Below, piece by piece: positions 1-34,681 of a stretch of 34,681 bases of DNA. The DNA comes from Deltaproteobacteria bacterium (lineage in GTDB: Bacteria; Desulfobacterota; Desulfarculia; Adiutricales; Adiutricaceae). The notes under the pieces are model-generated. The model made no database searches and had not been told where the DNA came from. It was given only the letters and a program-made list of their open reading frames with translations. How positions within the stretch are numbered: position 1 is the stretch's first letter; each line of letters starts with the position of its first letter. Both the position numbers and the translations under genes were made by a program. The stretch is taken from contig JAISEQ010000361.1 of NCBI GenBank assembly GCA_031264045.1, positions 1-34,681 on the forward strand, given 5' to 3'.

Positions 1-162
1 GGGGAGCCGGAGGGCTGCGGGGCCCCTGCGGAACGGACGGCGAGCCGGTTTTCGCGGTGCGCGCCGGCCCTGTTCGCTTCCGCGCCGGGGTCGTCCAGGA
101 CGAAGGGGCCGTTCCTGAAATTTAGTGCATCCGCGCCCCGTCGGCACATGGGCCGTCCGGGC
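1..162. other. Window edge: no firm gene, possible gene tail
   Basis: This stretch lies downstream of the leftward glycerate kinase gene. One plus-strand frame is open from base 3 to a TAG at 123-125 and would end a convergent gene. It is only about 40 codons with no start inside the window, so a gene tail is possible but unproven. I saw no hairpin with a T tract between the two possible gene ends. Confidence 0.2.
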
Positions 163-1320
163 CTAACCGGCGTTCTTGTCCGGACGGAAGTCCACCGAGA
201 GTATCCTCGCGAGCCTCCAGGCCGCATCCTCCAGGACGGGCGCGGCCGCCCGGAGCGACTGCGGGTGGCTCATGGGGGAGGGGAGCATGCTCATGATGGC
301 GGCCATGCCGTTGTCGTAGAGGCGCTGGTAGCCCTGTTCCAGGCAGGCGGCAATCGCTACGGCGGGTATTCCCATCTCGCGCCCCGCGTCCGAGACGCCC
401 AGGGGGGCCTTGCCCCACCAGACGGTCTCGATGTCGGTCTTGCCCTCGCCGGTTATGATCAGATCCGCGCCCCTCGCCTTCTCCCGGAAGCCGCCCCGGC
501 GGAGGATCACCTGGACCCCCTTCTCGAAGACGGCTCCGGTGAAGAGCATGAGCGCCGCCCCCACGCCGCCGGCGGCCCCGGCGCCCTCGTTGGAGGAGAC
601 GTCCCTTCCGGCAAGCTTGCCCGCCACCTGGTGGAAGCGGCCCAGGGCCTCGTCCATGGACGGTATGAGGAGGTTGGTGGCGCCCTTCTTGGGACCGAAG
701 ATCCTGGACGTGCCGTCCGGGCCGGTGAGCTGGTTCTTCACGGCGCAGGCGACGGTAATCTCCACCTCCCTGAGCCTCGGGTGCAGTTCCGACGCGTCCA
801 CGGAGGCGAGCTCCAGAAGACCCAGGGGTCCGGGTTCCACGGGGGCGCCGTCGGCTTTCAGCAGCCTCATGCCCAGCGCCTCCAGCATGCCCGCGCCCGC
901 GTCGTTGGTGGCGCTCCCCCCCAGGCCCAGGACGAGCCTCTCCGCTCCCCGGTCCAGGGCGTCCCTTATCTGCTCCCCGAAGCCGCGGGTGGAGGCCCGG
1001 CCGGGGTTCAGGTCCTTGGGCGCGATCCTCCACAGCCCGCAGGCGGAGGCGAGCTCCACCGCCGCGGTCCTGCCGCCCTCGAGAAGCCCCCAGGAGGCGT
1101 CCACCCTCCTTCCCAGGGGATCGCGGACCTCGCTCTTCACGATTTCCCCGCCCTCCAGGTGGACAAGCGATTCGGCGAAGCCCTCCCCCCCGTCCGAGAC
1201 CGGGAAGAGCACGTACTCCGCGTCGGGCCAGACGTTCACGAGTCCCCTCTTGATGGCGGTCGCGGCCTGGAGGGGGCTGAGGCTCCCTTTGAAGGAGTCG
1301 GGGGCGATAACTATCTTCAC
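163..1320 (-). CDS. garK: Glycerate 2-kinase (GarK/GlxK family)
   Basis: This enzyme phosphorylates D-glycerate with ATP in the cytoplasm, giving 2-phosphoglycerate for lower glycolysis. The 385-residue product has the usual family length. Visible family signatures are the N-terminal APDSFKGS (about 6-13), GGSATNDAG (134-142), FGPKKGA (208-214), GAGAAGG (246-252) and TGEGKTD followed by GKAPLGV (290-309). The start is GTG at 1318-1320, with an AGGAGG ribosome site about seven bases upstream. The segment between TGEGKTD and GKAP reads IETVWW, where the family usually has a Gln-Thr pair, a mild oddity. The next gene upstream on the same strand is a hydroxypyruvate reductase-type dehydrogenase, so the pair can carry hydroxypyruvate through glycerate to 2-phosphoglycerate. 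Family assignment is secure; the exact subfamily symbol is less so. Confidence 0.92.
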   Translation of the reverse strand: MKIVIAPDSFKGSLSPLQAATAIKRGLVNVWPDAEYVLFPVSDGGEGFAESLVHLEGGEIVKSEVRDPLGRRVDASWGLLEGGRTAAVELASACGLWRIAPKDLNPGRASTRGFGEQIRDALDRGAERLVLGLGGSATNDAGAGMLEALGMRLLKADGAPVEPGPLGLLELASVDASELHPRLREVEITVACAVKNQLTGPDGTSRIFGPKKGATNLLIPSMDEALGRFHQVAGKLAGRDVSSNEGAGAAGGVGAALMLFTGAVFEKGVQVILRRGGFREKARGADLIITGEGKTDIETVWWGKAPLGVSDAGREMGIPAVAIAACLEQGYQRLYDNGMAAIMSMLPSPMSHPQSLRAAAPVLEDAAWRLARILSVDFRPDKNAG

Positions 1321-1461
1321 GGGGAAATCCTCCTGTGGATCCCAGCGGCGTCCGGCGGGCGCCGGAGCCCGCGGGTTCCGGGGAAGGCGGAGCGGCGGGG
1401 ACCGGCGCCGGGCAGGCCGGCCGGGGCGGGAGTACGCCGGAACGGTGGTGCGCCGCCGGCG

Positions 1462-2430
1462 CTAGAGGAGGTTCCTGGGCGTGCCGGCCAGGAAGAGCCG
1501 GAGGTTCTCCGCCGCCTCGGAAATCAGCCTCGCCCTGGTCTCCCTGGGCGCCCAGGCGATGTGGGGGGTGATGATGCAGCCGGGCTCCGATATCAGGGGG
1601 TTCGAGTCGTCCGGCGGCTCGGACTCCATCACGTCCAGGCCGGCGGCGTAGATCTTGCCGGACTTCAGGGCGGCGTCCAGATCCCTCTCCACGACGAGCC
1701 CCCCCCGCGCCGTGTTTATGATTATGACCCCGTCCTTCATTCCCGAGATGGACGCGCGGTTTATGATGCCCCGGTTCTCGGGCCTGAGCGGGGCATGCAG
1801 GCTTATGACGTCCGAAACCGACAGGAGCTCCGTGAAGTTCACGAGGGGATCGTTTCTTGCGGACTCCTCCGTCTTCGGCGGCCTGTCCCCGTTGTAGGCC
1901 ACGACCCGCATGCCGAGGGCCCTGGCGATTGCGCCCACGGCCCGCCCTATCGCCCCGTAGCCCACGATGCCCATGACCTTGCCCTCAAGCTCGATGAGCG
2001 GGCGGTCCCAGAAGCACCAGTCGGGGGCGCTCTTCCACCTGCCGCGCCTTATGGCCTCGGAGTGCAGGCCCGCGCGGCCGGCAATCTCCAGGAGGAGGCC
2101 TATGGCGTACTGTGCCACGGCCATGGTCCCGTAGCGGGGGACGTTCGTGACGGCTATCCCCAGCCCGCTGGCCGCCTCGATGTCCACGTTGTCGGATCCG
2201 GTGGCCAGAATCCCCACGTACCTGAGCCTGGGGGCGGCCTCGAGGGTCTCCCGCGAGAACGGGGTCTTGTTGGTGAGCGCGAGCTCGGCGTCCCCTATCC
2301 TTGGGAGGATGTCGGCCGGGTCCAGGGTCCGCTCGTGGACCGCGAAGCCGTCCGCGATTGAGCTTATTGGCGACCAGTCCAGATCCCCCGGATTGATAGT
2401 GTGGCCGTCTAGGATAACGAGATTTGGCAT
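1462..2430 (-). CDS. hprA: D-2-hydroxyacid dehydrogenase, probable hydroxypyruvate reductase/glycerate dehydrogenase
   Basis: NAD(P)-dependent D-2-hydroxyacid dehydrogenase, 322 residues from the chosen ATG. The Rossmann glycine motif GYGAIG lies at 157-162. The catalytic triad is visible as Arg242 (TARGG), Glu271 (DVMESEPP) and His290 (PHIAWA). The ATG at 2428-2430 gives the normal family N-terminus (PNLVILDG). An in-frame ATG at 2443-2445 adds five residues and cannot be excluded. The frame stays open to 2643, but that extension is Pro/Arg-rich, lacks homology and crosses a T10 tract, so I reject it. Substrate is inferred from the neighbouring glycerate kinase: hydroxypyruvate (or glyoxylate) reduced to glycerate, or the reverse. 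The gene sits behind a promoter and a long structured leader, described separately. The hprA symbol reflects family plus context; other 2-hydroxyacids remain possible. Confidence 0.85.
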   Translation of the reverse strand: MPNLVILDGHTINPGDLDWSPISSIADGFAVHERTLDPADILPRIGDAELALTNKTPFSRETLEAAPRLRYVGILATGSDNVDIEAASGLGIAVTNVPRYGTMAVAQYAIGLLLEIAGRAGLHSEAIRRGRWKSAPDWCFWDRPLIELEGKVMGIVGYGAIGRAVGAIARALGMRVVAYNGDRPPKTEESARNDPLVNFTELLSVSDVISLHAPLRPENRGIINRASISGMKDGVIIINTARGGLVVERDLDAALKSGKIYAAGLDVMESEPPDDSNPLISEPGCIITPHIAWAPRETRARLISEAAENLRLFLAGTPRNLL

Positions 2431-2677
2431 GTGGCAACCGATCATGCCTGCCCGGAGCGGGGAGGGGAGTTTTCGGGGGGGCGGCGCCCCGAGGCGGGTT
2501 CGGGCCGGGGGCGGGCGGGGCGGACGTCCGGCGAGGGGCAGGACGGAAAAAAAAAATCGCCCCGGAACGGGCCCGGGACGGCGGAGAGGGGTGAGCGGGA
2601 CGGGCGGACGCCCGGACCGGGGGTCCGCGCGGGGCTCGTACACGGCGTTCGGCGGGAGCGGCCCGCCGCTCGGGGCG
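2431..2677 (-). promoter_or_regulatory. Structured 5' leader of the dehydrogenase gene, possible attenuator
   Basis: Between the promoter at 2684-2713 and the gene start at 2430 lies a leader of about 245 bases. In transcript order it holds a hairpin with 7-bp arms (2656-2671), a second with 6-bp outer arms and an inner stem (2604-2628), and then a short GC stem followed by ten T residues (2547-2575). After that come about 115 C-rich bases before the ATG. This order resembles a transcription attenuator or riboswitch leader, but I recognise no known class. Such hairpins also arise easily in GC-rich DNA. Confidence 0.35.
2547..2575 (-). terminator. Short GC hairpin followed by T10, terminator-like, inside the leader
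   Basis: On the minus strand a GC-rich stem of about 4-5 bp (with a possible bulge) around a TTC loop is followed directly by ten T residues (plus-strand A10 at 2547-2556). The T run is the strongest for many kilobases, but the stem is short. It lies 117 bases before the dehydrogenase ATG and about 100 bases after the predicted transcription start, so it would cut transcription of that gene unless antiterminated. Confidence 0.42.
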
Positions 2678-2683
2678 CCTTCG

Positions 2684-2713
2684 AATATAAGGCCCGGCCG
2701 GAGGAAATGTCAA
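2684..2713 (-). promoter_or_regulatory. Sigma-70-type promoter for the dehydrogenase (-kinase) genes
   Basis: Minus-strand TTGACA (plus 2708-2713), an 18-base spacer, then TATATT (plus 2684-2689). The -35 matches consensus exactly and the -10 matches at five of six positions. It points toward the dehydrogenase and glycerate kinase genes, about 250 bases upstream of the ATG. Confidence 0.55.
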
Positions 2714-3716
2714 GAACGCCCCCGAAGCCGCGGGCGGCGCGGGGTTTCGCGGGACCGCGGTGGGCGGGGCGCGCGGGGGAAGCGCGTGAGGACGGCGTAA
2801 GCCGCCCGTGAACCGTGAGGCAAATTTCCCTTGCCTCCATACGTCGGGATCCGTGCCGGGACGGCGCGGGGGATCTCCGTGGCGGCCCCGCCCCGATGTC
2901 GTCCGCGTCCGCCGTGAAGCAGCCTTTTCGGACTTCAGCGGCACCGGCATTCCGTCGACGTCTTGGGCGGCGGAAGCGCGGGGCATGAAATCTCCCGGCC
3001 CGGAATCCCGCATCCCCGCAGGAGATCCGGCGCGTCCGGTACAGGGGCGTCTCCCGGCGGGGCAGAGTGGACGCCGCGCGATCCGTCCGGGGCGTTGCAG
3101 CCAGGTTCCGGGCGAGGTGCCGAGCTTTCGCGTGATTGCGGCTCGACGGCCATGTTCACTGCATAATTGTCAGGACGATGCGTTTGCGGAAGCAGACATT
3201 CACGGTATCGCAAAATAATTATCCGGCTCTGAGGTCAATATAACTCTCCGGCGCAAACGTCAACGATTAGGCAAAATATATATGAAACATGTTGTCATTT
3301 AAACCGTTACGGAACAATGTGACGCGATCTGCGCTAATGCTCGTCAATGCCGCAGTCTGAAACGCAGTTTCCGTTTACGGAGCCTCTGAATAACGGTTCG
3401 TTGAGGCGAGATGTCATACTCGACATGACGAAAGCGCAGGTCCGCGGGGCGGGCGTCCGGCCGGGGAATCATGGATTCCGGGGATCATTCATGGATTACG
3501 GGACTCATGGATTCGCGGAAGCTTCCCGTATCCCCTTCACGCTCCGGGTTTCCAGCTCTTCATGTCTCAATGCCTTCAGGTCTTAATGTCTTCAGGTCTC
3601 AATGTCTTCAGGTCTCAATGTCTTCAGTCCTGCAGGTTTCAGATCTCCTGCCTGTCCTTCCCGAACGCGGTCTCCAGGAAATTTTCCGCCTTAGTGTGCA
3701 GTGTCCCCCGGAAACG
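2714..3716. other. Gene-free spacer of about 1 kb
   Basis: No open frame here looks like a protein: the short ones are Arg/Pro-rich or lack ribosome sites. Composition changes along it. 2714-3150 is GC-rich like the genome, while about 3160-3345 is clearly AT-richer. A 16-bp tandem repeat lies at 3565-3627. The SecF terminator-like hairpin closes the right end. I cannot tell whether it is a decayed gene, a small-RNA region or plain spacer. Confidence 0.5.
3565..3627. repeat. 16-bp tandem repeat, almost four copies
   Basis: Units begin at 3565, 3581, 3597 and 3613, consensus TCTCAATGTCTTCAGG. The first two copies each carry one change and the last lacks its final base. A related CTTCATGTC string precedes it. 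No spacers intervene, so it is not CRISPR. It lies in the non-coding region beyond the secF terminator. Confidence 0.85.
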
Positions 3717-3753
3717 CGGAAGCCCCGCGGCCTTGCGGGCGGCGGGGCTTCCG
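3717..3753 (-). terminator. Hairpin after secF, no strong T tract
   Basis: Perfect 12-bp inverted repeat (3717-3728 with 3742-3753, arm CGGAAGCCCCGC) with a 13-base loop, starting 44 bases past the secF stop. On the minus strand only a short TTT follows, so it may act as a processing end or a weak terminator. Confidence 0.6.
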
Positions 3754-3797
3754 GGAATCCGTCCCTGTCCACGGGCAAGCCCCGGGGGGCGTGAGCG

Positions 3798-4931
3798 TCA
3801 GGCGGCGGCGGGATTGGGCTTGCTGAGCTTGGAGCCGCCGGTCTTGGGGGCGTCGGTCCTGGAGGCGTCGGCCGCGGGACTGTCCGTCTTGGGCGTTTCC
3901 CAGAGAAGCAGTATGGGGGAGGCTATGAAGATGGAGGAGAACGTCCCGACGGTGATTCCGATGGTCAGCGCCAGCGCGAAGTCCTTGTTGACGGGCCCCC
4001 CCAGGAAGTACAGGCTGAAGAGGGCCATGAGGGTCGTGCCCGAGGTGAGGATGGTGCGCGACAGGGTCTCGTTTATGCTGCGGTTTATGATTAGCGGGTA
4101 GTCGCCCCGGCGGTTGCGGGCATGGTTCTCGCGGATGCGGTCGAAGACGATGATGGAGTCGTTCAGCGAGTACCCGATGATCGTCAGGATGGCCGCCACG
4201 AACGAGAGGGTTATCTCCTTATCGAGGAGGGAGAAGGCCCCGGTGGTGATGATGACGTCGTGCATCAGCGCCAGGATGCCCCCCAGGGCGAAGGTGAAGC
4301 GCATGAAGTAGCACGTTATGCAGGTGACGATGAGGGAAGTGATGATGAGCGTCCCCACCCCGACCCCGAAGAGCGAGACCAGGTAGATGGCCCCGATCAG
4401 TATCGAGGCGAAGAGGACGGCCGTGCCCCACCTCTTCTCGAAGCGGCCGGTGATGTAGATGATGATGATGAGCACCGAGTAGTAGACGGCGTACAGGGCC
4501 TTCTGCCTCAGGTCCGCCCCCACCTTGGGGCCCACCATCTCCTGGCGGCGTATCTCCACCCCGTCCGCCCCGAAGGCGGCGCTGAGGGCGTCCACCACCC
4601 TCCCGGAGAGTCCGGTGTCGCCCGAACCCTCGGAGTTCTGGACGTTTATGAGGTACTCGCGCTCCCCGCCCTCGCCGTAGTACTGGACGCTGGAGACGTT
4701 GAAGCCGGCCTCGGCCAGCGCCTCCCGGACGGCGTACGGGGTGGCGGAATCTTCGGCGAAGCGGGCCTGGATGAGCGAGCCGCCCTGGAAGTCCACCCCG
4801 AGGTTCAGGCCCTTGTGGGCTATTATCGAGATGACCGATATGAGGATCATGGCCCCGGAGAAGAGGAATGCCCACTTCCGGTTGCCGATGAAGTCCACGT
4901 TCACGCCGGGCTTTATGAGTTCGACTGTCAT
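3798..4931 (-). CDS. secF: Protein translocase subunit SecF
   Basis: Inner-membrane partner of SecD that uses the proton gradient to help pull proteins out of the SecYEG channel. From the ATG at 4929-4931 the product has 377 residues. It shows the first membrane span (about 20-38), the periplasmic lead-in LNLGVDFQGGS (42-52), and the family hallmark NDSIIVFDRIREN (257-269). A hydrophilic Asp/Lys/Pro tail follows the last span. Between span 2 (about 147-161) and the FALGGILALMHDVIIT segment (214-229) there is an extra stretch of about 50 residues with one or two added hydrophobic segments. I recall such an insertion in Deltaproteobacterial SecF. The frame stays open upstream to 5099, but that extension is not homologous. 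The 175-base gap to secD has no gene; both probably share a transcript. Confidence 0.95.
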   Translation of the reverse strand: MTVELIKPGVNVDFIGNRKWAFLFSGAMILISVISIIAHKGLNLGVDFQGGSLIQARFAEDSATPYAVREALAEAGFNVSSVQYYGEGGEREYLINVQNSEGSGDTGLSGRVVDALSAAFGADGVEIRRQEMVGPKVGADLRQKALYAVYYSVLIIIIYITGRFEKRWGTAVLFASILIGAIYLVSLFGVGVGTLIITSLIVTCITCYFMRFTFALGGILALMHDVIITTGAFSLLDKEITLSFVAAILTIIGYSLNDSIIVFDRIRENHARNRRGDYPLIINRSINETLSRTILTSGTTLMALFSLYFLGGPVNKDFALALTIGITVGTFSSIFIASPILLLWETPKTDSPAADASRTDAPKTGGSKLSKPNPAAA

Positions 4932-5106
4932 TTGGGATCCCTGGAGCTTTATGTGCCTTGACGCATTTTCCGGCCGGAGGCGTCCGGCCTCCGGGCTTCC
5001 GCTTTCGGCCTCCGGCCCTCGGCCCCGGGGCGGTCGTGCCCCGGCCCGCAGCCCGGCCGCGCCGCGGAACGTCCCGGGGGACGCGCCGCGGCGGGGCACC
5101 GGGCTT

Positions 5107-6705
5107 CTATATGCTGATTCTCTTGGGCTTGAGCTTGGAGACGGCCATGTCGAAGATCCACCTGGAGGCGAAGACCCCGGTGAACATGGAGGAGATGATG
5201 CCGATTATGAGCGTCACGGCGAAGCCCCGGATGGGGCCGCTCCCGAACTGGTAGAGGACCATGGCGGCCAGCACCGTGGTGATGTTGGCGTCGAAGATGG
5301 TCCAGAAGGCCCTGCCGAAGCCCGAGGAGACGGCGGCCCAGGGCGGGCGGTTCTGGCGGACCTCCTCGCGTATTCGCTCGAAGATGAGGATGTTGCAGTC
5401 CACGGCCATGGCGAGCGTCAGCACCAGCCCGAAGATGCCGGGGAGCGTCAGCGTGGCGCCCAGGGCGGCCAGCCCCCCCAGCACTATGGGGAAGTTCAGC
5501 AGCAGGGCGATGTCGGCCACGACCCCGGACCAGCGGTAGTAGAACAGCAGGAAGAGCAGTATGATGCCCAGGCCCAGCGCCCCGGCCCGGAGGCCCTGCT
5601 GGATGGAGTCCTGGCCCAGGGAGGGGCCCACGGTCCTCTCCTCCAGGATGGACACGGGGGCGGGAAGCGCCCCGGCCCGCAGGATCACCGAGAGCATCCG
5701 GGCCTCCTCCATGGTGAAGGAGCCCCTGATGTAGGCCTCCCCGTCCGGGATGCGCGACTCTATGTTGGGGGCGCTGTAGACGATGTTGTCCAGCACTATC
5801 GCGAGCCTGCGGTTCAGGTAGCGGTCGGTTATGTCCGAGAACTCCCGCGCGCCCCTGCCGTCGAAGCGGATGGAGACCCTCGCGTCCCCGAAGTCCCCCA
5901 TGTAGGCCCGGGCGTCCGTGAGCGAGTCCCCGGTCATGAGGGTCTGCTTCCTCAGGAGGATGGGCTGGAAGGTCTCGGTCCCTGTGGCCGTGTCGACGAA
6001 CTTCTCCTGGTAGACCTCGGTGCCCGGCGGGGGCCCGGTGCGGAGGGCCTCCTCGGCCGTCTTGGGGCCGTTGTCCACGAGCTTGAACTCCAGGACCGCC
6101 GTGCGGCCTATGAGCTCCACGGCCTTCGCCGGATCGTTGAAGCCGGGGAGCTGGATGAGGATCCTGTCCTCCCCCTGGGGCCTGATGTCGGGCTCCAGCA
6201 CGCCGAACATGTCCACGCGGTTGCGGATGGTCTCGAGGGCCTGGCGGCCGGTGAGGCTCCTGACGTCCGCCTGCTCCTCGGGGGTGAGTGTTAGGGTGAG
6301 GAGGCCGTCCTCGGACGAGCTCGCGCGGAGGCCGTAGAAGCTCTTCTTCAGGAGATCCTCCAGGGCCTCCCGCGAGGAGGGGTCGCCGAGCCTCACCAGG
6401 ATGTCCATGGAGTTCTCGTTCTCCACGGTGATCCCGGGGATTTTGGCGTCGGCCACGGCCCTCCTCAGCGTGTCGGCGGAGCGGCGGGCGCTGTTCCTGA
6501 GCGCCGCGTCCATGTCCACCTCCATCGTGAGCGAGATCCCGCCCTTGAGGTCTAGTCCCAGGCTTATGGAGCGCCCGGGCAGGAGGCTGCGGAGGAACGA
6601 GCTGTCCTCCCCCTTGGGCGCCATGAAGGTGGGGAGCATGGTGTAGATGCCGGCGCCCAGCACCAGGGCGAGGATGACGCCCCGCCAGGTCAGGTTCTGG
6701 ATCAT
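5107..6705 (-). CDS. secD: Protein translocase subunit SecD
   Basis: Inner-membrane Sec accessory subunit of 532 residues, with one N-terminal span (about 8-27), a large periplasmic region, and five C-terminal spans. Hallmarks are SLGLDLKGGISL just after the first span, the P1-head region, and AVDCNILIFERIREE in the membrane domain. Length fits a compact bacterial SecD. The ATG at 6703-6705 follows a GGAAGAG ribosome site. It lies between yajC and secF on the same strand, the standard yajC-secD-secF order. The 236-base gap to yajC is strongly G-rich on the plus strand, so C-rich in the transcript. Confidence 0.97.
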   Translation of the reverse strand: MIQNLTWRGVILALVLGAGIYTMLPTFMAPKGEDSSFLRSLLPGRSISLGLDLKGGISLTMEVDMDAALRNSARRSADTLRRAVADAKIPGITVENENSMDILVRLGDPSSREALEDLLKKSFYGLRASSSEDGLLTLTLTPEEQADVRSLTGRQALETIRNRVDMFGVLEPDIRPQGEDRILIQLPGFNDPAKAVELIGRTAVLEFKLVDNGPKTAEEALRTGPPPGTEVYQEKFVDTATGTETFQPILLRKQTLMTGDSLTDARAYMGDFGDARVSIRFDGRGAREFSDITDRYLNRRLAIVLDNIVYSAPNIESRIPDGEAYIRGSFTMEEARMLSVILRAGALPAPVSILEERTVGPSLGQDSIQQGLRAGALGLGIILLFLLFYYRWSGVVADIALLLNFPIVLGGLAALGATLTLPGIFGLVLTLAMAVDCNILIFERIREEVRQNRPPWAAVSSGFGRAFWTIFDANITTVLAAMVLYQFGSGPIRGFAVTLIIGIISSMFTGVFASRWIFDMAVSKLKPKRISI

Positions 6706-6941
6706 AAAGGAAGGCTCTTCCGAAGGGTGTGAGGCGCCCCGGTTCCGGGGGCGCCGGGCGGTCGGGCGCTGGGCCCGGGGCGTCCTGGGGGATGGTCCGG
6801 GAGGCCGGGGATCGGCCTCCGCTGCGGGTCGTAGGCTTAGGGGGGGCCTGCGGGGGCAGGGCCGGTCGGGGGACGGGCGTGTCCGGGCCGGGCGTCCGCC
6901 GCCGGGCCGGGGGCGCGCGGCGGGGCCCTGGCGCCGGGCTC

Positions 6942-7334
6942 CTACTTGGAGAGGGAGACCGGCTCCGCGGGGGCGTCGGCGGGCTTGTCGCCCTGGCGCA
7001 CGATGCCGTTCACGGCGGAGCGGGCTATCTTCACCCTCACCTCGGGGGCTATCAGGGCCGTTATCTCCCTCTGGTCCACGTGGGTGACGGTGCAGAGGAG
7101 GCCGCCGGTGGTCTGGATGCGGTCGCCCTTGCGGATGGAGTCCAGCATGTTCTGGCGCTCCTTCTGCTGCTTCTTCTGGGGCCTCAGCATCAGGAAGTAG
7201 AATATGAGGATGAAGCCCACTATGAAGATTATGAGCTGGGCTCCGCCTCCTCCTTGCTGGGCGCCTTCGCCTCCCTGGCCGGCGGGCGCCGCGGCGAAGG
7301 CTACGGCCGCGGACAGGTACAGGTTCGTGAGCAT
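6942..7334 (-). CDS. yajC: Preprotein translocase subunit YajC
   Basis: Small single-span membrane protein of the SecDF-YajC complex, 130 residues. A hydrophobic Ala-rich start is followed by a Gly/Gln-rich linker and then the main span (about 33-50) ending in the family signature YFLMLRPQKKQQKE. The cytoplasmic part carries the typical KGDRIQTTGGLLCTV segment. The N-terminal 30 residues before the span are longer and more Gly/Gln-rich than in enterobacterial YajC, and could act as a cleavable signal or an extra hydrophobic segment. Start is ATG. It is followed by secD and preceded by tgt, the common tgt-yajC-secDF order. Confidence 0.94.
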   Translation of the reverse strand: MLTNLYLSAAVAFAAAPAGQGGEGAQQGGGGAQLIIFIVGFILIFYFLMLRPQKKQQKERQNMLDSIRKGDRIQTTGGLLCTVTHVDQREITALIAPEVRVKIARSAVNGIVRQGDKPADAPAEPVSLSK

Positions 7335-7568
7335 GTGTGATGGGACTCCTGGGGGTGTCGGCGGCTGGCGCGCGCCTGGGGAAGGGTGGGGCGGCGCTCC
7401 CGGGCCCCGCGGCCGGGCCGGAAAAAGGACGCCCAGGGACCTTGCCGCCCCTGGCCGGAAGCCAGCGGGGGGAGGCCCCGGGGCTCGGGGCGAGGCGCTG
7501 GGATGGGAGCGGGCGGCGGCCGGTGCGGACCTCGGCCCGGGGACGGCGTAAGGCCCGAGCCTGTCCGG

Positions 7569-8864
<1,296 letters not shown>

Positions 8865-9905
8865 TCAGTACTTCTGGACCAGGGCCACTCCGGCCAGGCT
8901 GAAGCCCAGGCCGGCCAGGACCGCGGCGGTCACGGCTTCCCCGTGGACGGCGGCCCCCGAGAGGAGCCCGAAGAAGGGCACGAAAGAGATGAAGATCCCC
9001 GCCTTGTGGGGACCCAGGGCCAGGATGCCCCTGTAGAAGAAGGTGAAGCCCAGGCCGGTCCCCAGAAGCCCCAGGAAGGCGAGCGAAATCCATGTCCGGG
9101 CCCCGAAGCCCGTGAAGGCCAGGACGGGCTCCCCGCTCAGGGCGGTCAGGGGCACGAGCATCGCCACCGCGGCCAGGGTGGACCAGGTGTTGGCGGCGAG
9201 GGGGCTCACGCGGCTCACCACGAGCTTGCCGAGGAGCGAGTAGGCCGACCAGCTCGCGATGCATCCGAGCATTACGAGATCGCCCAGGTTGAAGCGGCCC
9301 TCCAGCAGCGCCGCGGGCGATCCTCCGGACACCACCAGGAGCGTCCCGGTCACGGCCAGCCCCATGCCCAGGAGCCGCACCGGGGTGAGCTTCTCCCCGA
9401 AGAAGATCACCGCCCCCAGGTAGATGAACACGGGGTTCACGGTCACGATGACCGATCCCCGGCCCGCCCCAGTCATGGACAGGCCCTTTATGAAGAAATA
9501 GTTGTACAGGACCAGGCCCGTGAGCCCCGACAGCCCCAGGAGGGCCCAGGTGGCGGCGCTCCTGTCCCTGGGCAGGAGCCCCTCCCTGGACATCGCGCAC
9601 TGGGGCACCAGCACCGCGGCGGCGAGGATGAAGCGCCACATGGCGGAGGTGAGCGGGCCCGCCCCCTCGGAGGCGGACTTGCCCGCCGCGAAGGTGCCCC
9701 CCCAGATGGCCGCGGTCAGGAGGAGGAGCGCGCGCGTCGTCCAGAGGCTTCTCCCGGACGGGGGCGGGGAGGCGCCCTCAGGGCGCTTCCCGGGGTCCCG
9801 GCCCCCCGGGCCGGCGTCCGCACCGCGTTTCCGGTCCCGTCCCCGAGGAGCCCCGCGCCCCTCCGGGACGGGACCGGGCCCGTCCGTCAGGGCCCCTTCG
9901 GACAT
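8865..9905 (-). CDS. EamA-family (DMT superfamily) transporter
   Basis: Inner-membrane permease with two EamA repeats and about ten predicted spans, of the kind that exports amino acids or other small metabolites. Substrate cannot be read from sequence. The membrane part starts near LWTTRALLLLTAAIWGG and includes conserved EamA features such as an IWGGTFAAGK segment, VTVNPVFIYLGAVIFFGE in repeat 1 and ISFVPFFGLLSGAAVHGE in repeat 2. About 50 hydrophilic Gly/Pro/Arg-rich residues precede the first span, unusually long for this family. Two starts are possible: ATG at 9903-9905 (used here) or GTG at 9918-9920. The bases around them are a short direct duplication encoding MSEG twice. It begins 20 bases after the proA stop, so it is probably co-transcribed with proA. 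Confidence 0.9.
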   Translation of the reverse strand: MSEGALTDGPGPVPEGRGAPRGRDRKRGADAGPGGRDPGKRPEGASPPPSGRSLWTTRALLLLTAAIWGGTFAAGKSASEGAGPLTSAMWRFILAAAVLVPQCAMSREGLLPRDRSAATWALLGLSGLTGLVLYNYFFIKGLSMTGAGRGSVIVTVNPVFIYLGAVIFFGEKLTPVRLLGMGLAVTGTLLVVSGGSPAALLEGRFNLGDLVMLGCIASWSAYSLLGKLVVSRVSPLAANTWSTLAAVAMLVPLTALSGEPVLAFTGFGARTWISLAFLGLLGTGLGFTFFYRGILALGPHKAGIFISFVPFFGLLSGAAVHGEAVTAAVLAGLGFSLAGVALVQKY

Positions 9906-9925
9906 CGATCCTTCGGACACCGCCC

Positions 9926-11185
9926 CTAGCCCCTCACGTGCCCGTCCCCCATCACCACGAACTTCCTGGCCGTGAGCTCTTTCAGGCCCATGGGCCCGTA
10001 GGCGTGGAGCTTGGAGGTGGAGATGCCTATCTCGCCGCCGAGGCCCAGGACGCCCCCGTCGTTCAGGCGGGTGGAGGCGTTCACCATGACGCAGGAGGCG
10101 TCCGCCTCCCGCGTGAAGCGGACGGCGTGGGCCAGGTGCGGGGTCATGATGCTCTCGGTGTGGTTGGACCCGTGGAGGCGGATGTGGTCGAGCGCCGCGT
10201 CGAGATCGGGGACCGAGGCCATGTTCAGCACGAGATCCAGGTATTCCCGGTCGAAGTCCCCGGGGGCGGCCTCGCTCAGGAGATCCTCGCCCAGGGGCCT
10301 CATCAGGTCCATGAGGCTCCTGGAGGCCCGGACGGCCACCCCGTTGTTCCTGAGTTCAGGGATGAGGGCCTCCGCGAGCTCGGGGGCGGCCTCCTCGTGC
10401 ACCAGGAGGCATTCCAGGGCGTTGCAGGTGGCGGGGCGGCTGGTCTTGGCGTCGATTATGACCCTGACCGACGAGGGGACGTCCGCGCCCCTGTCCACGT
10501 AGAGGTGGCAGACGCCCCTGTAGTGCTTCAGGACCGGGACGCGGGAGTTCTCCGCGACCAGGCGGATGAGGCCCTCTCCCCCGCGGGGGATGACAAGATC
10601 CACCACGCCGTCCAGGCGAACGAGCTCCAGCACCTCCTCGCGGTCCATGGAGGGCAGGACCGCCACCGCCTCCTCCGGGAGTCCGGCCTCGCGCAGGGAC
10701 CGCTTCATGATTGCCCCCAGGAACCTGGAGCTCCGGGCGCTCTCCTTTCCGGGCTTGCAGACCATGGCGTTCCCGCTCTTCACCGCCAGCGCCGCCGCCT
10801 CGGCGGCGGCCCCCGGCCTCGCCTCGCAGACGAAGGCGATGAGGCCCAGGGGAACCCGCATCCTTCCCACGGTTAGCCCCGAGTCCAGCCTCTCAGTTTC
10901 CTCGACCCCGTACAGGGGGTCCGGGAGCGAGGCCATCTGCAGGAGGCTCCTGACCAGCGAGTCCACCCGGTTCTGGTCAAGGGCCAGACGGTCGAGAAAG
11001 GCGTCCGTGCGGCCGGCAGAGAGCGACGCGGACACGTCCTCGGCGTTTTCGGCTATGAGCGCCTTGGCGCTCCTCCTGATGTTTTGGGCCATGCGCTCCA
11101 GGAAGGCGCTCCTCGCCGTTCCCGAGCTTCTCGCCAGCGCGGGGAGGGAGGCCCTGGCGGCCTCGGCGACTGCCCTGATGCTCAT
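9926..11185 (-). CDS. proA: Gamma-glutamyl phosphate reductase
   Basis: Second step of proline synthesis: NADPH-dependent reduction of glutamyl-5-phosphate to glutamate-5-semialdehyde. The 419-residue protein has normal length and the aldehyde dehydrogenase-like fold. The catalytic Cys254 lies in SRPATCNALECLLVH, the PRGGEGLIRLV segment is at 200-210, and the C-terminal family signature NASTRLNDGGVLGLGGEIGI is present. The usual YESRPNVT motif reads CEARPGAAAEA (120-130), a divergent form. The ATG follows AGGAAAGGA. No proB is nearby. The stop lies 20 bases before the EamA gene. Confidence 0.97.
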   Translation of the reverse strand: MSIRAVAEAARASLPALARSSGTARSAFLERMAQNIRRSAKALIAENAEDVSASLSAGRTDAFLDRLALDQNRVDSLVRSLLQMASLPDPLYGVEETERLDSGLTVGRMRVPLGLIAFVCEARPGAAAEAAALAVKSGNAMVCKPGKESARSSRFLGAIMKRSLREAGLPEEAVAVLPSMDREEVLELVRLDGVVDLVIPRGGEGLIRLVAENSRVPVLKHYRGVCHLYVDRGADVPSSVRVIIDAKTSRPATCNALECLLVHEEAAPELAEALIPELRNNGVAVRASRSLMDLMRPLGEDLLSEAAPGDFDREYLDLVLNMASVPDLDAALDHIRLHGSNHTESIMTPHLAHAVRFTREADASCVMVNASTRLNDGGVLGLGGEIGISTSKLHAYGPMGLKELTARKFVVMGDGHVRG

Positions 11186-11426
11186 GTGCGGTCCTTTCCT
11201 GCCTTGGGCCTTTCAGGTCCGCTCCGCCCCGGGCGGGGCTGCGGGGGGTGCGGGGAGGCGCGGCGCCCGGCACTTCCGGGGCGGGGCCGGAAAAGGGCTT
11301 CCGCGCCGGAACCGGGCGGCAAGTCCCGCGCGGCCGGCCCGCCGCGGGCATGAGGTCCCGCGCGGGCGGCTTGCCGCGAGGCGGAGGCGCCCGGGGCGGG
11401 GACGCCCTTCCGGACGGGCTTCGCGC

Positions 11427-13208
11427 TCAGCCGCCCGCTTCCGGCTTCGCCGGCGCGCCGGGGGCCGAGGCGGCTTCCGGGTCGACCATGACGGCCTGGG
11501 CTATCACCACGGGCTTGCGGCTGATGTAGAGGCGGAAGAGGGACTTCACTTCCGACTGGAGGCGGCGCACGAGCTCCTCGGGCTCCCCGCTGGGGCCGGG
11601 GACCCAGGTGCCGGGCGCCTTGGCGAACTGGGCGCAGCAGTCCCAGGCCGCCTCCTGGACGGACAGGGTGAGGTCCTGCTCGTCGGAGTAGCGCACCCCC
11701 TGGATGGAGACGGCGGGCGGGGCGAGGGGGGCGAGCGTCTTCGAGTCCAGGACGGCGGACACGGTCACCACGCCGTACTCGGAGAGGCGGCGGCGCTCCT
11801 TCAGCACCGGGTCCGTGGGGGAACCCAGGCGCTTGCCCTCCACCAGGCGCCGTCCGGTGCGGACGCTCTTCAGCATCCTGTAGGAGCGGTCGCGGCAGAG
11901 GGCCACCCTCTGTCCGTCGGCGAGCAGGAGTATCCGGGAGCGGGGGATCCCCAGCTCCTCGGCTATCTCGCGGTGGCGGTGGAGGTGCCTCAGCTCCCCG
12001 TGCACGGGGATGAGGTAGTGCGGCCTGGTCAGCGACAGCATGAGCTTCAGCTCGTCCACGTGCCCGTGGCCGGAGGCGTGGATCGTCTCCGCGTGGGGGT
12101 CCACGACCTTGGCGCCCAGGTGCCTGAAGAGGTTCATGAGCTCGCCTATGGCGGTCTCGTTGCCCGGTATCGCCCGGGCGGAGAAGATGATGGTGTCCCC
12201 GCCCCTCACCTCCACCTGGCGGTGGTCGCCCGCGGCCATGCGGGCCAGGGCCGCCATGGGCTCCCCCTGGCTCCCCGTGGCCACGACCACGATCTCCCGG
12301 TCCTCGCAGTGCTCGGCGGTCTCGAAGTCGATCTCTATGCCCAGGGGGATGTCCAGGTAGCCGAGCTCCTGGGCCAGGGCCACGTTCCCGGTCATGCTGC
12401 GGCCGGTGAAGACTATCCTGCGCTCGGAGGCTATGGCCGCCTTCACTATCTCGCGGATCCGGGTGAGCGAGGACGCGAAGCAGGCGACTATTATGCGGCC
12501 GGGGGAGTCCCTGAAGAGCCGGGAGAGCGTGCGCCCCACCTCCTTCTCGCTCACGGAGTGTCCCGGAACGTCGGCGTTGGTGGAGTCGGAGAGGAGCGCC
12601 AGCACGCCCTCCTCGCCGTAGGAGGCGAACTTGAAGAGATCCGTGCGGTCCTCCTCCGCGGCGGACAGATCCATCTTGAAGTCGCCCGTGTGCACGACCG
12701 TGCCCGCGGGCGTGCGCACCGCCACGGCCACCCCGTCCAGGATGCTGTGGCTCACCTTGATGAACTCCAGCCTGAAGGGCCCCAGGGTCACGGTGCTCCT
12801 GGGCCTTATCTCCCGGTACTCGGGCACGGGAGCCTTCTGCTCCTGGATGCGGTCCCGCGTGAACTCCAGCGTCAGGCGCGTCCCGAAGACCGGGATTCGG
12901 GGCAGCTCGCGCATCAGGAACGGGAGCGCGCCTATGTGGTCCTCGTGGCCGTGGGTGAGCACCAGCCCCAGGATCTTGTCCTCGTTGGCCTTGAGGAACG
13001 AGAAGTCCGGGATGAGCAGATCCACGCCCGGCTGCTGGTCCGGGCGGGGGAACATGAGCCCCGCGTCGATGACTATCATGGATCCCTGGCAGGCTAGGAC
13101 CATGCAGTTCATGCCGATCTCCCCGAGGCCGCCCAGGGGTATTATCTCCAGCTGCGGTTCCTGGGCCGCGGCGCTGGCCTGGTCGGCCGGGGTCTGGTCG
13201 TCTGTCAC
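11427..13208 (-). CDS. rnj: Ribonuclease J
   Basis: Metallo-beta-lactamase/beta-CASP ribonuclease with endo- and 5'-exonuclease activity in mRNA decay and rRNA maturation. It has 593 residues. The metal motif LTHGHEDHIGALPFL is at 84-98 and further metal ligands sit in the VVHTGDFKMD segment. The beta-CASP region includes FTGRSMTGN, ATGSQGEPMAALARM and HASGHGHVDELKLML, followed by the C-terminal RNase J domain. Start is GTG at 13206-13208, with only weak Shine-Dalgarno pairing. The N-terminal 18 residues and C-terminal Ala/Pro-rich tail are not conserved. It stands alone, with 240-base and 139-base spacers on either side. Confidence 0.96.
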   Translation of the reverse strand: MTDDQTPADQASAAAQEPQLEIIPLGGLGEIGMNCMVLACQGSMIVIDAGLMFPRPDQQPGVDLLIPDFSFLKANEDKILGLVLTHGHEDHIGALPFLMRELPRIPVFGTRLTLEFTRDRIQEQKAPVPEYREIRPRSTVTLGPFRLEFIKVSHSILDGVAVAVRTPAGTVVHTGDFKMDLSAAEEDRTDLFKFASYGEEGVLALLSDSTNADVPGHSVSEKEVGRTLSRLFRDSPGRIIVACFASSLTRIREIVKAAIASERRIVFTGRSMTGNVALAQELGYLDIPLGIEIDFETAEHCEDREIVVVATGSQGEPMAALARMAAGDHRQVEVRGGDTIIFSARAIPGNETAIGELMNLFRHLGAKVVDPHAETIHASGHGHVDELKLMLSLTRPHYLIPVHGELRHLHRHREIAEELGIPRSRILLLADGQRVALCRDRSYRMLKSVRTGRRLVEGKRLGSPTDPVLKERRRLSEYGVVTVSAVLDSKTLAPLAPPAVSIQGVRYSDEQDLTLSVQEAAWDCCAQFAKAPGTWVPGPSGEPEELVRRLQSEVKSLFRLYISRKPVVIAQAVMVDPEAASAPGAPAKPEAGG

Positions 13209-13347
13209 CTGGGTACCTGTAAAGACCTTTCCGTGATGCGGGTTCCGCCGATGCGGCCGCGGGACGCGGGGCGCGGCTTCGCGCCGTCCGATAACTGTTC
13301 GGGCGGGGGGCGCAGCGGGGGCGGCCCCGGCGCCCCGGGCGGCCAGG

Positions 13348-13971
13348 CTACTGCGGGAAGCGGTCCAGGCCGGAGAAGTCCACGCGGTTCACGGCCAGCG
13401 TTATGGCCTCAGAGAGGCTGTCGGCGCCGCCCATGTCGCCCACGAGCTTCCGCCTCGAGGCGTCGGCCTCCGCTGACGATCTGACCACCAGATCCATGCC
13501 GGGTCGATCCATCACGGCATCCAGGCGCACGTGGCTCGCGAGATCCGAGCCCTTGAGGTCTATCGAGAGGTCGACGATGTTGACGGTGACCCTCGCCTTG
13601 GCGCCGTTGGTCCCGGTCTGTGCGGTGATGCCCTGGAGCTTCAGCCTTTCGCTCACGGCCTCGAATACGGCGGCCTCTATGGTCAGCATGCTTCTGGAGA
13701 TGGTCTCGCCCGTGGGCAGGCTGACCTTGAAGTCCACGAGCCCGCTCTGGCTCCCGGTGAAGAGGTCGCGGTTCATCGCCTCGGGGCCGACGAGGTTCTT
13801 GGACTGCCTCCCGTCCACCACGACCAGCTGGACCGCGGCGCGGGAGAGCTGGGCTCCAGGGGACGGGCTGAACGAGAGGCCTAGGCGGCTGGAGCCGCCG
13901 AGGCACGATGTCGCGAAGAGGAGGGTCAGGGCCAGGGCGGGTATGATCGTCTGCGCTGCGCTGCGGGTCAT
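13348..13971 (-). CDS. Probable lipoprotein, YajG-like
   Basis: The 207-residue product begins with a clear lipoprotein signal peptide: a charged start, a hydrophobic stretch, then the lipobox ATSC with Cys23 as the lipid-modified residue. The mature part resembles the YajG family in outline: a VQLVVVDGR strand, a variable region, an EAVSERLKLQGI helix, a VTVNIVDLSIDL strand, and a late SLSEAITLAVNRV helix. I place it there tentatively; other small periplasmic lipoprotein families share this fold. Start chosen is ATG 13969-13971, with AAGGAG seven bases upstream. The frame stays open to 14124, but those extra residues would bury the signal peptide. A promoter at 14265-14293 points toward it with a leader of about 290 bases. 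Confidence 0.75.
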   Translation of the reverse strand: MTRSAAQTIIPALALTLLFATSCLGGSSRLGLSFSPSPGAQLSRAAVQLVVVDGRQSKNLVGPEAMNRDLFTGSQSGLVDFKVSLPTGETISRSMLTIEAAVFEAVSERLKLQGITAQTGTNGAKARVTVNIVDLSIDLKGSDLASHVRLDAVMDRPGMDLVVRSSAEADASRRKLVGDMGGADSLSEAITLAVNRVDFSGLDRFPQ

Positions 13972-14633
13972 GTCGTTTCTCCTTGGCGTCCGAACGGGTG
14001 GCGTCCCGGCGGGCGGGGCTCTCCGCGTCCGCTGGCGGCCGTTAGGACAGTTCCGGATCCGGGGGGATCGTCCTGAGTCCGCAGGGGAACTTAAGAGGTC
14101 GGGTGGCGGGAGGGATATCGTCATGGCGGGGCGGCGCCGGCTCCGGCGCGTCCCGCCAGGAGACGTCGGGCTGAAGGGTCAGGCGACCGCGCCGGCGCGG
14201 AGGGCGGCCAGCGCCGGGGCGGAAGGGAACCCCGCGGGGGGGTGCCCGTTTCCGATAACGGCCCATTATGCTGAAACCGCACGCGTTTGTCTAGCGATTG
14301 GGCTCCGGGCCGGAGATCCCGCTTGCTTTTGGGGAGCCTTGCGTCCGGGAGGCCGGCCTCTTCCGGGCGGGGGCCCTGTCCCCGGCGCGGACGGAAGGCA
14401 CGGGCGGGCTCAGGGTCCCTTGCCGGGGCGGAGGAGGGGGCCGCCTGGGGGACGGCGATGCGGGCGGGGAAGGAACGCGGAACGGCGGGGGACAGACGGG
14501 GGCACGGCGTGGCCCGGCGTGCCATCGCCGGGGTGCCGCAAAGCGGGGTCACGGGGCCGCAGGCGCTTCCCTGACGGTCCGGCGGGCGCCGGTGTGGACG
14601 ATTCCCGTGCCGGCCCGCAGGTTTTCCCGGAGC
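13972..14633. other. Spacer with no recognised gene
   Basis: About 660 bases between the tyrS-Nudix unit and the lipoprotein gene. It contains the promoter at 14265-14293 and a long leader. The remaining short open frames have Arg/Gly/Pro-rich translations and no convincing ribosome sites. The part right of 14330 is G-rich on the plus strand. Confidence 0.5.
14265..14293 (-). promoter_or_regulatory. Sigma-70-type promoter upstream of the lipoprotein gene
   Basis: Minus-strand TAGACA (plus 14288-14293), a 17-base spacer, and CATAAT (plus 14265-14270). Each box matches consensus at five of six positions with ideal spacing. The transcript would start near 14258, leaving about 287 untranslated bases before the lipoprotein ATG. 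Confidence 0.6.
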
Positions 14634-14660
14634 TTCGGGCCCGCCCGGGCGGGGCCCGAA
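14634..14660 (-). terminator. GC-rich hairpin after the Nudix gene
   Basis: Inverted repeat with arms TTCGGGCCCGC and GCGGGGCCCGAA (one bulged G), starting five bases past the Nudix stop. It is placed where a terminator for the tyrS-Nudix transcript is expected. No T run follows, so efficiency is uncertain. Confidence 0.6.
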
Positions 14661-14664
14661 AGAT

Positions 14665-15285
14665 CTAGATGTATCGGTCCCTTACCGCAAGGAAGTATCC
14701 TATCGCCGCCAGCATGAGCGCGTGGGTGACGGCGCCCCCCCTGAAGCGCCTCTCCAGCTCGTCCACGGTCAGCAGGAGGGATTCGGCCTCCTCGTTCTCG
14801 TCGAAGCTCACGCCGAGGGTCTTCGAGGCGTTCCTGGCCACGGCCGTGGTGATGCCGTTCCAGAACAGGGCGGGGTTGGGGTTGAGCGTTATGAGCTCCT
14901 CGGCCGGATCCGCCGTGTAGCCGGTCTCCTCGGCGAGCTCGCGGACGGCCGCGTCCACCGGGCTTTCGCCGGGGCCGACCGCCCCGCCGGGGAGCTCCAG
15001 GGAGAAGTCCCTGGAGCCGTGCCGGTACTGGTTCACCATGACCACGCGGTTTTCAGGATCGAGGGCTATGATGTTGGCCCAGGAGGGGGCTGAAAGCACG
15101 GAGAAGGCCCTGACCCGCCCGTCCTTGGGCGACGCCGCCCGCCGTTCCACGGCCGTGAAGACGGGGGACTCGTAGACGGCCTCGTCCGAGATCCACCTCC
15201 ACGGGAGGATGCGGCCCGGGGCTGGGGCCGCGGCGGCGGGGACTTCCGGCTCCCGGTCCGCCGGCGGCTTCGCGGCCCCGCTCAC
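14665..15285 (-). CDS. Nudix hydrolase, ADP-ribose pyrophosphatase-like
   Basis: Cleaves nucleoside diphosphate-X compounds, most likely ADP-ribose or related sugars, judged from resemblance to ADP-ribose pyrophosphatases. The 206-residue product holds an exact Nudix box at about 101-123: GAVGPGE, seven residues, then REL-A-EE-TGY. Upstream is the typical NQYRHGSRDFSLELPGG segment. The start is GTG at 15283-15285, inside the tyrS stop (GTGA, a 4-base overlap), with AAGGTG upstream, indicating translational coupling. The frame continues upstream antiparallel to nothing useful: that part simply reads tyrS out of frame. The first 25 residues are Pro/Ala-rich and probably flexible. A hairpin follows the stop. 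Confidence 0.9.
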   Translation of the reverse strand: MSGAAKPPADREPEVPAAAAPAPGRILPWRWISDEAVYESPVFTAVERRAASPKDGRVRAFSVLSAPSWANIIALDPENRVVMVNQYRHGSRDFSLELPGGAVGPGESPVDAAVRELAEETGYTADPAEELITLNPNPALFWNGITTAVARNASKTLGVSFDENEEAESLLLTVDELERRFRGGAVTHALMLAAIGYFLAVRDRYI

Positions 15286-16583
15286 CCCGACACCTTGACG
15301 GTCTTGTAGCGCTTCTTCCCGGCCCTCAGCGTCACCTGGCCCCTGGCCAGCCACGGCGAGCCCTTCACGGGGGATCCCTCCGCGCCCGGGGAGAGCCTCT
15401 CCTCGTCCGCGTAGGCGCCTCCCTGCCTGATGAGCCTCCTGGCCTCCGACTTGGAGGAGGCCAGCCCCGCCATGACGAACAGGCCGGCCATGTCGGCGGC
15501 CTCCAGGGCCGCGAGATCGAACACCTCGGCGGGGAGCTCGGAGGCCGCGTCCGGGGGTGCGCACTCCGTTATGCGGGAGGAGGTCCTGACGGCCATGTCC
15601 GGGTCTGCTGCCCCGAAGGCCCCGGCCGAGGCGCGGAAGGCGTCGGCGGCCTCGGCGAAGCCGTGGCAGACGCTGGTCACCTCGAAGGCCAGGATCTCCT
15701 TCGCGCGGTTTATGAGGTTGCCCGGAAGGGTCGCGAGCGTCCTGCACTCCTCCTGCGGCAGGAAGGTGAAGAGGGAAAGGAGCCTTCCCGCCTCCTGATC
15801 GTCTATGTTGCGCCAGAACTGGTAGAAGTCGTAGACGGGGGTTCTGGCGGGGGAGAGCCACACGGCCCCGGCCGCGGTCTTCCCGAACTTCTCCCCGGTG
15901 CGGGGGTCGATGAGGAGGGGCATCGTGATGCCGTATGCCGAGCCTCCCGCCTCGCGGCGGATGAGCTCTATGCCCGCCACGATGTTCCCCCACTGGTCCT
16001 GGCCCCCCATCTGGAGGAGCGCCCCCTCCTCCCTGTACAGTACCAGGAAGTCGTAGGCCTGCATGATCATGTAGTTGAACTCCAGAAAGCTCAGCCCCTG
16101 CTCCAGCCTGCTCCGGTAGCTCTCGGCCGTGAGCATCCTGTTCACCGAGAAGTGCCTTCCTATGTCCCGCATGAAGCTCACGTAGTTGAGATCCTTGAGC
16201 CACGCCGAGTTGTCCCTCAAGACCCCGTTGCCCCTGGGCGGCAGGTCCACGAACCTTTCCAGCTGGGGCCGGATGCCTTCCGCGTTGGCCTCTATGTCTT
16301 CCAGGGAGAGGATCTTCCTGGCCTCCTTCCTCCCGGACGGGTCCCCCACCATGGAGGTCCCGCCCCCCAGGAGGGCGATGGGCCTGTGGCCCAGGCGGTT
16401 GAGCCAGCTCAGGGCCATGAGCGGGAGAAGGTGCCCCACGTGGAGCGAGTCCGCCGTGGCGTCGAAGCCTATGTAGGCCGACACCGGACCTTTCGCGAAG
16501 AGCTCCTGGAGCCCCTCCTCGTCGGTGACCTGGTAGTTGAAGCCGCGCTCCTGGAGCGCCCTGTAAGCGTTTTGGAGTTCCAA
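15282..16583 (-). CDS. tyrS: Tyrosyl-tRNA synthetase
   Basis: Class I aminoacyl-tRNA synthetase of 433 residues, charging tRNA-Tyr. The HIGH-type motif reads SLHVGHL (46-52) and the KMSKS-type loop reads EKFGKT. The tyrosine and Gln/Asp binding segments (YDFLVLY, QMGGQDQWGNI) are intact. The C-terminal part holds an S4-type RNA-binding domain (MAGLASSKSEARRLIRQGGAY). The start appears to be TTG at 16581-16583, as no in-frame ATG lies close upstream; ribosome pairing is weak. It overlaps the Nudix gene by four bases. A TACAAT string on the minus strand at 16813-16818 could be a -10 box about 235 bases upstream, but lacks a good -35. Confidence 0.97.
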   Translation of the reverse strand: MELQNAYRALQERGFNYQVTDEEGLQELFAKGPVSAYIGFDATADSLHVGHLLPLMALSWLNRLGHRPIALLGGGTSMVGDPSGRKEARKILSLEDIEANAEGIRPQLERFVDLPPRGNGVLRDNSAWLKDLNYVSFMRDIGRHFSVNRMLTAESYRSRLEQGLSFLEFNYMIMQAYDFLVLYREEGALLQMGGQDQWGNIVAGIELIRREAGGSAYGITMPLLIDPRTGEKFGKTAAGAVWLSPARTPVYDFYQFWRNIDDQEAGRLLSLFTFLPQEECRTLATLPGNLINRAKEILAFEVTSVCHGFAEAADAFRASAGAFGAADPDMAVRTSSRITECAPPDAASELPAEVFDLAALEAADMAGLFVMAGLASSKSEARRLIRQGGAYADEERLSPGAEGSPVKGSPWLARGQVTLRAGKKRYKTVKVSG

Positions 16584-17096
16584 GATTCAGTCCGTCCGGT
16601 TGCTGGCGGCCCCTGCCCGGGAAACGCGGCCCGCGCGGGGCGGGAGGGCCGGGACGGGCGGGGGGCGGGAAGATTATGCGGGGAGCGGGGGAAGACGGGG
16701 ACGGGCGGGAGAGGGACTTCCGGCTTCCGGGCCGGCCGGGGCCGCCGTCGGCGCCCCGGAAGCCAGGCTTCCCGGAAACGGGCCGCTCCCCCCGTGAGGG
16801 GAGGCAGGGGCCATTGTATCAGCATGGGACGGGAGAGGATCGGGCAAAAAGGTCCGGAGGGGGGGGCCGGGCTGGAAGGGCCGGATTTTCGGGGAGGTTA
16901 CGGGGAAAGGGGCGGGATCGCGGCGGGAACGTTTCGGGCCTGCCGGTCCGGATGTGCCGTCCCGCAGGGGAGATCCGGCGCCGCGCGGCCGCCGGGTCCC
17001 GGAGGGGATCCGGTTCGGTGCGGCGGGCCGGTCAGGCAGGAGGTCCGGTTCGGTGCGGCGGGCCGGTCAGGAGGTACGGGCAGGGGGGGCGTCCGC
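16584..17096. other. Spacer with repeats, no gene
   Basis: About 510 gene-free bases between tyrS and the TPR/cysteine-rich gene. It is strongly G-rich on the plus strand (C-rich in the leftward transcript). It contains a near-palindrome GGAAGCCAGGCTTCC at 16758-16772 and the direct repeat at 17009-17071. Confidence 0.5.
17009..17071. repeat. 28-bp direct repeat, two copies
   Basis: The same 28 bases, beginning TCCGGTTCGGTGCGGCGGG, occur at 17009-17036 and 17044-17071, a 35-base period. They lie just past the stop codon of the leftward TPR/cysteine-rich gene, in its 3' transcript region. Confidence 0.9.
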
Positions 17097-18959
17097 CTAG
17101 TGGCGGAAGGGCGGGTCCTTGGGCGGGACGGGGACGGGTCGGCAGAATCCCTCTATTTCGCACTCGGAGCACTCGTCGCACTCCTCCTCCGGGTACTCGG
17201 GGCTCTTCGAGCACTCGTCGAAGGAGGCGCAGCCTTCGCAGTCCCCGCAGTCCGGCTCCTCGTCAGCCTCTTCCTCCCCGTCCCCTCCGCCTGGCGTCTC
17301 CCCGTGAGGGGGATCGGGAGGCGACCAGGGCTCCCAGCCGTCGGCTGCCGGTCGGCGGCCGGAGCCTGAAGCGGCGGCCGGGGCCTTGCCGGGCACGTCA
17401 CCGCAGGCGCCCGGGCCGTCGTCCTCCGGATGCCGCGAGGCGAAGATCCAGTCGGAGTCCGCCGGCATGTCCTCCGCGGCGGCGAGCTCCCCGGAGACCG
17501 GTCTCAGGCGGCGGTCCTGGCCGGGGACTGCGCGGTCCGGATCCCCGGAGGTTCCGGAGGTTCCGGACGCCCATGGGGCCCCGGAGGCGCCCCGCGGTCC
17601 CGAGGCCCCCGACGCGTACGGGGGGGGCGGCCCCGAGCCCGTTCCGGAAGGGGGGGCGTCCGCCGTTGGGGGGGGGGCGGCGAACCGGGCCCCGCACGTG
17701 CCGGCCGTCCGCGCGGCAGGGTTCCCCGACCCGCCGGAGGCCCGGGAAGAAGAGGCCGAAGCCGAAGGGGAGGCGGCCCCCGAGGCGGAAGCCGTCCCGG
17801 ATCCCGAGGACGGCGCCGAAGCCGCATCCCGGGCGCCGCGACCCGCCGCCCCGGGGCCGCTCCGCCCGTTCCCTGACCGGAAGCCCTCCGGCGGCGGTTT
17901 CGTTGCCCGCGCGGCATCCCCCGTCTCCCGGACCTCGCTGGCCAGCCAGGGGAGGACGTCAGCCCCGCCTATCGCCACGGGATCGGAAAGCGTTCTGGCG
18001 AGCCGCGGGTTGGGGGCCGTGGAGAAGCGGAAGAACTCGTCCCTGGCCGCGGCCGTCTCCGCCGGCGTGGCCCCGGGGCCGGGCCCGGCCAGTATCGAGA
18101 GGGCCCGCGCCCTCTCCATCATCATCCCGGGGGAGTTGTAGGCCCAGCTCAGGAAGAGCGCCGCCTCGCCTCCCCCCTCCTGCCAGATTCTGGAGCCGAG
18201 GAAGGCGTCCGCGTAGCTCATGGCGCTGTAGAAGAGGGCCCTGCCGTCCGGGAGGTTCCATGCGGGCACGGGACCGCGGGCGCGCCTCAGGACTATCTCC
18301 GCGACGTACGGCTGGGAAATGAAGGCGCGGCGCAGCACCTGGGCGGATTCGGCGTGGCGTCCCTGGAGGAATCTCAAAAGCGCCTCCCCGTAGGCGGACT
18401 CGTAGGGCATGGGAACGGGCGGGGTCACGAAGAACTCCTCCGCCTCGTCCAGCTTCCCCAGGATCAGGAGGAGGTTTCCGACGTAGGCCCTCGCGTCGTC
18501 GGGGTTCCTCGCGTCCCATTCGGCGTGCCTCCGGCACATGGCCAGCGCCTCGGGGTATTTCCCGGCGTTCACGGTGGCGGCTATGAGGGCGTTGTGGCAG
18601 CTCAGGAAATGGATGGAGAGCTCGTCCTCGGGGTCCAGGGCTCCCCTGAAGCCCCCTATGAGCCTGAGGAGAGGCCCCATGCGGGCCGCGACGTCCCTCG
18701 CGAACTCCCCGCGGCCTCTTCCCCGGCGCTCAGCGAGCCTCGCGTCCAGGTACAGTGAAAGGGCGTCCAGGCGAAGCGGGTCGACGGCGAGTATCGCTCC
18801 GGAGGCCTCGGCGCAGGCCCCGGCCGTCAGCTCATGGCGGTAGAGACCCGCCGCGAGCCGGTCGGTCTCTCCCTTGGCGCGGCGGAGGGCCGATGCGTCC
18901 TCGGGCCTGAAGGCCCCCGTGGCGCCGCTCTCCTGGGTAAAGGCGAAGCGCAGGGACAT
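17097..18959 (-). CDS. Unrecognised protein: TPR-like domain, disordered linker, twin four-cysteine tail
   Basis: A 620-residue protein that I cannot assign. Residues 1 to about 350 are helical and TPR-like, with segments such as KYPEALAMCRRHAEWDARNPD and AYVGNLLLILGKLDEAEEFF that recall TPR/ST7-like proteins. Residues about 365-560 are Gly/Ser/Ala/Pro-rich and surely disordered. The tail is acidic and has eight cysteines at 571, 574, 577, 583, 594, 597, 600 and 606. They form two copies of CX2CX2CX5C separated by ten residues, followed by a Pro-rich end. That spacing suggests a metal or Fe-S site but matches no family I know. No signal peptide or membrane span is seen, so it is probably cytoplasmic. 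Start is ATG at 18957-18959. It has no operon partner. Confidence 0.8.
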   Translation of the reverse strand: MSLRFAFTQESGATGAFRPEDASALRRAKGETDRLAAGLYRHELTAGACAEASGAILAVDPLRLDALSLYLDARLAERRGRGRGEFARDVAARMGPLLRLIGGFRGALDPEDELSIHFLSCHNALIAATVNAGKYPEALAMCRRHAEWDARNPDDARAYVGNLLLILGKLDEAEEFFVTPPVPMPYESAYGEALLRFLQGRHAESAQVLRRAFISQPYVAEIVLRRARGPVPAWNLPDGRALFYSAMSYADAFLGSRIWQEGGGEAALFLSWAYNSPGMMMERARALSILAGPGPGATPAETAAARDEFFRFSTAPNPRLARTLSDPVAIGGADVLPWLASEVRETGDAARATKPPPEGFRSGNGRSGPGAAGRGARDAASAPSSGSGTASASGAASPSASASSSRASGGSGNPAARTAGTCGARFAAPPPTADAPPSGTGSGPPPPYASGASGPRGASGAPWASGTSGTSGDPDRAVPGQDRRLRPVSGELAAAEDMPADSDWIFASRHPEDDGPGACGDVPGKAPAAASGSGRRPAADGWEPWSPPDPPHGETPGGGDGEEEADEEPDCGDCEGCASFDECSKSPEYPEEECDECSECEIEGFCRPVPVPPKDPPFRH

Positions 18960-20046
18960 GTGCGGTCCGGATGCCCGGCTGCCTCCGGGCGGGAAAGTGG
19001 TTTTCTGTCATGTCCGGGCCGAGGGGCCGGCCGGGCGGGGGGAGGGGGTTCCGGTCCCGGCCGCCGGAAGGCCCGCGAGGTCCGCAGTCCTCCGGAAGGT
19101 CCGGGAATCCGGGGGTCGGGCGGCCGGGAGATCCGCTGTCCGGGCTGTCCGGAGGGTCGCGCCCGCGCCGTGATCCTTGGATGCGTATCCGGGCATTTTC
19201 CTTCAACGCGGGGGCAATTGCAAGGGATCCGCAGTTTCGCCCCCTGCCGCTGAAAGCCGTGCTGGCGCCCGGTTTCCGGGGTTTTCCGGTGGGGCGGCAG
19301 GATATTTCGCGCGAAAATATTTACCCGCGCTCCCGTCCGCATGACGTCAAACAATTAGAGGATACGCGGCTTTGAAGTCTTGTGCGCTGCGGTCGGGCGT
19401 ATGGTTACTGGCATAACGTCCGCTTGCGCCGTCAAGAAATCCAGATTCCGCGTCGCCGGAATCGTCCGCGCCGCGGGATTTGCCGATGGATCACCCGTCC
19501 CGCCGGTGCATCGGCTAACGCCTGAGCGCGGGACGGGCCGTAAGGATGCTTTTAAGGCGACTGAACACCGCGCCGGGTTTCCCGCCTCGGGATTTCCATC
19601 CGGCTCGGCTGCCGGTCCCGTCGCGCGGGGGCGACGGGCGTAGGCATCGGGCGCGGGAGGGAGTTGCGCCGGGGCGGGGATCCTGCGGGAAGCCGCAGGC
19701 TCCTGAAGGGGGAGAGACTTCCGCCGGGACGTTATTGTCCTTGCCCGGGAGCCTTCGGTGCCTCGGCCTGAGCCGGCGCCTGCGTACCGGGGCCTTCCCG
19801 GAAGGGCGCGCGTTGACCGCCGGACTCACCAGGCGGCTCGGACGGCCCATCGGCGCCTGCCGGTGCCACGGGCGGCGGCTCTTCGCGGTCTGAGCTGGCT
19901 TCGGGGTTATCCGGGACCTTCCGGGGGCCTTCCGGGGTTCCGGAGTTCCCCGTTCCGCCTCCCCTTCGATCCCCATGGGCACTGACCCGAGGGCCGGTCG
20001 GGGAAGGGCCCGGGGAGCGGCTTGCGGGGTGGGGGGAGGAAAACCC
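18960..20046. other. Gene-free spacer of about 1.1 kb
   Basis: Between the leftward TPR/cysteine-rich gene and the tRNA promoter. The first 230 bases are G-rich on the plus strand. About 19290-19440 is less GC-rich and holds a palindrome (19305-19316). On the minus strand a TTGACG (plus 19345-19350) lies upstream of it, without a properly spaced -10. The rest is GC-rich with no plausible protein. Confidence 0.5.
19303..19320. promoter_or_regulatory. Perfect palindrome TTTCGCGCGAAA with AT flanks, operator-like
   Basis: The 12-base core at 19305-19316 is perfectly self-complementary, and the flanks (ATA left, ATAT right) extend the symmetry with a one-base shift. It sits in AT-richer DNA about 345 bases upstream of the TPR/cysteine-rich gene and near a TTGACG string, so it could bind a dimeric regulator. 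Function is unknown. Confidence 0.3.
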
Positions 20047-20075
20047 TTGCCAATCGGTTTCTCACCGAGTAGAAT
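20047..20075 (+). promoter_or_regulatory. Promoter of the tRNA-Pro gene
   Basis: TTGCCA (20047-20052), a 17-base spacer, and TAGAAT (20070-20075). Transcription would begin near 20082, about ten bases before the mature tRNA. Spacing and both boxes fit sigma-70 well. Confidence 0.75.
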
Positions 20076-20092
20076 CTGTTGCCTTTGAATGT

Positions 20093-20169
20093 CGGGGCGT
20101 GGCGCAGCCTGGTAGCGCGGCTGCTTTGGGAGCAGTAGGACGGAGGTTCAAATCCTCTCGCCCCGACCA
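20093..20169 (+). tRNA. tRNA-Pro (anticodon UGG)
   Basis: The 77-base gene folds into a full cloverleaf. The acceptor stem is CGGGGCG with CGCCCCG. The D arm contains GCGC-AGCCTGGTA-GCGC, the anticodon stem is GCTGC/GCAGT with loop TTTGGGA, and the T arm contains GGTTCAAATCC. The anticodon is TGG, read as proline. Discriminator A is followed by an encoded CCA (20167-20169). It has its own promoter upstream and a terminator-like hairpin starting six bases downstream, with a cyclophilin gene 48 bases after its end. Confidence 0.97.
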
Positions 20170-20174
20170 AGCCG

Positions 20175-20197
20175 AGCCCCCCGCTGGGGGGCTTCTT
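20175..20197 (+). terminator. Hairpin between tRNA-Pro and the cyclophilin gene
   Basis: Eight-bp stem AGCCCCCC/GGGGGGCT with loop GCT, followed by TCTT. It lies six bases past the tRNA CCA and 20 bases before the cyclophilin ATG. The T tract is poor, so it could end most tRNA transcripts, let some through, or serve as a processing site. Confidence 0.6.
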
Positions 20198-20217
20198 AAT
20201 CCGGAAGGTGACACACC

Positions 20218-20826
20218 ATGCCGCGCATCCCGAGGAAAACCATGATCATGCCGCTTCTCGCGGCCCTGGCCGTTGCGGCCGGGATCGCCGTAATAGCACC
20301 GTCCTCCGCCTCTGCCCAGGAGGCCCCCGCCGCCCGCCAGATCGCGGTCTTCGACACCACGATGGGCACATTCGAGGTGGAGCTCTACAACGACCTGGCC
20401 CCGAAGACGGCGGGCAACTTCGCGACGCTCGCCGAGCGCAAGTTCTACGACGGAACCATTTTCCACCGCGTCATTGACGACTTCATGATCCAGGGGGGCG
20501 ACCCCGAAGGCCGCGGCACCGGAGGCCCGGGCTACACCATCGAAGACGAGTTCGGCGAGGGGCTCAAGCACGATTCCGAGGGCATCCTCTCCATGGCCAA
20601 CTCCGGCCCGAACTCCGGCGGATCCCAGTTCTTCATAACGCTTGTCCCCACCTCCTGGCTGGACGGCAAGCACGCCATCTTCGGGCACGTCGTCTCGGGC
20701 ATGGACGTGGTGAAGAGCATAGGCAAGACCCCGGTTGACAGATCGGACAGGCCCAGGACCCAGGTGAAGATAAACTCCGTGACCATCAAGGGCGGCCCCG
20801 GCGAGGAGTCCTCGTCGGGCGAGTAG
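20218..20826 (+). CDS. Secreted peptidyl-prolyl cis-trans isomerase, cyclophilin type
   Basis: Cyclophilin that speeds proline isomerisation during folding, here exported. The 202-residue precursor starts with a positively charged, hydrophobic signal peptide likely cut after SASA (about residue 33), so it acts in the periplasm like PpiA. The cyclophilin core is complete: FHRVIDDFMIQGGDP holds the catalytic Arg, and GSQFFIT and WLDGKHAIFGHV follow. It is the short bacterial form. The C-terminus is a polar Gly/Glu/Ser tail. The ATG at 20218 follows GGAAGGTG. No separate promoter is apparent between the tRNA-Pro hairpin and the start, so readthrough from the tRNA promoter is likely. A strong terminator lies 150 bases after the stop. 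Confidence 0.95.
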   Translation: MPRIPRKTMIMPLLAALAVAAGIAVIAPSSASAQEAPAARQIAVFDTTMGTFEVELYNDLAPKTAGNFATLAERKFYDGTIFHRVIDDFMIQGGDPEGRGTGGPGYTIEDEFGEGLKHDSEGILSMANSGPNSGGSQFFITLVPTSWLDGKHAIFGHVVSGMDVVKSIGKTPVDRSDRPRTQVKINSVTIKGGPGEESSSGE

Positions 20827-20975
20827 CCGCCGGGCGGCTGGTCGGCCGGACATAGGCGGCCGGTGCCTTCCGCCTGCAGGGCAGGCCGGCCTGCCCGGGC
20901 CCTCATGATCGGTCAGGGGACTTCGGGAACGGTCGGGAACGGCAGGAACCGGCACGACAGGACGAGACGATACGC

Positions 20976-21024
20976 GCAGGGGGACCTCCCGGAACAGCTC
21001 CGGCGGGTCCCCCTGCTTTTTTTT
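20976..21024 (+). terminator. Strong intrinsic terminator
   Basis: Perfect 10-bp stem GCAGGGGGAC/GTCCCCCTGC (20976-20985 with 21007-21016) followed by eight T residues. It is the clearest terminator in the window. It ends the cyclophilin transcript after about 150 untranslated bases, or a small RNA derived from that 3' region. Confidence 0.88.
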
Positions 21025-21130
21025 CTGGGTGCCGGGGCACTCTCCGTTTTTTGTCGGTTCGGGAGCTGTCGTTGATATTTCTGATGTCCCCGCCATATGG
21101 TTGAAATGCGCATGGATGGCCACATCTGGT

Positions 21131-21216
21131 ATTATTGCTGATATGAATATCTTTAGATATCAGCTTTTTATATATTTTTGATGATTAAAATGCTATGTTA
21201 TTAAATTATTGCTGAT
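21131..21216. repeat. 12-bp direct repeat ATTATTGCTGAT flanking an AT-rich 62-bp segment
   Basis: The same 12 bases lie at 21131-21142 and 21205-21216, with almost pure AT sequence between them. They could be a short target duplication or a replication-slippage product. No transposase lies between. Confidence 0.7.
21137..21169 (+). terminator. AT-rich hairpin followed by T5
   Basis: Arms GCTGATAT (21137-21144) and ATATCAGC (21157-21164) pair perfectly around a 12-base loop, then TTTTT follows. It looks like an intrinsic terminator of low-GC DNA and may have arrived with the island. No gene directly upstream needs it. Confidence 0.5.
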
Positions 21217-21683
21217 GAAGCCCCGTCTGAGCTCCCGTTTGGGTGCCCTGCGGCCGCAAGGCGGATGCCGGCGTCCGGTCCGGACGGACGTGCCCGATTT
21301 CACCTTTAGGCTCCGGCAAATTTTGAGTTTCCGGACGGAGGGGCCTGGCATCATTTGCGGAGGCCTGCAGCGGCCCGTCCTGCGGTTCCGGCTGCCGGTC
21401 GGCGGGGAAAGTCGGGATCCGATAAAGAATGGAGAAAGACCGCACCGCCGGAGCCCAAACCGGACATCGGCACCGGGTACGGCGAAAGTTTGCCCGAATC
21501 GCTCAAAAAACGGGTCAACCGGACATCCTCCGTTGAAAGTCATATTCCGCTCCAAAGGGCCGTTATGGTATGACGGCGACATTTGGTGTGCCTGTGCAGT
21601 TCTGCGCCTGGGTCATGTGCGGCGGCGCATCGACTGCCGCTGTTTAATTTTTAACTACAAGACCTGCGATTCACGGGGACGGC

Positions 21684-22138
21684 ATGAAACTGGAAAATCT
21701 GTCGGTCACCGATCGGAGATTCCGGAATCTCAGGGATGGCAGTTTTCTCAACATCCACAAGACGGAATGCATCTGCAATATTCTTAACGTTTTCAATTGC
21801 AGTTTTTGCTTTCTGTCACGGCCCAGGAGGTTCGGCAAGACGCTTCTGCTTGATACCATACGCGAGCTGTTCCAGGGCGACCGGAAGCTTTTCAGGGGAC
21901 TCTGGATCGACAGAAGCGACTGCAGGTTCGAAAAGCACCCGGTCCTGAACTTCAACATGGCCTATGCAAAGATATCCTCCTCTGACGACCTTATCCGCAG
22001 GATCGCGGATGTTTTGAGAGATATGTCTGTTCAGCAGGACGTGAGCGTAACTTCGAATTCTTTCGACATGATGCTGGAGCAGCCTTCAGAAGGTATTTAC
22101 AGCAAGCAAGGTGTAGGCGTTTCCATCCTGGTTGACGA
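21684..22138 (+). pseudogene. Broken AAA-ATPase-like gene, 5' part only
   Basis: The first 152 codons align without gaps to the intact copy downstream (22896-24611). They share the N-terminal LTD/VTD-RSFR-like start, the Walker A-like RPRRFGKT (46-53), the LFQGDRKLF and KHPVLNFNMAY segments, and ILVDE of Walker B (148-152). Immediately after that the similarity ends and a stop follows at 22155-22157, so the rest of the ATPase domain and the whole nuclease domain are missing. The start ATG at 21684 matches the intact copy. The break coincides with the start of intron-like sequence at 22139. Base composition is lower in GC than the surrounding chromosome, as in the intact copy. Confidence 0.85.
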
Positions 22139-22650
22139 GTGCGATTTAAGCCTATGACCGGCAATCTGGTTCACTGCGGCATGGTCGGTAACGAGAGCGA
22201 GCCGGTTTCGGCTTGGCTCATGCGGATGGAACCTCCTCGCTATCGGGACCGATCGGCGTAAGGGACGAGAAGCGACCGGATGTTGAAATTTTCATCCGGA
22301 AACCTGTCTGACGTATCGGTCGACAATGTTGACATCCATCGGCCAGCGGAACTTATCCGGAGAGTTCGCTTCAGATATCTCGCTTGAGTCGTGCAGAGAA
22401 TGCCGAGAACGAAAGGGGGGGAGCCGGAGCTATCGAGAAGGCGTCCTGCGTTGCCGCAAGTCGGTGCCCGGACCGTGGCTCAGACATTAGAGTCGCTCCA
22501 GGCTCCAGTCTTTGAAGACGCGACCGATGCGGCCGAACTGACGGGTGGGACAGTCTCCTTGCAGGATACTTCAGAAACCTAATCCCGGAGATGCCAACCC
22601 GTCCCAGGGGAAAAGCATGTATCTGACAGAAGCTGGAAGTGCAGACTTAA
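22139..22650 (+). mobile_element. Possible group II intron stub (5' ribozyme part)
   Basis: Exactly where the ATPase frame loses homology, the sequence reads GTGCGATTTAAGCC, a start of the GUGYG form used by group II introns. Further in, short strings resemble conserved domain I parts as I recall them from the lactococcal Ll.LtrB intron: a TCGACAATGTTGACAT segment near 22319 and ATGCCGAGAACG near 22400. No reverse transcriptase, no domain V hairpin and no second half of the ATPase gene follow, so at most a 5' remnant remains. The right edge is approximate. The 63-codon open frame at 22391-22582 is not a protein I recognise. The rest, to 22895, is AT-rich with nothing recognised. The identification rests on memory of intron sequence, not on a search. 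Confidence 0.4.
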
Positions 22651-22895
22651 AAGTGGAAGCCTGATGTCTCCGAGGATGCCAGCTCCGGCGGCTGATGGTT
22701 GTCAGCGCAAATCAAAAACCGTGCCAACTATTTAGCTTCTGATGCAAGTTATATGATGAATATTCGGCTTTTATATGTCATAATTAATTTGTCAGGATAA
22801 ACTGTTCCCTCCGGATCCTGGCGGCTACGTGCAGCGGCATCTCGTCAGCGACAGATTAATTTCGAACCCTGATGCAGGAGCTCAACGAAAATATT

Positions 22896-24611
22896 ATGGA
22901 ACTGGATAAATTGCCCTTAACTGATCGGTCATTTAGGGATATACGAGAGAATAATTATCTCTACATCGACAAGACTGAATATATCTACAAGATTCTTAAT
23001 GTTTTCAATTATAACTGTTGCTTTCTGTCCCGTCCCAGGCGCTTCGGCAAGACGCTTTTGCTTAAGACAATCAATGCCTTGTTTCAGGGTGACCGGAAGC
23101 TTTTCAGTGGGCTGTGGATCGACAAAAGCGATTACCAGTTCGAAAAGCACCCGGTCCTGAACTTCAACATGGCATACAGCGAGATCTACACCAAGGATGA
23201 TCTCATCTCAAGGATCAAGACGGACTTGCGGAACGCTGGTGATTTGGAGGAGATTAAGATAAACGCAACTTCCTACGGTGAGATGCTGGGGGAGCTTCTG
23301 AAAGGTATCTCGTTGAAGTATGGAGTCGATGCCGTCATCCTGGTGGACGAGTATGATGCTCCGGTGGCCAGAAATATATCGGATCGAACGCTTGCCGCTG
23401 CCAACCGGGACGTCCTGCATGATTTTTACCAGTCCATGAAAACCAACATTGACTCCATTCACTTCGTCTTCGTCACTGGTATAACCAGATTTGCCATGTC
23501 CAGCTTTGACTCCGGACCAAACAACTTCATGGACATTTCACTTCAACCTGAATTGGCAGGAATCTGCGGGTTCACCCCACGCGAGCTGGACAACTATTTC
23601 GGGGACAGGATGGAGCAGATTCTCCAAAAGCTGAAAGACGATGAGGCAGTTGCCGCGAACGCCGATGTTGATGATTTGAAGAAGATAATCTTTGATTGGT
23701 ACGACGGGTACAACTGGCTGGGGCCCGAGCACGTCCTTAATCCATACTCGATACTGTATTTTTTTGCTCGAAAAGAATTCGATGCATACTGGCCTGTTTC
23801 AGGATATACTTCCCACCTGAGAGCCCTCGTAAGGGAAAATCCGCAAAAGTTTCTTCAGCCTCGGCTGGACAGTTATACTTCAGCTGAACTCGGAATATCA
23901 CATCTCGACAATCTCAAACCTGTCCCCGTGCTGTTCCACAGCGGTTATTTGACAATTGACCGCAAAATATCCAATAATATCCGTTCTGAAGGCAGAACTA
24001 AGGTAGTCAAGACGTTCACTTTCAGGACACCCAACTGGGAAGTCGAACAAAATTTCAGAGCATCACTTTTCAAGGATGCTTTCGCCCCGGAAGAGTCGTA
24101 TTTAAGCGCTTTGACGGAGCTCCTTCCGGAAGCCCTGTTGGAGAAAAACTCCGAAAACGTGTCAGATCTTCTGCATGACCTTCTTTCCTCAATATCTTTC
24201 GGGCAGCACGCAAGTTCCGGACAGCGTATTTTTTCTGAAAAATATTACCATTCAATAATCCATGCCTCTTTGCTCGCGGCGGGTTTTGAAGTCTACAGCC
24301 AGGGGTCTGGTGCCCATGGCATGTCCGACATCACATTGTTCCTTACAGATAGAGTACGCGTTGTAATAGAGCTGAAATACTGCAGTGCTGACAGTGATGT
24401 ATCCGACTACTATTCATCCCAAGCCGGAAAGGCGCAGTCGGAAAATGAACGCTCGGCAAAGGAGTTTACTGCCGCTCTCGATAGGGCGGAAAAACAGATA
24501 ATTGCAAACGACTACGCCGGACCATACAGAGCGAACCGATGCGAGGTGATATGCATGGCCCTCGCGCTCCGGGGCAGGGACGAGGTGAAGGTCCGTTTTT
24601 TAGATCTTTAG
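22896..24611 (+). CDS. AAA-ATPase-like / PD-(D/E)XK nuclease fusion protein
   Basis: An intact 571-residue member of the AAA-ATPase-like plus PD-(D/E)XK family (the DUF1703-type architecture). The ATPase part has a Walker A-like RPRRFGKT (46-53) and Walker B ILVDEYD (148-154). The C-terminal nuclease-like part shows Asp478 (SDITL) and ELK at 492-494, the D...ExK catalytic pattern. The biochemical role of the family is unsettled; nucleic acid cleavage coupled to ATP is an inference. The ATG at 22896 aligns with the start of the broken copy; an ATG at 22872 would add eight residues. Neither has a well-placed ribosome site. The gene is clearly richer in A and T than the chromosome and sits in an AT-rich island, so it was probably acquired. 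No operon partner is present. Confidence 0.88.
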   Translation: MELDKLPLTDRSFRDIRENNYLYIDKTEYIYKILNVFNYNCCFLSRPRRFGKTLLLKTINALFQGDRKLFSGLWIDKSDYQFEKHPVLNFNMAYSEIYTKDDLISRIKTDLRNAGDLEEIKINATSYGEMLGELLKGISLKYGVDAVILVDEYDAPVARNISDRTLAAANRDVLHDFYQSMKTNIDSIHFVFVTGITRFAMSSFDSGPNNFMDISLQPELAGICGFTPRELDNYFGDRMEQILQKLKDDEAVAANADVDDLKKIIFDWYDGYNWLGPEHVLNPYSILYFFARKEFDAYWPVSGYTSHLRALVRENPQKFLQPRLDSYTSAELGISHLDNLKPVPVLFHSGYLTIDRKISNNIRSEGRTKVVKTFTFRTPNWEVEQNFRASLFKDAFAPEESYLSALTELLPEALLEKNSENVSDLLHDLLSSISFGQHASSGQRIFSEKYYHSIIHASLLAAGFEVYSQGSGAHGMSDITLFLTDRVRVVIELKYCSADSDVSDYYSSQAGKAQSENERSAKEFTAALDRAEKQIIANDYAGPYRANRCEVICMALALRGRDEVKVRFLDL

Positions 24612-25549
24612 TCTTTTGTTTTCTTTGAGGCGTTTTATACTCTATGTTTCGCTGTAAATATTTTTTAAACAATAGTTTCTGTTTTTGTATAGAGTATTTG
24701 GGAAACCGGCAGTGTCATAAATCATATCCGGGTTTTCCATGTTGGGATGATCTGGAAATTTTCAGCATCATGACCGGGTGCCCTCTGATTTTGTTTGTCC
24801 AGTCTGAGGCAATGGGCTGGTTCGCGATAAGGGCGGCGCGGGGACTCTTCCGGCATCGGCGGCGTGTAGCTGAGCGGCCGGCCAGGCCGTTGTCCAGCGT
24901 TCCAGTATGAACCGGCGCTGAAATACGGATTTTCGGGAAAGCCTACCGTGACGGGATGCGGCGCTCATTCCTCCGTACGAAATCCCTCCGGGCGGATCAG
25001 AATCGTTCCTTCCGGGAGGAGCATCGATCCCCCGGGCTGAGCGCCGCGCTCCCTACGGGCGGAGCGGAAACGCTTTCCGGAACTGACCGGCATTAAGGCC
25101 GGTCCGTCCGGTTCGGCGTCATGGCATTGCGGTGCACGGTCATGTCCGGCGCATGCCCGGCGGCTTATTTCCGAGAGCCGCAAAGGGGAGCGCGAACAGC
25201 GGCGGCGAGAAATTCCCGGGTGCGCGCTGGCGGGCATTCCGTGATGCCGGGATCGAGCCGATCCTGTCCGGTATCCCGCATCGGCGCCTTTAGAGGGTGC
25301 CGAGGCGAGTTCCGGGAAGCCGAAGCATGTTCCTGGACGGTTCCTGAACCGGACGGGCTGGACCGCGCGGGACCGGGGCGGTCGTACGGCCCGAGCTTTC
25401 CAGGCCGGGCCGCTGGCGGCCTTCCGTTCCTCCGAGACCTTGAAAAGCGAGGCGTTTCCGGGTTCCGGGATTCGGGACCGGTGCCGGGAGCGGTGCCCCG
25501 CTTTTTAAGCCCTCGGAAGCGCCGGGCCGGTCGGGAGGACGGACGGCGT
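24612..25549. other. Gene-free spacer of about 0.9 kb
   Basis: The first 150 bases remain AT-rich and finish the island; from about 24800 onward composition returns to GC-rich. Short open frames here have no recognisable content. No terminator with a T tract was found for the ATPase-nuclease gene or for larE, which ends at 25550 from the other side. Confidence 0.5.
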
Positions 25550-26467
25550 TCAGCCTTTCCCCCCGTTTTCCGGGATGACGGCTCCGCCGCCGACGGCGCC
25601 GGACTCCCCTCCGGCCGCGGCCCCCTTCCGCGCGGAGGCGTCCGGAAGGGTCAGGTTCATGCTGCCCGTGCGGTAGCCGGCCAGATCCACCGCCACGTAG
25701 CTGAAGCCCAGCCCCCGGAGCTTCGCGAGCGCCTCGCGCCTGGCCTCGGGCGACGAGAGCAAGTCCAGGCCCTCCTCGTCCGCCTCTATCCTCGCGAGAG
25801 TCCCCTTCTCGTGGAGGCGGACGCGCACCTGGCGGACGCCCAGGGCCATCAGGCACTCCTCGGCGGCGTCCACGCGCCTCAGCGCCTCCGGGGTGATGCG
25901 TTCCCCGTAGGGGAAGCGGGAGGCGAGGCAGGCGAAGCTGGGCTTGTCCCAGGTGGGGAGACCGTCCTCCAGGGAGAGGAGCCTTATCTCGTCCTTGGTG
26001 AGGCCGCACTCCCGGAGGGGGCTCAGGATCCCCATCTCGCTCACGGCGGCAAGCCCCGGCCGGTAGTCCCCCTCGTCGTCGACGTTGGAGGCCTCGAGCA
26101 CCCACCTGGCCCCCTCCTCCTCCGCGACGGCGCGGATCCTGGTGAAGAGACCCCTCTTGCACAGGTAGCAGCGGTGCGGGGGGTTGTCCGCGAAGCCGGG
26201 CTCGTCCAGTTCCTCGGAGTCCACGATTCGGTGGCGGATTCCGCGTTCGCCGGCGAACCTCCTCGCCTCCTCCAGCTCCCGCGGCGGGAAGCTAAGGGAG
26301 CGTCCCGTCACGGCCAGGGCGCCCGGGCCAAGGGCCTTCTGGCACTCGGAGAGGAGGAAGGTGGAGTCCACCCCCCCCGAGAACGCCACGGCCGCGGTGC
26401 CCAGCCCCGCGAGCCTCCTGGCTAGCTCCGCGCGTTTGATCCGCGCGGGGCCTGCGTCTGCCGTCAT
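25550..26467 (-). CDS. larE: ATP-dependent sulfur transferase LarE (PP-loop family)
   Basis: LarE supplies sulfur to the pyridinium-3,5-bisthiocarboxylate nickel cofactor (NPN) used by lactate racemase and related enzymes. The 305-residue product has the PP-loop SGGVDST (30-36) that adenylates the substrate and the family signature WDKPSFACLASRFPYGERIT with Cys180, the sulfur-donor position of the sacrificial type. It also has Cys100 and Cys103 (HRCYLCK). In some LarE proteins three cysteines like these hold a [4Fe-4S] cluster that allows catalytic turnover, so this may be the cluster type. The ATG follows AAAGGAGA. The C-terminal 40 residues are Gly/Ala-rich and not conserved. No larA, larB or larC is in the window. 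Confidence 0.92.
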   Translation of the reverse strand: MTADAGPARIKRAELARRLAGLGTAAVAFSGGVDSTFLLSECQKALGPGALAVTGRSLSFPPRELEEARRFAGERGIRHRIVDSEELDEPGFADNPPHRCYLCKRGLFTRIRAVAEEEGARWVLEASNVDDEGDYRPGLAAVSEMGILSPLRECGLTKDEIRLLSLEDGLPTWDKPSFACLASRFPYGERITPEALRRVDAAEECLMALGVRQVRVRLHEKGTLARIEADEEGLDLLSSPEARREALAKLRGLGFSYVAVDLAGYRTGSMNLTLPDASARKGAAAGGESGAVGGGAVIPENGGKG

Positions 26468-26576
26468 GCTTTCTCCTTTCGGGCGCCGTTCCGGCGCCGC
26501 GCGCGGCTCCTGCCGCGGACCGTTCCGGGAAAGTCCCGTGTTCCGGGCGTTCCTTCGGGATCGCGCGGGATCATTC

Positions 26577-26617
26577 GGGACAGTCGGATGGGACAGTAGT
26601 CGGATGGGACAGTCGGG
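26577..26617. repeat. Short tandem repeat GGGACAG-TCGGAT, three units
   Basis: Units begin at 26577, 26590 and 26606, each starting GGGACAGT and continuing with TCGG; the middle one has an AGT insertion. They lie about 110 bases upstream of the larE start on the opposite reading sense. Confidence 0.75.
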
Positions 26618-27820
26618 GGGGGAACATGCCGCCGACGGCCTGGACCGGCGGTTCCCACCGCCCGAGGCCGGTCGGAGGGGTTGAGCTCCGCATGGCCCCG
26701 GCGGCGTCCGTCTGGCAATGCCAGTTCCTTCGCCAAGCCCCGGGCGTCCGGCCGCTGGACGATTCTAAGCTTTCGTCGGCCGTTTTAACAGACCGGGGCA
26801 CGAAAGCCGCCGGGAGCTGTTTTCCGGAGGGGGCGGAACGCGGGATATCCGTTCGCGTGCGGACGGTGCTGGCGGAGGGGAAGCCGGGAAGCAGGCGGAG
26901 GGAGCACGGGAAACGAGGGGGCAGGACGGTGACGGCGGGACGGCGAGCCACCCTGTGAACGGATATGAAGTATATTGGCAATTTGCATTTATTTATTCCT
27001 CTTTTATAGATTAAATATCATCTTTAATTTTTAATAAATCTTTTTAAGATTTATAATGATTATTGCGACATCTATATATTAATTTTATGTTATTAAAATA
27101 ACTTATAACTCTAATAAGACTTAATTGCTCCAATACAGATTTGACATGTCCGGCGCCCTGCTTACCGAACCCCTTCTCCTCGGCCAGGCTTTCTGCCCTC
27201 TCCCATCGGGGTAATAGTGAGGGGCGGGGGCGGGAGCTGGATCGCCTTTCGGGCACCTGCGGACGGTCCCGCATCGCTTATTTCGCAAAGGAATATCCGT
27301 TTAGTATAATGTCAATGTCAATATGTGGGCAAGAAATAACACTTAGACATCTTAAATAACCATATTGATTATTAATGAGGTCTTTTAAACGTGAATAAAG
27401 CATAAAAAGAATCTTGGACGAGATCAAAGCAGACACATTTCTTCTTAAATAAAATGTAGGTACCAGAAAGTCTCGTTAGATCTCAAATAGCCTTATACAG
27501 TAATGCTTACATATAAAAGCTCTGCGGAAGTTCGGCCTCAGGGACCTGAGGGGGCGGCGGCCAGCTTCCCGACCGGCAGGCTCCGCAACGGCGCTCCGTG
27601 AAGCGCGGTGCGCCCGCTCCGGGCGGTTTCGCCCGACAGGAGCCGGACATGATCCCGGAACCGCTAGGCTGTCATGCCGGATCATCGGCGATTCGCCCGC
27701 CGCGCGGCCGTCTTCCGAGGGACGGTGACCGCCATGGGGCAAAGCCGTTACGATGTCCCGTGGAGACCGCGCTGGACCGTTCCGGAGCGGGCTCGTCCGG
27801 CACGGTTCCGGGGGGGGATG

Positions 27821-27899
27821 GTCACGGTGCCGGCGGGGGGAGTGTCACGGTGCCGGCGGGGGGCGGGTCACGGTTCCGGGGGGAGGGTCACGGTGCCGG
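27821..27899. repeat. G-rich tandem repeat, about four units
   Basis: Units begin GTCACGGTGCCGG or GTCACGGTTCCGG at 27821, 27844, 27867 and 27887, each of the first three followed by a long G run. A partial earlier unit lies near 27800. The repeated G runs on the plus strand could form quadruplex DNA. It ends about 30 bases past the mnmA stop. Confidence 0.8.
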
Positions 27900-27931
27900 A
27901 CTCCGGTCCGTAGCCTCTTCATTCCCCCGGT

Positions 27932-29485
27932 TCAGAGTGGCCCCGTGCCAAGGATCGTCCCGCCGCCCACCACGATCTCCCCGTCGTAGAATACCGCGGC
28001 CTGACCCGGGGCCACGGCCGTCTGCGGCGTCCGGAAGGTGACGAGCGCCCTCCCGTCCGCCAGCGGCTCCAGGAGCGCCGGCGTTTCCGGCTGGCGGTAG
28101 CGGATCTTGCAGCCGATCTCCATGGGCCCCTGAAGCTCCCCGACGGATATTAGGTTCAGATCCCCCACCAGGGCAGAGGCGGACGCCAGATCCCCGTATC
28201 CCCCGACCGTCAGGGAGTTTCGGACGGGGTCTATCCTCAGCACGTATGAGGGCTCCGGGCCGGGGAGTCCCAGTCCCTTCCTCTGGCCCACCGTGTACCG
28301 CCAGACTCCCCCGTGCCTCCCTATGACCTTCCCATCCTTCGCTAGTATGTCGCCCGGACCGGGGAGTCCCGCGAAGGGGCCGGGTCCGGAGAGCCCGCAT
28401 GCCGCTTCACCCGCCGCCGCGCCCACGTCCCCCGCTGTCGCGCCGCGCTCCGCCGGCTTTCCGTATCCGCCCGCAGGCGAACCGAAGCCGGCGGGATCCG
28501 CACCCCGGAGTCCCAGGAGCGCCCGGTCCCCGTCCCGTCCAGCGCCCGGATCTCCGGCCTTTCCTTCCCTTCCTTGCCCTTCCCAGTTTCCTCGCCCTTC
28601 TTCGCTGCCTTGCCAGTCGCCTCCTCCCTGCCCCTCTTCCCCTCCTTCTCCTCCCGTTCCGCCTCCGCCTCCCCGCGGGCCCGGAAGCCCCTCGTTCCAG
28701 CGCCCCTCCGGCCCCGCCGGGCCGGCGGCGAGAAATCCCGCGTAGTCCCCGTCCGGAACGAAGCATATGTCCTGGCTCTCGGGCTTCATGGCCACCTCGA
28801 GCCCGGCCTCGGAGCACAGGGCCCGCGTCTCGGCCTTGGTGATGTCCCCGAGGGGGAACAGGACGGCCCCGAGCTCCTCCTGCGTCATGGCGTAGAGGAC
28901 GTAGCTCTGGTCCTTGGTCCGGTCCCTGGCCTTCAGGAGCAGGAGGCGGGAGCCGTCCCTTGCGATTCTCGCGTAGTGGCCGGTGGCTATCTTCCGGAAC
29001 CCCAGGATCCCTGCCCGCTCCCTGAGCCTCGCGAACTTCATGCGGCGGTTGCACAGGATGCAGGGGTTGGGGGTCCTGCCCGCCAGGTAGTCCTCCCGGA
29101 AGGGAACGACCACCTCCTCCCAGAAGGAGCGGGTGAAGTTGAAGACCATGTGGTCCATGTCCAGCTTCCCGCAGGCGGCCCTGGCGTCCTCTATGTCACG
29201 CCTGGAGCAGCAGCTCCTCCTGCCGGCGCAGTCCGCCCCGGCCGGATAGTCAAGGAGCTTCATCGTGGCGCCGGCCGCGTCCCATCCCGCCCGCTTCAGG
29301 AGAAGCGCGGCGCAGCCCGAGTCCACCCCCCCGCTCATGGCGACCAGGACGCGGCCGGGGGACTCGCGGGCAGCCGCCCCGGACAGGGCCGGGGAAGGGG
29401 AGCCGGAAGGGGCGTCGGGCGGAGCGCCGGACGTGCCGGGGGGAGGCGTGCGGCCGGGCGGGATCGGATTATGGATGGGAGGCAT
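27932..29485 (-). CDS. mnmA: tRNA-specific 2-thiouridylase MnmA with a large low-complexity insertion
   Basis: MnmA thiolates uridine-34 of Lys, Glu and Gln tRNAs. From the ATG at 29483-29485 the product has 517 residues, against roughly 360 for the family. The PP-loop SGGVDS is at 51-56, PNPCILCNRRMKF (139-151) holds Cys142 and the catalytic Cys145, and SQDICFV holds the second catalytic Cys241. After DGDYAGFLAAG (245-255) comes a Gly/Glu/Arg-rich segment of about 120 residues (about 256-376). The family then resumes with PGDILAKDGKVIGRHGG and WRYTVGQRKGLG. Without the insert and a 44-residue Pro/Ser-rich N-terminus, length is normal. An extra CX6CC cluster near residues 86-93 and the CXXC at 142-145 hint at an Fe-S-dependent form. 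The unit reads def, fmt, small membrane protein, mnmA. Confidence 0.93.
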   Translation of the reverse strand: MPPIHNPIPPGRTPPPGTSGAPPDAPSGSPSPALSGAAARESPGRVLVAMSGGVDSGCAALLLKRAGWDAAGATMKLLDYPAGADCAGRRSCCSRRDIEDARAACGKLDMDHMVFNFTRSFWEEVVVPFREDYLAGRTPNPCILCNRRMKFARLRERAGILGFRKIATGHYARIARDGSRLLLLKARDRTKDQSYVLYAMTQEELGAVLFPLGDITKAETRALCSEAGLEVAMKPESQDICFVPDGDYAGFLAAGPAGPEGRWNEGLPGPRGGGGGTGGEGGEEGQGGGDWQGSEEGRGNWEGQGREGKAGDPGAGRDGDRALLGLRGADPAGFGSPAGGYGKPAERGATAGDVGAAAGEAACGLSGPGPFAGLPGPGDILAKDGKVIGRHGGVWRYTVGQRKGLGLPGPEPSYVLRIDPVRNSLTVGGYGDLASASALVGDLNLISVGELQGPMEIGCKIRYRQPETPALLEPLADGRALVTFRTPQTAVAPGQAAVFYDGEIVVGGGTILGTGPL

Positions 29486-29607
29486 GAACCTGGGTGATCG
29501 CCCGCCGGGCGCGGCGAGCGGGCGCGGCTCCGGAGGCGCGTGTATTGCGGGGCGGGACGGTGGGGCCGGGGAGGGACGGGGGACGTGCCGGGGCGGCCCG
29601 GCCGCCC

Positions 29608-29910
29608 TCATGCCCCGGGCCGGACGTTCTTCTCCCTTTCCCTGTTCCAGTAGTGGATGTACAGGCAGATGTCGCATCCGACCAGGAGCGTGTTCGCGAC
29701 GTAGAAGATGAGGACGTAGTTTATCGTGTCCCCCAGGACCTTGGCCCCTATCCCGAACATGTAGCCGACGAAGACTATCGCGAGGAACGTGATGCTCTTG
29801 CCCCGGATGCTCTTGCTGCGCAGGGTGTGGAGAATGTTGGCGGGCCACGCGAAGCCGAAGGCCACAAGCATCCCGCTTTCCAGGAACTTGGAGATGTCCG
29901 ACGGGTCCAT
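29608..29910 (-). CDS. Small membrane protein, PQ-loop/SemiSWEET-like in outline
   Basis: A 100-residue protein with three predicted membrane spans and a charged C-terminal tail (HYWNREREK). The first span ends in a WPANILHTLRSKS segment whose shape resembles the PQ-loop motif of SemiSWEET and related transporters, though the glutamine is replaced by alanine. Later spans (FLAIVFVGYMFGIGAKVL and VLIFYVANTLLVGCDICLYI) fit the same small three-helix layout. Transport of a small solute by a dimer is possible but not shown. The ATG at 29908-29910 follows GAGGAAA with good spacing. It lies between fmt and mnmA and is probably co-transcribed, though its role need not be linked to tRNA. Confidence 0.78.
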   Translation of the reverse strand: MDPSDISKFLESGMLVAFGFAWPANILHTLRSKSIRGKSITFLAIVFVGYMFGIGAKVLGDTINYVLIFYVANTLLVGCDICLYIHYWNREREKNVRPGA

Positions 29911-30092
29911 AGGCTTTTCCTCGGCTGTCTGCGCCGGCCGGCGTCCCGGCGGGCGTCTTCCGGGTCCCGCGCCCGGCCGGGCACGGGCGGTTCGGGAAGG
30001 GGAGGCGGCGGGCCGATCCTCGGGCGCCCGCGGGCGGATCGGCGGTAAGTCCCGCGGGTTTCGCGGGCCGGGTGGTCGGGGTCGGGGGGGCT

Positions 30093-31142
30093 TCACCCGG
30101 CCGGGTCGAAGCGGACGGGCCGGTAGCCCCGCGCGAACTCCCCCGCGCCGAGCCTCCTCTTGCCCTCGGGCTGGAGCTCTGAGACCGCCAGGATGCCCTC
30201 CCCCGTACCTATGGGGAGCCGACCCGACGCGTCGAGGGGAAGCGCCAGCCCGGGTTCGGCGGTCCCCGGGAGGGGGTATGCCCCGAAGAGCTTCACGGAT
30301 TTTCCGTTCAGGAGGCAGCGGGCACCGGGCCAGGGGTCGCAGCCGTTCACCGTGCCGGAAAGCTCCCCGGCCGGCCTGGTGAAGTCCAGATCCCCGTCGG
30401 CCTTGGCGAGCAGGCGGTTGACGGTGGCAAGCGCCCCGTCCTGCGGATGCGGGACGGCCCTGCCGTCCTTCAGGAGCGCCACCGTCTCCAGCAGCAGCTC
30501 CGCACCCATGACCGAGAGCTCCCTCTCCAGCTCCCCGGCCGGCCTGCCGGGCGGCACGGGGACGCGCGCCTGGGCCAGCACCGGCCCCTCGTCCATGCCC
30601 CTGTCAAGATGCATTACCGAGACCCCGGTCTCCGGGTCCCCCCTTATGACCGCCCAGTTGACCGGGGCGGGGCCACGGTGGCGGGGCAGCAGTGAAGGGT
30701 GGATGTTCAGGGGCGGAAGGGGGCAGAGGCCCAGGAGGCCGTCCTTCAGGAGGGAGCCGTAGGCGCAGACCACCGACAGGTCCGGCTCGAGTTCCCTGAG
30801 CTTGTCCAGGAATGCCGACGAGTTGGGCTTCGGCTCCTCCAGGACCGTGATCCCGAGCTCCCTGGCCCTGACGGCCGTGGCGGCCGCCCTGAGCCCCCTC
30901 CCCCTGCCGGCGGGCGCGGGCGGAGGGGCGACTACGGCGAGGAGGACGTCCGGGCCCGAGGCCAGGGCCTCCAGGGCGGGCAGCGCGAACGGCGCGGTCC
31001 CGAAGAAGAGGATCTTCCAGGGCCCGGCGGGGGATCCGCCGGCGGCGCGGCCCTCCCCGGGTGCGGGCATCTCCCGGCAGCCCCAGCCGGAGCCCCTTCC
31101 GCCGCCGCCCTCTCCGGGGCCGTCGGCGCTTCCGTCCGTCAC
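30093..31142 (-). CDS. fmt: Methionyl-tRNA formyltransferase
   Basis: Formylates initiator Met-tRNA using 10-formyl-tetrahydrofolate. The 349-residue product has the family signature LNIHPSLLPRHRGPAP with catalytic Asn146 and His148, and Asp184 in GMDEGPVL. The C-terminal tRNA-binding domain (FARGYRPVRF) is present. About 40 Gly/Pro-rich residues precede the conserved WKILFFGTAPFALPALEAL. The start chosen is GTG at 31140-31142, which has GGGAGG five bases upstream. An ATG at 31068-31070 would remove 24 of those residues but has its purine tract directly adjoining the codon. It begins 16 bases after the def stop, the classical def-fmt pair. Confidence 0.96.
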   Translation of the reverse strand: MTDGSADGPGEGGGGRGSGWGCREMPAPGEGRAAGGSPAGPWKILFFGTAPFALPALEALASGPDVLLAVVAPPPAPAGRGRGLRAAATAVRARELGITVLEEPKPNSSAFLDKLRELEPDLSVVCAYGSLLKDGLLGLCPLPPLNIHPSLLPRHRGPAPVNWAVIRGDPETGVSVMHLDRGMDEGPVLAQARVPVPPGRPAGELERELSVMGAELLLETVALLKDGRAVPHPQDGALATVNRLLAKADGDLDFTRPAGELSGTVNGCDPWPGARCLLNGKSVKLFGAYPLPGTAEPGLALPLDASGRLPIGTGEGILAVSELQPEGKRRLGAGEFARGYRPVRFDPAG

Positions 31143-31158
31143 GCGGCCTCCCGGATCG

Positions 31159-31686
31159 TCACCTGCCGTCCCTGTCCTTGCTCCGGCGCTTCAGAAGGCT
31201 TTTCGTGTACATGGACCTCTTGAGGGGGCTCACGTGATCCAGGAAGAGGACCCCGTCCAGGTGGTCAATCTCGTGCTGGAGGATGACCGCCATGCGGCCC
31301 TCCGCCTCCACGGTGAAGAAGTTGCCGTCCAGGTCCTGGGCCTCCACCTCCACCTCCAGGTAGCGGGTGACGTCGCTCTGGAAGTCCTCCACCGACAGGC
31401 AACCCTCCCTGAAGACCTGCGATCCGTCGGCATGGACTATCTCGGGGTTCACGAGCACCAGGGGCTCCGGCCGGCGAACCTCGTCCTCCGGATCGGAGCG
31501 GTCCACGACGATGACCCTCAGGAGCCTCCCCACCTGAGGGGCGGCAAGCCCCACCCCGGGGGCGGAGATCATGGTCTCGCACATGTCGGAGGCGAGGGCC
31601 TTCAGCTCGTCCCCGAACTCCTCGACGTCCAGCGACTCCTCGGCCAGGCGCGGGTCGGGGTACTTCAGGATGGTCAAAAGTGACAT
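31159..31686 (-). CDS. def: Peptide deformylase
   Basis: Metalloenzyme that removes the formyl group from new proteins. It is 175 residues long, standard size. All three motifs are present: GVGLAAPQVG (44-53), EGCLSVEDF (94-102) with metal ligand Cys96, and HEIDHLDG (138-145) with the two ligand histidines and catalytic Glu139. The C-terminal tail is basic. Start is ATG at 31684-31686 with weak ribosome pairing. It is the first gene of the def-fmt-membrane protein-mnmA unit, behind a TATAAT -10 box at 31812-31817. Confidence 0.97.
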   Translation of the reverse strand: MSLLTILKYPDPRLAEESLDVEEFGDELKALASDMCETMISAPGVGLAAPQVGRLLRVIVVDRSDPEDEVRRPEPLVLVNPEIVHADGSQVFREGCLSVEDFQSDVTRYLEVEVEAQDLDGNFFTVEAEGRMAVILQHEIDHLDGVLFLDHVSPLKRSMYTKSLLKRRSKDRDGR

Positions 31687-31811
31687 GTGCCGTGACCGGC
31701 GGCGCCGGGTGCCGCGGAAGGTGGTGCGTGGGCGTGGGACCCGCCATGGCGAGGGACGCCCGCCGGGGACCCTGTGCCGCGCCGGCAGCGGGGGGTCTTC
31801 CGGAAGATCGC

Positions 31812-31841
31812 ATTATAGACCAAACCCCCCTTTAAGGGAAA
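31812..31841 (-). promoter_or_regulatory. Probable promoter of the def-fmt unit
   Basis: A perfect minus-strand TATAAT (plus 31812-31817) lies 126 bases upstream of def in a small AT-richer patch. The -35 position reads TTTCCC or TTCCCT depending on an 18- or 17-base spacer, a weak match. It faces away from holA. Confidence 0.5.
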
Positions 31842-32018
31842 TCACCGTCAGGCGCCGCGCCGGGGCCGGGGCGGCCGGGAAGGGCCCCGCCCCGCCGGTG
31901 CGGACGGCGGGGAGGTCAGGCGGCCGGAGCCGTTCCGGACGTGCGGAGGGTGCGCCCCCGCGGTCCGCCGGGGTCCGGTCCGTACTGCGGGAGCGATGCC
32001 CCGGACCCCCGCATGATG

Positions 32019-32024
32019 TATAAT
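32019..32024 (+). promoter_or_regulatory. Probable -10 box for holA
   Basis: Perfect TATAAT 224 bases upstream of the holA TTG start. No good -35 is seen 16 to 18 bases upstream. It would give a long C-rich leader containing the 54-bp repeat. Confidence 0.4.
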
Positions 32025-32123
32025 GCTGCCGTTTCCAGAGCACCCGCGCCTTACGCGGCCCGGCGCCCCCGCCCCGTGCCGGAGCCCGGGGCGGGCGCCC
32101 GCGAGTCCCTTCCGGGGCCCGCG

Positions 32124-32226
32124 CCGCACTCCGTTTCGCAGCAGCCAGCCGTCCGGGGCCACCGCGCCCGTGCCGTGCCGCATTCCGTTTCGCAGCAGCC
32201 AGCCGTCCGGGGCCACCGCGCCCTGC
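32124..32226 (+). repeat. 54-bp tandem duplication in the holA leader
   Basis: Two near-identical copies begin at 32124 and 32178 (CCGCACTCCG and CCGCATTCCG), share GTTTCGCAGCAGCCAGCCG, and end about 20 bases before the holA start. The first copy has a few extra bases at its end. The 54-base period is a multiple of three, but no coding is supported upstream of the TTG start. Confidence 0.9.
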
Positions 32227-32247
32227 CGGACGCGACGAGGAGCCGGC

Positions 32248-33297
32248 TTGACCCCAGAGGAGTTCCAGAAGGAGATCGGCACGGAGGGCAGGAAGCACTT
32301 CTACCTGGTGAAGGGCCCCGAGCCGCTGGGCGTCGAGGGGTGCCTGAAGGCGGCCATGGAGGCGCTGGACGAGAGCCAGAGGGTCTTCAACCTCCACGTG
32401 TTCCGGCTGGGGGACGACACCATAGACGACGTCATGCGGGCGGCCTCCACCTCCTCGTTCTTTTCTAGCGCTTCGAAGATCATAGTCGTCAAGGCCCCGG
32501 AGAGCCTCAGGCGTTCCGGCAAGGAGGTGACGGAGCAGCTGGCCTCCTGGGCTAAGGAGCCCGCGCCCGACGCCACCGTAGTGCTCTTCCAGGAGCATCC
32601 GGATTTGAGGCTCCGCTACGTGGAGGCGGCCAGGAAGGCGGGGACGCTGGTGGACTGCGCCGCTCCCGACAGGAAGCAGATGTCCGCCTGGATCGTGAAG
32701 GTCTTCAGGTCCAGGGGCCTCACGCTCGCCCCGGACGCCGTCAGGCTCGTCCAGGACAGGGCGGGCGACTCGCTCATGCTCATAATGAACGCGGCGGAGA
32801 AGCTCGCCCTGTGGCCGGGGGCCACCAGGGCGGTGAACGTCAAGGACGTCCGCGATCAGGTGCCCCTGGTCCCGAGCTCGCTCATCTACGAGCTGGGCGA
32901 GCCAGTGGGCGAGAGAAGGCCGCCGGGGACGGTGCCGGTGCTTCTGGATCTCATCCAGGGCGGGCAGGCCTTCGCTATAGTCTCCGCCCTGTCAGGCCAC
33001 ATGAGGAAGCTCCTCGCCCTCAAGGCGGCCGTCATGTCCGGCCCGGCGGACGGCAAGTCGGTTGACGACGTGGCAAGCGGTTTCGGCGTCAAGAGGGGCT
33101 ACTACATGGACAAGATGAAGGCCCAGGCGGCGCGCTGGTCGCTCCCTGAGCTCCGGGCCGCCGTCCGCAAGGCCGAGGTGGCCAACCGGATGCTGGTCAC
33201 GACCTCCGTCCCCGCCGAGATCGTGCTGGAGGAGCTCTGCATAGGGCTGTCCCTCCCCGCCCCCCCGAAGTCGGCCGCGGCCCCTCCCCGGCCGTGA
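32248..33297 (+). CDS. holA: DNA polymerase III, delta subunit
   Basis: Delta opens the beta clamp within the clamp loader. From the TTG at 32248-32250 the product has 349 residues, the normal size. The TTG is preceded by GAGGAG with five bases between, and protein similarity begins right there (TPEEFQKEIG). The frame is open back to 32023, but that part is Pro/Arg-rich and contains the 54-bp duplication, so I exclude it. Family features include FYLVKGPEPLGVEGCLKAA at the N-terminus, the SSFFSSASKIIVVKAPESL region, and the C-terminal AFAIVSALSGHMRKLLALK helices. Delta proteins are weakly conserved, so the call rests on overall pattern. It is divergent from def. Confidence 0.88.
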   Translation: MTPEEFQKEIGTEGRKHFYLVKGPEPLGVEGCLKAAMEALDESQRVFNLHVFRLGDDTIDDVMRAASTSSFFSSASKIIVVKAPESLRRSGKEVTEQLASWAKEPAPDATVVLFQEHPDLRLRYVEAARKAGTLVDCAAPDRKQMSAWIVKVFRSRGLTLAPDAVRLVQDRAGDSLMLIMNAAEKLALWPGATRAVNVKDVRDQVPLVPSSLIYELGEPVGERRPPGTVPVLLDLIQGGQAFAIVSALSGHMRKLLALKAAVMSGPADGKSVDDVASGFGVKRGYYMDKMKAQAARWSLPELRAAVRKAEVANRMLVTTSVPAEIVLEELCIGLSLPAPPKSAAAPPRP

Positions 33298-33602
33298 CCG
33301 GCCGGACGGGACGGAAGCGCCGGACCTGGCTGAGCCGGGCGGCCGTCCGCCGCGCGGGCTGTCCGCCCCGCCTTTTCCCGCCTGCGGCTTCGGTCTTCCC
33401 GACTTCCCGCCCCGGACGGACCCCGGCGCTTCCGCCGTCCGGGGCCTCAGGCGTTTCGCCGTCTCCGGCAGCCCGGCCGGATGCCTTTCCCCCGCCCGGC
33501 GGAAGCAGGGGCGGCACTGGCCTCGGGCCCCGGAGACACGCGGCCACCCCCGTCTCGGGGCACCCGCCAGGCGCCCCGCGCGAACCGGAAACGAGGTGCA
33601 GC
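33298..33602. other. C-rich spacer between holA and the CapA-like gene
   Basis: About 305 bases, strongly C-rich on the plus strand, which is the coding strand of both neighbours. No promoter boxes or T-tract hairpin are seen. A C-rich, G-poorer transcript like this could load Rho. Confidence 0.45.
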
Positions 33603-34681
33603 ATGAACTCCCGCAAACTTACGATCCCCCCGCCGGCAGGACCCGCTTGGGCGGCACCGCTCACGCTGGCGACCACGGCGCTTCTGGCCGCCGTGTGCGC
33701 CTTCGCCCCTGCAGCCCTGGGGGAGGGCGAGGGCACCGCCGTCCCCCAGGGCGGGGCCGCCTCCCCCTCCGGGCAGACGGGCCAGTCCGGCGAGGTCTAC
33801 ACGCTGGCGGCCATGGGAGACATCATGCTCGGCACCGAGAACCTGCTCCCGCCCGACGGGGCGAAGGGCTTCTTCACGGACGTGAAGCCGTACCTGGAGG
33901 GGGCCGACATCATCTTCGGGAATCTGGAGGGGCCGCTCACCGATCGCGGGCGCCGCACGAAGGACACCTCCACGGGCCGGTCGTTCTGCTTCAGGACGCC
34001 CCCGTCCTACGCGGACGTGCTGAAGGACGCCGGCTTCAACATCATGTCCCTCGCGAACAACCACGCCATGGACTACGGCCCCGAGGGCCGCGCCCAGACC
34101 GAGGAGGTCCTGGGCGCCTCGGGCATCCTCCACACGGGGGCGCCCGGCCAGATAGCCCGCATGACGGTCAGGGGCAGGCCTTTCGCCTTCATAGCGCTCG
34201 CCCCCAACAACGGATGCCAGAACATAAACGACATCGATGGGGCCGTGGCCCTGGTGAAGGAGGCCATGGCCGACGATCCGTTGACCCTGGTCATCGTCTC
34301 CATGCACGGCGGGGCCGAGGGCACCGCCCACATGAGGGTCCCCGACGGGCCCGAGACCTACCTGGGCGAGAACCGAGGGAATCTCAGGAAGCTCTCGAAA
34401 GCCCTCCTGGACGCCGGGGCCGTCATGATCATAGGTCACGGTCCCCACGTTCCCAGGGGCGCAGAGATCTACGACGGGCACCTCATAGCCTACTCGCTCG
34501 GGAACTTCGCCACCGCGAACGGCATAAACGTGAAGGGAGCCACCGGCCTGGCCCCGCTCCTCCTGGCGAAGATTGCCCAGGACGGGACCACTCTGTCCTA
34601 CGAGTTCGTGAGTTTCCGCCAGCAGATGAACAGGGGGCCGAAGCTCGACCGGACGGACGAGGCCGCGCAGACCATCAGGCG
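33603..34681 (+). CDS. CapA-family (PGA_cap) metallophosphatase-like protein, 3' end outside window
   Basis: At least 359 residues, cut by the window edge. A long N-terminal signal peptide (hydrophobic about 18-40) is followed by a polar linker and then the CapA/PgsA-type domain, related to calcineurin-like phosphatases. Motifs are GDIMLG (72-77), FGNLEGPLT, SLANNHAMDYG, SMHGGAEGT, and GHGPHVPRG followed by IAYSLGNF, which together supply the expected metal-binding Asp, Asn and His residues. Family members act in poly-gamma-glutamate capsule synthesis or on other envelope polymers; no pgsB or pgsC is visible, so the role is open. The ATG at 33603 follows GAGGTG at five bases. An extracytoplasmic location is inferred from the signal peptide. 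Confidence 0.88.
   Translation, partial: MNSRKLTIPPPAGPAWAAPLTLATTALLAAVCAFAPAALGEGEGTAVPQGGAASPSGQTGQSGEVYTLAAMGDIMLGTENLLPPDGAKGFFTDVKPYLEGADIIFGNLEGPLTDRGRRTKDTSTGRSFCFRTPPSYADVLKDAGFNIMSLANNHAMDYGPEGRAQTEEVLGASGILHTGAPGQIARMTVRGRPFAFIALAPNNGCQNINDIDGAVALVKEAMADDPLTLVIVSMHGGAEGTAHMRVPDGPETYLGENRGNLRKLSKALLDAGAVMIIGHGPHVPRGAEIYDGHLIAYSLGNFATANGINVKGATGLAPLLLAKIAQDGTTLSYEFVSFRQQMNRGPKLDRTDEAAQTIR

Follow-up and report, generated by a model that had tools for sequence, protein, structure and literature searches.

The closest described counterparts of the site reported here are found in the iron-sulfur flavoproteins (ISF), which carry an unusually compact motif, CX2CX2CX5-7C, that is most likely the ligand of a [4Fe-4S] cluster (PMC3164229). 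These are flavodoxin-fold FMN_red proteins (PF03358) with a flavodoxin-like FMN domain. Two four-cysteine groups in a short acidic polypeptide are likewise a feature of the 2[4Fe-4S] ferredoxins. The window, i.e., the whole stretch of 34,681 nucleotides analysed in this study (contig JAISEQ010000361.1), encodes a 620-residue protein with the tail CX2CX2CX5C-X10-CX2CX2CX5C, the cysteine part of which spans 36 residues (Table 1). The spacing is identical to that of the ISF motif, but the window protein gave no FMN_red or Flavodoxin match, its N-terminal domain (N-domain) is a predicted alpha-solenoid, and its two modules stand in tandem as a C-terminal tail on that TPR solenoid. The protein is a new combination of known parts, a TPR/ST7-type domain and an ISF-type compact motif, with a putative function. 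No signal peptide was apparent in the 620-residue protein when the sequence was judged by eye.

Table 1. Coordinates of the gene, its predicted parts and its downstream neighbour in the window
Feature	Position	Strand	Basis
Whole coding sequence, 620 aa and stop	17097..18959	(-)	homologues in eight other genomes
Residues 1-338: beta-hairpin and TPR-type helical solenoid, remote ST7-type homologue	17946..18959	(-)	AF2 pLDDT 92, hhalign, plasmid TPR homologues
Residues 339-570: low-complexity linker rich in Gly/Ala/Ser/Pro, acidic stretch 560-570 at its end	17250..17945	(-)	variable length among homologues
Residues 479-508: linker island PGQDRRLRPVSGELAAAEDMPADSDWIFAS, conserved in genus g1 only	17436..17525	(-)	alignment
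Residues 540-551: linker island W-x-PW-x-PP, conserved	17307..17342	(-)	alignment
Residues 571-583: module 1, CGDCEGCASFDEC, CX2CX2CX5C	17211..17249	(-)	four Cys invariant in ten proteins
Residues 594-606: module 2, CDECSECEIEGFC, CX2CX2CX5C, resembles ISF compact motif	17142..17180	(-)	invariant in ten proteins; hhalign to ISF-type
Residues 614-620: C-terminal KxPP(F/Y)RH, conserved	17100..17120	(-)	alignment
tyrS (tyrosyl-tRNA synthetase), downstream neighbour, same strand	15282..16583	(-)	Pfam, neighbourhood

Conservation and distribution of the eight-cysteine tail

The cysteines listed in a preliminary description of the sequence, at residues 571, 574, 577, 583, 594, 597, 600 and 606, matched the translated reading frame exactly. 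Shuffling residues 551-620 100,000 times never gave two non-overlapping CX2CX2CX5C modules. For eight cysteines within 36 residues, the probability that the first four and the last four are spaced identically was p ~5e-4. At the DNA level, the bare cysteine pattern showed no enrichment in the genome over its reversed control, being common in a GC-rich genome; the evidential weight therefore lies on conservation and not on the spacing alone.

Ten tailed proteins were identified: the window protein, a second copy in its bin and one from each of eight other genomes, with the homologues drawn from four further genomes of the window's genus and from genera g2, g5 and g8 of the family. The nine others share 31-64% identity with the window protein. 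All eight cysteines and the CX2CX2CX5C spacing were invariant in the alignment of the ten, as were G572, E599, E601, E603, G604 and F605, and the gap between the modules was 10 residues in 9/10 (9 residues in G009). Additionally, in each of the nine pairs compared the 36-residue tail had a lower pN/pS than the linker, at 0.13-0.34 for the tail and 0.53-0.90 for the linker in eight of them; the exception was the pair of the window and G002, with values of 0.52 and 0.65 from few sites. Because the double module is both conserved and under selection, it most likely forms a genuine metal or Fe-S site, in agreement with what had been proposed from the duplicated spacing. The F and EGF residues conserved in the tail are more in line with a small folded site than with a metallothionein. 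The setting is strongly acidic (net charge of -20 over residues 551-610), and in the model of a homologue the linker and most of the tail fell below a pLDDT of 50, making the tail model one of low confidence.

The linker ahead of the tail is between 24 and 455 residues long among the tailed homologues and is rich in Gly/Ala/Ser/Pro. Its composition, the alignment and the low confidence of the model mark the approximately 200 disordered residues noted earlier as a flexible linker. The length and variability of the linker and its two short genus-g1 islands (residues 479-508 and 540-551) suggest docking motifs on a tether. In the G012 homologue (L010, 1156-2517), a further, partial module within the linker, CLSCESYKTC (CX2CX5C), precedes the eight-cysteine tail.

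The eight-cysteine tail occurs in one bacterial family only, where it is lineage-specific and fixed in one clade. It was found on no other protein of the window's genome and none was found in phages, and a scan of approximately 85,000 species genomes returned only seven related loci, all in metagenome bins named 'Deltaproteobacteria bacterium'; judging by the bin naming and PMC9137090, these may be Adiutricaceae of termite guts. A search of a sample of the phylum with the tail gave weak matches only: ISF-type proteins, a second group that appeared DUF116-like by eye, and chance matches. The second copy in the window's bin (G000:C43, L005) is accompanied by its own tyrS, which is 88% identical; since this tyrS travels with the copy, a co-binned relative is more likely than paralogy within the genome.

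In the sister genus g6, homologues lie between trxB and tyrS in G028 and G031 and beside tyrS in G010 and G034, and they end in CGCGCGCG...DPDHKH, GCGCGCGGHDHRH, ECGCGCGA, ECGCGYDA, or an acidic stretch without cysteine, the tail of the G010 homologue having zero cysteines. Two g6 loci with the gene between trxB and tyrS (L017, 1411-2550; L015, 1495-2583) show CGCGCG repeats and a DHKH/HDHRH end. Such ends would be typical of a loose metal-binding tail at the same position. In G017 and G025 of g6, trxB stands directly before tyrS with no homologue seen, and no full homologue was found in g7, g10 and g11; several of these genomes are incomplete bins, and single absences mean little. In an unrooted tree of the N-domain, the tailed proteins and the g6 proteins were split with full support. 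The preliminary description had held that relatives without the cysteines, or with freely varying cysteine number and spacing, would speak against a site; the tailed clade showed no such variation, whereas the g6 homologues carry from zero to many cysteines, with free CGCGCG spacing. Therefore, the eight-cysteine tail is a trait of one clade and not of the whole homologous set.

The TPR-type N-terminal domain and its ST7-type relatives

AlphaFold2 modelling from 15 sequences gave the N-domain a pLDDT of 92 and a pTM of 0.88, with a helical solenoid between an N-terminal beta-hairpin and a short hairpin that closes it. A TPR_2 match was obtained in 14/15 members at E values up to 1 (best 3.4e-6, Pfam), the single-sequence TPR matches of the window protein itself being weak and under the Pfam cut-offs. 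The best Foldseek matches were TPR domains, none at E <0.001, and fold searches against the PDB and viral models returned generic TPR matches only, all at E >0.001. The helical TPR-like domain recognized at the outset was confirmed by the model in combination with homology. In plasmids, tblastn detected unnamed TPR proteins of Geoalkalibacter (E 6e-10), Rhizobium and E. coli of about 350 residues, which can be aligned with residues 1-338 over their full length, from the N-terminal strand through to the closing PW, but are without any cysteine tail. Members of this plasmid family (L148, L149, L150) adjoin IscB, AbiEii-type or integrase genes, and a likeness to TCF25 in one plasmid relative was just over its cut-off.

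Most of the proteins found with a widened N-domain profile were PF04184 (ST7) members by Pfam. The hhalign comparison of the window family with ST7-type proteins reached a probability of 98.4% and an E-value of 9e-15 over 216 columns, part of which is generic TPR likeness; the likeness to bacterial ST7-type proteins covers the TPR core and the PYVAEIxL / NxxVPxYLL block after it, in keeping with remote homology. Membership in ST7 was rejected by a direct Pfam test, with no PF04184 match over the curated cut-off in any genome of family f1, and was later taken up again as remote homology by profile comparison. As the window protein stays below the PF04184 cut-off, its N-domain is, as judged from these profiles, a remote homologue of the ST7-type proteins and not a member.

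A SEC-C motif (PF02810) was found on three ST7-type proteins, at the C-terminus in L158 and L162 and internally in L152. The three belong to other members of the phylum, and one of them also carries UPF0149. The metal motif of these ST7-type proteins is SEC-C (CPCGSGKKYKKCC), whereas the window protein has CX2CX2CX5C twice, and no PF02810 match was obtained in the window protein or the tail alignment. The architecture had been described as an unfamiliar one; a parallel exists in the joining of a TPR domain to a cysteine metal motif in these SEC-C-bearing proteins, while the combination itself is new.

Likeness of the tail to ISF-type sites and competing readings

Module 2 (CDECSECEIEGFC) nearly matches the ISF-type sequence CQECGACEREGFC (CxECxxCExEGFC), down to the EGFC ending, and module 1 (CGDCExCExFDEC) has the ISF spacing but less residue likeness. 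The hhalign comparison of the tail with ISF-type FMN_red proteins aligned 20 columns of module 2 at a probability of 88.5% and 45% identity, with an E-value that is biased both by selection, as the tail profile had itself been used to find the ISF sequences, and by cysteine composition. The best of the weak phylum matches to the tail were C-x-EC-xx-CE-xx-GFC proteins in a flavodoxin-like context, and the only one of these tested (L055) is FMN_red in Pfam. Two FMN_red-type proteins with exact CX2CX2CX5C are encoded in the window's own genome. The spacing does differ from that of ferredoxin (CX2CX2CX3C), as was first remarked, and it has a precedent in the ISF compact motif. Ferredoxin itself was rejected, with CX2CX2CX3C absent, X5 throughout and a Fer4 profile match (E 2.2) in only 1/10 members. 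The tail matched no Pfam or PDB family; scytovirin, the sole match of the tail profile among solved structures, was dismissed as chance (E 1.4), and a literature search for the string CX2CX2CX5C gave no paper.

The ISF motif, the likeness of module 2 and the two FMN_red proteins of the same genome make one [4Fe-4S] cluster per module most likely. Since a small group of related bacteria conserves the tail without exception, the protein probably acts as an electron or metal carrier with two clusters on a tether, a kind probably not described before. On sequence evidence, the chances are about even that it is specifically a cytosolic TPR adaptor with a flexibly tethered tandem of two ISF-type [4Fe-4S] sites, acting as a two-cluster carrier. 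Such a soluble adaptor would hold a partner protein with its TPR-type solenoid, which is supported by prediction and homology, and the disordered linker of variable length would tether the 36-residue tail with its two compact CX2CX2CX5C sites. Each site would most likely ligate its cluster in the ISF manner, given the identity of the motif, and the mobile arm may deliver electrons, or clusters, to the solenoid-bound partner or accept them from it; the acidic setting would be suited to docking on a basic surface. The lack of close ISF likeness in module 1 and the low confidence of the tail model count against the two-cluster reading.

The gene neighbourhood also weighs against it. In the window, and wherever both genes share one contig, tyrS lies 3' on the same strand, directly adjacent in g2, g5, g6 and G012 of g8 and at a few kilobases in several g1 genomes; a NUDIX-domain match adjoins tyrS in the window, and trxB is a neighbour in g6. 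These neighbours suggest housekeeping linkage with no clear pathway, and tyrS, NUDIX (sometimes) and trxB (in g6) point to no electron-transfer partner. Because the g6 genes beside tyrS have a different cysteine tail or none, the core function in that genus does not depend on a two-cluster site. Elsewhere in the window, positions 20000-28000 have a GC content of 0.49-0.62 compared with approximately 0.70, include an AAA-ATPase_like/PDDEXK_9 gene at 22872-24611 (+), and are likely an acquired island.

Alternatively, the eight cysteines could form two structural Zn(Cys)4 sites, a small docking knuckle with a role comparable to the SEC-C tail of SecA, whose C-terminal metal-binding domain docks SecB (PMC8076867). 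Two four-cysteine groups also fit zinc, and SEC-C is carried by ST7-type relatives of the N-domain, C-terminally in two of them; however, the tail has no CPxCG-type knuckle and no SEC-C match, module 2 has the exact ISF spacing and residues, and iron in vivo has been reported for SecA-like domains according to the title of a work cited in PMC8076867, leaving zinc an unlikely reading. It is quite unlikely that the protein is a metal or cluster chaperone or store, in which an acidic cysteine tail carries a metal (Fe, Ni or Cu) or an entire cluster and delivers it to a client bound by the TPR domain, and the tails are interchangeable, lineage-specific metal hooks. The very acidic surroundings and the CGCGCG and His-rich ends (DPDHKH, HDHRH) of g6 homologues at the same place, typical of loose metal-binding tails, are consistent with such hooks, but spacing and non-cysteine residues are fixed in the tailed clade beyond the needs of a loose hook, and the g6 homologue of G010 has no cysteine in its tail. 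A thiol-disulfide switch, with thioredoxin-reduced, reversible disulfides of the eight cysteines regulating TPR binding, is very improbable: the g6 homologue adjoins trxB, but trxB is not adjacent in the eight-cysteine lineages, the g6 tails differ, and fixed CX2CX2CX5C triplets typify metal sites and not redox CXXC pairs.

Implications for the family

Returning to the two-cluster carrier, a bolder form of it is put forward tentatively and at less than even odds: the free-standing tandem of compact ISF-type sites could be a two-[4Fe-4S] unit, a new type of minimal ferredoxin approximately 36 residues long, that evolved in one bacterial family to be the mobile arm of a TPR adaptor. A tail that does bind two clusters would represent a naturally occurring two-cluster module of very short length, and a compact Fe-S motif of folded enzymes could then serve as a portable tail. 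Because the tail is short, it is directly testable as a peptide, either synthetic or expressed. Set side by side, the relatives that bear SEC-C, end in CGCGCG or have no tail suggest that, in this TPR group, the end of the protein is a site at which lineages exchange metal modules.
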